A stretch of DNA of 64,000 bases. It comes from Kocuria salsicia. Lineage in GTDB: Bacteria > Actinomycetota > Actinomycetes > Actinomycetales > Micrococcaceae. This document shows positions 1 through 64,000 of this stretch, piece by piece (the stretch's first letter is position 1; each line of letters opens with the position of its first letter). The notes beneath the pieces are model-generated. The model ran no database searches and was not told the DNA's origin. It worked only from the letters and a program-made list of their open reading frames with translations. Where the stretch lies: the NCBI RefSeq assembly GCF_007681555.1, contig NZ_VELE01000002.1:248001-312000 (forward strand), read 5' to 3'. The position numbers and the translations under genes were made by a program.

Positions 1-1197
1 CCCAGCTCGATCGTGCCCTCCGACGAGACGATCGCCCGCATGGCCGAGGCCCTGAACTCCGCCAAGAAGGTTGCGATCTTCGCGGGCATCGGCGTGTCTG
101 GCGCGCACGACGAGGTCATCGCGCTCGCGGACACGCTCAACGCTCCCATCGGCCACTCGCTGCGCGGCAAGGACCAGATCCAGTTCGACAACCCGTTCGA
201 CGTCGGCATGACCGGGCTGCTGGGCTACGGCGCCGCGGCCGAGGGGCTGCACGACGCGGACGTCATGGTCATGCTGGGCACGGACTTCCCGTACGACCAG
301 TTCCTCCCGGACGTCACCACCATCCAGGTGGACACCAACCCCGCAGTGATTGGACGCCGCACGGGCGTGACCGTGCCGGTGTACGGGGACGTGAAGTCCA
401 CGATCCTCAAGCTGCTGCCCGAACTGCAGCCCAAGAAGGACCGCTCCTTCCTGGACAAGACCCTCGCCAAGCACGACAAGCTGATGAACAAGGCCGTGGG
501 GGCCTACACCCGCAAGGTCGAGAAGATCACCCCCATCCACCCCGAGTACGCCGCGTCCGTGCTGGACCAGGTGGCTGCCCGGGACGCCGTGTTCACTGCT
601 GACACCGGCATGTGCAACGTGTGGACCGCGCGCTACATCAACCCGCTCGGCACCCGCCGCGTCCTGGGCTCCTACCTGCACGGCTCCATGGCCAACGCCC
701 TGCCCCACGCGATCGGCGCGTCCATGGCGGAGCCGGGCCGCCAGGTGATCTCGGTCTCGGGCGACGGCGGGCTGTCCATGCTCATGGGCGAGTTGCTCAC
801 GCTCGCCGCGTACGACCTGCCGGTCACCGTGGTGGTCTTCAACAACTCGACGCTCGGCATGGTCAAGCTGGAGATGCTCGTGGACGGGCTGCAGGACTAC
901 GGCGTGGACGTCCCCCACACCGACTACGCGGCGATCGCCCGCGCCGCCGGGCTGCAGGGCATCCGCGTGGAGAAGCCCAAGGATCTCGAGTCGGCGTTCA
1001 CCACCGCGCTCTCGCACCGCGGCCCCTCGCTCGTGGAGGTCATCACCGACCCCAACGCGCTGTCCATCCCCCCGAAGATCAAGAGCGAGCAGGTCTTCGG
1101 CTTCGCCACGGCCATGTCCCGCATCGTGCTCAACCGCGGTGCCGGCGAGGCCGTGTCGATGGCTCGCTCCAACCTGCGCAACATCCCGCGCGGCTGA
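1..1197 (+). CDS. poxB: Pyruvate dehydrogenase (quinone) / pyruvate oxidase, C-terminal part (5' end outside window)
   Basis: Thiamine-diphosphate flavoenzyme that decarboxylates pyruvate to acetate and CO2 and passes electrons to the membrane quinone pool. The frame is open from base 1, so the N-terminal Pyr domain is missing; 398 codons are visible against about 570-600 for the family. The visible part begins in the central FAD/transhydrogenase-like domain (KVAIFAGIGVSGAHDE, then VMVMLGTDFPYDQ). It continues into the C-terminal PP domain with the ThDP/Mg motif GDGGLSMLMGE followed by VVVFNNSTLGMVK. Other ThDP enzymes (acetolactate synthase) share the fold, but the GTDFPYDQF segment and the C-terminus fit PoxB better. 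It is followed by a hairpin terminator at 1234-1268. Confidence 0.9.
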   Translation, partial: PSSIVPSDETIARMAEALNSAKKVAIFAGIGVSGAHDEVIALADTLNAPIGHSLRGKDQIQFDNPFDVGMTGLLGYGAAAEGLHDADVMVMLGTDFPYDQFLPDVTTIQVDTNPAVIGRRTGVTVPVYGDVKSTILKLLPELQPKKDRSFLDKTLAKHDKLMNKAVGAYTRKVEKITPIHPEYAASVLDQVAARDAVFTADTGMCNVWTARYINPLGTRRVLGSYLHGSMANALPHAIGASMAEPGRQVISVSGDGGLSMLMGELLTLAAYDLPVTVVVFNNSTLGMVKLEMLVDGLQDYGVDVPHTDYAAIARAAGLQGIRVEKPKDLESAFTTALSHRGPSLVEVITDPNALSIPPKIKSEQVFGFATAMSRIVLNRGAGEAVSMARSNLRNIPRG

Positions 1198-1233
1198 GCC
1201 CGACGCCGTCGCCCGCACAACGGCGCACACGGA

Positions 1234-1268
1234 CGGGGACCCGGTGGCACGCCGCCGCCGGGTCCCCG
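1234..1268 (+). terminator. Hairpin terminator after poxB
   Basis: Perfect 11-bp stem CGGGGACCCGG/CCGGGTCCCCG (1234-1244 and 1258-1268) with a 13-nt loop, 36 bases after the poxB stop. No U-tract follows, only TTCACGTTTCC. Confidence 0.7.
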
Positions 1269-1325
1269 TTCACGTTTCCGCACAACAGGCCGGGAACGCC
1301 ACGGATCCCGCGAGCGCCGTAAGGC

Positions 1326-1361
1326 GTGTGAGCCGTGTGAGCCGTGGGAGCCGTGTGAGCC
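1326..1361. repeat. Four tandem 9-bp repeats (GTGTGAGCC) upstream of the SorC-type regulator
   Basis: Units at 1326-1334, 1335-1343, 1344-1352 (one mismatch, GTGGGAGCC) and 1353-1361. The array ends 65 bases before the regulator start and is followed directly by GGAACATATAGG, the most AT-rich stretch here and a possible -10 region. A 9-bp period puts successive units on different faces of the helix. Confidence 0.75.
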
Positions 1362-1426
1362 GGAACATATAGGATCACGGGAGCAGTGCCCCTGTTCGCT
1401 CCCGTCAGGATTGGAGGCGGTGTCCC

Positions 1427-2389
1427 ATGACCGCCGAGGACCCCTGGCCGCCCACCGACCCCGGGCGGCGTCGCCACCTGCTCGCGAACCTCGCGCACGG
1501 CTACTTCGTGGAGGGCGCCTCCAAGGTCTCGCTGGGCAAGAGGTCCGGGCTCTCTCGCGTCCAGGTGGCCGCCCTGCTGCAGGAGGCGCAGGAGACCGGG
1601 GTCGTGCGGATCGAGATCACGGTGCCGCTCGAGAGCGCGGACGCGGACCTCGCCCGGGCCGCGGGCCTGGAGCGGCTCGTGACGGTGGGCAGTCCCCACT
1701 GGCCCGCCGACCGCGACGACCTCGCACGCGCCGTCGCCCGGGAGGTCACCCGGCTGCTGCGGGACGACACCGTCCTGGGCATCTCCTGGTCCCGAATGCT
1801 CCAGGTCGCGGTCGGTCACCTGCCGCCGCTGCCGCACAACGACGTCGTACAGCTCGCCGGTGCGCTGTGCACTGACGGCACGCCCACCGAGGAGCCGCCG
1901 CATCTGCTCGTCGGCCTGGCCTGCCGCGCCGCGTGGCCGCTGTGGGCGCCATTGGTCGTGGAGCGGGCCGAGTCCCTGAAGGAGTCCCGCGAGGTCGCGG
2001 GGACACTGCGCCGGGCGGACGCTCTCGAGGGCGCGGCGCTGGCCGTCGGGCACTGGTCGCCGGAGGGTTCGACCGTGTGGCCGCGGGTCGGCGAGGACGT
2101 CGCCCGCGCCGCGCGGGACGCCGGGGCCGTGGCCGAGGTCTCTGGGCACCTGCTGGACGAGGCCGGCCACGAGGTGGACACGCCCGTGGCTGGAATGGTC
2201 GTCTCGGCGGGTGTGGGGCAGCTGCGCGCGGCCCGCCACAGGATCGGGGTCGCCTCCGGCGCGGAGCGCGCGCCCGCGGTCCTCTCCGCGGTGCGCGGTG
2301 GTCTCGTGGACCACCTGGTGTGCGACACAGCTCTGCGCGACGAGCTGGGGCGGCTCCTCCACGGCGGTGCACCTCCCCGCGAGCAGTGA
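1427..2389 (+). CDS. SorC/DeoR-type sugar-binding transcriptional regulator
   Basis: Predicted DNA-binding regulator of 320 aa. An N-terminal helix-turn-helix (about residues 15-60, with the helix pair ASKVSLGKRSGLSRVQVAAL) is followed by a SorC-type sugar-phosphate effector domain of Rossmann/NagB-like fold. The start at 1427 has a strong ribosome site (TTGGAGGCGG, 7-8 bases upstream). The next gene, 88 bases downstream on the same strand, is a xylulokinase (broken here), so pentose or polyol metabolism is the likely target. It is about the usual length of the family. The tandem 9-bp repeat and an AT-rich patch lie just upstream and may carry its own operator. The effector cannot be read from sequence. 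Confidence 0.85.
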   Translation: MTAEDPWPPTDPGRRRHLLANLAHGYFVEGASKVSLGKRSGLSRVQVAALLQEAQETGVVRIEITVPLESADADLARAAGLERLVTVGSPHWPADRDDLARAVAREVTRLLRDDTVLGISWSRMLQVAVGHLPPLPHNDVVQLAGALCTDGTPTEEPPHLLVGLACRAAWPLWAPLVVERAESLKESREVAGTLRRADALEGAALAVGHWSPEGSTVWPRVGEDVARAARDAGAVAEVSGHLLDEAGHEVDTPVAGMVVSAGVGQLRAARHRIGVASGAERAPAVLSAVRGGLVDHLVCDTALRDELGRLLHGGAPPREQ

Positions 2390-2477
2390 CCCGCCCCGGG
2401 GCTCCCGGTGACGCACCTCAGCTCACCCTCCCGGCGTCGCAAGGCACCCGTCCCGTCCACGCCAACGAAAGGACGTC

Positions 2478-3889
2478 ATGACCCCCACGGTCGTCGGCAT
2501 CGACTCCTCCACGCAGTCCTGCAAGGTCCTGGTGGTGGACGCGGCCACCGGCCGCACCCTGGCCTCCGGCAGCGCCCCTCACCCGGACGGCACGAGCATG
2601 GACCCCGCGCACTGGCTCAGCGCGCTGCGCACCGCGTGGCGGCAGGTGGGCGTCCCGGAGCGTGACGACGTCCTCGCCGTCTCGGTGGCCGGGCAGCAGC
2701 ACGGGATGGTGGCGCTGGACGCCGAGGGCACCCCGGTACACGATGCGCTGCTGTGGAACGACGTCCGCAGCGCGCCCCAGGCCACCCGCATGCTCGAGGA
2801 GCACGGGCCCCGGTGGTGGATGGAACGGGTGGGCATGTCACCCGTCCCGTCCATGACGCTGTCCAAGCTCGCGTGGCTCGCGGAGAACGAGCCGGGGGCC
2901 GCCTCCCGCGTGGCGCGCGTCATGCTGCCCCACGACTGGCTGACGCTGCAATTGTGCGGGGAGTGCGTCACGGACCGCTCGGACGCCTCCGGAACGGGCT
3001 ACTTCGACCCGTCGACCAATCGCTACCGCCCCGAGCTGCTGGAGGAGTACTTCGGTGCGGTGCCCGAGCTGCCCCGGGTGCTCGGTCCCGGTGAGGCCGC
3101 GGGGACGCTCGGGGAGCAGTGGGGGTGCGGCGGCGACGTCGTCGTGGGCCCGGGCGCGGGGGACAACGCGGCCGCCGCGCTCGGCCTGGGCCTGCGCGAG
3201 GCGGAGGTGGCGGTGTCCGTGGGAACCTCCGGAACCGTGTTCGCGTGCAGCCCCGAGCCGCCGCAGGACCCGACGTCCGTGACCGCCGGCTTCGCGGACG
3301 CCACGGGCCGGTTCCTGCCGCTGCTGTGCACGATCAACGCCGCGCGCGTCATGACCACCACCGCAGATCTGCTGGGGGTGGACCTGGAGGAGTTCACCCG
3401 CCTCGCGCGGTCCGGTCCCTCGGACGCGGGCGGGCTGACGCTGCTGCCCTACTTCGACGGCGAGCGCACGCCCAATCTGCCCACAGCCACCGGACACCTG
3501 GGCGGGATGACCGCGCCTCGCTGACCCGGGAGAACCTCGCCCGGGCGGCCGTGCTCTCCGTGGCCAACTCCCTCGCGGACTGCCTGGACATCCTGCGCGA
3601 GGCGCACGTGGCGGTGGATCGTGTGCTGCTCATCGGCGGCGGCGCCCGGTCCGAGGCGCTGTGCGAGGTCCTGCCGGACACGCTCGGCATGCCGGTCACG
3701 GTGCCGGAGGCGGGTGAGTACGTGGCGCTGGGTGCCGCGCGGCAGGCGGCCTGGGCGGCCACGGAGGAGCTGCCCGAGTGGTCCCGCTCCGTGAGCCGGG
3801 AGCTGTTTCCCGCGGGCGACGTCGGCGTGCAGGAGTTCCGCCGCCGCTACGCCCTCGCCCGGCAGGAAACACAGGCGCAGCTCGGCTGA
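2478..3889 (+). pseudogene. xylB: Xylulokinase, split by a -1 frameshift near base 3515
   Basis: FGGY-family carbohydrate kinase; intact members phosphorylate D-xylulose to D-xylulose 5-phosphate. The first part (2478-3524) starts with GIDSSTQSCKVLVVD and runs to the conserved YFDGERTPNLP, then stops at TGA 3522-3524. Sequence resumes in the -1 frame with ASLTRENLARAAVLS and ends at 3889 with the usual C-terminal ATPase half (VLLIGGGARSEA). Joined, the product would be about 470 aa, the normal length. Loss of one base, probably a G in the ACCGCGCCTCG stretch (3509-3520), explains the break. No slippery heptamer is visible, so recoding is unlikely. Either a real mutation or a sequencing error fits. 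The start has a GAAAGGA ribosome site. Confidence 0.9.
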
Positions 3890-3920
3890 GCACCCAGAGC
3901 ACGTCGCTCACCGGTTCACC

Positions 3921-4000
3921 GGCTCGTCGATTCCTCGGCTCGTCGTTTCCCCGGTGCGTTGATTCCCGGGTTCGTCGGTTACCCGGCCCACGTGTTCGTC
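3921..4000. repeat. Degenerate 16-bp tandem repeat, five units
   Basis: Units start at 3921, 3937, 3953, 3969 and 3985. The first two (GGCTCGTCGATTCCTC and GGCTCGTCGTTTCCCC) differ at three positions and later units drift. They fill the gap between the convergent ends of xylB and the NUDIX gene. No coding sense is apparent. Confidence 0.65.
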
Positions 4001-4016
4001 GGCTCCCGCGAACCCC

Positions 4017-4484
4017 TCAGCTCTCGAAGCCCGTGCGCCCCGTGAACTCCAGCGCGGCCCGCAGCCGCTCGGCCTGGTGCTCCGGCATGGGAGGCAGCTC
4101 GTCCACCGGGTACCAGTCCACGGCGAGGGACTCGTCGTCCGCGACCCGCGCGTCCCCGGAGAGGTAGCTGCACAGGAACGTGTGGTCCAGGAACTGGCAG
4201 CGGTCTCCGTTGGGGAACTGCACCTCCCCGCCGGCCTTGACCCGCACGAGCGCGTCCACGGTGATCTCCACCCCGGTCTCCTCCAGGCACTCGCGCCGGG
4301 TGGCCACACCGGGGTCCTCCCCCGGTTCCACGATGCCGGTGATCAGGCCCCAGTTCCCGTTGTCCGCGCGGCGCCCGAGCAGCACACGGCCCTCGTGCAG
4401 CACCACGGCGGTGCACCCCGGCAGCCAGAGCAGGTCGTGGCCGATCGAGCGGCGCAGGTGCTGGATGAACTCGGGTGTGGCCAC
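4017..4484 (-). CDS. NUDIX hydrolase
   Basis: 155-aa soluble protein that should cleave a nucleoside diphosphate linked to another moiety. The Nudix box is at residues 50-72: Gly50, Glu56, Arg64-Glu65 and Glu68-Glu69 match GX5EX7REUXEEXGU, with Cys at one normally aliphatic position. The N-terminal strand (TAVVLHEGRVLLGRR) and the W-G-L-I-T-G lead-in are typical of the fold. The GTG start at 4484 is supported by an AGGAGG ribosome site complementary to CCTCCT at 4493-4498. The substrate is not predictable. It converges on the xylB remnant, with the 16-bp repeats in between. Confidence 0.9.
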   Translation of the reverse strand: MATPEFIQHLRRSIGHDLLWLPGCTAVVLHEGRVLLGRRADNGNWGLITGIVEPGEDPGVATRRECLEETGVEITVDALVRVKAGGEVQFPNGDRCQFLDHTFLCSYLSGDARVADDESLAVDWYPVDELPPMPEHQAERLRAALEFTGRTGFES

Positions 4485-4628
4485 GGGGTGGTCCTCCTGG
4501 TCGGTGACGGCGGGGTGCTACAGCCACGCGGAGAGGTTTCCTCCCCCACGGAGAGGACCCTCCCCACGGGGTGGTCGCTCCCCAGGGTACGTGCCCGCCC
4601 GTCACGGAAACCCCTCACGGGAAACCCG
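4481..4628. repeat. Intergenic segment with 13-bp direct repeat
   Basis: CCACGGGGTGGTC occurs at 4481-4493 (over the NUDIX start codon) and at 4564-4576. The rest contains short imperfect repeats of the type CACGG(G)AAACCC around 4601-4630. It lies between two minus-strand genes. Nothing else is recognised in it. Confidence 0.55.
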
Positions 4629-5168
4629 TCACAGGAACGTGAGGACCCCCAGGCTGCCCACGATCATGAACGGTCCCAGCGGGATCCGGCTGCCCGCCCC
4701 GGCCCACCGGGTGAGCATGAGCACCGCGCAGAAGATCCCTGCAGAGACGAAGGTGACGGCGAGTGCAAGCACGGTGTGGCCCACCGAGGCGAACCCCGTG
4801 GCCAGGCCCAGCACCCCCGCGAGCCGCACGTCTCCCATGCCCATGCCGGAGGGATTGATCAGCCGCAACGCCAGGAAGAGTCCGCCCATGAGCACGAGTC
4901 CCCACAGCATCCACCACAGCCGCACGGTGTCGTGGACGAGCAGCGCCGAACCCGCCAGCAGCACGGCGGTCACGGGGTAGAGGGGACGCACCACGGCACC
5001 GGGCAGGCGGTGTTCGCGGATGTCCGTGGCGGCGAGCCACACTCCTGAGCAGGCGAGCACCAGGACGGCCAGGGCACAGGCCACCGCGGCCAGCTGCGCG
5101 CTGGGCGACGTGTCCTTCAGGTGCTCCCCCACGAACCCCCCGATGCCCGACGCAGCGGTCAGCATCAT
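4629..5168 (-). CDS. A24 family prepilin peptidase (type IV leader peptidase), no methylase domain
   Basis: Membrane aspartyl protease of 179 aa with about six hydrophobic segments. The two catalytic aspartates are visible in ATDIREHRLPG (after the first conserved segment) and in the GMGMGDVRL motif, the GxGD signature. PilD/TadV-type enzymes of this size lack the N-terminal zinc/N-methyltransferase domain, as here. They cleave leader peptides of pilin-like proteins at the cytoplasmic face. No pilin, Tad or type II secretion genes lie within the window, so the substrate must be encoded elsewhere. Adjacent ATG codons give two nearly equivalent starts. Confidence 0.88.
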   Translation of the reverse strand: MMLTAASGIGGFVGEHLKDTSPSAQLAAVACALAVLVLACSGVWLAATDIREHRLPGAVVRPLYPVTAVLLAGSALLVHDTVRLWWMLWGLVLMGGLFLALRLINPSGMGMGDVRLAGVLGLATGFASVGHTVLALAVTFVSAGIFCAVLMLTRWAGAGSRIPLGPFMIVGSLGVLTFL

Positions 5169-5249
5169 GCGCCCATCCTAGGCACAGCCCCCGCCCCACC
5201 GGGAGAGCGCGGCGCAGGCCTGTGGAGAACCACTTCGTAGACTGGGGCC

Positions 5250-6146
5250 ATGAGCACGCCCAGGCAGACCGGAGCCCGCTGGCAGGAGGAAACACCCTGG
5301 CAGGAGGAAGCACCCTGGCAGGGTGGAGCGTCCTCGCGCAGCGGGGCACCGTGGCAGCGCGGGGCACCCCCGCACGAGGGGTCCCCCTGGTCCGGGGCAC
5401 CCGAGGACACGGCCGTGCACGAGGAGTCCTTCGCCGCCCTGTGCCGCTCCTCCCCGTGGCGGTGGGAGACCCTGCGTTTCTCCCTGCACTGGGTGCCGGG
5501 CGCGCAGGACCGCCCCGCCCAGCCGGTGCGAGCCTGGCTGCGCCGGCCCTCGGACCTGCGGGTCGAGACGCTGCGGGGCCACGCGCTGTACACGAGCACG
5601 TCCCTGGAGCGCTCCCGGGACGACTTCTACGTGGCGGACACCCCGCGCTCCTGGCTGCTCCCGCCGGGTCTCGTGACCCCCGTGTACGACGACGACGGCC
5701 TGGTCACCCGCCGTCCCGAGGCCGCCTACGGGGACCCCGTGTTCGGCGGCGGCCGGTGGCAGGCGATCCTCGACCCCGTGGAGCTCGTGGGCCCGGCCCC
5801 GGTCCCGCCGTACCTGCCGGAGCAGCGACCCGCGCGGCTGCGCTCGCTGGCGGCCGGGGCGTTCGCGAAGCGCCGGGTGTGGTGCGCCACCGTGGAGCCC
5901 ACCGTGCGCTACCGCCCGGTGACGGCGGCCCACCCGCTCGCACCGGGGCCCACCCGGATCGCCGTGGACACGGCCACCGGCGTGTGCGTGTACTCCCATG
6001 TGCTGAGCGGCCCGTACGCCGGCCAGGGGCACCGGCTCGTGGTCGAGGGGGTGGACGAGTACCAGCTGGACGACCTCTTCACCCGCGAGGACTTCGACCT
6101 CACGGACGTCTCCCACCACCTCCCGTGGCGGGTCCCCGGCCACTGA
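5250..6146 (+). CDS. Unrecognised protein with Trp/Gln-rich repetitive N-terminus
   Basis: 298 aa, not assigned to a family. Residues 10-50 are low-complexity, with PWQ-containing repeats (PWQEEAPWQGG and similar) encoded by an imperfect 15-18 bp DNA repeat at about 5280-5380. The rest looks like a folded domain with many Arg, Trp and Tyr residues. The C-terminal half contains RIAVDTATGVCVYS and VDEYQLDDLFTREDF, reminiscent of the LolA/RseB-like proteins of actinomycetes; that resemblance is weak and inferred. No signal peptide or membrane segment is seen. It stands alone between the minus-strand prepilin peptidase and the uppS-like gene. The start has only a weak ribosome site, so a start further in is possible. 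Confidence 0.65.
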   Translation: MSTPRQTGARWQEETPWQEEAPWQGGASSRSGAPWQRGAPPHEGSPWSGAPEDTAVHEESFAALCRSSPWRWETLRFSLHWVPGAQDRPAQPVRAWLRRPSDLRVETLRGHALYTSTSLERSRDDFYVADTPRSWLLPPGLVTPVYDDDGLVTRRPEAAYGDPVFGGGRWQAILDPVELVGPAPVPPYLPEQRPARLRSLAAGAFAKRRVWCATVEPTVRYRPVTAAHPLAPGPTRIAVDTATGVCVYSHVLSGPYAGQGHRLVVEGVDEYQLDDLFTREDFDLTDVSHHLPWRVPGH

Positions 6147-6280
6147 CGCGCCGCGGAGACCTCACTGGGGCACGCCCCCGAGGGGCCGTTGAAGGGCCGC
6201 TGAGGCGCCGCGGTTCCGTGCGCCCCCACCCGGGGAACGACGTCGCCGCCGGCCTTCGCGGCGTCCCCGCCCCGCTCTCC

Positions 6281-6312
6281 CCAGGCCGAACGCCGATCGG
6301 ACGTCGGCCTGG
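6281..6312. terminator. Hairpin between convergent genes
   Basis: CCAGGCCG (6281-6288) pairs with CGGCCTGG (6305-6312), and the inner bases can extend the stem. It sits between the 3' ends of the unknown gene (plus) and the uppS-like gene (minus) and could serve both. Confidence 0.55.
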
Positions 6313-6345
6313 TGGCGGCAGCGCACAGGTCTGGCGCCGCCGGGC

Positions 6346-7107
6346 TCAGCCGCCGAAGCGGCGCTGCCGGCGGGCGTAGTCGCGCAGGGCGCGCAGGAAG
6401 TCCACGCGCCGGAAGTCCGGCCACAACGCCTCGCAGAAGTAGAACTCGCTGTACGCGGACTGCCACATCAGGAATCCCGAGAGCCGCTGCTCCCCGGAGG
6501 TGCGGATCAGCAGGTCCGGGTCCGGCTGGCCGCGGGTGTAGAGGTGCGCGGAGACGTCCTCGATGCTCAGGGCCTGCGCGGTGGCCTCGAGGGACTCCCC
6601 GCGGGACGCGGCGTCCGTGAAGACCTCACGCACGGCGTCGACGATCTCCTGGCGGCCCCCGTAGCCCACAGCGATGTTCAGGTGCGGGCCGGGGTTCCCC
6701 GCGGTGCGCTGGACGCTGCTGGCCAGCTGCTCCTGCAGCTCCGGGGGCAGGGTGGCCAGCGCCCCGACCGCCTGCATCCGGCAGATCCCCTCCTCCTGCA
6801 GCTGCCGGGTGAGGTTCGTGATGATCTCCAGCAGCGCGGTGAGCTCCTCCGGCGGCCGGTTGAGGTTTTCGGTGGAGAGCACGTAGAGGGTGACCACCTG
6901 GATGTCGAGCTCGTTGCACCACCGCAGAAACTCCACGATCTTGCGCGCCCCGGCCCGATGGCCCTCCTCCGTGGAGGTGCCGAACTGCCGGGCCCACCGG
7001 CGGTTGCCGTCCACGAGGACTCCCACGTGGTGGGGCAGCTCCTCCTGCGAGAGGGTGCGCGCCAGGCGGTGCTCGTAGAACGAGTACATGACTCGGGGGA
7101 GCCTCAT
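6346..7107 (-). CDS. uppS: Z-isoprenyl diphosphate synthase (UppS family, Rv1086-like)
   Basis: cis-prenyltransferase of 253 aa that adds isopentenyl diphosphate units in Z configuration, feeding polyprenyl-phosphate lipid carriers for the cell wall. Key elements: HVGVLVDGNRRWAR with catalytic Asp33, the STENLNRP motif, GYGGRQEIVDAV, and the C-terminal PDLLIRTSGEQRLSGF. Actinomycetes usually have two paralogues. This copy sits next to hlyIII, DUF255 and mca, as the mycobacterial short-chain (Z-farnesyl) enzyme Rv1086 does, so a short-chain product is as likely as undecaprenyl diphosphate. Product length cannot be read safely. A downstream ATG (7089) is an alternative start. Confidence 0.93.
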   Translation of the reverse strand: MRLPRVMYSFYEHRLARTLSQEELPHHVGVLVDGNRRWARQFGTSTEEGHRAGARKIVEFLRWCNELDIQVVTLYVLSTENLNRPPEELTALLEIITNLTRQLQEEGICRMQAVGALATLPPELQEQLASSVQRTAGNPGPHLNIAVGYGGRQEIVDAVREVFTDAASRGESLEATAQALSIEDVSAHLYTRGQPDPDLLIRTSGEQRLSGFLMWQSAYSEFYFCEALWPDFRRVDFLRALRDYARRQRRFGG

Positions 7108-7245
7108 GACGGTCGTGCCCCCTGACTCTGCTCGGGCCTGTGCGGATTCACATCCACTAAACTACCCGTAGCGCCCGCCCAACACGGCAGCGCCCCACGA
7201 CCGCCGTGCCGGTGGGAACAGTCACGGAAGGCAGTGTGATCCCCC

Positions 7246-7959
7246 ATGCGAGACGACCGCGCCGGAGGCCGTGACCCGTACGATCCCCCCACGGTGGTGC
7301 GCCAGACACGCAACGGGCCGGTGACCGTGGAGCGCAAGCCCTCGTGGCGCGGCTGGATCCACGCGGGGTTCAGCCCCGTGGCCACCGCACTGGGGATCAT
7401 CGCGGTGGTCGTTGCTCCCACCGTGCAGCTGCGCCTGGCTTGCGTGGTCTACGCCGTCACGGCCGTGCTGCTCTTCGGCACCTCCGCCGTCTACCACCGC
7501 TTCTACTGGAGCGCACGCATGAACGCGATCCTTCGGCGCATGGACCACTCGAACATCGCGCTCATCATCGCGGGCACCTACACCCCCATGGCAGTGAGCT
7601 TCCTGCCCGGACGCAGCGCCGCGGTCCTGCTCGCGGTGATCTGGTCCCTCGGGGCCCTGCTCGTCCTCTTCCGGGTGTTCTGGCTCGGCGCCCCGCGCTG
7701 GCTCTACACGCCCCTGTACGTGGTCATGGGCTGCCTCTCCGTGGTCTACCTCCCGGCGTTCTTCGGGGTCAACGTGCCCGCCACGGTCATGCTCATCGTG
7801 GGCGGCGCGCTCTACATCGGCGGCGCCGTCTGCTACGCCCTCAAGCGGCCGCGGCTGCGTCCCGCCACGTTCAGCTTCCACGAGGTGTTCCACGCGTGCA
7901 CGATCGGCGGCTTCGTGTGCCACTACATCTCCATCATGCTGGCGATGTTCGCGGGCTGA
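7246..7959 (+). CDS. Hemolysin III family membrane protein (TrhA/YqfA type)
   Basis: 237-aa integral membrane protein with seven predicted hydrophobic segments after a basic N-terminal tail of about 35 residues. Conserved family residues are present: the Ser-Ala-Val-Tyr-His-Arg in the second segment region and the C-terminal pair of histidines in HEVFHACTIGGFVCHY. These histidines form a metal-like site in the PAQR/hemolysin III superfamily. The cellular role is unclear: channel-forming activity was proposed from one Bacillus protein, and a membrane homeostasis role is suggested for TrhA. It is divergent from the uppS-like gene, with 138 bases between the starts, an arrangement shared with mycobacteria (Rv1085c/Rv1086). 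Confidence 0.93.
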   Translation: MRDDRAGGRDPYDPPTVVRQTRNGPVTVERKPSWRGWIHAGFSPVATALGIIAVVVAPTVQLRLACVVYAVTAVLLFGTSAVYHRFYWSARMNAILRRMDHSNIALIIAGTYTPMAVSFLPGRSAAVLLAVIWSLGALLVLFRVFWLGAPRWLYTPLYVVMGCLSVVYLPAFFGVNVPATVMLIVGGALYIGGAVCYALKRPRLRPATFSFHEVFHACTIGGFVCHYISIMLAMFAG

Positions 7960-8025
7960 CCCCCCGGCTGTCACGACGACTCCGCCCCCGCCCCCGGGCA
8001 GGCCCGGGTCAGCTCATCGGCCGGG

Positions 8026-10152
8026 TCACCCCAGCAACCGCCCGACCTCCTGCGGACTGTGCACCGGCAGCTCGCAACGCCCGTCACGGCACAGCCACAC
8101 CGTGAACCCTGTGCCGGGGTGCTCCGGGGCCTCCGTAGCCTCTGGCGTCATGGGGACCCCGTACGGTGCCACGGCGGCGTCCAGCACGAGCACGTCCACC
8201 ACGCGGCGGGCCCTCACGGCGTCCCTGAGTTCGCGGACTTGTGCAGGATCCGCTGCTGAGACCACCAGCAGTGCGGGCGGGTCCTCCCGTTCCAGCACCG
8301 CCGAGACCATTCCACCGGCGGCGGTAGGGGCCTTCAGCACCACCCCCGTGGCCTGGGCAGTCAGCCGCTCCACGAGGTCGCGCGTGGCCATGCCCGCCGT
8401 CCGGGGCTGTGAGAGGTCCGTGAGCCACCGGGCGAGGACGGCCGGGGTGGACGGGGCGACGTCGTCGAACGGCTCGGCACGGCCCGTCGCCCCGGCCGTC
8501 ACGAGGGTGGGGTCCAGGCGCGCAGACTCAAGGACGGCGTCGTCGCGCACGAAGCGCTCCACGGTGACTTCCGCAAGCGCGCGGCTGCGCTCGTACCAGA
8601 CCCCGTCCCCGGTCGCGCGGTACAGAGCAAGCTGCCCCGCCCCCAGCCACGCGTAGTCCTCGAGCTGGCCCTCGTGCGGGTCCACCGCATCGCCGCGGGA
8701 GGTCCGCGCGAGCCGCCCTGTCGCCGCGTCCCGGTGGTGCTCCCACAGGAACTCCGCGGCCGCGCCCGCGAGGTCGAGCCACTCGGGGGCGTCCAGGAGC
8801 ACGGCGGCGTCGGCGAGGCCCGCGATCATCATGCCGTTCCACGCCGTGACCACCTTGTCGTCCCGGTGTGGCGCTGTACGCTCGAGCCTGCGCTGCCACA
8901 GCGCGGCACGGAGGGACTCGTCCAGGATCCCCGTGACACGCCCCCCCTCACCCCACGCGGCGGTGACCGGTTCGGGGCGGACGCCCCCACTGCTGGAAAG
9001 GCCCTCGTCGACGCGGCTGAAGGTGTAGTACGCACCCTCGCGCTCCGCGTGCGGTTCGTCCGGGGACGGGTCACTGTCCGCGTCGAGGGACGCCGCGAAC
9101 GCACCCTGGGGGGTCACCATCTCCCGGTGAAGCCAGTGCACGAGCGCGGTGGCGGCGTGACGGTACCGCGCCGCACGGTTCGGGTCCGTCCCCTCACGCT
9201 CCAGGATCACCACGGTGCGGGCGAGCACCCGCAGCAGCTGGGCGTTGTCGTAGAGCATCTTCTCGTAGTGCGGCAGGGACCAGTCCGGCGTCACGGAGTA
9301 GCGGAAGAACCCGCCTCCCACGTGGTCCTGGAGGGCTCCGAGCACGATTGCGTCCAGCGTCCTGCTCAGCAGCTCGCGTGCCGCGCGCCGCTGCTCCGGG
9401 ATGAGCCACGAGGACGCCGTGCCCTCGTGGGCCTGGAAGGGTGACCGCGCAATCGTCGTCAGGGCCTCGAGCACCGGGGACGGCGGGAACTTCGCGCCCC
9501 CGCCGAAGCCCTCGTGGGCCGCGTCTCGGGCGAGTTCGAGGCCGTTGAGCCACTCACCCGCGAGCTCACCGGACGGTTCCCGCGCGCCGTCCCCCGCAGG
9601 CTCGGCCACCGCGGAGGGGCCGGCGTCCGCGAGCATCCTGTCGACGAGCTCCGGGTGCCGTTCCAGGGCCTCCGTCAGCTGCTCCGCGGAGCGTTCGACC
9701 TCGTCCCGTCGCACGGTCCAGGCCTCGGTGACGGCCACCATGACCTGCATGAAGGAGGGTCTGCCGTGCGCCGGCCGCGGTGGGTAGTAGGTGCCGGCGT
9801 GGAACGCGCGGCCCTCCGGCGTCAGGAACACGGTCATGGGCCAGCCGCCCTGACCGGTGAGCAGCTGGGTGGCCGCCATGTACACCGAGTCCACGTCCGG
9901 GCGCTGCTCACGGTCCACCTTCACGGGAACGAAGTGCGCGTTGACGTAGTCGCCCGTCTCCGGGTCCTCGAAGGACTCGTGGGCCATCACGTGGCACCAG
10001 TGGCACGCCGCGTAGCCCACGGAGAGCAGCACCGGCACGTCGCGCGTCTGCGCCTCCGCGAAGGCCTCGGGACTGAACTGCCACCAGTCCACGGGGTTCT
10101 CCGCGTGCTGGAGCAGGTAGGGACTCGTGGCACCGGCCAGACGATTCGGCAT
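8026..10152 (-). CDS. DUF255 thioredoxin-domain protein (YyaL/Rv1084-like)
   Basis: 708-aa cytosolic protein. Residues 1-165 form a thioredoxin-like DUF255 domain with the hallmark CHWCHVM (Cys50 and Cys53) and GGWPMTVFLTPEG. Residues of about 200-600 form an (alpha/alpha) six-hairpin-like glycosidase-related barrel with YEKMLYDNAQLLR and WNGMMIAGLADA. Length and order match the family, whose function is unknown; members resemble N-acylglucosamine epimerases in the second domain. It belongs to the block conserved with mycobacteria next to mca. The small membrane protein gene is 99 bases upstream in the same direction. Confidence 0.93.
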   Translation of the reverse strand: MPNRLAGATSPYLLQHAENPVDWWQFSPEAFAEAQTRDVPVLLSVGYAACHWCHVMAHESFEDPETGDYVNAHFVPVKVDREQRPDVDSVYMAATQLLTGQGGWPMTVFLTPEGRAFHAGTYYPPRPAHGRPSFMQVMVAVTEAWTVRRDEVERSAEQLTEALERHPELVDRMLADAGPSAVAEPAGDGAREPSGELAGEWLNGLELARDAAHEGFGGGAKFPPSPVLEALTTIARSPFQAHEGTASSWLIPEQRRAARELLSRTLDAIVLGALQDHVGGGFFRYSVTPDWSLPHYEKMLYDNAQLLRVLARTVVILEREGTDPNRAARYRHAATALVHWLHREMVTPQGAFAASLDADSDPSPDEPHAEREGAYYTFSRVDEGLSSSGGVRPEPVTAAWGEGGRVTGILDESLRAALWQRRLERTAPHRDDKVVTAWNGMMIAGLADAAVLLDAPEWLDLAGAAAEFLWEHHRDAATGRLARTSRGDAVDPHEGQLEDYAWLGAGQLALYRATGDGVWYERSRALAEVTVERFVRDDAVLESARLDPTLVTAGATGRAEPFDDVAPSTPAVLARWLTDLSQPRTAGMATRDLVERLTAQATGVVLKAPTAAGGMVSAVLEREDPPALLVVSAADPAQVRELRDAVRARRVVDVLVLDAAVAPYGVPMTPEATEAPEHPGTGFTVWLCRDGRCELPVHSPQEVGRLLG

Positions 10153-10251
10153 GGCACCACCGTCTCACAGTGCGGCCGGCGCCGTCAGGACCGGCTGGAG
10201 CCGTCCCGCCCGTCGGGTGCGCGGCCCGTGTGCGGTGACCGGACGGCGTCG

Positions 10252-10584
10252 CTACCGCTCGACCTCGCTCTCAGCACCGGTGCGGCGGGCGGCGTCGTTA
10301 CCCGCTGTGCGGCCCTCGGCCGACGTCGTGCCCTCCGGGAGCGCACCGGTGGCGGCCCGTTCCTCGGCCGCGCGCCGCTCGGCGTACTCCGCCCGGTAGC
10401 GCAGCCGCCGGTTGCGACGGTTGAAGTCGATCACCAGCAGCACCACGGCGACCGCCAGCACGAAGGTCATCAGGAACCCGACCAGCCCCGGGGAGACCTG
10501 GCTCGGGTCGAGACCGGGGCGCAGCGTGTTCTCGGGGCTCGGCGCGGGCGTGGCCGCGTTCAGGACGCTCAGCAGCGTGGGCAC
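10252..10584 (-). CDS. Small single-span membrane protein (Rv1083-like position)
   Basis: 110 aa. One hydrophobic segment (about residues 34-53, LVGFLMTFVLAVAVVLLVID) is followed by a highly charged Arg/Glu-rich cytoplasmic tail rich in Ala. No enzymatic motif is visible. It lies 6 bases downstream of mca and is very probably co-transcribed. Mycobacteria encode a similar small membrane protein at this position. Function unknown. Confidence 0.8.
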   Translation of the reverse strand: MPTLLSVLNAATPAPSPENTLRPGLDPSQVSPGLVGFLMTFVLAVAVVLLVIDFNRRNRRLRYRAEYAERRAAEERAATGALPEGTTSAEGRTAGNDAARRTGAESEVER

Positions 10585-10590
10585 GCGGGA

Positions 10591-11511
10591 TCACTCGCTT
10601 CCGGGGTTCGAGGGCGCGTCCGCGACGCCCGCGAACAGGTCCGTCTCGGGCAGCTGCGCGTCCACACGGGACTCCGCGAGCGTGTAGTCCTCCCACGGCC
10701 ACACCTCCGCCTGCGTCTCCGCGGAGACCGCGAAGAACATGCCGTTCGGGTCCACCTGGGTGCGGTGGCTGCGCAGTGCCTCGTCCCGGGCCTCGAAACG
10801 GTCCGCGCACTCGATCCTGGTGGTCGTCTCGTGGCGCGGCACCGGCGGGCGGTGGCCCTCCGGATCGGACTCCTGAATGGCGGCGATCCGCTCGGCGTAG
10901 GGCGACTGCAGCCCGCGCGCCTCGAGCGCCTCGTGCAGGGCGACGAAGCGCTCCACGTTGAAGGCGCGGTCGTAGTACAGCTTGGACGGGGCCCAGGCCT
11001 CGCCCGTGCCGGGGTACGCGTCCGGATCCCCCGCGCGCAGGTACGCCTCCATGGCCACGTTGTGGGTCTGGATGTGGTCCGGGTGCGGATAGCCGCCGTT
11101 CTCGTCGTAGGTCAGGATCACGTGGGGCCGGAACTCCCGCACCAGCTGCACCACGGGCGCCGCGGCACGCTCCAGCGGCTGCAGTGCGAAGCACCCCCAC
11201 GGCAGCGGGGGAAGCGGGTCCCCCTCGGGCAGACCGGAGTCCATGAAGCCGATCCAGCGGTGCTCCACGCCGAGTGCACGCACGGCAGCGGCCATTTCGT
11301 GGCGGCGCAGGCCAGCGAGGTCCCGTTCGGCCGCGACATCCCCCTCCATCTCGGGGTTAAGAATCGAGCCGCGCTCGCCGCCGGTGCACGTGGCCACCAT
11401 GACGCGGGCGCCCAGGCCCGCGTAGTGGGCCATCGTTGCGGCTCCCTTGCTGGACTCGTCGTCGGGGTGGGCGTGGATCGCCAACAGGCGCAACTGTGAA
11501 TAGTCCGTCAC
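10591..11511 (-). CDS. mca: Mycothiol S-conjugate amidase
   Basis: Zinc amidase of 306 aa that cleaves mycothiol S-conjugates at the GlcN-Ins amide bond, releasing mercapturic acids of toxins and oxidants. The LmbE/PIG-L fold is shown by AIHAHPDDESSKGAAT (His13 and Asp16-18 region, zinc ligands) and by GYPHPDHIQTHN with the third zinc ligand. The Mca-type CTGGERGSILNP segment and long C-terminus separate it from the deacetylase MshB. The GTG start at 11511 has little ribosome-site support. Its presence implies that the organism makes mycothiol, an actinobacterial trait. Confidence 0.92.
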   Translation of the reverse strand: MTDYSQLRLLAIHAHPDDESSKGAATMAHYAGLGARVMVATCTGGERGSILNPEMEGDVAAERDLAGLRRHEMAAAVRALGVEHRWIGFMDSGLPEGDPLPPLPWGCFALQPLERAAAPVVQLVREFRPHVILTYDENGGYPHPDHIQTHNVAMEAYLRAGDPDAYPGTGEAWAPSKLYYDRAFNVERFVALHEALEARGLQSPYAERIAAIQESDPEGHRPPVPRHETTTRIECADRFEARDEALRSHRTQVDPNGMFFAVSAETQAEVWPWEDYTLAESRVDAQLPETDLFAGVADAPSNPGSE

Positions 11512-11714
11512 CGAACGAATGCCTCCAAGACCTCATCGCGGAAAAACCGCCGTAAAAATGCAATCCCCGGTATCCTACGCCGCACCCGAATGCCGTGCGG
11601 CGCGTGCGTCACGCCACTTCACGACCGACGACGCCTCCCGTACCGGCCGCGCGGCGGCGTCGTCCGCCGCTGGGTACCCAGTCTTCGCCCACCGGCCCTC
11701 GGTAGAGTGGGGGC

Positions 11715-12194
11715 ATGAGTTCTGCGATCCCCCAGCCGCCCGGTGGCTCGCCCGCACCCGGAACGGACCGCGTGCTCGCCCAGCGCTACGGCGGCGGGCA
11801 CCGCCGCGTCAACCGGCCACGGCGGCGGGGGCCCTCCACACGCGGCTGGATCGTGATCGCGGCCGCTGCCACCCTTCTGGCCTCCCTGTTCGTCGTGTGG
11901 ATCGTGTGGGGGAACTCCCAGCGGCCGGTGGCCAAGGACGTCAGCTTCCAGATCACGGACGCCGGTCACGTCTACGCGGACTTCGACCTCACAAAAGACC
12001 CGGACCAGACGGTCACGTGCGCGGTGCAGGCCCTCAACGAGCAGTACGCCGTGGTGGGCTGGCGCGAGGTCACGGTCGGGCACGTGGCGGACGAGGAGCT
12101 CAACGGCCGCACGAGCACGCACCGCGTCACGCTGCGCACCACGGGAATCGCCACGACTGCCGGCGTGGACACCTGCTGGGACGACGCCGGCTGA
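11715..12194 (+). CDS. DUF4307 membrane protein
   Basis: 159 aa. A Pro/Arg-rich N-terminal tail containing LAQRYGG, typical of DUF4307, precedes one transmembrane segment (about 47-67, WIVIAAAATLLASLFVVWIV). An extracytoplasmic domain with two cysteines (TVTCAVQAL and VDTCWDD) that could form a disulfide follows. Function unknown. It is divergent from mca (203 bases apart) and precedes greA, as Rv1081c relates to mca and greA in mycobacteria. The start is preceded by GTGGGGGC. Confidence 0.88.
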   Translation: MSSAIPQPPGGSPAPGTDRVLAQRYGGGHRRVNRPRRRGPSTRGWIVIAAAATLLASLFVVWIVWGNSQRPVAKDVSFQITDAGHVYADFDLTKDPDQTVTCAVQALNEQYAVVGWREVTVGHVADEELNGRTSTHRVTLRTTGIATTAGVDTCWDDAG

Positions 12195-12379
12195 CCCGCC
12201 CCCCCCCCTGCGACTGCGGTCGTGGAACGCGACACGTTGGGCTGGGCGCGCGGCCTCCACTAGACTTGCCGCGAGATCACATCCCCGACCCGGACACGCT
12301 GGGCCACGCGGCTCGCACCGGGGCGGGGTTTTTCACACGTGCTCACCAGGGCGGTGAGCACCGGAGAAACGGAGGCACA

Positions 12380-12877
12380 GTGCCTACTCACGAGGGAGCC
12401 TGGCTCACCCAGGAAGCGTACGACCGGCTCAAGAAGGAACTCGACTACATCGCCGGTCCCTACCGGCAGGAGATCGTCGACCGGATCGAACAGGCCCGCT
12501 CCGAGGGTGACCTCAAGGAGAACGGCGGCTACCACGCCGCACGCGAGGAGCAGGGCAAGAACGAGGGACGCATCGTCCAGCTGACCCAGCTCCTCGAGAA
12601 CGCCCAGGTGGGCGAGGCCCCGGCGGACGACGGCGTCATCGAGGCCGGCATGGTGGTCACCGCGGAGATCGCCGGCGACGAGATGACCTTCCTCATGGGC
12701 AGCCGTGAGGTCGCCGAGGACCTCACCGGGGGCGAGGACCTCGAGGTATTCTCCGAGCGTTCCCCCATGGGTGCCGCGATCAACGGCCACAAGGTGGGCG
12801 ACACCGTGAGCTACCAGGCCCCCAACGGCAAGGACATCACAGTCAAGATCCTGAAGGCCAAGCCCTTCAGCCGCTGA
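12380..12877 (+). CDS. greA: Transcription elongation factor GreA
   Basis: 165 aa. GreA binds the RNA polymerase secondary channel and stimulates cleavage of backtracked transcripts. An N-terminal antiparallel coiled coil (about 12-75) carries the conserved acidic tip and signature EGDLKENGGYHAA. A C-terminal FKBP-like domain includes SPMGAAINGHKVGD. The GTG at 12380 is chosen because GGAGGCAC lies 5-9 bases upstream and the protein then begins PTHEGAWLTQEAY, as in relatives. It is followed by a strong terminator. Confidence 0.97.
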   Translation: MPTHEGAWLTQEAYDRLKKELDYIAGPYRQEIVDRIEQARSEGDLKENGGYHAAREEQGKNEGRIVQLTQLLENAQVGEAPADDGVIEAGMVVTAEIAGDEMTFLMGSREVAEDLTGGEDLEVFSERSPMGAAINGHKVGDTVSYQAPNGKDITVKILKAKPFSR

Positions 12878-12885
12878 CCCCCGAA

Positions 12886-12921
12886 CTGAGGGCCACGCCG
12901 CAGCCGCGGTGTGGCCCTCAG
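12886..12921 (+). terminator. greA terminator
   Basis: Perfect 11-bp arms CTGAGGGCCAC (12886-12896) and GTGGCCCTCAG (12911-12921) begin 8 bases after the greA stop and are followed by CCGTTTCC. Confidence 0.85.
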
Positions 12922-12987
12922 CCGTTTCCTACGCCGTCACAGCACAACGTGGCGGCTCCCGTTGCCTCCCCGACAGGAGAACCCCTC

Positions 12988-13203
12988 GTGGTCACCCACT
13001 GGAACCGCACCCCGAACCGCTGGAGCGGGCCCCTACTCGTGCTCACCGCGCTGCTGGCCGTGGCCGCGGTGGTCGTGCACTTCGTGGGCCAGAGTCACCC
13101 CGCACTGAACTCGACCGGCGGTCTGCGCAACATCCTGTGGTTCGCCACGTTCGTCATGGCGTTCGTCACCTACGTGACGGCCCGCGGGGCACGACGCCGC
13201 TGA
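12988..13203 (+). CDS. Small two-span membrane protein
   Basis: 71 aa when started at the GTG at 12988, which has AGGAGA 7 bases upstream; an in-frame GTG at 12949 would add 13 residues but lacks a ribosome site. Two hydrophobic segments (LLVLTALLAVAAVVVHFVG and ILWFATFVMAFVTYV) are linked by a short loop, and the tail is basic (ARGARRR). No family recognised. It lies behind the greA terminator, so it is probably expressed separately. Codon usage is like its neighbours, which supports it as real. Confidence 0.65.
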   Translation: MVTHWNRTPNRWSGPLLVLTALLAVAAVVVHFVGQSHPALNSTGGLRNILWFATFVMAFVTYVTARGARRR

Positions 13204-13294
13204 GCGGGCGCCGCGGCGACGTCGTCGCGTCCTCGTGGTTGTAGCGTCGTCCTCATGGCAGCGTCGTCCTTGCGACGTGGCTTCCGCAGCGGCA

Positions 13295-13317
13295 CAGGCC
13301 CCAAGGCCCCGGGCCTG
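13295..13317 (-). terminator. Possible terminator of ilvA
   Basis: CAGGCCC (13295-13301) pairs with GGGCCTG (13311-13317), 12 bases beyond the ilvA stop. The stem is short, so this is a weaker candidate than the others in the window. Confidence 0.45.
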
Positions 13318-13329
13318 AGAGTCCAGGGA

Positions 13330-14577
13330 TCAGTGCGCGATCACGGGGTGGAAGCCGTGCGCCTCCAGCTCGGCGATCACCTGGTCGCAGTGCTCGTGGC
13401 CCTTGGTCTCCATGTCGATGGTGATGGACACGTCCCCCATGGACAGGGAACCGCCGATGCGGGTGTGGTCCACGCCCGTGACGTTGGCGTCCAGGTCCGC
13501 GATGATCTGCGAGATCTGAGCGAGCTCGCCGGGGCGGTCGGTCAGCATCATCCTGACCGTCATGTAGCGTCCCGCTGCGCTGAGACCACGCTGGATGACC
13601 TTGAGCATCAGCATGGGGTCGATGTTGCCGCCGGAGAGCAGCACCACCGTGTTGCCGAGGTCCGGGTGGCTCTCCTTGAGGTCGCCTTCGAGGATTGCGG
13701 CCACGCCCACCGCGCCGGCGGGCTCCACGACCATCTTGTTGCGCTCAAGCATGAAGATCAGCGCCTGGGCGAGCGAGTCCTCGGAGACCGTCACGACGTC
13801 GTCCGCGAGCTCCCGGATCACGGTGAAGGGCAGCTGCCCCGGGCGGCCCACCGCGATGCCGTCCGCGATCGTGGAGACCCGGGACAGCGTCACGATGGCA
13901 TCACCGGCGAGCGACGGCGGGTAGGCGGCGGCGTTCTCCGCCTGTACGCCGATCACGCGGATGTCCCGGCCCTGTTCACGGGCCTTCGCCTTGATGGCCA
14001 CCGAGACGCCGGCGAGCAGCCCGCCTCCACCCACTCCCGCGATCACGGTGTCCACGGTGGGCAGCTGGTCGAAGATCTCCAGGCCGATCGTGCCCTGCCC
14101 GGCAATGATGTCCACGTGGTCGAAGGGGTGCACGAACACCGCACCGGTCTGGTCCGAGAAGCGCTGAGCCTCCGCGAGCGCCTCGTCCACGGTGGAGCCG
14201 TGCAGCACCACTTCCGCGCCGTGGTCCTGGGTGGCCGCGATCTTGGGCAGCGCCGCACCGAGCGGCATGTAGATCCGCGCCTCGATGCCGAGCTTGGCGG
14301 CAGCGAGGGCCACGCCCTGGGCGTGGTTGCCGGCCGAGGCCGCCACCACTCCCCTGGCCTTCTCCTCGTCCGAGAGCTGCGACATCCGCACGTACGCGCC
14401 GCGCACCTTGAAGGAGCCCGCGCGCTGGAGGTTCTCGCACTTGAGGTAGACCTCCGAACCGAGCGCGCGCGACAGCGCCCGGGAGTGGGCCAGCGGCGTC
14501 CGCTCGGTCACCCCCTCCAGCAGCGTGGCGGCACGGCGGACGTCCTCCACCGTTACGGGCAGATCTGGGTGGGCCAC
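13330..14577 (-). CDS. ilvA: Threonine ammonia-lyase (threonine deaminase)
   Basis: PLP enzyme of 415 aa converting L-threonine to 2-oxobutanoate and ammonia, the entry step of isoleucine synthesis. The PLP lysine is in AGSFKVRGAY, the phosphate-binding loop is GVGGGGLLAG, and AASAGNHAQGVA is the substrate loop. One C-terminal ACT-like domain (TVRMMLTDRPGELAQIS onward) is present rather than the two of E. coli IlvA. This makes it the shorter form common in Gram-positives and leaves isoleucine feedback uncertain. The GTG at 14577 is preferred (GAAGGAAG upstream); the frame stays open further upstream, but that stretch contains the preceding gene's terminator. Confidence 0.92.
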   Translation of the reverse strand: MAHPDLPVTVEDVRRAATLLEGVTERTPLAHSRALSRALGSEVYLKCENLQRAGSFKVRGAYVRMSQLSDEEKARGVVAASAGNHAQGVALAAAKLGIEARIYMPLGAALPKIAATQDHGAEVVLHGSTVDEALAEAQRFSDQTGAVFVHPFDHVDIIAGQGTIGLEIFDQLPTVDTVIAGVGGGGLLAGVSVAIKAKAREQGRDIRVIGVQAENAAAYPPSLAGDAIVTLSRVSTIADGIAVGRPGQLPFTVIRELADDVVTVSEDSLAQALIFMLERNKMVVEPAGAVGVAAILEGDLKESHPDLGNTVVLLSGGNIDPMLMLKVIQRGLSAAGRYMTVRMMLTDRPGELAQISQIIADLDANVTGVDHTRIGGSLSMGDVSITIDMETKGHEHCDQVIAELEAHGFHPVIAH

Positions 14578-14672
14578 AGAGAACTTCCTTCGTCGTAGCC
14601 GGTTGCTTGGTCCGCCGCGGGGTTCCGGGCCCGGTGGATCGCGACCGGGACTGCGGGGCGGGGACAACAGAA

Positions 14673-14700
14673 CGCGGCGCCCGTGGGTGGGGGCGCCGCG
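14673..14700 (-). terminator. Terminator of the AI-2E family gene
   Basis: Perfect 10-bp stem CGCGGCGCCC (14673-14682) and GGGCGCCGCG (14691-14700), loop of 8. It lies 28 bases after the stop of the upstream minus-strand gene and before ilvA, so the two are probably separate units. Confidence 0.75.
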
Positions 14701-14727
14701 CTCCATGCTATTACCTCGCGAGAGGTC

Positions 14728-16107
14728 TCAGCGCCGGGAGTCGTCCGTGCTCAGGACGTCCTCCTCGATGCTCGCGTTGTGCTTCGTCTGCTTGCGGTGC
14801 TTCTCGTCACGCCTGTGCTCCTCGGCCTCGCGCTCCTTGTGGCGCTTGCCGCGGAAGCGCTGGAGCAGCGCCATGACCTGGTCGCGGTCCAGGTCCTTCT
14901 TCTTGGCCGTCTTCTTGATCTCGCGGGGGTACATCAGCGGCTCCCACGCGATCTCGTCGTCGTGCTCCCAGGCACGGCTGGCCAGGTAGCGAACGATCGT
15001 GTTGAGCACGGCCATCAGCGGCACGGAGAACAGGGCACCGGCAATGCCGAAGAGCACGCTGCCGGAGGCCACCGCCAGGAACACGGCCACCGGGTGCAGG
15101 GAGACGGCCTTTCCCATGATCAGGGGCTGCAGCACGTTGGACTCGAGCTGCTGCACGAGCAGCACCACGCCCAGCATAGCCAGGGCGATCCACGGGCTCA
15201 CGGCCACGAGGGCGACCAGCACGGCCACCGCACCGGTGGCCACGGCGCCCACGATCGGAATGAAGGACGCCAGGAACACCAGCACGCCGATGGGCAGGGC
15301 GAGCGGGACGCCCAGGAAGAATGCGCCCACGCCGATGCCCACGGCGTCCACGAACGCCACGAAGACCTGGATCCGCACGTACTGGGCCAGGGAGATCCAG
15401 CCACGGCGACCGGATCCGTTGACTGCGGAACGAGCGCGGCGGGGGAAGAGCTTGACCACGAACAGCCAGATGTTCTCGCCGTCCATGAGGAAGAAGAGCA
15501 GCACGAACAGCATGATGATCGTGCCGGTGACGATGTTGCCCGCAGTGGAGCCGAAGGTCATGGCCCCGGAGAGGACCTTGTCCGAATTCTGCTGCAGCGT
15601 GTTGCCGAGGTCCGCGATCCACTGGTTGATGTTGTCCGTGGAGAGGTTCAGCGGGCTGTCCTCCAGCATGCCGATCAGCTGCTGGAAGCCCGCCACGGCG
15701 TTGTCCGAGAGCTGGGCGAAGCCCACGATCATCTGCTGCCCCGCCAGGGTGAGGAGCCCCAGGACCAGCACGATCAGGCCGAGCTCCACGGTGATGGAGG
15801 CGAGCGCGGCGGGGAATCCCCTGGAGCGCAGCCAGCGCACGGCGGGGAACAGCAACCCGGCGAGCAGGGCGGCGAGCAGTACCGGGATCAGAACGGTGGT
15901 GACGAGCGAGAGCAGCCACCCGACCACCCCCACCCCGGCGATGATGAGCAGGATGCGCCAGGACCACGCCGCGGCGATCCGCACGGGAGCCGTGACCGTG
16001 TCCTGGGCGTCGAGGGCGGGAGCGTCGCTCGACCGCGGGGCGTCCGGCACGCGGTCCGGGGACGTGCTCGCGGGAGACGTGGAGATGCTGGAAGACATGG
16101 GCACCAT
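14728..16107 (-). CDS. AI-2E family transporter (TqsA/PerM-type membrane protein)
   Basis: 459 aa from ATG 16107, or 456 aa from ATG 16098; neither has a clear ribosome site. A Ser/Pro/Asp-rich tail of about 50 residues precedes eight hydrophobic segments. The family's central part is recognisable: MIVGFAQLSDNAVAGF, a long extracytoplasmic-type region, FFLMDGENIWLF, then VDAVGIGVGAFFLGVPLAL and SFIPIVGAVATGAVAV. The C-terminus is strongly charged (Lys/Arg/Glu over about 60 residues). Members export autoinducer-2 or act as Na+/H+ antiporters; the substrate here is unknown. It diverges from the nitroreductase-like gene, with a perfect palindrome between them. Confidence 0.85.
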   Translation of the reverse strand: MVPMSSSISTSPASTSPDRVPDAPRSSDAPALDAQDTVTAPVRIAAAWSWRILLIIAGVGVVGWLLSLVTTVLIPVLLAALLAGLLFPAVRWLRSRGFPAALASITVELGLIVLVLGLLTLAGQQMIVGFAQLSDNAVAGFQQLIGMLEDSPLNLSTDNINQWIADLGNTLQQNSDKVLSGAMTFGSTAGNIVTGTIIMLFVLLFFLMDGENIWLFVVKLFPRRARSAVNGSGRRGWISLAQYVRIQVFVAFVDAVGIGVGAFFLGVPLALPIGVLVFLASFIPIVGAVATGAVAVLVALVAVSPWIALAMLGVVLLVQQLESNVLQPLIMGKAVSLHPVAVFLAVASGSVLFGIAGALFSVPLMAVLNTIVRYLASRAWEHDDEIAWEPLMYPREIKKTAKKKDLDRDQVMALLQRFRGKRHKEREAEEHRRDEKHRKQTKHNASIEEDVLSTDDSRR

Positions 16108-16115
16108 GATCGCAT

Positions 16116-16129
16116 CATTGCGCGCAATG
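16116..16129. promoter_or_regulatory. 14-bp perfect palindrome between divergent starts
   Basis: CATTGCGCGCAATG lies 9 bases upstream of the AI-2E gene start and 34 bases before the nitroreductase-like gene. A self-complementary site placed symmetrically in a 55-base divergent gap suits a dimeric regulator. This is inference. Confidence 0.4.
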
Positions 16130-16162
16130 TTGTTACCGGGCCGCCGCCCGCGGGATGACAAA

Positions 16163-16774
16163 ATGGCTGCCATGTCCACCACACTGCTGCGCATCCTGGC
16201 CCAACGCCGTCCCGCGAGCCTGCTGAGCCAGGAGGCACCCCGCCAGGAGGAGCTCGAGGCCGTCCTGCGTGCCGCCGCCGGTGCGAAGTACGACGAGCGG
16301 CCCACCGGCTGGCGTGCCGTGGTGACCACCCGCCCCTCAGCCCCCCTGCTGGCCGCCGCCATGGCCGGGCTGGCCTCGGTGCCCAACCTCACGGGCCCGG
16401 TCCCCCGCCTGAAGGGCAAGAAGATCCGGGTTCTCGCCGCCTACCGCGGTTCCCTTTCGTGGGCCTCCCGCGGCGGCGCCGCCATCGCGATCGTCTTCCG
16501 CCACCACCCGGAGCTCGAGGAGTCCAAGAAGGTCCAGCGTGGGGAGGTCTCCGCGGCACGCGGTGTCCTGGAGGCCGCGTTCTACGCGCAGGGCTGGGCC
16601 ACCATCTGGTCCCAGCGCGAGCCCTACGACCGGGAGATTCTCCGCTCGTTCTACGACCTCGACGAGCACGAGGAGGTCCTCGGCTGGCTCTTCGTGGGCC
16701 GCGCCGCTCCTGACAGTGTGCCCTCCCGTGCGATCAACCTGCCACCTCGCGACCTCGGGATCAGCTACATCTGA
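16163..16774 (+). CDS. Nitroreductase-like flavoprotein
   Basis: 203 aa (200 if the second ATG at 16172 is used). The outline fits the FMN-dependent nitroreductase fold: an N-terminal RILAQRRPASL with paired arginines where FMN phosphate binds, VLRAAAGAKYDERPTGWRAV, a central helical stretch with SAARGVLEAAFYAQGWATIW, and a C-terminal EVLGWLFVGRAAP. The usual Ser/Asn FMN contacts are not all obvious, so assignment is moderate. Such enzymes reduce nitroaromatics, quinones or flavins with NAD(P)H. Its end converges on the Bax inhibitor-1 family gene. Confidence 0.7.
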   Translation: MAAMSTTLLRILAQRRPASLLSQEAPRQEELEAVLRAAAGAKYDERPTGWRAVVTTRPSAPLLAAAMAGLASVPNLTGPVPRLKGKKIRVLAAYRGSLSWASRGGAAIAIVFRHHPELEESKKVQRGEVSAARGVLEAAFYAQGWATIWSQREPYDREILRSFYDLDEHEEVLGWLFVGRAAPDSVPSRAINLPPRDLGISYI

Positions 16775-16905
16775 GCGGGCACCGGGCGCGACGACGCTGC
16801 GCGGCCCCGGTGACGCGGCGTGCCGCACGTCCGCTGCGCAGCGCCGTTGTCGGCCCCGGTACCTAGCGGCGCCGCGCCTCGTCCACCGCCCTGGGACAGA
16901 CAGAG

Positions 16906-16937
16906 CGACGGCCCGGTGTGCGTGCACCGGGCCGTCG
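16906..16937. terminator. Strong bidirectional terminator hairpin
   Basis: Perfect 13-bp stem CGACGGCCCGGTG (16906-16918) and CACCGGGCCGTCG (16925-16937), loop of 6. It lies between the 3' ends of the nitroreductase-like gene (plus) and the Bax inhibitor-1 gene (minus). Confidence 0.85.
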
Positions 16938-16965
16938 CTGTCGGGACGTTTCAGTCCAGGAGGAG

Positions 16966-17766
16966 TCAGTCGCTCATCGACCGGATGATCGTCAGCAGAC
17001 GCAGGATCTCCACGTAGGTCCAGATCAGGGTCACGGTCAGGCCGAACGCCGCAGACCAGGCAGCCTTCTGGGGGATGCCGCGCCTCACGCCGTCGCTGAT
17101 GTTCTCGAAGTCCAGTACGAAGCTGTAGACGGCCAGCAGGATCGCGATGGCACCCACGAAGAGCCCCAGCGGAATGCCGAAGACGGAGACGTCGGTGCGC
17201 AGGTTGAAGCCGCCCAGCAGCGAGGTGCCCAGGTTCACGAGGGCGAAGATGGCGTAGGCCATCATGGCCACGAAGAAGAACTTGGTCACTCGCGGGGTCG
17301 CGCGCAGCACGCCCGTCTTGTAGAGCACGAGGACCGAGACGAAGACCGCCAGGGTGCCGATGACCGCCTGCACCACCACGCCCGGGTAGGTGCTCTCGAA
17401 CATGCCCGAGATGCCGCCGAGGAACAGGCCCTCCGCGAGCGCGTACAGGATGATGAGCACGGGGCTGGGTTCCCGCTTGAACGAGTTCACCAGACCGAGG
17501 ACGAGGCCCACGATGGCACCGGGAACCGCGAGGACGGGCACAAACCAGCCCGCGAAGGCGGCCACGACCACGCAGCCGAGCACGAGCGAAGTGCGCATTA
17601 CGACGTCGTCGTAGCTCATGCGCCCGGTCTGGGCGGGCCCGGCGGCGGGCGCGTTGTACATCCGCTCGAGCTGCTCGGGCGAGTACTGGGCACCCTGGGG
17701 TGATGCGGGTACGGTGGTGGCGTTCTTCTTGTTGAAGTCTCGCAGGAGGGGGTTGCCGCCGGCCAT
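16966..17766 (-). CDS. Bax inhibitor-1/YccA family membrane protein
   Basis: 266 aa with a soluble N-terminal tail of about 55 residues and seven hydrophobic segments. It belongs to the TMBIM/YbhL group, several of which are pH-dependent calcium leak channels or modulate membrane protein quality control. Recognisable segments include ALAEGLFLGGISGMFE and LIWTYVEILRLLTIIRSMSD at the C-terminus, whose late Asp resembles the pH-sensing aspartates of the family. It starts at ATG 17766 with GAAAGGACG upstream. The tRNA gene lies 145 bases upstream on the same strand. Confidence 0.92.
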   Translation of the reverse strand: MAGGNPLLRDFNKKNATTVPASPQGAQYSPEQLERMYNAPAAGPAQTGRMSYDDVVMRTSLVLGCVVVAAFAGWFVPVLAVPGAIVGLVLGLVNSFKREPSPVLIILYALAEGLFLGGISGMFESTYPGVVVQAVIGTLAVFVSVLVLYKTGVLRATPRVTKFFFVAMMAYAIFALVNLGTSLLGGFNLRTDVSVFGIPLGLFVGAIAILLAVYSFVLDFENISDGVRRGIPQKAAWSAAFGLTVTLIWTYVEILRLLTIIRSMSD

Positions 17767-17911
17767 GGGACGTCCTTTCTGGGCGTGGGCGAGCTGAGAT
17801 CCCAGGTTAGCACCGGAACCTGCACGCCAGCCTGGAGTCCGTGGACGGCGAACAGACCCGCGGGGGTCGGTTCACGAGTGCCGGGCGGCGGGATCGGTGC
17901 TGCGTCGGGGG

Positions 17912-17985
17912 TGCCCCCAGTGGGATTCGAACCCACACTGAGCGGATTTTAAGTCCGCTGCCTCTGCCGGTTGGGCTATGGGGGC
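17912..17985 (-). tRNA. tRNA with UAA anticodon (reads leucine TTA), short variable loop
   Basis: 74 nt, no encoded CCA. Read on the minus strand: acceptor GCCCCCA/TGGGGGC, discriminator A73, D stem GCC/GGC with GG in the loop, anticodon stem GCGGA/TCCGC, loop CTTAAAA, T arm GTGGG-TTCGAAT-CCCAC. The variable region is only five bases (TCAGT). Bacterial tRNA-Leu normally has a long variable arm, so this is a class I body with a leucine anticodon. The anticodon arm and A73 agree with tRNA-Leu(UAA). See the findings. Confidence 0.95.
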
Positions 17986-17990
17986 GGGTA

Positions 17991-18032
17991 CGACGACGGT
18001 GGGGCCGCCCGCAGGCGGCCCCACCGTCGTCG
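17991..18032 (-). terminator. ndh terminator, 19-bp perfect stem
   Basis: Arms at 17991-18009 and 18014-18032 are exact reverse complements, starting CGACGACGGTGGGG; the tetraloop is CGCA. It starts 9 bases after the ndh stop and directly precedes the tRNA on the same strand. Confidence 0.9.
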
Positions 18033-18041
18033 ACGTGCAGG

Positions 18042-19445
18042 CTACAGGCTGGCCTTGGCGTCCGAGACCTTCACGCCGGCGGCTTTCTCGAAGGCCCGGC
18101 GCGGATCGCGCAGGTGGCGCAGCGGCTGGGTGTCCCGCCCGAAGACCATGTTCAGGCCCCACTGGGTGAACACGCGTGCCTTGCGGTCCACCGTGGGGAT
18201 CGCATAGCCGTGGTACAGACGGTGCATGAGCCACGCAGGCAGTCCGCCGAGGTCGATGTTGCGCACCGTGGCGGCACCCTTGTACAGGCCCAGTCCGGCC
18301 ACGGAGCCGAGGCCCTCGTGATAGTAGTCCTGCAGGGGCTCGCCCTGGTGGGCGGCCATGATGTTCTTGGCCATCCTGGCTGCCTGGCGGACCGCGTGCT
18401 GGGCGTTCGGCACGCAGAAGCCCCCCGGGCCGGCACCGGTGAGGTCCGGGACGGCGGCGATGTCGCCGGCGGCCCAGGCGCCGTCGAAGGGCCCGTCGTC
18501 GCCGGTGACGCGCAGGTCTGCGCCCACGCGCAGGCGGCCGCGCTCGTCGATGGGGAAATCGCTGTTCTTGATGAAGGACGCGGCGGCCACGCCGGCGCAC
18601 CAGATCAGGGTGTCCGTGGCGAGCTCGCCGGCGGGCGACTTGTCACCCATGTTGATGAGCTTGACGACGTCCCCGTCTACCTCGGACACGGACGTGTTCA
18701 GGAGCACCTCGACGCCGCGGGAGCGCAGCTCGGCCACGACCTTCTCAGCGCGGTCCTTGGAGACCTCGGGCATGATCCGTCCCATGGCCTCGATCATCAC
18801 GAAGCGCAGGTCCGAGACCTTCAGGCGGTCGTTGCGCTCCACAGCGGTACGTGCCATGTCCTCGAGCTCGGCAATGGTCTCGATGCCGGCGAAGCCGCCG
18901 CCCACGACCACGAACGTCAGCGCCTGGCGCTTGGCGTCCTCGTCGTCGGTGAGGGACGCCACCTCGATGCGCTCGAGCATCCAGTTGCGCACGGAGACGG
19001 CCTCTTCGATCGTCTTCATGCCGATGGCCTTCTCCGCGAGCCCCGGGATGGGGAACGTGCGGGTGTTGGAGCCGCCGGCCACCACGATCTCGTCGTAGGG
19101 CAGCTCGAACTCGGGACCCTCGTCGATGCCGCGGATGGTGACCTTGCGGTTGGCGTGGTCGATGTTCTCCACGCGGCCGGCGATCAACTCGCAGTCCCGC
19201 AGGTTCTGGCGGTGGGGAACCGTGGCGGAGCGCGCCTCAATGTTCCCGGCCGCGACCTCGGGGAGGAAGGGAAGGTAGGTCATGTACGGGTTGGGGTCCA
19301 CCACGGTGACCACGCCGCCGGACTCCTTGATACGGGTCTGCAGCTTCTGCGCGACGGTGAAACCGACGTACCCGCCACCCACGATGAGAAGGCGCGGACG
19401 GTCCTTGGCAAGTTGATTGAAAGACATGCCTGGAAGTTTACTCAT
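18042..19445 (-). CDS. ndh: Type II NADH dehydrogenase (FAD-dependent, non-proton-pumping)
   Basis: 467 aa. Oxidises NADH and reduces menaquinone at the cytoplasmic face of the membrane without pumping protons. Two dinucleotide folds are visible: LLIVGGGYVGFTVAQKL for FAD near residue 20 and TFVVVGGGFAGIETIAEL for NADH near residue 178. The second FAD motif DGAWAAGDIAAVPD follows. The C-terminal amphipathic region (WLMHRLYHGYAIPTV) is the expected membrane anchor. The ATG at 19445 is preceded by a GTG at 19448, giving equivalent starts. Single gene, ended by a 19-bp hairpin. Confidence 0.93.
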   Translation of the reverse strand: MSKLPGMSFNQLAKDRPRLLIVGGGYVGFTVAQKLQTRIKESGGVVTVVDPNPYMTYLPFLPEVAAGNIEARSATVPHRQNLRDCELIAGRVENIDHANRKVTIRGIDEGPEFELPYDEIVVAGGSNTRTFPIPGLAEKAIGMKTIEEAVSVRNWMLERIEVASLTDDEDAKRQALTFVVVGGGFAGIETIAELEDMARTAVERNDRLKVSDLRFVMIEAMGRIMPEVSKDRAEKVVAELRSRGVEVLLNTSVSEVDGDVVKLINMGDKSPAGELATDTLIWCAGVAAASFIKNSDFPIDERGRLRVGADLRVTGDDGPFDGAWAAGDIAAVPDLTGAGPGGFCVPNAQHAVRQAARMAKNIMAAHQGEPLQDYYHEGLGSVAGLGLYKGAATVRNIDLGGLPAWLMHRLYHGYAIPTVDRKARVFTQWGLNMVFGRDTQPLRHLRDPRRAFEKAAGVKVSDAKASL

Positions 19446-19535
19446 CACCGGGAACTTTTGCTCACGCCCTGCCGTACGGTGACGGCCTTGCAGGGTGCTC
19501 CGGAGGGTGCTCCACGCGGGTGGCGCACCGGCGTC

Positions 19536-20894
19536 TCAGCGCGAGAGTCGCCGGATGTGTAGGATCGCCGCCACGGTCAGGCCGCTGACGACCACCGCGA
19601 AGGAGGCGAGGATCACCACGGGCAACGCACCGGTCTCGTTCAGGGGCTTCTGCGCCACGGGCGGGGTGGCCTCCTGCGTCACGTGCTCGGTGTCCCCCTC
19701 GTCCGCGCTCGCCGAGGCGCTCGCGCCGGGCGAGGCGGTGTGCGGCCGGTTCTGCTCGATCCAGTGCTGCACGCTGCCCAGCGGGTTCTCCTCGGTGGTC
19801 TCGACGTCGTCCTCCACCGCCGCGCGGACGTCCAGGATCCCATAGCCGTAGAACGGGTCCTTGCCCTTCTCCCCCGCGTCGTGGGCCGTCTTGACGATCC
19901 GTTGCGCGATCTGCGCACCCGTGAGCTCCGGGTGCCTCTGCTTGATGAGCGCCGCCGTCCCGGAGACCAGCGGAACGGTCGCGGAGGTCCCGGACCACTC
20001 GGCGTAGCCGTTGCCCGGCATCGCCCCCACCATGTCCTCGCTGGGCCCCGCCACCCCGATCGAGATGCCCTGGGAGGAGGAGTCCCAGCTGGCCTGACGC
20101 TGGCGGTCCACCCCGCCCACGGACAGCACGCCCGGGATCGTCGCGGGGGCACCCACCTGGGTCAGTCCGCTGCCCCTGTTGCCCGCGGCAGCCACCACCA
20201 GCACGTTCTTCTCCTCGGCGTACGCGAACGCGGAGTCCCAGGACTGCGGCCACGCGGTGGCGTTGGAGCCCACAGACATGTTGATGACGTCAGCGCCGTG
20301 GTCCACGGCCCACCGGACGGCGTCCGGGATCTGCTCGTTGACGTCCTTCACACCCGGCTGCTCGGCGCCCAGCCACATCGACACCGGGAGAATCTCGGCG
20401 TCCGGGGCGACCCCCAGGATGCCCTGCTGTTTCCCGGGGCCGCCCGAGCGGTCCTCCCCGTGGCCGTGGCCCGCCGCGAGGGAGGCCACCAGCGTGCCGT
20501 GCTCCGGCTCCTCGCCGAGGCCCTGCTGCCCGTCCGCCCGCCCCTTGCCGGAGACGTCCGTGCCCTCCCCCACGGAGCCCGTGAGGTCCTGGTGGGAGCC
20601 GTCCACACCGGTGTCGATCACGGCGATCTTCACGCCCTTGCCGGTCGCGGACTTCCACGCGTCCCGCACGCCGTAGTCGTCCAGCCAGTACTCGCGCTGC
20701 TGGATGTCCGAGCCCTCCACGGCGGCCTTGCCGTTGGTGGGAGCGGGGGCGATGGGCGACTCCACGGGCACCGACGGCGCCGGGGCGGGCACCGCGGGCT
20801 GCTGTCCGAGCGCGGGGACCGCCGTCATCCCGACGAGCAGCGCGCCCGCCGCAGTGGCCGCGAGCAGGGCCCGAGTCCTCGTGCGTCCGATCAT
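19536..20894 (-). CDS. Secreted, membrane-anchored S8 (subtilisin) serine protease, mycosin-like
   Basis: 452 aa. An N-terminal signal peptide (basic IGRTRTR, hydrophobic core, cleavage near ALG-QQ at residue 30) is followed by a Pro/Ala stretch. The catalytic triad is Asp94 (VIDTGVDGSH), His132 (PEHGTLVAS) and Ser304 (WSGTSATVPL), with oxyanion Asn239. A Ser/Ala/Asp/Glu-rich linker leads to one C-terminal transmembrane segment and a short basic tail. This layout matches mycosins of type VII secretion systems, but no ESX genes lie nearby. The ATG at 20894 (GAGGGGTC upstream) is chosen because longer versions run into ppx. Confidence 0.9.
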   Translation of the reverse strand: MIGRTRTRALLAATAAGALLVGMTAVPALGQQPAVPAPAPSVPVESPIAPAPTNGKAAVEGSDIQQREYWLDDYGVRDAWKSATGKGVKIAVIDTGVDGSHQDLTGSVGEGTDVSGKGRADGQQGLGEEPEHGTLVASLAAGHGHGEDRSGGPGKQQGILGVAPDAEILPVSMWLGAEQPGVKDVNEQIPDAVRWAVDHGADVINMSVGSNATAWPQSWDSAFAYAEEKNVLVVAAAGNRGSGLTQVGAPATIPGVLSVGGVDRQRQASWDSSSQGISIGVAGPSEDMVGAMPGNGYAEWSGTSATVPLVSGTAALIKQRHPELTGAQIAQRIVKTAHDAGEKGKDPFYGYGILDVRAAVEDDVETTEENPLGSVQHWIEQNRPHTASPGASASASADEGDTEHVTQEATPPVAQKPLNETGALPVVILASFAVVVSGLTVAAILHIRRLSR

Positions 20895-20964
20895 GACCCC
20901 TCTGTTCTGCCTCGCGGTGCGGCGCACCGCGCCCGTTCGTGCTCGTGGTGGACCGGGGCCCGCG

Positions 20965-21912
20965 TCAGGAGACCAGGGACAGTGCGATGCCGTCCAAAAT
21001 ATCGTGCTCACTCGCCGTCACGGCGCTGACCCGCCCGTCAGTGGCGGCCGAGACGCGCTCGAGCACCCGACGCCACACGAGAGCCCCGGCACCGATCACG
21101 TCCACGCGGCCCTCGTGCATGAAACCGAGCGCGGCACGCTGGTCCCGGGTCATCTGCGTCAGCTCACGGCAGGCGCGCACGACATCCGGGATGGACAGCT
21201 CGGTGCCGTTGATCCGCTGCGGGTCGTACTCCGTGAGGCGAAGTGCTGCCGCGGTGACCGTGGTGACCGTCCCTGCCACGCCCACGATCTTGGTGGTCTG
21301 CTCCAGCGGCACGGTCCGGGCGACCACGTCCATGGCCTCGTCCACATCCCGCAGCGCGAGCTCCTGCTGGGCCGCGGTGGGAGGGTTGCCGCCCAGGTGA
21401 CGCTCGGTGAGGCGCACACAGCCGATGTCCACACTCTTCGCGGCCAGCACCTCCGTGGGCGTGCCGAGCACGCACTCCGTCGAACCGCCACCCAGGTCCA
21501 CCACGAGCACGCGGTCCCGCGAGTCCAGGGACGACGCCGCATTGAGGGCACCGCGGAAGGACAACGCCGCCTCCTCCTCACCACTCACGACCTCCGGCTC
21601 GACTCCCAGGCGGGAGCGGATGCCCGCCACGAAGACGTCCCGGTTGCCTGCGTCGCGGGTCGCGGACGTGGCCACGAAGCGCACGCGCTGCGCCCCGTGC
21701 TGCGCGATCAGCGCCGCGTATTCGTCCGCTGCGGCGAAGGTGCGCTCCAGCGCGGCCTCCGCGAGCCAGCCGGTGGCGTCCACGCCCTGTCCCAGCCGGA
21801 CGATGCGCATCTCCCGCACCACGTCCGTGAGCGTGGACCGCGGCCCGTCGGTGGCATCCGCGATGAGCAGACGGATGGAGTTGGTACCGCAGTCGATGGC
21901 AGCGACGCGCAT
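20965..21912 (-). CDS. ppx: Exopolyphosphatase / Ppx-GppA family phosphatase
   Basis: 315 aa, ASKHA fold. Hydrolyses inorganic polyphosphate or pppGpp, influencing the stringent response. Key segments are AAIDCGTNSIRLLIAD (phosphate loop 1), SGEEEAALSFRGAL, VVDLGGGSTECVLG (phosphate loop 2) and VGVAGTVTTVTA. Only the core catalytic domains are present, as in the short actinobacterial Ppx proteins. It sits directly downstream of DUF501 and divIC as in mycobacteria (Rv1024-Rv1026). The gap to DUF501 is 60 bases, so co-transcription is likely. Confidence 0.92.
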   Translation of the reverse strand: MRVAAIDCGTNSIRLLIADATDGPRSTLTDVVREMRIVRLGQGVDATGWLAEAALERTFAAADEYAALIAQHGAQRVRFVATSATRDAGNRDVFVAGIRSRLGVEPEVVSGEEEAALSFRGALNAASSLDSRDRVLVVDLGGGSTECVLGTPTEVLAAKSVDIGCVRLTERHLGGNPPTAAQQELALRDVDEAMDVVARTVPLEQTTKIVGVAGTVTTVTAAALRLTEYDPQRINGTELSIPDVVRACRELTQMTRDQRAALGFMHEGRVDVIGAGALVWRRVLERVSAATDGRVSAVTASEHDILDGIALSLVS

Positions 21913-21972
21913 GGCAGCAAGGGTCCTCTGGTCGTGGGGTGGGGAGTCGGAGTCGCTCGGCGCGGGGGCCGC

Positions 21973-22524
21973 TCAGGCCTCGCGCCAAGCGGGGTCGCAC
22001 GCGCAGCGCTGCGGCGTCCACGTGGCGGAGATGCTCTCCAGCGTCTCGTCCCCCAGGGGGTTCACCCCGGGGCCCGCGGCCAGGCTGTGTCCCACGAGCA
22101 CGTGGAGGCACTTCACGCGGGTGGGCATCCCCCCGGCGGATATCCCCTCGATCTCGGGCACCTCGCCGGTGCCGGCGAGCTCCCCGATACGACGGCGCTG
22201 GGCCAGGTAGTGCTCGTGAGCCTCCCGGTAGCGCTCGGTGAGCTCGGGATCCTCGGCCACGCGCTCCGACATGGCGTACATGGCACCCTCCGCTTCCAGC
22301 CGGGAGACAGCCGCGGTCACCACGGGGTGGGTCAGGTAGAAGACCGTGGGGAAGGGTGTCCCGTTGCCCAGCCGGGGTGCGGTGGCGACGACGAGCGGGT
22401 TGCCGCACACGCAGCGCGCGGCAATCTCCACCACGTCCCGTGCGGGCCGTCCCAGCTGGTGGCCCACGACCGTGAGGTCCTGGTCCGTGACGGTGCGGTC
22501 CTGCTCTCGTGCGGCGTCGCTCAC
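21973..22524 (-). CDS. DUF501 family protein
   Basis: 183 aa soluble protein of unknown function. The family is recognised from ARCVCGNPLVVATAPRL, GTPFPTVFYLTHP and the C-terminal GMPTRVKCLHVLVGHSLA with VNPLGDETL. Conserved Cys and His residues (Cys-X-Cys near residue 40, Cys and His in KCLHVLVGH) suggest a possible metal site; that is inference. The start overlaps the divIC stop by 4 bases (ATGA, 22521-22524), indicating translational coupling. Confidence 0.9.
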   Translation of the reverse strand: MSDAAREQDRTVTDQDLTVVGHQLGRPARDVVEIAARCVCGNPLVVATAPRLGNGTPFPTVFYLTHPVVTAAVSRLEAEGAMYAMSERVAEDPELTERYREAHEHYLAQRRRIGELAGTGEVPEIEGISAGGMPTRVKCLHVLVGHSLAAGPGVNPLGDETLESISATWTPQRCACDPAWREA

Positions 22525-23054
22525 TTGTCGCTGCTCTCCTGGGGTCGTGGTTCGAGGGTGACGTCCTGCTGCGGGTAAGCGGAGTCGACGACCGATTGCC
22601 AGAGCCCGTCACCCCACGCGGGCTTGCCCGCCTCGACCTGCTCGGCGGAGGACTCCACGCCCTGGTGGACGTCCGGCTGGGCTCCGACCACCACGTAGGC
22701 GCTCTCCCCCGGCATCACGTAGGACATCCGCTCCCGGGCCTGCTGCTCCACGTAGGAGTCGTCCCCCCACAGCTGCTCCTCGCGCTTGAGCTGCTGCTGC
22801 TGGTCCTGCTCCTCGGCGATGCTGCTGCGCAGCTCGGAGATCTGCGTGTGCTGGTCGATAAAGATCTTGGCCGTGGGCGCGGCCAGGAAGACGATGAGGG
22901 TGGCCACCACGATCAGCGCCACCAGACGACCGTTGAACGAGTGCGCCGGGGTGGGCGCCGCGAGGGTGTGGGAACCGCCGGGAGGTGCCGGAGTCTCGTC
23001 GCCATCGTCGCGCAGGGATCCCGGCCGGGGAATCCGCGGGCCTGGACCGACCAT
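22521..23054 (-). CDS. FtsB/DivIC-type septum formation initiator
   Basis: 177 aa. Bitopic division protein: a Pro-rich cytoplasmic tail, one transmembrane segment (about 43-62, LVALIVVATLIVFLAAPTAK), then a coiled coil (QISELRSSIAEEQDQQQQL) and the family motif YVEQQARERMSYVMPGE. It should pair with the FtsL and FtsQ equivalents at the septum and activate peptidoglycan synthesis. Its place between eno and DUF501 is conserved in actinomycetes. The C-terminal 50 residues are unstructured-looking and variable. Confidence 0.88.
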   Translation of the reverse strand: MVGPGPRIPRPGSLRDDGDETPAPPGGSHTLAAPTPAHSFNGRLVALIVVATLIVFLAAPTAKIFIDQHTQISELRSSIAEEQDQQQQLKREEQLWGDDSYVEQQARERMSYVMPGESAYVVVGAQPDVHQGVESSAEQVEAGKPAWGDGLWQSVVDSAYPQQDVTLEPRPQESSDK

Positions 23055-23118
23055 GCGGTCACCTCCGGGGGAAGACGTGGTGGGGCTCTTCGTGCTGGCC
23101 CAGTCTACCCGCAGCGCA

Positions 23119-23157
23119 GCGCCGCCCGGTCCCCTGGGAACGTGGACCGGGCGGCGC
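23119..23157 (-). terminator. eno terminator
   Basis: Perfect 14-bp arms GCGCCGCCCGGTCC (23119-23132) and GGACCGGGCGGCGC (23144-23157), located 46 bases beyond the eno stop and before the divIC start. Confidence 0.8.
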
Positions 23158-23203
23158 GTCGGTGGGCACCGGCAACGTCACGGGTGCGACGCCGCTGCGC
23201 GGC

Positions 23204-25471
<2,268 letters not shown>

Positions 25472-25475
<4 letters not shown>

Positions 25476-26671
25476 GCCCGCTCCTCCGTGACCTGCTCCT
25501 CGAGCCACAACTGGTACTTGCGGGGCACGAACGCCGCGCGAGCCGCGTTGCGCTGGACCACCACGACATCCTCGTCCGACCAACCCGCACTGGTGCGCAG
25601 CTGCTCGAGCTCGTGGCCGAGCGAGGTGTCGCTCATCAGCCGGTTGTCCGGGGAGATGGTGACCGCGAAACCGCGCCGCAGCAGCCGTGTGACCGGGTGC
25701 TCGGCAATGCCCTCGCCCCACGCGCTGCTCGCGCCGGTCTGCAGGTTGGAGCACGGGCAGACCTCCAGCGCGACCTGCCGGTCCCGGATCCAGGCCGCCA
25801 GCGGGGACGTGCCTTCCGGGTCCTCGTCCAGCAGCCGCACGCCGTGGCCCAGGCGCAGGGCGCGCCCCACCAGCAGGGCATCCGCCATGGACGCCGCGCC
25901 GTCCGCCTCGCCCGCGTGCAGCGTCACCGGGATCCGGTGCGCGGCCAGCAGGTCGAGGGCCTCGCGGTGGGCCGAGGCGGGGAAGCCCGCCTCGGGGCCA
26001 GCGAGGTCGAAGGCGACCACCGCTCCGGGCTCCGGCTCCCCGGGAACCCGGCCGGGCGACGTCGCCGTCGGGAGCTCCTGGGGCGTCAGCTGCTCGGCGG
26101 CCGCTCCCGCGGCGCCGCCGACGAGGGCATCCTCGCCGCGGACCCGGCGCACCACGAGCTCGGCGATCTCGGTGGAGCGCTCCAGGTGGCGCATCGCGCA
26201 CAGGATCTGGACCACCGAGAGGTGGCCCCCGGCGGCGCGGACCTCCTCGACGCCCTCGGCCAGGCCCTGCTGCACGGCGTCCACCGCGGCGTCGAGCGTG
26301 AGCCCGCCCGCGACGTGCTGCTCCGGCGCCCACCGCACCTCGGCGTGGACGAGCCCGTCCGCCACGCAGGCCTGCGTGTACTCGCGGGCCACGCGGCGCA
26401 GGGCGTCCGCGGTCTGCATCACGGCCACCGTGTGCTCGAAGGTCTCCAGGTAGCGCACCAGGCTGCCGGAGTTCGCGCTGTCACGGAACCACCGGCCCAG
26501 GGACTCGGCGTCGGAGGCGGGCAGCTCGTGGCCCGCCTCGCGGGCGAGGTCGAGGACCGTGGCCGGGCGCACTCCCCCGTCCAGGTGGTCGTGCAGGCAG
26601 ATCCGGGGACGTGGCCCGAGGGCCCCGCCCGCAGTGCGGACGGGGCCCTCGGGGGACTCTCGTGTGCTCAT
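25472..26671 (-). CDS. add: Adenosine deaminase
   Basis: 399 aa zinc TIM-barrel enzyme converting (deoxy)adenosine to (deoxy)inosine. Metal ligands are in ICLHDHLDGG (His-X-His), VTLHAGEADG with the catalytic neighbour, GHGVRLL, and the C-terminal VTISPDNRLMS (Asp). ALEVCPCSNLQTG is characteristic. A Gly/Ala/Pro-rich loop (about 185-215) enlarges it slightly over the family mean. It overlaps mazG and follows the 605-aa unknown gene with a 2-base gap, so it belongs to the nucleoside salvage cluster. Confidence 0.95.
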
Positions 26672-26673
26672 GC

Positions 26674-28491
26674 TCAGTAGTTCCAGTCCTGCAGCGCCTC
26701 GTTGACGTGCTGCGGGATGTTGGAGCCGGTGCGCGGGTACATCCGCAGCTCCTCCAGGTAGTTCTGCCCCGGCAGCCGCTGCTCGTAGCGCACGAATGCC
26801 TCCTCGTCCGAGTAGTCGAACGTGACCTCCGGGGGCAGGCCCGGCCGGAAGCGGAACATCATGGCCAGCGGTGCACCGGAGCCCTCCACGTAGGAGTCGT
26901 CCTTGAGCTCCTGGACCTTCAGCAGGTCCTCGGGCACCAGATCGAACGTGGGGCGCTGGTCCCAGAAGCCGTTCAGGCGCACGTGGGTCAGGGCGTCGTA
27001 GTACGTGCCGAGCGCGCGCACGCGGATCAGCACGGTGGAGACCTCGCGGGCCGTGCCCTCGGAGCCGAAGAGGTGCCGCTGCGCCTCGGCGAGGCGGGCG
27101 AGCACGTCCCCGGTGGTGAGGGTGAGGTTGCCCGGAGCCAGCGCGGACATGTCCACGCCCTGCTCCTGCGAGCCCCGGTAGGACGGGGACACGTCCGTGG
27201 CGGCCGCGAGCTGCGGCGCCCCTTCGGGGTCCTCGTCCGCGTCGGTCGCGGCACCCGGGACCAGCGGGTCGCTCGTCTCGGTGCCGAACGCCGACTCGTC
27301 CACGTGGGCGGGCAGGTCCTCGGAACCGGTGGCGGTGCTCTCCTCCGCGGCCGCCGTGGCGGTCGTCGGGAGCTTTTGCTCATCCAGTGCCACGCCCTGC
27401 TCGGGAATGTCCTGGCCGGAGAAGTTCGGCTCGGTGAGCTCCTCCCCCTCGGTGCTGGTCAGCGTCTGGGCGGTCCCGTCCGTGACCACCTCGTCCTGGG
27501 CGTCCACGGCGGGCGCGGTGAACGGGTCCTCGTCGGCCACGCCGGTCTCGGGCGCCACGTCCTCGGCGTCCCGGCCGTCCTGGGCGTCGAGGCCCTCGGC
27601 GCGGGCGGCGTCAGCGGCCGCGGCGTCCTCGGCCAGGGGGTCCCCTGCCGTGGTGTCCTGCGCGGTCGGTGCGTTCGTGACCAGCGGTGCCGGGTGCTCG
27701 CCGGCCGCCACGACGTCGCCGTCCTCGGCGGGCTGGGCCACACCGTCGTCGACCACGCGCACGGCGTCGTCCTGGCGGCCGAGCTCGGCCTCGCCCTGCG
27801 TCGCGGAATCCGCACCGTCGGCGCGGTCCGTGGACGTGACGTCGTGCCGGGCGTCCTCGGGGAGGCCACCGGTGGGTTCCTCGGCGACGCCGCCCTGGGA
27901 GGCGTGGTCTACCACGTCGCGATGCGCGCCGGCGTCCGCACCGGGACCCGCGATGGCGCCGTGGCTGACGGCACCGTGGCTGTAGCGCTCCACGCGGGAC
28001 TCGCCGTTGGGGAAGTCGTAGGACACCGTGATCTCACGCCGGCCCTCGTTCGGGGCGGACGCCGCGATGTCCAGCTGCCGCCACGGGCCCACGGGGGTGC
28101 TCATGGCCTGGGTGTAGAGGTCCGCGACGTCGTCGAACAGCGGCGAACCCTGGTCCACCGTGCCGTTCTCCACCTCGTCCTGCGCCTCACCGACGGCCTG
28201 CCGGGTCTGGTGCGTCATGATGTTGCCGGACTGCACGAGCGTGAGCCGTGCGCGGTCCGCGCCGCGGGAGAGCAGCAGCTCCACGAGGTTGCGCAGTGCA
28301 CCGCTCTCGGGCAGGGGCGCCGCCTGGGTCTCGGGCCGACGCCGGGTGCTCTCCTGCTTCGCAGCGGCCGACTCGGGGGCGTTCGGCTGCGCAGGCCGCT
28401 CCACCGCGGGGAGGGTCGGCTGCGGGCCGGGCGACGGCTGCGGGGCCGGGTTGGTGTTCTTGTTGCCGCGGAACAAATCTCTCAAACCCAC
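26674..28491 (-). CDS. Unrecognised 605-aa protein: two small globular domains joined by a 280-residue disordered linker
   Basis: Starts at GTG 28491 with GAAGGGA 8 bases upstream and begins GLRDLFRGNK. Residues 1-55 are Pro/Gln-rich. About 55-165 form a first domain (LRNLVELLLSRGADRARL, then WRQLDIAASAPNEGRREIT). About 168-447 is Ala/Asp/Glu/Thr/Val-rich, acidic, with no hydrophobic core. About 450-605 is a second domain (FRFRPGLPPEVTFDYSDEEAF, LPGQNYLEELRMYPR) that recalls the DUF600/YezG-type fold; this resemblance is inferred. No signal peptide. It is separated from add by 2 bases and follows cdd by 226 bases. Confidence 0.75.
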   Translation of the reverse strand: MGLRDLFRGNKNTNPAPQPSPGPQPTLPAVERPAQPNAPESAAAKQESTRRRPETQAAPLPESGALRNLVELLLSRGADRARLTLVQSGNIMTHQTRQAVGEAQDEVENGTVDQGSPLFDDVADLYTQAMSTPVGPWRQLDIAASAPNEGRREITVSYDFPNGESRVERYSHGAVSHGAIAGPGADAGAHRDVVDHASQGGVAEEPTGGLPEDARHDVTSTDRADGADSATQGEAELGRQDDAVRVVDDGVAQPAEDGDVVAAGEHPAPLVTNAPTAQDTTAGDPLAEDAAAADAARAEGLDAQDGRDAEDVAPETGVADEDPFTAPAVDAQDEVVTDGTAQTLTSTEGEELTEPNFSGQDIPEQGVALDEQKLPTTATAAAEESTATGSEDLPAHVDESAFGTETSDPLVPGAATDADEDPEGAPQLAAATDVSPSYRGSQEQGVDMSALAPGNLTLTTGDVLARLAEAQRHLFGSEGTAREVSTVLIRVRALGTYYDALTHVRLNGFWDQRPTFDLVPEDLLKVQELKDDSYVEGSGAPLAMMFRFRPGLPPEVTFDYSDEEAFVRYEQRLPGQNYLEELRMYPRTGSNIPQHVNEALQDWNY

Positions 28492-28533
28492 GTGATCGTT
28501 TCCCTTCAGAGCCTGGCGTGGTTTCTCGTCCAA

Positions 28534-28539
28534 AGTATA
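28534..28539 (-). promoter_or_regulatory. Possible -10 element for the 605-aa gene
   Basis: Minus-strand TATACT stands out in very GC-rich surroundings and would start transcription about 35 bases before GTG 28491. No good -35 hexamer is seen at 16-18 bases, so the call is tentative. Confidence 0.35.
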
Positions 28540-28717
28540 TGCGGGGCGTCCCTGGCGGAGCCTGGACCCGTGACACCGGGAGTCCCCGCGCGCACCGCCG
28601 TGGCCCGCGCCGAAGCCTCGTCCGCCGCGTCCCCGTGTCCATCCTGCTCGCGCAGCTCGGAGCCCATGGCCCAAGGAGACGGGCGGGGCAGGGATCGATG
28701 GCGGCCCGGCAGGACCG

Positions 28718-29131
28718 TCAGAGGTTCTGCGGCCCGAACGCGTCCGGCAGCACCTCGTCCATGGAGCGGACACCGCTGACGGTGAGTAGCTGCATGTCCT
28801 GCGCGCGGTGCTCGTAGAGCAGCTGGCGGCAGCGCCCGCAGGGCATCAGGACGTCCCCGTTGCCGTCCACGCACACGAACGCCACGAGGGACCCGCCACC
28901 TGACATGTGCAGCGCGCTCACCAGCGAGCACTCGGCGCACAGGGTCACTCCGTAGGAGGCGTTCTCGATGTTGGCCCCGGTCACCACCCTCCCGTCGGAG
29001 ACGAGCGCAGCCGCTCCCACGGGGAAGTTCGAGTAGGGCGAGTAGGAGTGGGCGAGGGCCTCGGTGGCCGCGCGCTGCAGCTCCTGCCAGGTGGTCCCGT
29101 CCACGGGTGCGTGGGCGTGTGCGTCCTGCAT
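28718..29131 (-). CDS. cdd: Cytidine deaminase
   Basis: 137 aa homotetrameric-type zinc enzyme converting cytidine and deoxycytidine to uridine and deoxyuridine. The zinc site is complete: NASYGVTLCAECSLVSAL (Cys, catalytic Glu) and MPCGRCRQLLYE (two Cys), with SYSPYSNFPVGAA upstream. The ATG at 29131 is chosen for its AGGAG site (6-base spacing). An in-frame ATG at 29176 overlaps the upstream permease stop and would add 15 residues. It is the last gene of the nucleoside import operon. Confidence 0.95.
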   Translation of the reverse strand: MQDAHAHAPVDGTTWQELQRAATEALAHSYSPYSNFPVGAAALVSDGRVVTGANIENASYGVTLCAECSLVSALHMSGGGSLVAFVCVDGNGDVLMPCGRCRQLLYEHRAQDMQLLTVSGVRSMDEVLPDAFGPQNL

Positions 29132-29172
29132 GGGTGCTCCTGTCTCGTGGCCGCCGTGAGCAGGCGGCATCG

Positions 29173-30498
29173 TCATTCCTTGGTGTAGGGCTCTCCGGAA
29201 GCCGCGGGTCCTCGCGAGCGGCCCACGAGCCCGGCGACGGCGAGGATCGTGACCACGTACGGCAGCATGGCCAGGAACTGGCTGGGGACCGGCGTCCCGA
29301 GGAACGAGAGGATGGACTCCAGGTTTGACGCGAAGCCGAACAGCAGGGACGCCAGCAGCGCACCCACGGGGTTCCAGCGCCCGAAGATCAGTGCGGCCAG
29401 CGCGATGTACCCGGCACCGGCGGTCATGTCCCGGGTGAACGCCGAGACCGAGACGAGCGTGTAGAACGCGCCGCCGATGCCTGCCACCGCGCCGCCCAGC
29501 AGCACGTTGCGCACGCGCAGCGCGTTGACGGACACGCCCAGGGTGTCCGCGGCCTTGGGGTGCTCCCCCACGGCGCGGGTGCGCAGCCCCCAGCGGGTGC
29601 GGTAGAGCGCAAACCACACCACGGCCACCGCGAGGTACATGAGGTAGCCGATCACCGACTGGTCAAAGAGCACCGGGCCGATCACGGGGATCTCTGCGAG
29701 CAGCGGGATCCGCACGAGTGGCAGCCGCTCGGGAGCGTTGAACACCGCGGCGTTGGGCTCCAGCACGGTGGCGAAAAGGAAGCCGGTCAAGCCCGAGACC
29801 AGCACGTTGAGCACCACGCCCACGATCACCTGGTTCACCCGGAAGCGGATCGCGAACAGTGCCAGCACGGCGGAGACCAGCACGGAGCCGAGCACCGCCG
29901 CGAGCAGGCCCACCCACGCGCTTCCGGCCAGGGTGCCCGCGACCGCCGCGGCGAACGCGCCGAACAGCAGCTGCGCCTCGATCGCAATGTTCACCACCCC
30001 GGAGCGCTCGCACAGCAGCCCGCCCAGCGACCCGAAGACCAGCGGGGTGGCCAGCGCCACCGAGCCCGCGAGCAGCGCCGTCACCGAGAGGCTGGGAGTG
30101 CGCGCGGTGGCCACGACCCACACGAGGAAGCCGGTCACGAACAGGAACCCTGCCAGCACGGCAGCCCAGCGTGGCAGTTTCCGGGCCCGGACGGCGGCCC
30201 AGACCGCGAGCGCCGCGAGCGCGACAGCCACGAACCACCCCCAGGGCGCGGAGGGCACGCAGAGATCGGGCAGCCGGACGGCGTCGTCGTCCTCGGAGAG
30301 GCGGAACTGCACCGCCTGCCCGGAGGCGCCCAGCGCAAAGACCAGCAGGGCGAGCAGCGCGAGGACGCCCAAGCCGAGAGCGGGCCGCAGGGTCCGCACA
30401 CCCACCGCGCGGTTGGCGGCCGCGGTGGCGAGTTCGGTCTCCGGAACCGTGTCCCGACGCTGCGGTCGGGGAGCCGGGGTGGTGAGGGCGGAGCTCAC
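29173..30498 (-). CDS. Nucleoside ABC importer, permease subunit 2
   Basis: 441 aa with about ten hydrophobic segments. It belongs to the BPD_transp_2 (RbsC/BmpD-like) permeases of guanosine/nucleoside importers such as NupQ/YufQ. Typical core: GGLLCERSGVVNIAIEAQLL and RTRWGLRTRAVGEHPKAADTLG. The GTG start (30498) overlaps the stop of the other permease (GTGA) with AGGAGG upstream. Family members of this position are usually about 310 aa; here the extra N-terminal 130 residues contain additional hydrophobic segments, a Micrococcales-type extension. Confidence 0.92.
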   Translation of the reverse strand: MSSALTTPAPRPQRRDTVPETELATAAANRAVGVRTLRPALGLGVLALLALLVFALGASGQAVQFRLSEDDDAVRLPDLCVPSAPWGWFVAVALAALAVWAAVRARKLPRWAAVLAGFLFVTGFLVWVVATARTPSLSVTALLAGSVALATPLVFGSLGGLLCERSGVVNIAIEAQLLFGAFAAAVAGTLAGSAWVGLLAAVLGSVLVSAVLALFAIRFRVNQVIVGVVLNVLVSGLTGFLFATVLEPNAAVFNAPERLPLVRIPLLAEIPVIGPVLFDQSVIGYLMYLAVAVVWFALYRTRWGLRTRAVGEHPKAADTLGVSVNALRVRNVLLGGAVAGIGGAFYTLVSVSAFTRDMTAGAGYIALAALIFGRWNPVGALLASLLFGFASNLESILSFLGTPVPSQFLAMLPYVVTILAVAGLVGRSRGPAASGEPYTKE

Positions 30499-31712
30499 GC
30501 GGCAACCTCCTGGATGCGGCGACGGCGGGTGGCGAGCGTGAGCAGCGGCGGCAGTGCCACGAACAGCACGATGAGGGACTGCACGACGAGCACGATGTCG
30601 ATGTTCGTGCCCGTCATCGACTGCATGGTCACACCCCCGGCGCGGAACGCCCCGTAGAGGATGCCTGCGAAGAACGTGCCCCACGGCGTGGAGCGCCCGA
30701 GCAGCGCCACGGTGATGGCGTCGAAGCCGAAGGACGCCGCGACCCCGGAGGTCAGCGAGTGCTCCGTCCCGGAGATCTGGGCCGTGCCCGCGAGTCCGGC
30801 GAGCATTCCGGCGAGCAGCATCACGACGACGAAGCCGCGCGTCACCGAGATCCCCGCGGTCCGCGCGGCGCGCGGGTTGGCTCCTACCGCGCGCAGCTCA
30901 AAACCCACCGTGGAGCGGTTGAGCAGCCATGCGACGGCCACCGTGGCGAGCACGGCCACCACGAAGCCCCAGTGCAGCCGAAAGTGCTCCCCCAGCAGCT
31001 TGGGGAACATCGCATTCTCGTCCACGGCCGGGCTGATGGGGTTCGAGGAGCCCTCGCGCTGGAAGCCCGGCAGCGTGAGCAGCCACGCGACCAGGTTCAG
31101 TGCCACGTAGTTGAGCATGATGGTGAGGATGACCTCGTGCGCGCCGGTCCTGGCCTTGAGGAGGCCGACGATGCCTCCCCACACCGCGCCGCCCAGCGCG
31201 CCCGCAGCGAGCACGGCCAGCAGGTGCACGCCGGCGGGCAGGTGCCACGAGAACCCGACCCAGGCCGCGAGGGTGGCCCCCACGAGGATCTGTCCCTGGG
31301 CACCGATGTTGAACAGCCCCGCCCGGAACGCGAGTGCCACGCCCAGGCCCGCAAGGATCAGGGGTGTGGCCACGGTCAGGGTCTCGGTGAGGGGGTAGAG
31401 CTTTCCCGAGAGTCCCGCGCCGGACGGGTTGTAGACGGCCCCGTGGAACATCGCCACGTACGCGCTGGACGCCGCTCGCCACATCGCGGCGAACGTGTCC
31501 CCCGGGCGGGCAAAGAAGTACCCGGCGGTGTGGCGGACCTTCTCGTCCGTGACGGCGACCAGCAGCCCGCCCAGCAGCAGGGCGGTGACCACGGCGAGCA
31601 CGGACTGCAGCGTGGAGCCCAGCAGCGTCCTGCGCTGCCCGTCCGCGGAGAGCTCGGTAGGTGGTGGCGCGGAGACCTGCTCCGTGGGTGCCGGTGCGGT
31701 GGAGGCGCTCAT
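30495..31712 (-). CDS. Nucleoside ABC importer, permease subunit 1
   Basis: 405 aa, BPD_transp_2 family, NupP/YufP-like. A 30-residue Pro/Ala tail is followed by about nine hydrophobic segments. The cytoplasmic coupling region is recognisable: ALAFRAGLFNIGAQGQILVG and STVGFELRAVGANPRAARTAG. The ATG at 31712 overlaps the ATPase stop (ATGA), so translation is coupled. It should form the channel heterodimer with the next permease. Confidence 0.93.
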   Translation of the reverse strand: MSASTAPAPTEQVSAPPPTELSADGQRRTLLGSTLQSVLAVVTALLLGGLLVAVTDEKVRHTAGYFFARPGDTFAAMWRAASSAYVAMFHGAVYNPSGAGLSGKLYPLTETLTVATPLILAGLGVALAFRAGLFNIGAQGQILVGATLAAWVGFSWHLPAGVHLLAVLAAGALGGAVWGGIVGLLKARTGAHEVILTIMLNYVALNLVAWLLTLPGFQREGSSNPISPAVDENAMFPKLLGEHFRLHWGFVVAVLATVAVAWLLNRSTVGFELRAVGANPRAARTAGISVTRGFVVVMLLAGMLAGLAGTAQISGTEHSLTSGVAASFGFDAITVALLGRSTPWGTFFAGILYGAFRAGGVTMQSMTGTNIDIVLVVQSLIVLFVALPPLLTLATRRRRIQEVAA

Positions 31713-33349
31713 GCGGTGGGGTTCCCCTCGGGTCGGTCGGTCGCCGCGGATCTGGGTCGCGCGGCGTCGGCACTGCGGACAACCGCGCCGTTGTCCTGCT
31801 CGCTCGGCGAGGGCTGCTGCGAGTAATCCCATGGCACGGGCGGCACCACCGCCACCGCGGGCTCGCCCGCCATCATCCGGCCCAGTGCCTCGCGCGGGGT
31901 GTCCGGGCCCACGATGCCCATGAGACGGCCGTGGAAGAGGACGGCGATCCGGTCTGCGAGGGCGTAGACCTCGTCCAGCTCGGTGGACACGATCAGCACG
32001 GCGGTGCCGGTGTCGCGCTCGGCCACGATCCGGCGGTGGATGAACTCGATCGAACCCACGTCCACGCCACGGGTGGGCTGGGAGGCCACGAACAGACTGA
32101 GCGGGCGCCCGAGCTCGCGGGCGATGACCACCTTCTGCTGGTTGCCCCCGGACAGCGTGGCCACTGCGGAGTCAACCGAGCCGGTGCGGATGTCGTACTC
32201 GACCACCTGTGCGCCGGCGTGATCCGTGATCGCTCCGAGACGCAGGGACGGACCCCGGGAGAACTCCCGGTCCAGGTACCTGTCGAGCACGAGGTTCTCG
32301 GCCACGGAGAAGGTCCCCACGAGACCGTCCGTGGACCGGTCCTCCGGCACGAAGCCCACGCCGAACCCGAGCACCTCCCGTGTGCCGAGCCCCACGAGCT
32401 CCCTTCCCTCCAGCCGCGCTGAACCGCTCACCCGCTCCTCGAGACCCACGAGCGCCTGCGTCAGCTCGGTCTGCCCGTTGCCCTGCACGCCGGCCACCGC
32501 CAGGATCTCGCCGGGTGCGACGTCGAGGTCCACACCGTCCAGCAGCACGACGCCGTTGTCCCCCACCACGGTGAGGCCGCGCACCTCCAGTGCGGCGCCG
32601 CCGCCCCGGGCGGGCTTCTTGGCCACGGTCAGGCTGACGTCCCGGCCCACCATCAGGGCGGCGAGCTCGTCCGTGGAGGTCTCCGGGCCCACCTGCGCGA
32701 CCACGCGGCCGCGACGGATCACGGTGATCACGTCCGAGACGGCGCGCACCTCCCGCAGCTTGTGGGAGATGAAGACGATCGAGGTGCCGCTCTCCCGCAG
32801 CTGGCGCATGATCTCGAGCAGCTCGTCCGTCTCGCGCGGGGTCAGCACGGCGGTGGGCTCGTCCAGGATCAGCACCTCGGCGTCGCGCACCAGCGCTTTG
32901 ATGATCTCCACGCGTTGCTGGACACCCACCGGCAAGTCCTCCACCACGGCATCGGGGTCCACCGCGAAGCCGTAGCGCTCGGAGATCTCCCGGATCCTGG
33001 CCCGTGTGCTCTCCAGGTCCAGGGACGCCCCGCGGGTGCTCTCGTGGCCCAGCGCCACGTTCTCGGCCACGGTGAACACCGGGACCAGCATGAAGTGCTG
33101 GTGCACCATGCCGATCCCAGCCGCCATGGCATCCCCGGGGCCGCTGAAGCGGACGGGTTCGCCGTCGATCTCGACGGCCCCGGACGTGGGCTCGTACAGC
33201 CCGTAGAGGACGTTCATGAGGGTGGACTTGCCCGCGCCGTTCTCACCGAGAAGGCAGTGGATCTGGTGGGGTTCCACCGTGAGGCTCACCCGGTCGTTGG
33301 CGGTGAAGTCACCGAACTTCTTGGTGACCTCGTTCAGTGTCAGCTGCAC
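31709..33349 (-). CDS. Nucleoside ABC importer, duplicated ATPase subunit
   Basis: 546 aa with two nucleotide-binding domains in tandem, as in NupO/YufO. The first has Walker A LGENGAGKST, signature LPVGVQQRVEI (divergent), and Walker B LILDEPTAVL. The second has a degenerate Walker A (GVQGNGQTE), signature LSGGNQQKVVIARE and FVASQPTRGVDVG in place of a normal Walker B, so probably only one site is fully catalytic. The C-terminal 40 residues are Pro/Ala-rich. GTG start at 33349 with CAGGAG upstream. Confidence 0.95.
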   Translation of the reverse strand: MQLTLNEVTKKFGDFTANDRVSLTVEPHQIHCLLGENGAGKSTLMNVLYGLYEPTSGAVEIDGEPVRFSGPGDAMAAGIGMVHQHFMLVPVFTVAENVALGHESTRGASLDLESTRARIREISERYGFAVDPDAVVEDLPVGVQQRVEIIKALVRDAEVLILDEPTAVLTPRETDELLEIMRQLRESGTSIVFISHKLREVRAVSDVITVIRRGRVVAQVGPETSTDELAALMVGRDVSLTVAKKPARGGGAALEVRGLTVVGDNGVVLLDGVDLDVAPGEILAVAGVQGNGQTELTQALVGLEERVSGSARLEGRELVGLGTREVLGFGVGFVPEDRSTDGLVGTFSVAENLVLDRYLDREFSRGPSLRLGAITDHAGAQVVEYDIRTGSVDSAVATLSGGNQQKVVIARELGRPLSLFVASQPTRGVDVGSIEFIHRRIVAERDTGTAVLIVSTELDEVYALADRIAVLFHGRLMGIVGPDTPREALGRMMAGEPAVAVVPPVPWDYSQQPSPSEQDNGAVVRSADAARPRSAATDRPEGNPTA

Positions 33350-33376
33350 GTGTCGGCTCCTGCCGGGAGTGATCGG

Positions 33377-34468
33377 TCAGGACTTCGGCGCGCTCTTGGA
33401 CTCGACCGTGACCTTGCCGTCGATGACGTCCTGCTTCAGCTGCTGGACCTGCTTGTCGAGGTCCTCGCCCACCGCGTCCTCCTGGTCGTGGTAGGGAGCC
33501 AGGCCCACGCCGCCGTTCTCCAGCGTGCCCACGTACTGGGTGTGGTCAAAGGTGCCGTCCGCCGCCTGCGTCACGACATCCTCCACAGACTTCGACATCT
33601 CCTTGAGCACCGACGTCAGCACGTACTCCTTGCCGGAATCCAGGGACTCGTAGCCGTCGGTGTCCGGCCAGATCAGGCGCACCTCGTCGCCGCCCTTGTT
33701 CGCCTCGGACACCGCGTCCACCGTTCCCTGCGCAGCCTGTCCGGCCACGGGCAGCACCACGTCCGCGCCGTCCCCGATGAGGTTCTGAGTGACGGTCTTC
33801 GCCTTGGACGAGTCCTGGAAGGAGCTCAGGAACGTGCCGTTCTGCGAGTCCTTGTTCCAGCCCAGGACCTTGACGTCCTTCTTGTTCTTCTCGTTGTAGT
33901 ACTTCACGCCGTCCGCGAAGCCGTCCATGAACACAGTCACGGTGGGGATGTCCATGCCCCCGTACGTGGCCACCTTGCCGGTCTGCGTGGTCCCCGCGGC
34001 CAGGTACCCGGCCAGGAACGCGGCCTCGGCGGTGTTGTAGACGATGGGCTTGACGTTGTCCGCCGTGATCGAGTTGTCGTCCACGATTGCGAAGTGCTTG
34101 TCCGGGTTCGCGGCGGCAACCTTCTTGGTGGTGTCCGCGAGCAGGAAGCCCACGGAGACCGTCAGGTTGCAGCCCTGCTGCGTCATGGAGGTGAGATTGG
34201 GCTCGAACTCCGTCTCGGACTGGGACTCCGCCTGGCTGACCTGGATTCCCTTGTGCTCCTCAGCTGCCTTGAGGCCCTCGTAGGAACTCTGGTTGAAGGA
34301 GCGGTCCTGGAACCCGCCGTCGTCGGAGACGATGCAGCCCTTGAAGTCGGAGGCCTGCTGGCTGGACCCACCCGAGCTGTCCGGGGCGGAGCCGCAGCCG
34401 GCGAGGACCAGGCCGGTGACCCCGGCCAGTCCGAGCGCGCCGAGGGCGCGGAAACGTCGAGTGGTCAT
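33377..34468 (-). CDS. BMP family nucleoside-binding lipoprotein
   Basis: 363 aa substrate-binding protein of the importer. The signal peptide ends in the lipobox LVLAGC (Cys near residue 25), so it is lipid-anchored outside the membrane. The BMP/Med fold is indicated by GCIVSDDGGFQDRSFNQSS at the start, VGFLLADTTKKVAAANPD, and DVVLPVAGQAAQGTVDAV. Family members such as PnrA and NupN bind purine or mixed nucleosides, which fits the adjacent deaminases. First gene of a five-gene run: binding protein, ATPase, two permeases, cdd. Confidence 0.94.
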   Translation of the reverse strand: MTTRRFRALGALGLAGVTGLVLAGCGSAPDSSGGSSQQASDFKGCIVSDDGGFQDRSFNQSSYEGLKAAEEHKGIQVSQAESQSETEFEPNLTSMTQQGCNLTVSVGFLLADTTKKVAAANPDKHFAIVDDNSITADNVKPIVYNTAEAAFLAGYLAAGTTQTGKVATYGGMDIPTVTVFMDGFADGVKYYNEKNKKDVKVLGWNKDSQNGTFLSSFQDSSKAKTVTQNLIGDGADVVLPVAGQAAQGTVDAVSEANKGGDEVRLIWPDTDGYESLDSGKEYVLTSVLKEMSKSVEDVVTQAADGTFDHTQYVGTLENGGVGLAPYHDQEDAVGEDLDKQVQQLKQDVIDGKVTVESKSAPKS

Positions 34469-34588
34469 GGGGGTCCTCCGGTCGGTGGGGCTGGGGGACG
34501 CCGTGCGCTCGCGGGGCGGCGCAGGCGGCTCGTGAGTCTGCTCAGTGTAGCCCCGGAGAACCCCGTGAATGCCCTCACCCCGGGCGTG

Positions 34589-35857
34589 TCAAACCTCTGC
34601 GCCCTCCATGCCCTCCGGCGGCAGTGTCGCATCCGCGAGTTCGCGCACCCTCAGGCGCAGGGCCCGCAGCGCGGTGGAGGCCATGACCTGGACGCCGCAG
34701 CGGATGGCCTCCTCCTGGGGGGCGTAGTCGGACTGGTGCAGGTCGAAGGTGCGCCCACCCGGCTCGCGCGTGCCCAGGCGCATCATGGCGCCCGGCACGT
34801 GCTGCAGGAACCAGGCGAAGTCCTCCCCGCCCATGGACTGCTCGACCAGCAGGACGCTCTCCTCCCCCAGCTCGGCGCGGGCCGAGATCTCCAGCAGGGT
34901 GGTCTCGGTCTCCCCGTTGACCACCGGTGGGACGCCACGGATGTGCTCGAGGTCCACGTTCACCCCGTAGGGCGCGGCCACCTGTCCCACGACCTCGTCC
35001 AGCATCTCGCCCGCCCGGTACCACGCGTCCGCGTCCAGGCAGCGCATGGTCCCGGCCATGAAGCCGCTCATGGGGATCGCGTTGGGCGCCACGCCGGCGT
35101 GGATCTGCCCCCACACCACCGCCACCCCGGAGCGCACGTCCACACGGCGCGAGAGGACGGCCGGCACGTCGATCGCGATCTGGCTCATCGCGTAGACGAG
35201 GTCTTCGGTCAGGTGTGGACGGGAGGTGTGCCCGCCGCGCCCGGAGAGCTCGATCCGGATGGTGTCGGAGGCCGAGGTAATGGCGCCGATCCGGGTGCCC
35301 ACGCTGCCCACGTCCACCTTGGGCTCGCAGTGCAGCGCGAACATCCGCGGCACCCCGGCCAGCACGTTCTGCTTGATGATGCTCAGCGCACCGCCGGGCA
35401 GCTTCTCCTCCGCGGGCTGGAAGACCACGCGGACGGTGCCGGCGAACGGCGAGGAGCGGTGCAGGTCCGCGAGCACACGGGCGACGCCGAGCATCACCGT
35501 GGTGTGGATGTCGTGGCCGCACGCGTGCATCACGCCCTCGTTGATCGAGGCGTAGTCCAGCCCCGTCTCCTCGAGGATGGGCAGGGCGTCGATGTCCGCC
35601 CGCAGCCCCACCATGACCGGACCACGGCCGATGTCCACGTAGCACCCCGTGCGCTCGAAGCGCACAGGGCGCAGCCCCGAGGCCTCCAGCGCGTGGACGA
35701 TCCGCTCCGTGGTGCGGTACTCCTCGTAGGACAGCTCCGGGTGCCGGTGGATGTCGCGGCGGAAGCGGACCAGGTCCGGGAAGTAGTGCGAGAGCAAGGG
35801 TCCGATGGCGGGAGGCTGGCCGATGTCGTCGGCGTTCGGCAGTGGCAGATCCAACAT
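34589..35857 (-). CDS. M20 family amidohydrolase (N-acyl amino acid / hippurate hydrolase type)
   Basis: 422 aa, two-metal amidohydrolase of subfamily M20D. Visible metal and catalytic segments are RFRRDIHRHPELSYEE, LRADIDALPILEET, HACGHDIHTTVMLG, FQPAEEKLPGGA and QSMGGEDFAWF near the C-terminus. These enzymes remove acyl groups from amino acids (hippurate, IAA-conjugates, N-acetyl-diaminopimelate). The true substrate is unknown. It lies between the nucleoside importer and manC, same strand, and has no obvious metabolic link to either. Confidence 0.92.
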   Translation of the reverse strand: MLDLPLPNADDIGQPPAIGPLLSHYFPDLVRFRRDIHRHPELSYEEYRTTERIVHALEASGLRPVRFERTGCYVDIGRGPVMVGLRADIDALPILEETGLDYASINEGVMHACGHDIHTTVMLGVARVLADLHRSSPFAGTVRVVFQPAEEKLPGGALSIIKQNVLAGVPRMFALHCEPKVDVGSVGTRIGAITSASDTIRIELSGRGGHTSRPHLTEDLVYAMSQIAIDVPAVLSRRVDVRSGVAVVWGQIHAGVAPNAIPMSGFMAGTMRCLDADAWYRAGEMLDEVVGQVAAPYGVNVDLEHIRGVPPVVNGETETTLLEISARAELGEESVLLVEQSMGGEDFAWFLQHVPGAMMRLGTREPGGRTFDLHQSDYAPQEEAIRCGVQVMASTALRALRLRVRELADATLPPEGMEGAEV

Positions 35858-35922
35858 GGCTCTCAGGTTACCGCCGGGGCTCTACCGCACGCGCCGCCAC
35901 GCCCCGCGCCGTGGGGAACGGG

Positions 35923-37038
35923 TCACAGGACGTCCGTGTCCCCGTTGCGCTTGAGGGAGTCCACCGCGTTCTTCACGCGCTGGGCGTGCTCAGCCGTGGT
36001 GACCAGCAGGGCGTCGGGGGTGTCCACGACCACGATGTCGTCCACCCCGATCAGCGCGATCAGCCGGGCGGTGTCCGAGACGACGATGCCGGAGGACTCG
36101 TCCGCGAGCACCCGCTTGTTGCTGCCCAGGATCGAGACCTGGGAGTCCGTCTGCGGGTCCACCTTGTTCAGCCGGTTGATCGCCGCGAAGTCCCCCACGT
36201 CCTCCCACGTGAAGTCGCCGGGGACCATGGCCACGTCCCCGGCCGCCGCGGCGGGCTCGGCCACCGCGTAGTCGATCGCGGTCTTGGTGAGGGTGGGCCA
36301 CACCTCGTCCACGACGGCGTCGCGCTCGGTGGTCTCCCACGCGTCCGCTATCCGGTCCAGGCCCTTCGCGAGCTCCGGCTCGCTGCGCCGCAGGTAGTCC
36401 AGCATCAGTCCCACGGGCGCGACGAACATCCCCGCGTTCCACGTGTAGCGCCCGCTGGCCACGTACTGCCGGGCGGTCTCCTCGTCCGGCTTCTCCACGA
36501 ACTGCTCGACCGTGAGCGCGTGGGGGGCCTGCTCGAGGCCCAGGGAGCGCCCCGCCTTGATGTAGCCGAACCCGGTGGCAGGGGACGACGGCGTGATGCC
36601 GATCGTCACGATCCGCCCCGTGTCCGCGGCCTGGATGGCCTCGCGCACCACGTCCTGGAAGGCCTGCGCGGGCTCCACCACGTGGTCCGCGGCGAACGAG
36701 CCGATGATCGCGGTGGGGTCCCGCCGCTCGATGAGCGTGCACGCCAGGCCGATCGCCGCGGCGGAGTCCTTGGGGGAGGGCTCGAGCACGAGGTCGGTGG
36801 CGGAGAGCTCCGGGAGCTGCTCCTGCACCGCCCCCGCGTGCGAGCGTCCGGTGACCACCATCAGCGGGCCGGCGGACAGGCCCTCGAGCCGGTCGTAGGT
36901 GGCGCGCAGCAGCGACGAGCCGGAACCGGTGAGGTCCAGCAGGAACTTGGGCGCGTCCGCTCGGGAGAGCGGCCACAGCCGAGAGCCCACCCCGCCCGCG
37001 GGGATGAACGGATGGAATCGTTGCAATGGCGAAGTCAC
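35923..37038 (-). CDS. manC: Mannose-1-phosphate guanylyltransferase
   Basis: 371 aa. Makes GDP-mannose from mannose 1-phosphate and GTP, the donor for mannosylated lipids and glycans. The nucleotidyltransferase signature GGVGSRLWPLSRADAPK lies at residues 15-31, with the metal region SFAADHVVEP, the sugar-binding FVEKPDEETA, and GDFTWEDVGDF near the C-terminus. It lacks the C-terminal isomerase domain of bifunctional enzymes. It is divergent from sdhC; the mannosyltransferase-like GT at 57.6 kb could use its product. Confidence 0.93.
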   Translation of the reverse strand: MTSPLQRFHPFIPAGGVGSRLWPLSRADAPKFLLDLTGSGSSLLRATYDRLEGLSAGPLMVVTGRSHAGAVQEQLPELSATDLVLEPSPKDSAAAIGLACTLIERRDPTAIIGSFAADHVVEPAQAFQDVVREAIQAADTGRIVTIGITPSSPATGFGYIKAGRSLGLEQAPHALTVEQFVEKPDEETARQYVASGRYTWNAGMFVAPVGLMLDYLRRSEPELAKGLDRIADAWETTERDAVVDEVWPTLTKTAIDYAVAEPAAAAGDVAMVPGDFTWEDVGDFAAINRLNKVDPQTDSQVSILGSNKRVLADESSGIVVSDTARLIALIGVDDIVVVDTPDALLVTTAEHAQRVKNAVDSLKRNGDTDVL

Positions 37039-37146
37039 GACCGACAGTGTACGGGCCGCCCCCTCAGCAGCACCGGAACCCGGCTGTGTGACGCCCCGGG
37101 AGGGTGGCCCGGCAGCCAGTCGCGGGAACCCCTGCTCGATCCCGAT

Positions 37147-37160
37147 TCGGACACGTCCGA
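37147..37160. promoter_or_regulatory. Dyad in the manC-sdhC intergenic region
   Basis: TCGGAC-AC-GTCCGA, 6-bp arms, lies 46 bases upstream of the candidate sdh -35 box. The 331-base gap between manC and sdhC holds this dyad, the tentative sdh promoter and a leader of about 125 bases; nothing else is recognised. Confidence 0.35.
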
Positions 37161-37205
37161 GTGCCGTAATTCCCCGTCACGGCGCGGGTCACGCTTGCAG
37201 ACACG

Positions 37206-37237
37206 TTGTCAGTCACCGTGCGCGGGGCTGGTATCTT
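37206..37237 (+). promoter_or_regulatory. Tentative promoter of sdhCDAB
   Basis: TTGTCA (37206-37211) and TATCTT (37232-37237) are the best hexamers in the region, but their 20-base spacing is longer than ideal. The -10-like box stands out in GC-rich sequence. Transcription from here would leave a leader of about 125 bases before sdhC. Confidence 0.35.
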
Positions 37238-37369
37238 TGCTGAGAACTACCGCATCATCCATGACAGAGCCAGCCAGGGCTCCGCCGTCGCCGTGCACGA
37301 GCGCGAGAACGCTGCCGCTTCCACCACTTTCAGTGCGCACGACGACGAGCGACACAGGGAGGACATTCC

Positions 37370-37747
37370 GTGGCGAACTCATCCAGGGGCACCCTTTACC
37401 GCGGCCAGTACGGCATGTGGTCCTGGGTTGCCCACCGAATCACCGGCGTGGCCATCTTCTTCTTCTTGTTGGTCCACGTCCTCGACACCGCCCTCGTGCG
37501 TGTCTCCCCCGAGGCCTACAACGCAGTGATGGCCACGTACAAGAACCCCGTAATGGGTCTGGGCGAGGCGGGCCTTGTGGCCGCCATCGTGTACCACGCC
37601 TTCAACGGCCTGCGCATCATCCTGATCGACTTCTGGAAGGGCGGGACCAAGAACCAGAAGGGCCTGCTCTGGGGCGTCATCGCCCTGTGGGTCATCGTGA
37701 TGATCCCGTTCCTTATCCGTCACCTGTCGCACGTTTTCGGGGGTTGA
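37370..37747 (+). CDS. sdhC: Succinate dehydrogenase cytochrome b subunit
   Basis: 125 aa membrane anchor with three hydrophobic segments. SVAHRITG-type motif is present as WVAHRITGVAIFFFLLVHV, whose His residues serve in heme b and quinone binding. GTG start at 37370 with AGGGAGGAC 7 bases upstream. First gene of sdhCDAB; the stop lies 4 bases before sdhD. Confidence 0.96.
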   Translation: MANSSRGTLYRGQYGMWSWVAHRITGVAIFFFLLVHVLDTALVRVSPEAYNAVMATYKNPVMGLGEAGLVAAIVYHAFNGLRIILIDFWKGGTKNQKGLLWGVIALWVIVMIPFLIRHLSHVFGG

Positions 37748-37751
37748 TACC

Positions 37752-38237
37752 GTGAGCACTCCTCTCAAGACCAAGATCCAGGTCCCTCGCAGCCGGGACC
37801 TCGAGGTCGACGGCGTGAAGTACAACCGCGCCAGCTCCTCCCGCAGCAGCTTCGAGATGTTCGCGTGGCTGTTCATGCGCATGTCCGGCGTCGTGCTCGT
37901 CGTCCTCGTCTTCGGCCACCTCTTTGTCAACCTCATGGTCGGTGAGGGCGTCCACGCCATCGACTTCGGCTTCGTGGGCGGCAAGTGGGCCAACCCGTTC
38001 TGGCAGGTGTGGGACCTCCTGCTGCTGTGGCTCGCCATGCTGCACGGCACCAACGGCATCCGCACGATCATCGACGACTACGCCGGGCGCAGCACCACGC
38101 GCTTCTGGCTCAAGGTGCTGCTCTTCGTGGCCTCCGCGTTCGTGATCCTTCTGGGCACCATGGTGATCTTCACCTTCGAGCCGTGCCCCGCCGGTGCGGA
38201 CCCGTCCCTGCTGGCCTCCTTCTGCCCCGCACAGTGA
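37752..38237 (+). CDS. sdhD: Succinate dehydrogenase hydrophobic membrane anchor subunit
   Basis: 161 aa with three hydrophobic segments after a basic N-terminal tail of about 40 residues. WLAMLHGTNGIRTIIDDY carries the likely heme-ligand histidine and quinone-site residues. GTG start at 37752. The gap to sdhA is 106 bases and contains a strong hairpin, unlike the tight junctions elsewhere in the operon. Confidence 0.95.
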   Translation: MSTPLKTKIQVPRSRDLEVDGVKYNRASSSRSSFEMFAWLFMRMSGVVLVVLVFGHLFVNLMVGEGVHAIDFGFVGGKWANPFWQVWDLLLLWLAMLHGTNGIRTIIDDYAGRSTTRFWLKVLLFVASAFVILLGTMVIFTFEPCPAGADPSLLASFCPAQ

Positions 38238-38241
38238 CCCG

Positions 38242-38277
38242 GTGACCGGTGGCGCCCCTCGCGGGGCCACCGGTCAC
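38242..38277 (+). promoter_or_regulatory. Strong hairpin inside the sdh operon, between sdhD and sdhA
   Basis: Perfect 12-bp arms GTGACCGGTGGC (38242-38253) and GCCACCGGTCAC (38266-38277), loop of 12, begin 5 bases after the sdhD stop and end 66 bases before sdhA. It has the strength of the terminators in this window but lies between genes whose products form one complex. An attenuator or an mRNA processing and stability element is inferred. Confidence 0.7.
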
Positions 38278-38343
38278 GGTCGTCCCGGCCCGGTGCCGGG
38301 CCCCGCACTTCTCACCCTCACCCACGTAGAAAGAACATCTGGT

Positions 38344-40095
38344 ATGCAGGTTCACAAGTACGATGTGGTAATCGTCGGCGCCGGTGGCGCCGGCATGCGT
38401 GCCGCCATTGAGTCCGGTCAGCGAGCGCGCACTGCCGTGCTAACCAAGCTCTACCCCACCCGTTCCCACACGGGTGCCGCTCAGGGCGGCATGTGCGCCG
38501 CCCTCGCCAACGTCGAGGAAGACAACTGGGAGTGGCACACGTTCGACACCGTCAAGGGTGGCGACTACCTGGTGGACCAGGACGCCGCGGAGGTCATGGC
38601 CAAGGAAGCCATCGACGCGGTGCTGGACCTGGAGCACATGGGACTGCCCTTCAACCGTACCCCCGAGGGCAAGATCGACCAGCGCCGTTTCGGCGGGCAC
38701 ACCCGTGACCACGGCAAGTCCCCGGTGCGCCGCGCCTGCTACGCCGCGGACCGCACGGGCCACATGATCCTGCAGACCCTGTACCAGACGTGCATCAAGC
38801 ACAACGTGGAGTTCTACAACGAGTTCTACGTCCTGGACCTGATCATGGTGGACACCCCGGAGGGCCGCCGCCCCGCAGGCGTGGTCTCCTACGAACTCGC
38901 GACCGGCGAGCTGCACGTGTTCCAGGCCAAGTCCGTGGTCTTCGCCTCCGGCGGTGCCGGCAAGGTCTTCAAGACCACCTCCAATGCCCACACCCTCACG
39001 GGTGACGGCATGGCGATCGCGTTCCGCAACGGCCTGCCGCTGGAAGACATGGAGTTCGTGCAGTTCCACCCCACGGGCCTCGCTGGGCTCGGCATCCTCG
39101 TCTCCGAGGCGGCCCGCGGTGAGGGCGGCATCCTGCGCAACGCGGACGGCGAGCGCTTCATGGAGCGCTACGCCCCGACCATCAAGGATCTCGCCCCCCG
39201 GGACATCGTGGCGCGCTCCATGGCCAACGAGGTGCGCGAGGGCCGCGGCTGCGGCCCCAACAAGGACTACGTGCTGCTGGACCTCACGCACCTGGAGCCG
39301 GCGCACATCGACGCCAAGCTGCCGGACATCACGGAGTTCGCCCGCACCTACCTGGGCGTGGAGCCCTACACGGAGCCCGTCCCCGTGTTCCCGACCGCCC
39401 ACTACTGCATGGGCGGGATCCCCACGGACATCAAGGGCGAGGTCTTCCAGGACTCCGAGACCACCGTTCCGGGCCTGTACGCGGCTGGTGAGGTGGCCTG
39501 CGTGTCTGTGCACGGCTCCAACCGCCTGGGCACCAACTCCCTGTTGGACATCAACGTGTTCGGCAAGCGCGCCGGCACCTTCGCTGCCGAGTACGCCCGC
39601 GATGCCGAGTTCCTGCCCGTCCCGGACGACGCCACCAAGCGCACCGAGGCGCTGCTCGACAACGCGCGCAGCCCGCACGGCAACGAGAAGGTGGCCGCGA
39701 TCCGCAAGGACCTGCAGGACACCATGGACCTCAACATGCAGGTGTTCCGCACCGCGGAGACCATCCAGAAGGCCCTGGACGACATCGCGGCCCTCGAGGA
39801 GCGCTACGCCAGCATCTCGATCCAGGACCAGGGCAAGCGCTTCAACCTGGACCTGCTCGAAGCCGTGGAGCTGGGCTTCCTGCTCGAGCTCGCCAAGGTG
39901 ATGTCCGTGGCGGCCCTGCACCGTGACGAGTCCCGCGGCGGCCACTTCCGCGAGGACTTCCCGAACCGGGACGACGAGAACTTCATGGTCCACTCGATGG
40001 TCTACGAGGACCCCTCCTCCCCCACCGCGGGGATCCGGCAGGAGACCAAGCCGGTGATCATGACCCGCTACGAGCCGATGGAGCGTAAGTACTGA
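38344..40095 (+). CDS. sdhA: Succinate dehydrogenase flavoprotein subunit
   Basis: 583 aa. Oxidises succinate to fumarate with covalently bound FAD. DVVIVGAGGAGMRAAIE is the FAD fold, RSHTGAAQGGM holds the flavinylated His, and FHPTGLAGLGIL, the EGRGCGPNKDY active-site Arg region and LDINVFGKRAG are all present. The ATG at 38344 matches the normal N-terminus, though its ribosome site (GAAAGAAC) is only moderate. The stop overlaps the sdhB start by one base (TGATG). Confidence 0.97.
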   Translation: MQVHKYDVVIVGAGGAGMRAAIESGQRARTAVLTKLYPTRSHTGAAQGGMCAALANVEEDNWEWHTFDTVKGGDYLVDQDAAEVMAKEAIDAVLDLEHMGLPFNRTPEGKIDQRRFGGHTRDHGKSPVRRACYAADRTGHMILQTLYQTCIKHNVEFYNEFYVLDLIMVDTPEGRRPAGVVSYELATGELHVFQAKSVVFASGGAGKVFKTTSNAHTLTGDGMAIAFRNGLPLEDMEFVQFHPTGLAGLGILVSEAARGEGGILRNADGERFMERYAPTIKDLAPRDIVARSMANEVREGRGCGPNKDYVLLDLTHLEPAHIDAKLPDITEFARTYLGVEPYTEPVPVFPTAHYCMGGIPTDIKGEVFQDSETTVPGLYAAGEVACVSVHGSNRLGTNSLLDINVFGKRAGTFAAEYARDAEFLPVPDDATKRTEALLDNARSPHGNEKVAAIRKDLQDTMDLNMQVFRTAETIQKALDDIAALEERYASISIQDQGKRFNLDLLEAVELGFLLELAKVMSVAALHRDESRGGHFREDFPNRDDENFMVHSMVYEDPSSPTAGIRQETKPVIMTRYEPMERKY

Positions 40096-40877
40096 TGTCC
40101 ACTGCAGTCACCGAGAACCAGAACAAGGACGCTCAGCAGCCCGCTGCCGAGGGCGAAGAGGCCATCCCCACGTACGACATCGTGCTCAAGGTGCGCCGCT
40201 ACAACCCCGAGTTCGACTCCGAGGCGCACTGGGACGAGTGGCCACTGACCATGTACGGCACGGACCGTGTGCTGGACGCCCTGCACAAGGTCAAGTGGGA
40301 GCTGGACGGCTCGCTGTCCTTCCGCCGCTCGTGCGCGCACGGCGTGTGCGGTTCGGACGCCATGCGCATCAACGGCCGCAACCGTCTCGCGTGCAAGACC
40401 CTGCTCAAGGACCTGGACCTGTCCAAGCCCATCACGGTGGAGCCCATCAAGGGCCTGCCGTGCGAGAAGGACCTGATCGTGGACATGGAGCCGTTCTTCC
40501 AGTCCTACCGCGAGATCATGCCCTTCCTGGTGAACGAGGACCACACTCCCACTGGGGAGCGGTACCAGTCCCAGGAGGACCGTGCGCGCTTCGACGACAC
40601 CACCAAGTGCATCCTGTGCGCGGCGTGCACGTCCTCGTGCCCCGTGTTCTGGACGGACGGCCAGTACTTCGGCCCCGCCGCGATTGTGAACGCGCACCGG
40701 TTCATCTTCGACTCGCGTGACCAGGCGGGTGACATGCGCCTGGAGATCCTCAACGACAAGGAGGGTGTGTGGCGCTGCCGCACCACCTTCAACTGCACCG
40801 AGGCGTGCCCCCGCGGCATCCAGGTGACCAAGGCCATCGCCGAGGTCAAGAAGGCGGTCTTCGCCTCCGCCCTGTGA
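40095..40877 (+). CDS. sdhB: Succinate dehydrogenase iron-sulfur subunit
   Basis: 260 aa. Carries electrons from FAD to quinone through three clusters: [2Fe-2S] in RRSCAHGVCGSDAM plus RLACKT, [4Fe-4S] in CILCAACTSSCPV, and [3Fe-4S] in FNCTEACPRGIQV. A 25-residue N-terminal Gln/Ala/Glu-rich tail is unusual but not disruptive. ATG at 40095 overlaps the sdhA stop. Ends the operon. Confidence 0.97.
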   Translation: MSTAVTENQNKDAQQPAAEGEEAIPTYDIVLKVRRYNPEFDSEAHWDEWPLTMYGTDRVLDALHKVKWELDGSLSFRRSCAHGVCGSDAMRINGRNRLACKTLLKDLDLSKPITVEPIKGLPCEKDLIVDMEPFFQSYREIMPFLVNEDHTPTGERYQSQEDRARFDDTTKCILCAACTSSCPVFWTDGQYFGPAAIVNAHRFIFDSRDQAGDMRLEILNDKEGVWRCRTTFNCTEACPRGIQVTKAIAEVKKAVFASAL

Positions 40878-40895
40878 CGCCCCGCAGTGCCTGAG

Positions 40896-40928
40896 CGGCC
40901 CCGGAACTCCTCGTCGAGTCCGGGGCCG
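40896..40928. terminator. Terminator after sdhB
   Basis: CGGCCCCGGAACT (40896-40908) pairs with AGTCCGGGGCCG (40917-40928) with one bulged A; TTTCACA follows. It lies between convergent sdhB and the YihY-family gene. Confidence 0.8.
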
Positions 40929-41015
40929 TTTCACATCTCGCGCACGACGCCGCCGCCGTCGTGGTGAGCGCGGCTACCGGTCGCGGGGCGTCGCGGCGTT
41001 GCAGATCGCGTTGTC

Positions 41016-42239
41016 CTAGGAGACCGCGTCGTCGTCAGCGGACACCGTGTGGGAACCGGCGCGGACCGCGCTGCTGCCGGCGCTGGGGCTGTCGAAGCGC
41101 ACGGCGGGTTCCATGCCCCTGCCCCGGGCCGCGTTCGGCAGGGAGGCGGCGGCGACGACCGTGACGGCGCGGTCTTCGCGCTCGGGCTGGGCACGCGCCC
41201 CGCGGATGTCCGCCTGCACCACCGCACCGGCGGCGGCCGCGAAGAGCAGGATCTGCCCGTAGAGGTTGAACCACAGCAGCACGCCCACGAGCACGGCGGC
41301 CGAGAGCACGTACGGGTTCTGTCCCACGCGCCCGATGATCTCGCTGCCGCCGTAGCGCAACGCTTGAGAGCCGACGGCACCCACGATCACCGTGACGAGC
41401 AGCGCCCTGCGGTGCAGTGCCAGCTGCGCCACGCCCCGCACGAGCGAGAGGCTCATGAGCACGTCCACGAGCAGGCCCACACCGAAGATGATCGCGGACT
41501 TTCCCCCGCCGTCCAGCAGGGGCTGCACCCGTGTGAGACCGATGCTGCCGAGCCAGCGGATCACACCGTCCACCGCACCGGAGGCGAAGACGCTCACAGT
41601 GGCGGAGGCGAGCAGCAGGACGCCGATCACCACGAGCCACGCGAGGTCCCGGGGCACGGCCGCGAGCGGGACCCCAGGGGCCGGCGGGAGCTCGAACATC
41701 CGGCGGGTGGCAAGGCGCACCCCGGCCACCCAGCGCCACGCGGTGAACAGCAGCACCGCCACGGCCACCGTGGACGCCACAGTGAAGGGCCCCGTGTTCT
41801 CGAGCAGGGTCAGGGGGATCACTCCGCCGCGGCCGTCGCCGGTGTCCAGCAAGCCGGGAATGTTGCGGATCAGCCCCTCCACCAGCGTCTGCTGCAGCGG
41901 CGAGTCGGTTCCCAGGAATGTGGCGAGCCCGGCGAAGAAGATCACGAGCAGGGACGTGGAGGCGAAGAGCAGCTGGTACGCGAGCCCGGCCGCCATGAGC
42001 GGGCCGCCGTGGAACATGTAGTGCGAGACCAGCCGCACGGGGTAGAAGGCCATGAAGCGGGCGAAGAGCCACGCAAAGAAGGCCCCCAGGCGCCGTGGTG
42101 CCGGTGCGTGGCGGGAGGCCAGGTCCCGCCGGACGGCCCGCAGCCTGTGGTGTTCCGCCACCAGGCCAGCCCGGTCCACGAGCGCCGGGACCACCGGGGG
42201 CGGCTCAGGGGCCGTCACGGTGCCCCACCGCTTTCGCAC
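41016..42239 (-). CDS. YihY/BrkB (YhjD-like) family inner membrane protein
   Basis: 407 aa with about six hydrophobic segments, including FHGGPLMAAGLAYQLLFAST and ASTVAVAVLLFTAWRWVAG. The C-terminal 60 residues are charged and disordered. The family was once called ribonuclease BN in error; members are putative membrane transporters or lipid-related proteins (YhjD is linked to LPS transport in E. coli). Here it ends convergent to sdhB. The start is ambiguous: GTG 42239 (used) or GTG 42218, both inside the 3' end of the RNA ligase-like gene, so the two are probably co-expressed. Confidence 0.85.
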   Translation of the reverse strand: MRKRWGTVTAPEPPPVVPALVDRAGLVAEHHRLRAVRRDLASRHAPAPRRLGAFFAWLFARFMAFYPVRLVSHYMFHGGPLMAAGLAYQLLFASTSLLVIFFAGLATFLGTDSPLQQTLVEGLIRNIPGLLDTGDGRGGVIPLTLLENTGPFTVASTVAVAVLLFTAWRWVAGVRLATRRMFELPPAPGVPLAAVPRDLAWLVVIGVLLLASATVSVFASGAVDGVIRWLGSIGLTRVQPLLDGGGKSAIIFGVGLLVDVLMSLSLVRGVAQLALHRRALLVTVIVGAVGSQALRYGGSEIIGRVGQNPYVLSAAVLVGVLLWFNLYGQILLFAAAAGAVVQADIRGARAQPEREDRAVTVVAAASLPNAARGRGMEPAVRFDSPSAGSSAVRAGSHTVSADDDAVS

Positions 42240-42777
42240 CGAAGGGGACCTTGTCGCGGACGTGCCAGGCCCCGTGCTCGTCCGCCTCGTAGAGGTCGAT
42301 GTGGTCCACCATGAACCCCGCGCGGTAGGTGCGCAGCATGGCCTGTGCGCGGTTCAGGTCGTCCTCCGTGGTGCCGTGCGCCAGCGTCACGTGGGGGTGG
42401 AAGTCGAAGGGGGACGCGGAGCGCATCGTGTCCCCGTGGAGCTCGCGGTGCAGCCGGACGCACTCCTCGAAACCGCGCCCGATGCGCAGGTAGACCACGG
42501 GTGTCAGCGGGCGGAACGTGCCGGTGCCGTCGATCTCCACGTGGAAGGGCTCCCACCCGGAGACCACGTCCCGGACGTGGGCCACGAGCTCGTCCCAGTC
42601 CTTGCCGCGGGTGGAGATCATCAGGGTGATGTGGGCGGGAACGGTGCCGGCCTGGGTGTCCCCGAAGGATGCCCGCCAGTCCTGCAGCTCCCTGCCCAGG
42701 GGCTCGGGCAGGCGGATGACCACGCCGGCGTACACCTGCCCGGGTCGCACGGTGGGAGAGATGTGACCCTCGCTCAC
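42205..42777 (-). CDS. 2'-5' RNA ligase family protein (2H phosphoesterase)
   Basis: 190 aa with the two catalytic His-X-Thr/Ser motifs of the 2H superfamily: AHITLMIS at about residue 49 and HPHVTLAHG at about 127. Members open cyclic phosphates or ligate RNA with 2'-5' linkage; the substrate here is unknown. It sits 63 bases downstream of trpS on the same strand, an arrangement common in actinomycetes. Confidence 0.88.
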   Translation of the reverse strand: MSEGHISPTVRPGQVYAGVVIRLPEPLGRELQDWRASFGDTQAGTVPAHITLMISTRGKDWDELVAHVRDVVSGWEPFHVEIDGTGTFRPLTPVVYLRIGRGFEECVRLHRELHGDTMRSASPFDFHPHVTLAHGTTEDDLNRAQAMLRTYRAGFMVDHIDLYEADEHGAWHVRDKVPFGAKAVGHRDGP

Positions 42778-42840
42778 GCGATCCTCCTCAGTTCAGCCGC
42801 GTCCCACAGTATCCCACCGGCGTGATCGCACACACGGTGC

Positions 42841-44052
<1,212 letters not shown>

Positions 44053-44892
44053 TCAGGCCAGGCGGTAGTCGACCACGAGCGGGGCGTGGTCGGAGAAGCG
44101 GGTGTCATAGGAATCGGCGCGGTCCACCACGGCCTCGGCCGCGAGCGCGGCGAGGCCCGGGGTGGCCATCTGGTAGTCGATGCGCCAACCGGCGTCCGTG
44201 TCGAACGCCTTGCCGCGGTAGGACCACCACGTGTACGGACCGGGCACGTCCCCGGCGAGGCTACGGGCCACGTCCACGTAGCCCACGTCCCCGAAGAACC
44301 GGTCGAAGTAGGCGCGCTCCTCGGGCAGGAAGCCCGCGTTCTTGACGTTCCCCTTCCAGTTCTTGATGTCCAGCTCAGTGTGGCCCACGTTGAGGTCCCC
44401 CACCACGAGGGCGTGGTCGCTGCGCTCGGCGAGCTGCGGCAGGCGGGTGAGCATGGCCTCCAGGAAGCGGTACTTGTCCTCCTGCTTGAGGGTGTCCACC
44501 TCGCCGGAGTGCACGTACGCGGAGACCAGCGTGAGGTTCTGTCCGTTGGGCAGCCGGACGTCGTTCTCGATCCAGCGCCCGGAGTCGTCGAAGTACTCCT
44601 CGCCGATGCCCACACGGGACTCCACCGGCAGCAGGGCGCCGTCGAAGGCGTCTCGGCGCGTGGCGATGGCCACCCCGGCGCGGCCCTTGGCCGCGGCCTC
44701 GGTGTGCCGCACGTCCCAGACGTCCTCGTCCAGCAGCTCGCGCGTGATCTTGTCCGGAGCGCGCACCTCCTGCAGGCACAGCAGGTCCACCCCGCGCGGG
44801 GCGAGCCAGTCCGCCATGCCCCTGCGGTACGCCGCGCGGATGCCGTTCACGTTCACCGTGGCAATGCGCACCGTCTGCCCTGAATCCGCCAT
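44053..44892 (-). CDS. xthA: Exodeoxyribonuclease III / AP endonuclease
   Basis: 279 aa Mg-dependent DNA repair nuclease that cuts at abasic sites and trims 3' ends. Catalytic segments of the exo-endo-phosphatase fold: ATVNVNGIRAAYRRG, LCLQEVRAPDK (Glu), VVGDLNVGHTELD (Asp, Asn), WRIDYQMAT and the C-terminal SDHAPLVVDYRLA (Asp-His). The ATG at 44892 is chosen because it begins just before the first strand; the frame is open further upstream without coding signals. Confidence 0.95.
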   Translation of the reverse strand: MADSGQTVRIATVNVNGIRAAYRRGMADWLAPRGVDLLCLQEVRAPDKITRELLDEDVWDVRHTEAAAKGRAGVAIATRRDAFDGALLPVESRVGIGEEYFDDSGRWIENDVRLPNGQNLTLVSAYVHSGEVDTLKQEDKYRFLEAMLTRLPQLAERSDHALVVGDLNVGHTELDIKNWKGNVKNAGFLPEERAYFDRFFGDVGYVDVARSLAGDVPGPYTWWSYRGKAFDTDAGWRIDYQMATPGLAALAAEAVVDRADSYDTRFSDHAPLVVDYRLA

Positions 44893-44951
44893 GTCCGTCC
44901 GTCTCCTCGTGGTTCCTGCGCGTTGGTCGTTCGTACCGGTGGGGGCCGGTC

Positions 44952-45488
44952 TCAGTCCTCCACGGTACCGCTGACCGGCGTGCCGGAGTCCTTGAGACTG
45001 CGCAGCCCGTTGGCGGCGGTCATGTCGATGGTCTCCAGCGCGCGCTGGACGTGCTCGGCGTCCGGGTCCGGCGAGGAGAGCTGCTCCTTGACCACCTTGG
45101 ACTGCACCAGGATCACCTGCATGCCGTGGGCGAGCTTCTCGTCCCGCAGGGACTGCCCAGGGCCGGCGGCCGCAGCGGACGTGGCGGGGGCCCGCCCGTG
45201 CTGCGCGCGCAGCTGCTCCTGCGCCTGACGCATCTGCTCGCGGCCGAATACCGCGGCCTTGTGCACCATCCACAGTGCCCACACGGCGAGCATGAGCCAC
45301 CCGAGCGCGATGCCCGCCAGCACCCAGCCCAGCAGGGAGTTGGAGTGGGCCGCCTGGATGAGGGCCACCGCGAAGATCACCACCAGCACGGCGAGACCGA
45401 TCACCGTTCCCCACAGGGCGGTGCGCCCGGTGCGGGGGCCCTGGGCGGAGGCGGCGGTGTGGGCGTTCGAGGATCCGATCGGCTGCAT
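44952..45488 (-). CDS. Two-span membrane protein of unknown function
   Basis: 178 aa. Two hydrophobic segments (LWGTVIGLAVLVVIFAVALI and WVLAGIALGWLMLAVWALWM, about 25-75) are followed by a charged, probably helical cytoplasmic tail with EQMRQAQEQLRAQHG and VQSKVVKEQLSSPDPDAEH. No family motif recognised. It lies 59 bases upstream of xthA on the same strand and may share its transcript. Confidence 0.75.
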   Translation of the reverse strand: MQPIGSSNAHTAASAQGPRTGRTALWGTVIGLAVLVVIFAVALIQAAHSNSLLGWVLAGIALGWLMLAVWALWMVHKAAVFGREQMRQAQEQLRAQHGRAPATSAAAAGPGQSLRDEKLAHGMQVILVQSKVVKEQLSSPDPDAEHVQRALETIDMTAANGLRSLKDSGTPVSGTVED

Positions 45489-45690
45489 GGGGCCATTGTC
45501 TCAAAACCCGCGGTGCGCGCCGAATTCTGCCCCGCTCTGATCCATGTCCTGCGCCGACTTCCGTCCCGAGTCGGGCGCGAACCCGCAAACACGAGATGTG
45601 GGCCTCGCGGTGCCGGCCGAACGAATGGCATGCCACCGCGGGACCAGCCGTGCGACGTCCTCGTGCCCGGAGGGTTCCCGCACATGACAA

Positions 45691-45728
45691 CGCCGCGGGG
45701 CCCTCGCGGACGAGGCGGCCCCGCGGCG
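45691..45728 (-). terminator. folD terminator
   Basis: Perfect 12-bp arms CGCCGCGGGGCC (45691-45702) and GGCCCCGCGGCG (45717-45728), 35 bases beyond the folD stop. The remainder of the 275-base gap 45489-45763 shows no gene. Confidence 0.8.
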
Positions 45729-45763
45729 TCGGGCACCGGGGTGTGGTGACGGTGTGCTGGTGC

Positions 45764-46654
45764 TCAGGCGCCCTCGGAGACTGCCCGCTCGCAGGACTCC
45801 ACCACGTTGACGAGCAGCATGGCCCGCGTCATGGGGCCGACACCGCCCGGGTTCGGGGAGATCCAGGAGGCAGTCTCCGCCGCCGCCGGGTCGATGTCGC
45901 CGGTGAGCTTCTTCTTGTCGGTCTCCGGATCCACCACGCGGGAGACGCCGACGTCCAGCAGCACGGCGCCCGGCTTGATCTGGTCCGCACCCACCATGTG
46001 CGGCCGCCCGGCGGCTGCCACCACGACGTCCGCCTGCGCGAGCAGCTCGGGCAGGTTGGTGGTCCCTGTGTGCGCGAGGACCACTGTGGCATTGACCGGC
46101 TTGCGCGTGAGCAGCAGCCCGATGGGCCGCCCCACCGTGACACCGCGTCCGATCACGAGCACCGTGCGGCCCGCGAGCTCCACGCCGTGGCGCGTGAGCA
46201 GCTCCACGATGCCGTTGGGCGTGCACGGCAGCGGAGAGGTCATGGGCTCGTTGACGTTGAGCACCAGGCGTCCCAGGTTGGTGGGGTGCAGTCCGTCCGC
46301 GTCCTTGGCCGGGTCGATCCGCTCGAGGATCGCGTTGGTGTCCATGTGCTCGGGCAGGGGCAGCTGCACGATGTAGCCCGTGCACCGGGGGTCCTCGTTG
46401 AGCTCGTCGATCACCTGCTCGAGCTCCTCCTGCGAGGCGTCCGCGGGCAGCTCCCTGCGGATGGAGGCGATGCCCACCTGCTCGCAGTCGCGGTGCTTGC
46501 CCGCCACGTACGAGCGCGAGGCGGGGTCGTCCCCCACGAGGACCGTCCCGAGGCCGGGCACCACGCCCTGCTCCGCGAGCCGTGCCACACGCTGCGCGAG
46601 CTCGGACTTGATCTGTGCGGCAGTGGCCTTGCCGTCCAGGACCTGGGCCGTCAC
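45764..46654 (-). CDS. folD: Methylenetetrahydrofolate dehydrogenase / cyclohydrolase
   Basis: 296 aa bifunctional enzyme interconverting 5,10-methylene-, methenyl- and 10-formyl-tetrahydrofolate with [20 protein letters not shown] holds the catalytic Lys, and [27 protein letters not shown] and [16 protein letters not shown] are the family signatures. The GTG at 46654 starts 1 base after the glyA stop, so it is coupled to glyA. Together they feed one-carbon units to purine synthesis (purN and purH are 6-8 kb away). Confidence 0.96.
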
Positions 46655-46655
46655 C

Positions 46656-47942
46656 TCACCACTCCTCGAGGCCGGGGTACAGGGGGAACTGCCCGGTCAG
46701 CGTCTCCACGCGCGAGCGCAGGGCCGCGATGTCCGCACCGGGCTTGAGCGCCTCGGCAATGATGTCCGCGACCTCGGTGAACTCCTGCGCGCCGAAGCCG
46801 CGCGTGGCGAGCGCCGGGGTGCCGATCCGCAGCCCGGAGGTGGTCATGGGCGGGCGGGGGTCCCACGGCACCGCGTTGCGGTTGACGGTGATCCCGGCCT
46901 GGTGCAGGAGGTCCTCCGCCTGCTTGCCGTCCAGCTCGGAGTCCCGCAGGTCCACGAGCGTGAGGTGCACGTCCGTGCCCCCGGTGAGCACGGAGACGCC
47001 GTGCTCAGCGAGGTCCGGGGAGACGAGGCGATCGGCGAGGATCTGGGCACCCTCGATGGTGCGCTGCTGGCGCTCGGCAAACTCCTGCGACGCGGCGATC
47101 TTGAAGGCCACGGCCTTCGCGGCGACGGCGTGCATCAGCGGCCCGCCCTGCTGGCCGGGGAACACCGCGGAGTCGATCTTCTTCTTCAGGTCCGCCTCGC
47201 ACAGGATCACACCGGAGCGGGGTCCGGCGAGGGTCTTGTGCACGGTGGAGGTGGTGACGTGCGCGTGGGGCACCGGGTTCGGGTGCAGCCCCGCGGCCAC
47301 GAGACCGGCGAAGTGGGCCATGTCCACCCACAGCTTCGCGCCGACCTCGTCCGCGATGGAGCGGAACGCGGCGAAGTCCAGCTGCCGGGAGTACGCGGAC
47401 CAGCCGGCCACGATCACCGCGGGGCGGGCAGCCAGGGCCTGCTCGCGCACCTGGTCCATGTCGATCCGGTGGCTCTCAGGGTCCACTTCGTAGGCCGCGA
47501 TGTTGTAGAGCTTGCCGGAGACGTTGATCTTCATGCCGTGGGTCAGGTGGCCGCCGTGGGCGAGCGAGAGCCCCATCAGCGTGTCACCGGGCTGCATGAG
47601 GGCGGCCATCACGGCGGTGTTCGCCTGCGCGCCGGAGTGGGGCTGCACGTTCGCGTGGTCCGCGCCGAAGAGCTTGCACGCCCGGTCGTGGGCGAGGTTC
47701 TCCACGACGTCCACGTACTCGCAGCCGCCGTAGTAGCGGCGGCCCGGGTAGCCCTCCGCGTACTTGTTGGTCAGCACGGAACCCTGCGCCTCGAGCACGG
47801 CCCGCGGCGCGAAGTTCTCGGAGGCGATCATCTCGAGCGTCGAGCGCTGGCGGCCCAGCTCGTCCTCGATGGCCTGGGCGACGTCCGGATCCACCTCTGA
47901 GAGCGGCTGGTTGGTCACGGAATGTCCCGGGGATTGCGTCAT
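46656..47942 (-). CDS. glyA: Serine hydroxymethyltransferase
   Basis: 428 aa PLP enzyme converting serine and tetrahydrofolate to glycine and methylene-tetrahydrofolate. [21 protein letters not shown] is near the N-terminus, [14 protein letters not shown] follows, and the PLP lysine lies in [17 protein letters not shown] 47942 has GAAGGTGGAG upstream. No glycine riboswitch or similar leader is visible in the upstream gap. Confidence 0.97.
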
Positions 47943-48026
47943 GCTCCACCTTCTCTGTGCGCTGTAGGGTCCGCCCCAGCATATCCGGGCCACCCCCGTT
48001 CGCTGCCCCGCCGGGGGCCCATCATG

Positions 48027-48052
48027 TCATGTGGTACCGGGAGGTCACATGA
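48027..48052. promoter_or_regulatory. Operator-like dyad upstream of the HAD-GH65 gene
   Basis: TCATGTG (48027-48033) and CACATGA (48046-48052) are perfect 7-bp inverted arms separated by 12 bases, about 150 bases before the HAD-GH65 start and 85 bases upstream of glyA. Two GGTACC hexamers (48033-48038 and 48069-48074) lie in and beside it. The gap between the divergent genes is 259 bases. Confidence 0.45.
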
Positions 48053-48201
48053 GGGTAACGTGTGTGTAGGTACCGCGCGCGTGCCAGCTGTCCGCGCGGA
48101 GCCCCGCGACGATGCCGGGCCACGGCCCTCGACCAGTGAACATGCGCACCCGCAGCACCCGATCCAGGCCCTCATTTCCCCGTGCTAGGAGTTCCCGCAC
48201 C

Positions 48202-51200
48202 GTGAACGCTCTTCCCACTGCCCCGTTCACCACGGCCATGCCCCGCGTCGCGGACGGACCCGTCCTTTCCCACCCGGTGGACGTGCTGCGCACCTCCTAC
48301 TCCGCGGTGATCTTCGACATGGACGGCGTGGTCACGGACACCGCCAGCGTGCACGCGCGCGCGTGGAAGAAGCTGTTCGACGAGCTGCTCGCGGACCCTC
48401 GCCTCGAACCCGCCCAGGAGGGCGACGAGGTGGACCGCTCCCCCTTCGACATGGTCGCCGAGTACCGTACGTACGTGGACGGACGACGCCGCGAGGACGG
48501 CGTGCGCGCCCTGCTCGCCGCGCGCGGCGCAATGCTTCCGGAGGCCGAGAACCGCGAGGACCCGCAGCCCGGAGACTGGACCGTGCAGGGCCAGGCCGCG
48601 GCCAAGGACGGCTACTTCCACGAGGAGCTCGACGTCCACGGCGTGCGCGTGTTCGACGGCACCGTGGCGCTGATCGAGCGGCTGCGCGAGGGCGGGGTCC
48701 CCGTGGGTCTGGTGACCGCGAGCCGCAACAGCGACGTCGTGCTGGCGGCGGCCGGGCTGCGGGACTCGTTCGACCGCATCGTGGACGGCAACTGGGCCGC
48801 CGAGCACGATCTCCCGGGCAAGCCCGCGCCGGACACCTTCCTGGAGTGCGCCCGACTGCTGGACGTGGACCCGGCCAACAGCGTGGTCGTCGAGGACGCC
48901 GTGGCCGGCGTGCAGGCCGGCGCCGCGGGGGGCTTCGCGCTCGTCGTGGGCATCAACCGGGACGGCGCCCGCGAGCGGTTGTACCGGGCCGGCGCGCACG
49001 TGGTGCTCAACGACGTCGGTGAGCTGGACCTGGGCGCGCGGCGCACCGATCCCTGGGCACTCGTCTTCGACGGCTTCGACCCCGCGTCCGAGCCCCGCCG
49101 CGAGGCGCTGCTCACCCTGGCCAACGGCTACATGGGTGTGCGCGGCGCCGCGTGCGAGTTCCCGGCGAACTCCGTGCACTACCCCGGCACGTACCTGGCC
49201 GGCGTGTTCAACCGCGTGCTCAGCCACCTCAACGGGCGGGACGTGGAGCACGAGTCAATGGTCAACGCCCCCAACTGGCTGCACCTGGACCTGCGCTTCT
49301 CCGAGGGCCAGTGGTGGTCCGAGGGCGGGCTGGTTCCCTCGCACGAGCGCGAGGAGCTGGACCTGCGCCGCGGGCTGCTGACCCGCACGCTCGTGCTCAC
49401 GGACGCGGACGCCGATCCGAACACGGACGAGCCCGCCCGCAGCCTCGAGATCATCCAGCGGCGCCTGGTTTCGCTGCGCCACCGCCACCTGGGCGCGCAG
49501 GAGACGCGGATCGTCTCGCGAGGCTACACCGGGCGCCTGCACGTGCGCACGGGCGTGGACCCGGCCGTGACCAACAGCGGCGTGGCCGAGTACCGCGAGC
49601 TCAACGCCCACCACCTGGTGCTGCTGGAGTCCACCACGCTGCCGGACGAGCACGAGACCCTGCTGTCCCTGGTGCGCACGTCCCAGTCCAAGATCGAGAT
49701 CGCGATGGCCCAGCGCACACGCGTCGACTCCGAGTCGCCTGTGCGCGAGCGCCGCGAGGTGCGCCCCGGCGGCATCGAGTTCCGCCGCCACACCGTGCAG
49801 ATCTCCCCGGAGGCGCCGGTGCTGGTGGACAGCACCACCGCCGTGGTCACGAGCCGCGACGCCGCGATCGGCTCCCCGCGCGAGGGCGCCCTGGCGGAGC
49901 TGAACCGCACCCCGTTCGGCGTGCGCAAGCTGCTCGCGTCCCACGAGATCGAGTGGGCGCGGCTGTGGGACCGCTACGAGGTCACCCTGGAGTCCGCGGA
50001 GGACACCCCCCAGCATCTGAGCACCCAGCTGGCGGTGCGCACGCACCTCTTCCACGCCGCACAGACGCTGGCCCCTCACCTGTCGCTGCGCGACGCGGGT
50101 GTCCCCGCCCGCGGTCTGCACGGCGAGGGCTACCGCGGCCACATCTTCTGGGACGAGCTTTTCATTCTGCCCGTCATCAACATGCGCCAGCCGCACGTGA
50201 CCCGCTCGCTGCTCTCCTACCGTTGGCGCCGGCTCGCGATGGCGCAGCAGCGCGCGCAGGACATCGGCCTCTACGGCGCGGCGTTCCCGTGGCAGTCCGG
50301 CTCGGACGGCCGCGAGGAAACCCCGCCGGAGCTCTACAACCACCACTCGCACCGCTGGCTGCCGGACAACTCCTGGCGCCAGTTCCACGTGGGCCTGGCG
50401 ATCGCGTACAACGCGTGGCTGTACTACGAGTCCACCGGGGACATCGACTGGCTCTCGGGCCACGGCGCGGAGCTGATCATCGGCATCACCCGCCTGTTCG
50501 CGTCCCTCGCGGAGTACGACTCGCACGACGGCAAGTACCACATCGCGGGTGTCATGGGCCCGGACGAGTACCACGACGGCCCGGCGGGCCAGCACGGCGG
50601 AGGACTCAAGGACAACGCGTACACCAACGTGCTGGCGTCCTGGCTGTTCCGCCACTCGGCGCACATCTTCCACGACATGGTCGAGCACCAGCGCGAGGAG
50701 CTCGAGTCGCGCTTCGAGATCTCCGCGCGGGAGGTGCAGACCTGGCTGAACATGGCCAAGAACATGTACGTCCCGTTCAACGCGGACGGCACGATCGCGC
50801 AGTTCGAGGGCTACGACGACCTCCTCGAGCTGGACTGGGACTTCTACCGCAGCAAGTACCGCAACATCGGCCGCCTGGACCTGCTGCTGGAGAACGAGGG
50901 CGACCTCACGAACAACTACAAGCTGTCCAAGCAGGCGGACACCATCATGCTCGTCTACCTGCTGGGTCCGGACGGCGTGATCGAGGAGCTGGCCCGCATG
51001 GGCTACACCACGGACCTCGACGCCGTGCAGCGCACCGTGGACCACTACATCGCGCGTTCCTCCAACGGCTCCTCGCTGTCCCGCGTGGTCAACGCGGCGG
51101 TGCTCGCGTGGCTGGACCCAGACCGCTCCTGGGGCTCCTTCCAGGACTCGCTCATGATCGACATGGACGACACCCAGGGAGGGACCACCGGCGAGGGCAT

Positions 51201-51558
51201 CCACCTCGGGGCGATGGCCGGTTCCGTGGACGTGGTGACCCGCGCCTACGCCGGGCTGCGCGTGCGCGGGAACTGGCTCGAGTTCCAGCCCGCCCTGCCC
51301 CGCGAGCTCGACGCCGTGGACTTCACGGTGCTCTACTGCGGCCAGGTGATCGAGGTCTCGCTGGACCACGACATCCTTGAGCTCGAGGGCGTCTCTGTGA
51401 AGGCCGCGCCCGTGACCATCCACGTCAACGGCGCCGAGTACGTCCTCAAGGGCGGGCAGAAGATCTCCGTGGCGCTGCGCCACCGGGAATCCCGCCGTCC
51501 CGAGAAGGCCATGGCAGCGCTCAAGCGTCGCTTCGTCTCGGACGAGGGCCGCGACTGA
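48202..51558 (+). CDS. Fused beta-phosphoglucomutase-like HAD phosphatase + GH65 disaccharide phosphorylase
   Basis: 1118 aa. The HAD domain (about 33-270) has FDMDGVVTDTA (Asp39, Asp41), VTASRNSD, GKPAPDTFLE and VVEDAVAGVQAG, as in beta-phosphoglucomutases. The GH65 part (about 285-1110) has GEGYRGHIFWDE, the catalytic acid Glu789 in GPDEYHD, KDNAYTN and the phosphate-site GTTGEGIHLG. Such phosphorylases split trehalose, maltose or kojibiose with phosphate into glucose and beta-glucose 1-phosphate, which the HAD domain could isomerise to glucose 6-phosphate. GTG 48202 is chosen (AGGAG 10 bases upstream). Which disaccharide is used cannot be told. Mycobacteria carry the two parts as adjacent genes (Rv3400/Rv3401). 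Confidence 0.93.
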   Translation: MNALPTAPFTTAMPRVADGPVLSHPVDVLRTSYSAVIFDMDGVVTDTASVHARAWKKLFDELLADPRLEPAQEGDEVDRSPFDMVAEYRTYVDGRRREDGVRALLAARGAMLPEAENREDPQPGDWTVQGQAAAKDGYFHEELDVHGVRVFDGTVALIERLREGGVPVGLVTASRNSDVVLAAAGLRDSFDRIVDGNWAAEHDLPGKPAPDTFLECARLLDVDPANSVVVEDAVAGVQAGAAGGFALVVGINRDGARERLYRAGAHVVLNDVGELDLGARRTDPWALVFDGFDPASEPRREALLTLANGYMGVRGAACEFPANSVHYPGTYLAGVFNRVLSHLNGRDVEHESMVNAPNWLHLDLRFSEGQWWSEGGLVPSHEREELDLRRGLLTRTLVLTDADADPNTDEPARSLEIIQRRLVSLRHRHLGAQETRIVSRGYTGRLHVRTGVDPAVTNSGVAEYRELNAHHLVLLESTTLPDEHETLLSLVRTSQSKIEIAMAQRTRVDSESPVRERREVRPGGIEFRRHTVQISPEAPVLVDSTTAVVTSRDAAIGSPREGALAELNRTPFGVRKLLASHEIEWARLWDRYEVTLESAEDTPQHLSTQLAVRTHLFHAAQTLAPHLSLRDAGVPARGLHGEGYRGHIFWDELFILPVINMRQPHVTRSLLSYRWRRLAMAQQRAQDIGLYGAAFPWQSGSDGREETPPELYNHHSHRWLPDNSWRQFHVGLAIAYNAWLYYESTGDIDWLSGHGAELIIGITRLFASLAEYDSHDGKYHIAGVMGPDEYHDGPAGQHGGGLKDNAYTNVLASWLFRHSAHIFHDMVEHQREELESRFEISAREVQTWLNMAKNMYVPFNADGTIAQFEGYDDLLELDWDFYRSKYRNIGRLDLLLENEGDLTNNYKLSKQADTIMLVYLLGPDGVIEELARMGYTTDLDAVQRTVDHYIARSSNGSSLSRVVNAAVLAWLDPDRSWGSFQDSLMIDMDDTQGGTTGEGIHLGAMAGSVDVVTRAYAGLRVRGNWLEFQPALPRELDAVDFTVLYCGQVIEVSLDHDILELEGVSVKAAPVTIHVNGAEYVLKGGQKISVALRHRESRRPEKAMAALKRRFVSDEGRD

Positions 51559-51574
51559 GCCTCCCGGCACCGCC

Positions 51575-51618
51575 GACGACGACGCCGCCCCGCCACCGTG
51601 CGGGGCGGCGTCGTCGTC
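51575..51618 (+). terminator. Terminator of HAD-GH65 gene, 19-bp perfect stem
   Basis: Arms 51575-51593 and 51600-51618 are exact reverse complements beginning GACGACGACGCCG; the loop is CACCGT. Starts 16 bases after the stop. Confidence 0.9.
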
Positions 51619-51675
51619 CGCACCACGGGACACCACGCCCCGGCGTGAGGAGCATCCCGCACTATGCTGTGACGC

Positions 51676-52209
51676 ATGACACCGCAGCACGAGCCCCTGA
51701 TCCTGCCCTACGGCCCCCACCGCCCGTCCGTGGCGGAGACGGCGTTCGTGGCACCCACCGCAACCCTCATCGGCGACGTCACGGTGGGTCCCGGTTCCGG
51801 GGTGTTCTACGGGGCCGTGGTGCGCGGTGACCGCTCGCCCATCCCGCTCGGGGCGAACTCCAACCTGCAGGACAACGTGAGCGTCCACTCGGACCCGGGC
51901 CATCCCACGACGATCGGCGAGCGGGTGAGCGTGGGCCACGGCGCCGTCGTCCACGGTTGCACGCTCGAGGACGACGTCCTGGTGGGCATGAATGCGACCG
52001 TGCTCAACGGCGCGGTGGTGGGCAGCGGCAGCCTGATCGCCGCCGGGACCGTTGTGCTGGAGGGTCAGGTGGTCCCGCCCGGCTCCCTCGTGGCGGGGGT
52101 CCCCGGGAAGGTGCGGCGCCAGCTCACCGAGCAGGAGCGCCACGGGGTGAGTCGCAACGCGCAGAACTACATCGGTCTCTCCCGGGAGCACCGGGCACTG
52201 AACTCCTGA
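51676..52209 (+). CDS. Gamma-carbonic anhydrase-like protein
   Basis: 177 aa left-handed beta-helix protein of the gamma-CA/PaaY/YrdA group. Hexapeptide-repeat turns run through residues 25-150, with NLQDNVSVHSD and GHGAVVHGCTLED supplying the three metal-binding histidines, and MNATVLNGAVVGSGSLIAAG after them. Whether it hydrates CO2 or acts on another substrate is not settled for this group. It stands alone between two terminators, ahead of convergent purH. Confidence 0.9.
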   Translation: MTPQHEPLILPYGPHRPSVAETAFVAPTATLIGDVTVGPGSGVFYGAVVRGDRSPIPLGANSNLQDNVSVHSDPGHPTTIGERVSVGHGAVVHGCTLEDDVLVGMNATVLNGAVVGSGSLIAAGTVVLEGQVVPPGSLVAGVPGKVRRQLTEQERHGVSRNAQNYIGLSREHRALNS

Positions 52210-52307
52210 GCGCACCTGCCCCCTGAACTCGCTGACCTGCTGAATGGGCCGGGCCGAATTCTGAGCACGCTGAACTCTGAACGGGCCGACCGGCCCCGCA
52301 ACGCCAG

Positions 52308-52340
52308 AGGCCCGCACCCCCGTGAGGGACGTGCGGGCCT
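52308..52340. terminator. Bidirectional terminator between the gamma-CA gene and purH
   Basis: Perfect 10-bp arms AGGCCCGCAC (52308-52317) and GTGCGGGCCT (52331-52340). The region 52210-52300 before it has several short CTGAA(C/T) and GGGCCG repeats without apparent function. Confidence 0.8.
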
Positions 52341-52447
52341 TCTGCGTACCTGTGCCGTGTGCTTCCGGAGGCCCAGCGCAGGTGGAGCACCATAATCAGG
52401 ACCGGGGCGGGCGGTGTCAGCCCAGGCGGGGACGGCTCAGTGGATCA

Positions 52448-54058
52448 TCAGTGGAAGAAGTGCCGCGCCCCGGTGACGTACATGGTCACGCCGGCCGCTT
52501 CGGCCGCCGCGACGACCTCCTCGTCCCGGATGGAGCCGCCGGGCTGGACCACGGCCTTCACACCGGCGTCGAGCAGCACCTGCAGCCCGTCCGCGAACGG
52601 GAAGAAGGCATCCGAGGCCGCCACGGCCCCGCGGGCGCGCTCGGCACCATCCTCGGCAAGCGTGTTGGCCCGCTCCACGGACAGCCGGCACGAGTCCACG
52701 CGGTTGACCTGGCCCATGCCGATGCCCACGGAGGCGCCGTCGTGGGCGAGCAGGATGGCGTTCGACTTCACGGCCCGCAGGGAGCGCCACGCGAACTCGA
52801 GGTCCGCGAGCGTCTGCTCGTCCGCGGGCTCCCCGGAGACAAGGGCCCAGTTCGCGGGGTCGTCGCCCTCGGCGTCCAGGCGGTCGGCCTGCTGGAACAG
52901 CGTGCCGCCGGACACGGCACGGTACTCGAGCGGATCGCGCGTGAAGTCCTCGGGCAGGGTGAGCAGCCGGATGTTCTTCTTGGCCTGCAGCACCTCCAGC
53001 GCCTCGGGCTCGAAGCCGGGGGCAATCACGACCTCCGTGAAGATCGGCTTGAGGTTGCGCGCCATCTCCCCCGTGACCGTGCGGTTCGCGGCCACCACTC
53101 CGCCGTACGCGGACAGCGGGTCGCACGCGTGGGCCTTGAGGTGGGCGTCCGCGATCGGGTCGGCCGCATCCGGGGTCGCCACGGCCACGCCGCACGGGTT
53201 GTTGTGCTTGACCACGGCCACGGCGGGCTGCTCGTAGTCGTAGGCGGCGCGCACGGCGGCGTCCGCGTCAACGTAGTTGTTGTAGGACATGGCCTTGCCG
53301 TGCAGCTGCTCTGCCTGGGCAACACCCGGGGACGCGGCGTCGTTGGTGTACAGCGCAGCCTTCTGGTGCGGGTTCTCGCCGTAGCGCAGGGACTCGGCGC
53401 GCTGCAGCGCCAGCCCGGCGTAGGGCGGCCAGAAGTTGGCCTCGGGGTCGTGGTCGAACTGCTGGGCCGTCCACGTGGCCACCGCGGTGTCGTACGCGGC
53501 GGTGTGGGCGAACGCGGCGGCCGCGAGCTTCTGGCGGGCCGCGAGGTCGTAGCCGCCCTCGTGCGCGGCGCGCACGACGTCCGGGTAGCTCGCCGGGTCC
53601 ACGACCACGGAGACGGCGGCGTGGTTCTTCGCCGCCGCGCGCACCATGGAGGGCCCGCCGATGTCGATCTGCTCCACGACGTCGTCCTGGGCAGCGCCCG
53701 AGCGAACGGTGTCCTGGAACGGGTAGAGGTTCACGATCACGAGGTCGAACGGGTCGATTCCGAGCTCCTCGAGCTGGTCCTCGTGCTCCTGCTTGCGGCG
53801 GTCCGCGAGGATTCCCGCGTGCACGCGCGGGTGCAGGGTCTTCACGCGCCCGTCCAGGCACTCCTGGAAACCGGTGACCTCGGAGACCTCGGTGACGGGC
53901 ACGCCCGCAGCCTGGATGGTCTTGGCGGTGGAGCCGGTGGAGACAATGTCCACGCCGGCGTCGTGCAGCCCGCGCGCGAGGTCCTCCAGACCGCTCTTGT
54001 CGTAGACGGAGACCAGTGCCCGCTTGAGCGGCACGCGGTTCAGGTCGGAAGTGTTCAC
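52448..54058 (-). CDS. purH: Bifunctional AICAR formyltransferase / IMP cyclohydrolase
   Basis: 536 aa, last two steps of IMP synthesis. N-terminal MGS-like cyclohydrolase domain ([38 protein letters not shown]); C-terminal formyltransferase domain with [24 protein letters not shown] and [15 protein letters not shown] start at 54058 with GGAGAG upstream. purN lies 175 bases upstream on the same strand. Confidence 0.97.
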
Positions 54059-54233
54059 AGACTCTCCAGTGCAGACGTGGGTTCAAGTGCAGCGGTGCCG
54101 CCCGGGCGGGGAGCGCGGTGGACACCGCTGGTGTGGAGCTGGGGTGGGACGGCGACGTCGCCCGCGGGTCCTCCCCGCGCCCCTCGCCATGCAGAGAGGG
54201 CCGCCGGAGGTCCTGCGGACCGCCCGTTCCAGT

Positions 54234-54827
54234 CTACGGCCGCGCCCCAGGGGCCTGCGCGCCGTCGTGCTCACGCGCCAGGCGTGCCAGCGTGCTCACG
54301 AGCAGCTCCCGCTCCGCGGCCTTGATGCGCTCGTGCAGCTCGCCCTCGGTGTCCTGCTCGGCGACGGGCACAGCCACCTGGGCGAGGACCGGTCCGGCGT
54401 CCACGTCCGCGACGACCTCGTGGACCGTGGCACCCGTGATCTTCACCCCGTAGGCCAGGGCGTCGCGCACCGCGTGGGCACCGGGGAAGGAGGGCAGCAG
54501 CGAGGGGTGCGTGTTCACGATCAGGCCGGGGAACGCGGCCACGAACTCGGCGTCCACGATCCGCATGAACCCCGCGAAGACCACGCGGTCCGGGTGGTGG
54601 GACGCCACAGCACGCTGCAGTGCGCGGTTCCAGTCCGCGCGGTCGACGTGCTCGCCGGGCGGGACGACGAACGTCGCGATGCCGGCGGACTCCGCGCGCT
54701 CCAGTCCCTGGCAGGGCTTGTCCGCGCCCACCGCGACGATCTCCACCGGTTCCTCCCCCGCGTGCAGGGCGTCGAGCATCGCCTGCAGGTTGGTGCCGGA
54801 GCCTGAAACGAGAACCACTAAGCGCAT
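54234..54827 (-). CDS. purN: Phosphoribosylglycinamide formyltransferase
   Basis: 197 aa. Transfers a formyl group from 10-formyl-tetrahydrofolate to GAR in purine synthesis. VLVSGSGTNLQAMLDAL is the N-terminal strand-loop, NTHPSLLPSFPGAHAVRDAL contains the catalytic Asn and His, and GATVHEVVADVDAGPVLAQ contains the catalytic Asp. Divergent from an unknown membrane protein gene 86 bases away. Confidence 0.96.
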   Translation of the reverse strand: MRLVVLVSGSGTNLQAMLDALHAGEEPVEIVAVGADKPCQGLERAESAGIATFVVPPGEHVDRADWNRALQRAVASHHPDRVVFAGFMRIVDAEFVAAFPGLIVNTHPSLLPSFPGAHAVRDALAYGVKITGATVHEVVADVDAGPVLAQVAVPVAEQDTEGELHERIKAAERELLVSTLARLAREHDGAQAPGARP

Positions 54828-54913
54828 GGACCCATGCTATCGGTGCGCCACACCCGGCGCGCTGCGCCGCCGGGGGGCATGGGCTGCCCCGCGCCTCCCC
54901 TACAGTGGAGGGC

Positions 54914-55558
54914 ATGCACGAATCCGGCCCCCGGGGCACAGCACCGCACGACCAGCGCCCGGGCGGCCCGGCCACGGGCCCCCGCCAGGACGGCTCCGGA
55001 TGGGTCCGGCTCGCCACGGCGGGCGCCGGCCTCTCCGTCCTGTCATCCGCCCTCGTGATGGGCGGGATCTGGTCCACGGCCGCGGGAGTGCTCGCCGCCG
55101 TGACGGGAACCGTCCTCGCCCTCGTGGCGCTCGTGCGCTCCCGGGGCACCACCTCGCGCGGGGTCGTGACGGCCCTGGCCATCCTCGCGATCGCGTGGGG
55201 CGTGCTCAACGCCGTGGGCGGCGGCACGCGCCTGGTGGTCTGGCCCGCCAGCGAGGCGTTCCAGCAGTGCACCGAGAACACGCTGACGCTGTCCTCCACC
55301 GAGCGCTGCGAGCAGCAGCTCACCGACAACGTGTGGCACCACTTCTCGGGCACCCCGCTGCAGACGGGTTTCCCGCAGGACTCGGCGTCCCCGACCGCCG
55401 GCCCGAACGCGTCCCCCGGTGCAGACGCCAGCGCGGATCCCAGCGCGAGGACGACCTCGTCCGCCACCCCCGGGTCGGACCCCACCACGGCCTCACCCTC
55501 CGCGAGCGCCTCTGCCACTCCCTCGCCCACACCGACCACGAGCCCCACGGACCGCTGA
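54914..55558 (+). CDS. Unknown membrane protein with Ser/Thr/Pro-rich C-terminus
   Basis: 214 aa from ATG 54914 (GTGGAGGGC upstream). A 28-residue polar N-terminus is followed by three hydrophobic segments (about 33-50, 52-75 and 83-103). An external part with two cysteines (QQCTENTLTL and ERCEQQLTDN) follows, then a C-terminal tail of about 70 residues made of Ser, Thr, Ala and Pro, typical of surface-exposed or glycosylated stretches. No family recognised. It is convergent with the DUF6350 gene. Confidence 0.75.
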   Translation: MHESGPRGTAPHDQRPGGPATGPRQDGSGWVRLATAGAGLSVLSSALVMGGIWSTAAGVLAAVTGTVLALVALVRSRGTTSRGVVTALAILAIAWGVLNAVGGGTRLVVWPASEAFQQCTENTLTLSSTERCEQQLTDNVWHHFSGTPLQTGFPQDSASPTAGPNASPGADASADPSARTTSSATPGSDPTTASPSASASATPSPTPTTSPTDR

Positions 55559-55667
55559 GCACTGGCTGGAGGGCCCGGGAAACGTATCCGTCCACGGATC
55601 CAGCTCGGCCACGGCGTTCTTCTCGTCCGGTTGCGGTCCGTGACGCGGGCACGGCACCCGCTGAAGA

Positions 55668-57521
55668 CTACCCGCGGTCGTCCTCGTCCAGCGCGGCGAG
55701 CCGGGCGGCCTTGCGCTTCGCGGACTTCTTCGCGGCCCTGCGCTGCCTGGCCTCTGCCCGCCGAGCCACCCGGTCCGACGTCTCCTCCGCGGGGGTCTCT
55801 CGGGTGCCGGCGCCGTTGTCCGCGCGCGTGCGCGGACGGGTACCGGAATGGACAGGGAAAGCCGCGGCGGGCCGCTCGGCCGGCCGGGTGGCGCCCACGG
55901 CGGAGGACCCACCAGCGTGTGGCGCACTATCCGTGACGGATGCGGACGGCGCGGGGGTCCGGGGAACACCTGCCCCGGGAGCCACGGACTGGGGGGAGAC
56001 CCCACGGGCCGCGGTGCGTCCGCGCCGCGCTCCGGCCGCCGCATCGACGTCGTCGACGGGATCGGGATCCGCCGCGTCGTCGTCCGCCTGCCACGCGCGC
56101 GAGCGGTAGCCCTCCCGCTCGAGCCAGGGCCCCAGGACGTAGCCGAGCGCGGCGCCAACCGCGAACTCCGCGCCGAGCCACAGGAAGACCTGCCACGTCT
56201 GGGGACCCACGGTGGTCAAGCGCCCGATGCCCAGCGACCCGTTGGACAGCCACGTCAGCAGCGAGACGAGGCCAGCGCCCACGGCGGCGATGAACACGAC
56301 CGTGAGCAGCGTGGAGAGCAGGAACGTGAACCACCGCAGGGGCAGCCGGATGGCCATCCAGTCGTCCAGGTGGTTCTCGCCCTCGCGGCAGAACCACCAC
56401 CCCGCGAGCAGACCCGCCAGCACCGGCAGCACCAGCACGGCGGGGGCCAGACCCCAGGGGTCACCGGAAGGCAGCGCCGCGAGCGCGGGCACCTGCGGAA
56501 GCGGTCCCAGGACGCTCTCGAACGGAGAGGTGATGGTGCCGGTGCCGAGCGAGAACCCCGCGCCGGTGGCCCATGCGAGCGCCCAGAGCACCAGGTTGGG
56601 CAGGTAGCCGAACTGCAGCGCCGTGAGCGCGGTGTCCCCGGCCGCGTCCGCGCCGAGGTCCTGGTAGACGGTGACCACGCGGTCCCAGTGCCACAGCAGC
56701 GTCACGGCGAACAGCAGGGCCCCGGCGCCCACCGCGGCCACGGCGGCCAGGAAGCCCGCCCGGATCACGGCCCACACGTAGGAGCCCGCCCAGCGGGAGT
56801 ACTGGCTCGTGCGCTCCAACCAGGAGGCGGCGTCGGCCCCGAGGACCGCGGCGAGCGAGCGCGAGACGCTCCAGCCGCCCACGAGCGTCCCCAGCCCCGC
56901 GGGAATGAGGGGCAGCAGCGTGGCGGGCAGCAGCTCCACCCGGACCTGGTCCGTGCGGCTGAGCAGCCCCACGAGACCGGCGAACAGTCCGTAGCCGATC
57001 ATGCCCGCGACGAACGGCACCAGGAACTGGCCGCGCCAGCACGCCCGCGCGATCCGGCGGCCGGCCACCACGGCCAGACCGAACGGGATGAGCGTGAGCC
57101 CCAGGGGCACGAGCGTGAGCGTGCCGCCGCCGTCCAGGGAGAGGCCCTGCACGGACTCGATGGTGAGGGGCGTGCAGTGCGCGAGCAGCCAGACCTGGCC
57201 GGCCAGGCGGAAGCTGCCCGCGGCCCCGAGGGTCGCGAAGCCGCCGGCCACCCACACGGCGCCGAGCAGCACTGCGCTGAGCAGCAACCCCACCACGGCC
57301 ACCACGAGCAGCTCGATCACGCCCTGCAGTGCCAGGGGCATGGGCATGCCCGGGTTCTCGCCACGCGGAGGTCGGGTGCGCCCGGTGGCACCCGCGGCAG
57401 TGGAGCCACTGGTGCCCGAGCCCGGGTTGCTGGAGTCCCGGTTGCTGGAGCCGCGGGTGGTGAATCGGTCGCGTACGCCCGAGATCGCGCCGGGCACAGA
57501 GGGAAGTTTCATCGGCTTCAT
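55668..57521 (-). CDS. DUF6350 polytopic membrane protein (PerM/Rv0955-like)
   Basis: 617 aa. About eleven hydrophobic segments between residues 65 and 460 follow a disordered Gly/Ser/Arg tail; the last 130 residues are Ala/Arg/Glu-rich and charged, with a Lys/Arg-rich end. Segments such as VWLLAHCTPLTIESVQ, FCREGENHLDDW and VLGPWLEREGYRSRAW fit the actinobacterial DUF6350 family. Mycobacterial Rv0955 (PerM) in this group affects cell division and persistence. Its place beside purN and purH is shared with mycobacteria. Function otherwise unknown. Confidence 0.82.
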   Translation of the reverse strand: MKPMKLPSVPGAISGVRDRFTTRGSSNRDSSNPGSGTSGSTAAGATGRTRPPRGENPGMPMPLALQGVIELLVVAVVGLLLSAVLLGAVWVAGGFATLGAAGSFRLAGQVWLLAHCTPLTIESVQGLSLDGGGTLTLVPLGLTLIPFGLAVVAGRRIARACWRGQFLVPFVAGMIGYGLFAGLVGLLSRTDQVRVELLPATLLPLIPAGLGTLVGGWSVSRSLAAVLGADAASWLERTSQYSRWAGSYVWAVIRAGFLAAVAAVGAGALLFAVTLLWHWDRVVTVYQDLGADAAGDTALTALQFGYLPNLVLWALAWATGAGFSLGTGTITSPFESVLGPLPQVPALAALPSGDPWGLAPAVLVLPVLAGLLAGWWFCREGENHLDDWMAIRLPLRWFTFLLSTLLTVVFIAAVGAGLVSLLTWLSNGSLGIGRLTTVGPQTWQVFLWLGAEFAVGAALGYVLGPWLEREGYRSRAWQADDDAADPDPVDDVDAAAGARRGRTAARGVSPQSVAPGAGVPRTPAPSASVTDSAPHAGGSSAVGATRPAERPAAAFPVHSGTRPRTRADNGAGTRETPAEETSDRVARRAEARQRRAAKKSAKRKAARLAALDEDDRG

Positions 57522-57628
57522 CTTTCCACGTCCGCGGGGGCGGGGCCCGCAGCCGTGTTCGCCCGTTCTTCACCGGCGCGTCACTGCCGCGTGACCCGCC
57601 CGTGGACCGGACCCGCCACGGTGGGGGC

Positions 57629-58828
57629 ATGAGAATCGCAGTGGTCGCCGAACAGTTCCTCCCCCACATGAACGGTGTGACCCACTCGGTGCTGCGAGTG
57701 GTGGAGCACCTGCGGGCGCACGGGCACCGCGTGATGGTCGTTGCCCCGTCCTACGAGAAGGGTCTCTTTCCCGGTGCGGAGCCCGGGCTGCCCGGGGTGC
57801 ACGTGGAGCGCATACCGTCCCTGCCCCTCGCCGGCTACCCGGAGGTGCGTGTGGCCGGCTGCACGGTGCACCGGATGCAGCGGGTGCTCAGCCGCTTCGC
57901 TCCGGACGTGGTGCACGTTGCCTCCCCGTTCGTCCTGGGGTGGCGCGCCATCCAGGCTGCTGCCGCCCTCGGCCTGCCGAGCGTCGCGGTCTACCAGACA
58001 GACGTGCCCGGCTACGCGGCGCGCTACGGCGCGGGAGTGCTCGAGACCGCGCTGTGGGCACACATGCGCACGATGCACAACGCCGCCACCCTCACGCTCG
58101 CGCCGTCCACGGCGTCCCTGCGGCAGCTGCGGGGCCACGACGTGCAGCGCGTGCACCTGTGGCGCCGGGGCGTGGACACCGTGCGCTTTCGCCCCGAGCT
58201 GCGGGACCACGCGTGGCGCGAACGCGTGGGTCAGGGACGCAGGCTCGTGGGCTACGTGGGCCGGCTCGCACCGGAGAAGCAGGTGGCGGACCTGGCGGTG
58301 CTGGACTCCCTGCCGGGCACGCGGCTCGTGGTGGTGGGCTCCGGGCCTGAGAAGGACGCGCTGCGCACCGCGCTGCCCCGCGCACACTTCGAGGGCTTCC
58401 GCACCGGTGACGAGCTGGCCGCGGTGATGGCCTCCCTGGACGTGTTCGTGCACCCCGGCGAGCACGAGACGTTCTGTCAGACCATCCAGGAGGCCATGGC
58501 ATCGGGCGTCCCCGTGGTGGCGGTGGGGCGCGGCGGGCCGCTGGACCTCGTGGACTCCTCACGCAACGGGTGGCTCTACCCGCCCGGGAACACGGCACGG
58601 CTGCGGGAGCTCGTGCAGGACCTGGTGGGCGACGAGGCCAAGCGCCGCGCCTTCGCCGCCACCGCGCGGGGCACGGTCCGGGACCGCACCTGGCAGGCCG
58701 TGTGCGACGAGCTGCTCGGCCACTACGAACGTGCCATGGCGACGTCGCCGCGCCCCACGACGCTGCGCACCCGACGCACCCGAACTGCACACCTGGCACG
58801 CAACGGCACCTTGGTTAAATTTTGGTGA
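57629..58828 (+). CDS. GT4-family glycosyltransferase, probable GDP-mannose-dependent mannosyltransferase (MgtA-like)
   Basis: 399 aa GT-B enzyme. Starts RIAVVAEQFLPHMNGVTHSV with a glycine-rich acceptor loop. The donor site has VGYVGRLAPEKQVADL, VVVGSGPEKDAL and the nucleotide-sugar motif FVHPGEHETFCQTIQEAMASGVPVV. MgtA/PimB-type enzymes mannosylate glycolipids such as glucuronyl-diacylglycerol in actinomycetes; donor and acceptor here are inferred. ATG 57629 is chosen (GTGGGGG upstream). The last codons are strikingly AT-rich (LVKFW, 58811-58825). Divergent from the DUF6350 gene. Confidence 0.88.
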   Translation: MRIAVVAEQFLPHMNGVTHSVLRVVEHLRAHGHRVMVVAPSYEKGLFPGAEPGLPGVHVERIPSLPLAGYPEVRVAGCTVHRMQRVLSRFAPDVVHVASPFVLGWRAIQAAAALGLPSVAVYQTDVPGYAARYGAGVLETALWAHMRTMHNAATLTLAPSTASLRQLRGHDVQRVHLWRRGVDTVRFRPELRDHAWRERVGQGRRLVGYVGRLAPEKQVADLAVLDSLPGTRLVVVGSGPEKDALRTALPRAHFEGFRTGDELAAVMASLDVFVHPGEHETFCQTIQEAMASGVPVVAVGRGGPLDLVDSSRNGWLYPPGNTARLRELVQDLVGDEAKRRAFAATARGTVRDRTWQAVCDELLGHYERAMATSPRPTTLRTRRTRTAHLARNGTLVKFW

Positions 58829-59047
58829 CATTCTCGGCCCGGACCTGGTTGCGGCGCAGCTCACGCGGATAGGCTCGACAACGACTTCATGAGATGTGCC
58901 TGCGCACGGGCACCACGCCCGCGCGCAACCGGAGCTCCAACTCGGCACACGCCAACCCTCGGTTCAGGGGTGGATTGGATGACGAAGCGGCCGTGTCCAC
59001 ACCTGTGGCCCCGGCAAGCAACCAGGAAAAACTCAGAGGCACAGAAC
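58829..59047 (+). other. Long leader region before the 98-aa gene
   Basis: 219 non-coding bases. A weak promoter-like pair, TTGCGG (58849-58854) and TAGGCT (58870-58875), is followed by about 170 bases that can form several short stems (for example GGGC/GCCC at 58904-58920). CTTC and GAAG elements stand near its ends. No known riboswitch consensus could be matched by eye. Confidence 0.3.
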
Positions 59048-59344
59048 ATGAACACCGCAGCACAGACACCCCCGCAAGCTCCCGAAGCGAGCAACGAGTC
59101 CCGCGAGCAGTGGGTGGACGTCACCGTCAACGCGGACCCCGTCCGCCACGTCGTCGCCCTCACTGGATCGGACGGCACCCCCCACGAGTACTTCGCGGAC
59201 GACGTCCGCGAGCTCGCCCTGGCCACCCAGCACACCAAGGGCCGCGGCCAGTGGTGCGCCAAGTACCGCAGGCTCCTGGTCCCGGGTGCGTCCCGCGTGA
59301 CCGGTGGCGCCTCCTTCTACAAGCTGGAGCCCATGCCGGCCTGA
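59048..59344 (+). CDS. Unrecognised 98-aa protein
   Basis: Starts at ATG 59048 with AGAGG 8 bases upstream. Residues 1-20 are polar and Ala/Pro-rich. The remainder looks like a compact alpha/beta domain (WVDVTVNADPVRHVVALTGS, EYFADDVRELALATQHTKG, WCAKYRRLLVP) with one Cys and no signal peptide or membrane segment. Codon usage is normal for the window and a strong terminator follows, supporting a real single gene. No family recognised. Confidence 0.7.
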   Translation: MNTAAQTPPQAPEASNESREQWVDVTVNADPVRHVVALTGSDGTPHEYFADDVRELALATQHTKGRGQWCAKYRRLLVPGASRVTGGASFYKLEPMPA

Positions 59345-59369
59345 GCCGCGGCTGCGCACCCAGCACAGA

Positions 59370-59408
59370 GGGCGGGCCCGGCGCGTGAACCACGTGCGGG
59401 GCCCGCCC
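59370..59408. terminator. Terminator between the 98-aa gene and choline oxidase
   Basis: GGGCGGGCCC (59370-59379) pairs with GGGCCCGCCC (59399-59408); CTTCTC follows on the plus strand. It lies between convergent genes and could serve both. The rest of 59345-59565 shows no gene. Confidence 0.75.
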
Positions 59409-59565
59409 CTTCTCATGTACCTGTGCTCATCAGAGTCGGTGCCGCGAAGATCTGGTGCCCCATGGAGCCGGCACTCCCCGGGCCCCCCTCCCACAAGGAG
59501 AGGCGCACCCGTGCCGGAAGCCGGCAGAGACGCCCGCAGCGGGTCGCGTCGGGCCCTGGCCCCGA

Positions 59566-61146
59566 CTACTCGCCGGCGCGCTCCTCGCGGATCAGCTCCG
59601 CGGCGCGCTCGCCGATCATGTAGACGGTGATGTTCGGGTTCACCGTGACGAGCTCCGGCATCACCGAGGCGTCCGCGACCCGCAACCCGCTGACGCCCTT
59701 GACCCGCAGCTGCGGATCCAGGGGCGAGTCCGCGTCCGTGGCCGGGCCCATGCGGCACGAGCCCGCCGGGTGGTACACGGTGTTGTGGGTGCGGCGGATG
59801 TAGTCCGCGATCTCCTCGTCGCTCTGGACATCCTCTCCGGGGAACAGCTCCCGGCCGGCCCACTGCGAGAGCCCGCTCTGGGAGACGATCTCGCGGGCCC
59901 GGCGGATGCCCGCCGTCATGATCCGCATGTCGTAGCCCTCGGGGTCCGTGAAGTAGCGCGGGTCCACGCGGGGCTTGTCCCGGAAGTCACGCGTGCGCAG
60001 CCGCACGGTGCCGCGGGAGCGGGCGTGCGTGACGTTCGGGGTGAGGCAGAACGCGTTGTCCGCCGTGGGGTAGCCCTGCCGGTAGGTGTGCATGTCGAAG
60101 TTCACGCTGCCGTAGTGCATCATCAGGTCCGGGCGGTCCAGGCCCCCGTCCACCTGGTCGAAGATCCCGATCTCCCACCACTGGGTGGAGTCTTCCACCA
60201 TGGGCTTCTTCGCCTCCCACTGGATGACCGCCTCCGGGTGGTCCTGCAGGTGCGAGCCCACGCCCGGAGAGTCCACGAGCACGTCCACGCCCACCTCGGA
60301 CAGGTGCTCGGCGGGGCCGATGCCCGAGAGCATCAGCAGCTTGGGGGTGTCGATCGCACCCGCCGAGACGACCACCTCGCGCCGGGCGGAGATCCTGTGA
60401 GCCTTGCCGAACGCGTTGTCCGTGACCTCCACACCGGTGGCGCGGCGGTTCTCGTCGAAGAGCACGCGCTTGACCTGCGTGCCGGTGAGGATCGTGAGAT
60501 TCTCCCGGTCCTGCGCGGGGTGCAGGTAGCTGACGGAGGAGGACGAGCGGGTGCCGTCCTCCCGCGCGCTGATCTGGAAGAAGCTCGCACCCTGCGTCAC
60601 GGTCTTGCCGGTGTTGAAGTCCGCGCGCGGGATCCCGGCCTGCTCGGCCGCGTCCAGTAGAGCGACGCCGCACGGGTCCACCGCGGGCACGTTGCGCAGC
60701 CGCACGGGCCCGTCGTGGCCGTGGTGAGCGCCCGGGTCCTCGTTGTTCTCAAGCTTCTGGTAGAGCCGGAACGCCGTCTCCGAGTTCCAGTCCTCCAGCC
60801 CGTAGACGGACTCCCACTCGTCCAGGTCCTCCGACGGCGCCCAGAAGGCGATGCACGAGTTGTGGGACGAGCAACCGCCCAGCACCTTCGCGCGGGCCAT
60901 GCGCATGAAGGAGTTGCCGTTCTCCTGTTCCTCGAGCGGGTAGTCCCAGTCGTGGCCGGACTCCAGCAGCTCCATCCAGCGGTTGAGCTGCAGGATCTCC
61001 GGGTAGCCGGAGTCGTGGTCCCCGGCCTCGAGCAGTGCCACGGTGACGTCCGGGTCCTCGCTCAGCCGAGCGGCGACCACCGCTCCCGCGGATCCTGCGC
61101 CCACGACCACGTAGTCGTACTCGGCGATGGGGTTCTTCTCACTCAT
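59566..61146 (-). CDS. codA: Choline oxidase (GMC oxidoreductase)
   Basis: 526 aa flavoenzyme oxidising choline through betaine aldehyde to glycine betaine, using O2 and releasing H2O2. FAD fold VVVGAGSAGAVVAARLSE lies at the N-terminus. GGCSSHNSCIAFWAP contains His95, which corresponds to the FAD-linked His99 of Arthrobacter globiformis choline oxidase, and Ser97 (its Ser101). The catalytic pair His459 (VYHPAGS) and Asn503 (VNPNITV) also match. This similarity extends through the whole protein and is much closer than to E. coli BetA, so oxidase rather than dehydrogenase is favoured. ATG 61146. Confidence 0.9.
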   Translation of the reverse strand: MSEKNPIAEYDYVVVGAGSAGAVVAARLSEDPDVTVALLEAGDHDSGYPEILQLNRWMELLESGHDWDYPLEEQENGNSFMRMARAKVLGGCSSHNSCIAFWAPSEDLDEWESVYGLEDWNSETAFRLYQKLENNEDPGAHHGHDGPVRLRNVPAVDPCGVALLDAAEQAGIPRADFNTGKTVTQGASFFQISAREDGTRSSSSVSYLHPAQDRENLTILTGTQVKRVLFDENRRATGVEVTDNAFGKAHRISARREVVVSAGAIDTPKLLMLSGIGPAEHLSEVGVDVLVDSPGVGSHLQDHPEAVIQWEAKKPMVEDSTQWWEIGIFDQVDGGLDRPDLMMHYGSVNFDMHTYRQGYPTADNAFCLTPNVTHARSRGTVRLRTRDFRDKPRVDPRYFTDPEGYDMRIMTAGIRRAREIVSQSGLSQWAGRELFPGEDVQSDEEIADYIRRTHNTVYHPAGSCRMGPATDADSPLDPQLRVKGVSGLRVADASVMPELVTVNPNITVYMIGERAAELIREERAGE

Positions 61147-61233
61147 GTGTTCTCCGTTCGGTGGGTGCCCGACGCCGTGGGCGCTCCCGCGCGGCGGCGG
61201 TGCGCACGCGGCGTCGTCGGCGGTGACTCGTGT

Positions 61234-61269
61234 CCCCGCCGCGCCGGGCCGGAACCCGGCGCGGCGGGG
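61234..61269 (-). terminator. betB terminator
   Basis: Perfect 15-bp arms CCCCGCCGCGCCGGG (61234-61248) and CCCGGCGCGGCGGGG (61255-61269), loop CCGGAA. It lies 54 bases past the betB stop and 88 bases before the choline oxidase start, so codA may need its own promoter or read-through. Confidence 0.85.
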
Positions 61270-61322
61270 AGGAGCTCAATGGTGCTGAGCTCCGTGTGAC
61301 GAACCTCGGGGGAGCGCGGCGC

Positions 61323-62816
61323 TCAGTGCTGTGGGAACCACCCGGTCACCGCGGGGCGGATGTTCTGGTAGACGTGCTTGGTCTCCTGGTACTCTCCCAG
61401 CCCGTCGTGGCCGAGCTCGCGGCCCACGCCGGACTGCTTCATGCCGCCCCACTCCGCCTGCGGCAGGTAGGGGTGGAAGTCGTTGATCCACACGGTGCCG
61501 TGGCGCAGCCTCCCGGCCACACGCTGGGACTTGCCCGCGTCCTGGGTCCACACTGCACCGGCGAGGCCGTAGTGGGTGTCGTTGGCGATCGCCACGGCCT
61601 CCTCCTCGGTGCGGAAGGTCTCCACGGTCACGGTGGGGCCAAAGGCCTCATCGTGCACGCAGTCCATGTCCGGGGTGCAGTTGTCGATCACCGTGGGCAG
61701 GTAGAAGAAGCCGTCTTCCAGCTGCAGGGAGCCGTCCGCGGAGGGGCCCTCCGCGAACCGGCCACCGCAGCGGATCCGGGCGCCCTGCTCACGAGCGTGC
61801 TCCACGTAGGCGTGCACCTTCTCGCGGTGGGCCTCGGAGATCAGGGCACCGGTCTCGGCCTTCTCATCGAACGGCCCGCCCAGCAGGATGGCCTCCGCGC
61901 GCGCAGCGAGGTCGCCCACGAACTGTTCGGCGATGGACTCCTCGACCACCAGGCGTGCGCCGGCGGAGCAGACCTGCCCGGAGTGCACGAAGGCGGCGTT
62001 GAGAGCGTTGTCAAGCGCAGCGTCGTAGTCGGCGTCCGCGAAGACCACGTTCGGGTTCTTCCCGCCCAGCTCCAGCGCCACCTTCTTCACGGTCGCGGCG
62101 GCCTCTCGGGCGATCACCCTGCCCGTGACGAGTCCGCCCGTGAAGGAGACGAGGTCCACGCGCGAGTCCGAGGACAGCGGCGCCCCGGCCTGGGCGCCCG
62201 CGCCGAGCACCAGGTTGGCCACGCCCGCGGGCAGCTCGAGCTCCTCGAGCACCTGCATCATGAGGATGGCCGTGTGCGGGGTGAGCTCGGCGGGCTTGAG
62301 GACGAACGTGTTGCCTGCGGCCAGAGCCGGGGCGATCTTCCACGCGGCCTGCAGCAGCGGGTAGTTCCAGGGGGTGATCAGCCCGCACACGCCCACAGGC
62401 TCGTGCACCACGCGGCTGACGACGTCCGGGTTCCCGGCGTCGACGACGCGCCCGGCGTCGTCGGCCGCGATCTTGCCGAAGTACTCGAAGCAGTCCGCAA
62501 TGTCGGACATGTCCTGGCGGGACTCCTCGATGCGCTTGCCGGTGTCGAGGGACTCCGCGCGGGCGAACTCCTCGGCGCGCTCGCGCAGCCGGGCGGCCAC
62601 GCGCAGCACAAAGCTGCCGCGCTCCCCCGCAGGCACGTCCGACCAGCGGCCGTCGTCGAACGCCCCACGGGCGGCGGCAATCGCGCGCTCGGTGTCCTCG
62701 GCAGTGGCCTCGGCGACGACGGCCACCTCAGTGCCGTCCGCCGGGCAGTGGATGGTGCGGGTGCCGCCCTGCAGGGCGGGGACCCACTGGCCGTCGATGT
62801 ACAGGGTGCTGCTCAT
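61323..62816 (-). CDS. betB: Betaine-aldehyde dehydrogenase
   Basis: 497 aa NAD(P)-dependent aldehyde dehydrogenase. PWNYPLLQAAWKIAPALAAG lies near residue 150, the catalytic Glu in ALELGGKNPNVVF, the catalytic Cys in HSGQVCSAGARLV, and EAFGPTVTVETF in the C-terminal half. Family-wide features do not by themselves fix the substrate; the neighbouring choline oxidase and BCCT carrier make betaine aldehyde the best inference. ATG 62816 overlaps the transporter stop (ATGA). Confidence 0.93.
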   Translation of the reverse strand: MSSTLYIDGQWVPALQGGTRTIHCPADGTEVAVVAEATAEDTERAIAAARGAFDDGRWSDVPAGERGSFVLRVAARLRERAEEFARAESLDTGKRIEESRQDMSDIADCFEYFGKIAADDAGRVVDAGNPDVVSRVVHEPVGVCGLITPWNYPLLQAAWKIAPALAAGNTFVLKPAELTPHTAILMMQVLEELELPAGVANLVLGAGAQAGAPLSSDSRVDLVSFTGGLVTGRVIAREAAATVKKVALELGGKNPNVVFADADYDAALDNALNAAFVHSGQVCSAGARLVVEESIAEQFVGDLAARAEAILLGGPFDEKAETGALISEAHREKVHAYVEHAREQGARIRCGGRFAEGPSADGSLQLEDGFFYLPTVIDNCTPDMDCVHDEAFGPTVTVETFRTEEEAVAIANDTHYGLAGAVWTQDAGKSQRVAGRLRHGTVWINDFHPYLPQAEWGGMKQSGVGRELGHDGLGEYQETKHVYQNIRPAVTGWFPQH

Positions 62817-64000
62817 GCGTCGTCCTCCTTGGTCGGTGTGACCTCCAGCTCGGACGTCGGGAGTCCGATCTGGGTGCTTCCGGGGTGGTCGTGGTTGAGT
62901 CGGATGAATTCGAGATGGCGCTCGTAGCAGTCCAGGGCGTCGTTGATGAGCTGCTCGGACGTGTACCCCAGGACGTCGTAGCCCAGGGAACCCGTGGCCG
63001 TGAAGACCTCCAGGCGGTAGTACTGGTCAGAGTCCGGGTTGGTGCGGAAGCCACCGAAACCCGGGGTGGGGAAGGCCACTGGATGCACCCGGTAGACGAA
63101 GTCCCGTTCCGGTGCCAGGTCCACGTGCAGGCACACCTGCTCCACGGCCGGGTGGCCCTCGGCGGGCTTCGCCTGCACCGTGACGCCCACTCCGGTCTCG
63201 CGGATCTCGTCCGCAAACGTGGTCAGTGCGGGTACGACAACGTCGCGCGCGTAGCGCTGGGCTGCGCGGGCACCCGGGTAGCTGCCCAGCCGGGAGAGCC
63301 GGGAGCGCCAGTGGGTGTCCCGCCCGGTGCGACCCGCCACGGCAGAACGGCTGGCCACCGCGCCCGAGGCCGCGGAGCTGACCTCCACGCGCAGCGAACG
63401 CCACAGCCCCACCATGATGAGGTACATGACCACCGAGAACGGCAGGCCCATGATGAGGGTTGCGTTCTGCAGGGTGCTCACGCCGCCCACCAGCAGCATG
63501 GCCAGTGTCAGCACGCCGGTGCTCACGGCCCAGAACACGCGCAGCCACTTGGGACCGTCCTGGTTGGGGTCCTCGATCCGGGACGTGAAGTTGCTCATGA
63601 CCAGGGCCCCGGAGTCCGCGGACGTCACGTAGAACAGCAGACCGGTGAATGTGGCGATCGAGGCCGCCACGGTGGCGCCGGGGTACTGCTCGAGCAGCGA
63701 GTAGAAGGCCCGCTCGGGGGTGTTCATGGCCACCTCACCGAAGGCCCTGTTGCCGCCCACCACGAGGTCCAGGGCGGAGTTCCCGAAGATCGAGATCCAC
63801 AGCAGGATGAACGCGAACGGAACTGTCATGGTGCCCAGCACGAACTGGCGCAGGGTGCGCCCGCGGGAGATCCGGGCAAGGAAGAGCCCCACGAACGGCG
63901 CCCAGGCGATCCACCAGGCCCAGAAGAACAGCGTCCAGGCGCTCATCCACTCCTGCGGCGCCTCGAATGCAAACGTGTTCAGCGTCATCCCGGGGAACTG
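62813..64000 (-). CDS. betT: BCCT family choline/betaine transporter, C-terminal part (5' end outside window)
   Basis: Partial: 395 codons visible and the frame is open to the window end. Full carriers have 12 membrane segments; about the last six are present. TLFFWAWWIAWAPFVGLFLARISRGRT is split by the family signature WWIAWAPFVG, with ISRGRTLRQFVLG after it and TSADSGALVMSNFTS further on. A long C-terminal cytoplasmic tail (about 180 residues) resembles the osmosensing tails of BetT-type proteins. Substrate choline is inferred from the adjacent betB and codA. Confidence 0.92.
   Translation of the reverse strand, partial: QFPGMTLNTFAFEAPQEWMSAWTLFFWAWWIAWAPFVGLFLARISRGRTLRQFVLGTMTVPFAFILLWISIFGNSALDLVVGGNRAFGEVAMNTPERAFYSLLEQYPGATVAASIATFTGLLFYVTSADSGALVMSNFTSRIEDPNQDGPKWLRVFWAVSTGVLTLAMLLVGGVSTLQNATLIMGLPFSVVMYLIMVGLWRSLRVEVSSAASGAVASRSAVAGRTGRDTHWRSRLSRLGSYPGARAAQRYARDVVVPALTTFADEIRETGVGVTVQAKPAEGHPAVEQVCLHVDLAPERDFVYRVHPVAFPTPGFGGFRTNPDSDQYYRLEVFTATGSLGYDVLGYTSEQLINDALDCYERHLEFIRLNHDHPGSTQIGLPTSELEVTPTKEDDA

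What the first reader, a model, noticed from the sequence alone, without database searches (positions are those of the whole stretch)
17912..17985. Leucine UAA anticodon on a tRNA body with a short (class I) variable loop
The sequence folds as a complete cloverleaf with anticodon UAA, A73 and a leucine-like anticodon arm, but only five bases between anticodon and T stems. Bacterial tRNA-Leu normally carries a long variable arm. In a genome of this GC content TTA codons should be very rare, so the tRNA may be a specialised or regulatory decoder, as bldA is in Streptomyces, or a lineage variant of tRNA-Leu. It may be widespread in relatives, in which case it is unusual but not new.
Basis: partly seen in the sequence, partly recalled or inferred. 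Interest (0 to 1): 0.55.

Follow-up and report, generated by a model that had tools for sequence, protein, structure and literature searches.

The report
Leucine tRNA missing its long arm
This bacterium reads its rarest leucine codon (UUA) with a leucine tRNA that lacks the long side arm described as typical of leucine tRNAs; the short form is usual in its relatives, sits where Streptomyces-like genomes keep the developmental tRNA bldA, and has switched between short and long arm many times.

Summary
Minus strand 17985-17912 is a sound tRNA with anticodon UAA and a 5-base variable loop (TCAGT). It is the only UAA tRNA among 45 tRNA hits in a 99.96% complete genome; the other four tRNA-Leu are long-armed. 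It keeps the bases reported to be needed by E. coli LeuRS (A73, A14, A15-U48, G18G19, A20a); none of the genome's other short-loop tRNAs has the whole set.

It is not a specialised newcomer. The short form is the usual tRNA-Leu(UAA) of the order and of much of the class. It lies between an NDH-2-like gene and a Bax-inhibitor gene, a site shared across the class, and long-armed UAA tRNAs of Streptomyces-like genomes (bldA) and others lie at the same site. The forms have exchanged at least 9-10 times on an rpoB tree, at a fixed site in two distant groups. Short-armed tRNA-Leu of several anticodons are also common in phages and tRNA arrays.

TTA is the rarest codon, but most of the few real ones lie in ordinary genes (purN, thrB, nucS-like), so housekeeping decoding is likelier than bldA-like regulation. 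Charging was not tested. My searches found no paper describing this. Verdict: real, standard in its lineage, a new variant of a known kind.

The parts
17912..17985 (-). tRNA-Leu(UAA) with a 5-nt (class I) variable loop; reads 17985 to 17912
   Evidence: ARAGORN, Rfam RF00005 63.2 bits, only UAA tRNA of the genome, LeuRS identity bases kept
17937..17941 (-). variable loop TCAGT, ending in U48, the partner of A15
   Evidence: Position parse of the ARAGORN call and the sequence
17960..17976 (-). D region GCCCAACCGGCAGAGGC, carrying A14, A15, G18, G19 and A20a
   Evidence: Position parse and the sequence
18042..19448 (-). upstream neighbour: NDH-2-like NAD(P)/FAD-dependent oxidoreductase, part of the conserved site
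   Evidence: ORF; tblastn hits beside the tRNA in relatives; product name from similar records
16966..17766 (-). downstream neighbour: Bax inhibitor-1/YccA family gene, part of the conserved site
   Evidence: ORF; tblastn hits beside the tRNA in relatives; product name from a similar record
17988..18034 (-). strong hairpin between the NDH stop codon and the tRNA, ending 2 bases before the tRNA
   Evidence: RNA fold -48.8 kcal/mol, z -6.7, 0 of 200 shuffles as low; no T run

Best explanation
This is the cell's working tRNA-Leu(UAA) and its only reader of UUA. It is charged by the single ordinary leucyl-tRNA synthetase through A73, A14, the A15-U48 pair, G18G19 and A20a, all of which it keeps; the long variable arm is not needed by the bacterial enzyme. 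It is the ortholog, by chromosomal position, of the long-armed UAA tRNA (bldA) of Streptomyces-like genomes. In its ancestors the long-armed gene became short-armed at the same site, with coupled changes in the tRNA core (base 9 from G to A, base 13 to C), and such switches happened repeatedly in the phylum. Shown here: structure, uniqueness in the genome, conserved bases, shared site, repeated switching. Inferred: leucylation, decoding, and the direction of each switch.
For: Sole UAA tRNA. Identity bases: among distinct class I UAA tRNAs of Actinomycetota loci A14A15 89 of 89, U48 89 of 89, A73 87 of 89; the review PMC9976931 (section 12) says these and not the long arm matter for E. coli LeuRS. 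One ordinary LeuRS of 836 aa; both LeuRS forms of relatives occur with both arm classes. Shared site NDH-tRNA-Bax for class I and class II genes, and a second shared site in family f25. 10 class changes, 9 forced by starred branches, on an rpoB tree of 57 genomes. TTA sites in purN and thrB align with Leu in the best PDB match.
Against: No charging or expression data. Only two TTA sites could be checked by alignment. Some lineages (Mycobacteriaceae-like, Bifidobacteriaceae-like, one of 7 Streptomyces-like loci) show neither neighbour within about 5 kb. No promoter-like site was found near the gene in this genome. Phage tRNAs share the same core signature, so an outside source of the core is not excluded.
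Confidence: 0.82

Rival explanations
1. Domesticated phage-type tRNA: the class I core came from the mobile class I tRNA-Leu family of phages and tRNA arrays, by gene conversion or replacement at the host's UAA gene, rather than by stepwise loss of the arm.
For: Class I tRNA-Leu with the same core and several anticodons in phages of seven host genera looked at; at least 120 viral contigs with the class I UAA signature; an 18-tRNA cluster with class I Leu-UAA in a genome whose own UAA gene is class II; the core changes as a block (base 9, base 13 and loop together).
Against: The host gene stays at one site across the class. The window tRNA's nearest matches outside D region and loop are cellular (0.979 against 0.936 for the best viral one). 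74 bases cannot root the family.
Confidence: 0.25
2. bldA-like regulatory decoder: the tRNA is limiting or growth-regulated and its few target genes form a regulon.
For: TTA is the rarest codon (11 of 126,223); same site as the Streptomyces-like UAA gene.
Against: 3 of the 4 TTA codons judged real lie in ordinary genes: purN, thrB, nucS-like. PMC4255298 (passages) says that bldA's developmental role may not extend beyond Streptomycineae. Expression was not measured.
Confidence: 0.1
3. UUA is read as another amino acid, the short-armed tRNA being charged by a synthetase other than LeuRS.
For: The body is not class II, and its anticodon arm resembles that of tRNA-Lys of the same genome (GGACTTTTAATCC against GGACTTAAAATCC).
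Against: The complete leucine identity set is kept; the TTA site of purN aligns with Leu, Ile and Val and that of thrB with Leu in the matches shown.
Confidence: 0.03
4. Pseudo-tRNA or unexpressed relic.
For: No promoter-like site found near the gene.
Against: Sound pairing and 63.2 bits, conserved across the class, and no other tRNA of the genome has this anticodon although TTA codons are used.
Confidence: 0.02

Closest known systems
bldA, tRNA-Leu(UAA) of Streptomyces
   Same: Anticodon, decoding of the rarest codon in a GC-rich genome, and chromosomal site: 6 of 7 Streptomyces-like loci have the Bax gene downstream on the same strand.
   Different: bldA-type genes are class II with G9; this one is class I with A9. 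No sign of a developmental regulon; TTA occurs in ordinary genes.
Ordinary class II bacterial tRNA-Leu(UAA)
   Same: A73, A14, A15-U48, G18G19, A20a and anticodon.
   Different: Variable loop of 5 nt instead of about 11-18; base 9 is A, base 13 is C.
Animal mitochondrial tRNA-Leu(UUR)
   Same: Leucine tRNA without a long variable arm, identity set by A73 and A14 (PMC9976931, passage).
   Different: Organellar, with a floppy anticodon stem in the human case; here the stem is fully paired and the gene bacterial.
Class I tRNA-Leu of phages and tRNA arrays
   Same: Same core signature (A9, CCAAYYGGCAGAG, CAGT-type loop). PMC6582537 (passage) reports a cluster-borne tRNA-Leu(TAG) with a short variable loop in mycobacteria.
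   Different: Mobile and of several anticodons; here it is the only chromosomal UAA gene, at a stable site.

Membership tests
Bacterial tRNA-Leu (LeuRS substrate) | A73, A14, A15-U48, G18G19 and A20a | tested here: met
   for the bases; for why they matter (E. coli)
Bacterial tRNA-Leu (LeuRS substrate) | Leucine anticodon | tested here: met
   UAA
Bacterial tRNA-Leu (LeuRS substrate) | Charged with leucine | not testable with these tools
   TTA sites in purN and thrB align with Leu in the best PDB match, which is indirect
Class II tRNA-Leu | Long variable arm (10 or more nt) | tested here: not met
   5 nt, TCAGT
bldA ortholog | Same chromosomal site as the Streptomyces-like UAA tRNA | tested here: met
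   Bax gene downstream on the same strand in both; the Streptomyces name of f21 is inferred
bldA ortholog | Regulatory role through TTA in developmental genes | tested here: inconclusive
   TTA in purN, thrB and nucS-like genes speaks against it; only 464 kb examined and no expression data
Phage-type class I tRNA-Leu | Shared core signature (A9, C13, CCAAYYGGCAGAG, U48, 5-6-nt loop) | tested here: met
Phage-type class I tRNA-Leu | Descent from a phage gene | tested here: inconclusive
   Nearest matches outside D region and loop are cellular by a small margin; 74 nt cannot root it

The most novel reading that the evidence does not exclude
The architecture of an essential tRNA (class I or class II) is evolutionarily reversible. 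In Actinomycetota the tRNA-Leu(UAA) gene has flipped between short- and long-armed forms about ten times, in part at one fixed site, including a return to the long arm in a Bifidobacteriaceae-like family. The partners of these flips are a phage- and array-borne family of short-armed tRNA-Leu that covers several leucine anticodons, so phages have reshaped the host's core decoding set.
Probability: 0.3. Interest if true: 0.72.

Novelty: new variant of a known kind. Interest (0 to 1): 0.5.

Why it matters
The papers read here list the long variable arm as a class trait of tRNA-Leu (PMC7609411 passages; PMC9976931 section 12). Here a large part of a phylum lives with a leucine tRNA without it, in a single-copy role, and related genomes hold both forms at the same site. 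That gives natural pairs for testing what the arm does for LeuRS, for keeping leucine apart from serine, and for decoding, and whether bldA's regulatory habit depends on its long arm. It also warns that annotation which judges isotype by arm class may misjudge these genes.

Tried and rejected
Pseudo-tRNA, non-leucine identity and regulatory decoder were weighed and set low (see rivals). A dedicated LeuRS was looked for and rejected. Among 58 chosen genomes, 55 gave a match (26 of 29, 29 of 29): one LeuRS form matches that of G000 over its length (46-74% identical), another only in its middle part (about residues 150-600, 45-51%), and each form occurs with class I and with class II tRNAs.

Loss of the tRNA in the 59 of 297 genomes without a match in the order survey was considered and not upheld. 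One of them, G044, has a class I UAA tRNA whose T loop (TTCGAAC) my pattern excluded. re-searched 23 of the 59 with a flawed pattern and showed class I UAA-like hits in some; the rest were not examined further.

One search had one N too few and found 5-nt loops only by using its one mismatch. Class counts from these three calls are not used as frequencies.

The tRNA sequences alone were not used for a tree: 74 bases cannot resolve it. The phage-to-host direction stays open.

Full report
What is there. On the minus strand at 17985-17912 lies a complete tRNA gene: ARAGORN reads tRNA-Leu with anticodon TAA and Rfam's tRNA model scores 63.2 bits. The variable loop is five bases (TCAGT). The genome (G000, 3.06 Mb in 50 contigs, 99.96% complete) has 45 tRNA hits. 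I read them with ARAGORN: Leu CAA, GAG, CAG and TAG each occur once with a long arm, and TAA once, here. A search with the tRNA's own DNA finds one copy. So the gene is the only reader of UUA; tRNA-Leu(CAA) is expected to read UUG only (established knowledge).

Whose body is it? The D region GCCCAACCGGCAGAGGC has the size and layout of this genome's class II tRNA-Leu (GCGGAATTGGCAGACGC and similar): A14 A15, G18 G19, an extra A at 20a and a three-pair stem. Other class I tRNAs of the genome may have A15-U48 or A73, but only the Leu tRNAs have the whole set. Across the Actinomycetota loci fetched, distinct class I UAA tRNAs (loop of 7 nt or less; reads with a pairing score under 10 dropped) show A14A15 in 89 of 89, U48 in 89 of 89, A73 in 87 of 89, C13 in 89 of 89 and A9 in 80 of 89. 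Class II UAA tRNAs (which here include a few 8-9-nt loops) show A14A15 and U48 in 38 of 38, A73 in 37 of 38 and G9 in 35 of 38. The 6-nt-loop genes were tallied apart: among 69, A9 in 30 and G9 in 38, so A9 is not strict. A review of tRNA identity (PMC9976931, section 12 read in full) states that for E. coli LeuRS A73, the A15-U48 pair, G18G19 and A20a are crucial and the anticodon and long arm are not, and that truncated tRNAs without the arm remain active. The simplest mechanism is normal leucylation without the arm. It is inferred; no charging data exist here.

LeuRS. The own genome has one gene over the cut-off of the bacterial leuS family, of normal length, 836 aa. In chosen relatives (26 of 29 with a match, 29 of 29) two LeuRS forms occur, and each occurs with class I and with class II UAA tRNAs. 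The form matched only in its middle part occurs in class II Streptomyces-like and Bifidobacteriaceae-like genomes and in class I Mycobacteriaceae-like ones; the form of G000 occurs in class II G585, G598 and G590 and in class I G000, G005 and G717. No special synthetase goes with the short arm.

How common is it? In the order, 238 of 297 genomes match a pattern that allows both arm classes. The listing is cut off. In the listed rows nearly all matches have class I length; long-arm lengths are confined to families f4 and f3 (genus g30), apart from some chance-looking second matches and one 9-nt loop. A genome without a match (G044) proved to have a class I UAA tRNA missed by the pattern, so the share is a lower bound. 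In the class (173 of 246 matching) and phylum (243 of 296) samples, class I also occurs in Mycobacteriaceae-like, Pseudonocardiaceae-like and many other families, while f21/g96 (Streptomyces-like) is class II in all eight rows listed.

Site. The window tRNA lies between an NDH-2-like gene (18042-19448, minus) and a Bax-inhibitor gene (16966-17766, minus) (product names from similar records). Of 191 fetched loci (40 of them pieces of about 280 bases that cannot hold a neighbour), 87 contain one or both neighbours by tblastn. Aligned pieces put Bax downstream on the same strand 54 times (median 375 bases) and NDH upstream on the same strand 18 times; other arrangements also occur, such as Bax upstream on the opposite strand 13 times. 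Named carriers include Micrococcus lylae (L236, nearest: NDH 57%, Bax 55% identical), Nocardioides, Knoellia, Curtobacterium and Clavibacter. Long-armed UAA genes lie at the same site: G585 has NDH, class II tRNA and Bax in order; G598 and G626 have Bax 150-450 bases downstream; G590 has NDH 68 bases upstream; 6 of 7 Streptomyces-like loci have Bax 0.35-2.5 kb downstream on the same strand. Not all agree: Mycobacteriaceae-like loci (L537, L538, L588, L589), one Streptomyces-like locus (L536), the Bifidobacteriaceae-like loci (L548, L549) and the f3/g30 locus (L550) show neither neighbour within about 5 kb. In a distant family (f25) G407 (class I) and G353 (class II) share at least four neighbours in the same order beside the tRNA. 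So the class changed without the gene moving, in at least two groups.

How often? An rpoB tree of 57 genomes (60 asked for; G470, G320 and G588 gave no rpoB hit) needs 10 changes of class, 9 forced by starred branches; shuffled labels average 16.6. The genomes were picked to include class II, so this is a count of switches among them, not a rate; it is a quick tree with some long branches. Direction: most class II genes have a GCCCGG-type acceptor. The class II genes of the Bifidobacteriaceae-like family f4 and of f3/g30 lie inside a class I clade of the tree. The f4 gene of G124 matches class I genes at 0.936 outside D region and loop, and class II genes of other families at 0.766 at best. 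A return to the long arm there is the best reading, but it is inference, and not uniform: two f4 genes (G226, G053) match each other better (0.936) than any class I gene (0.872).

Phages. A search of phage records (207 records at E 0.01, 117 covering 80% or more of the tRNA) led to short-loop tRNA-Leu in phages of Mycobacterium, Streptomyces, Pseudomonas, Sinorhizobium, Lactobacillus, Erwinia and Synechococcus, with anticodons TAA, TAG, CAA, GAG and AAG. Some viral short-loop tRNAs keep a class II-like D arm and GTTTT-type loops, a second kind. A Bifidobacteriaceae-like genome (G215) carries an 18-tRNA cluster with class I Leu-UAA beside its own class II gene. Whether hosts took the class I core from this pool is open: the window tRNA's nearest matches outside D region and loop are cellular (0.979), the best viral one 0.936.

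Use. In 464 kb of the genome TTA is the rarest codon, 11 of 126,223 codons in 289 ORFs predicted by my own simple rule. By eye seven of the 11 lie in over-long starts or antisense stretches. The four I take as real are in purN (window 54234-54827, codon 3), a homoserine kinase, a NucS-like endonuclease and a membrane protein (gene names from PDB matches, the last by eye). In purN the TTA aligns with Leu in the best PDB match and with Ile or Val in the next two shown; in homoserine kinase with Leu in the matches shown; in NucS the alignment starts after the site. This fits ordinary leucine decoding and speaks against a purely developmental role. PMC4255298 (passages) says that bldA's developmental significance may not extend beyond Streptomycineae.

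Print. Ten library searches found no paper that describes class I tRNA-Leu(UAA) as the rule in actinobacteria, its shared site with bldA, or a phage family of class I tRNA-Leu. Related statements seen: a short-loop cluster tRNA-Leu(TAG) in mycobacteria (PMC6582537, passage); M. tuberculosis tRNA-Leu-2, -3 and -5 named as having long loops (PMC11541572, passages); mitochondrial tRNA-Leu(UUR) without the arm (PMC9976931, passage); tRNA arrays shared by mycobacteria and phages, without a word on arm class in the passages seen (PMC5966550); and no mention in the passages seen of a review of odd tRNAs (PMC7609411) or of tRNAscan-SE 2.0 (PMC8450103). Subscription papers and tRNA databases were not searchable, so prior knowledge there is possible.

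Noticed in passing
window 17988-18034 (minus strand): A strong hairpin (-48.8 kcal/mol, z -6.7) without a T run fills most of the gap between the NDH stop codon and the tRNA. Many relatives have a TAGRCT-like box just before the tRNA (by eye); here and in some others the hairpin abuts the tRNA, so it may be cut out of an NDH read-through transcript.
   Followed up: partly
L547 1-6500 (genome G215): A cluster of 18 tRNAs, including short-loop tRNA-Leu(UAA) and other 75-base tRNA-Leu, in a Bifidobacteriaceae-like genome whose own UAA gene is long-armed.
   Followed up: partly
L251, L257, L209 (contigs binned as Deinococcales, Cytophagales, Armatimonadetes): tRNA clusters of up to 23 genes hold short-loop tRNA-Leu for several anticodons, suggesting phage or mobile contigs inside these bins.
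   Followed up: no
genome G044, loci L746-L791: This relative has a short-loop tRNA-Leu(CAA) as well as a short-loop UAA, and no long-armed CAA was seen, so both UUR readers are short-armed.
   Followed up: no
L599-L654: Two clearly different LeuRS forms are scattered over actinobacterial genomes, without relation to the arm class of tRNA-Leu(UAA).
   Followed up: partly
viral loci such as L407, L460, L476, L498: A second kind of viral short-loop tRNA-Leu, with G9, a class II-like D arm and GTTTT or ATTTT loops, probably from independent arm losses.
   Followed up: no
L597 (G588), L142 (G286), G607: UAA tRNAs with class I-like cores but loops of 8-9 bases, possible intermediates between the classes.
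   Followed up: no
window 54234-54827 (minus strand): purN carries one of the genome's few real TTA codons at codon 3.
   Followed up: yes
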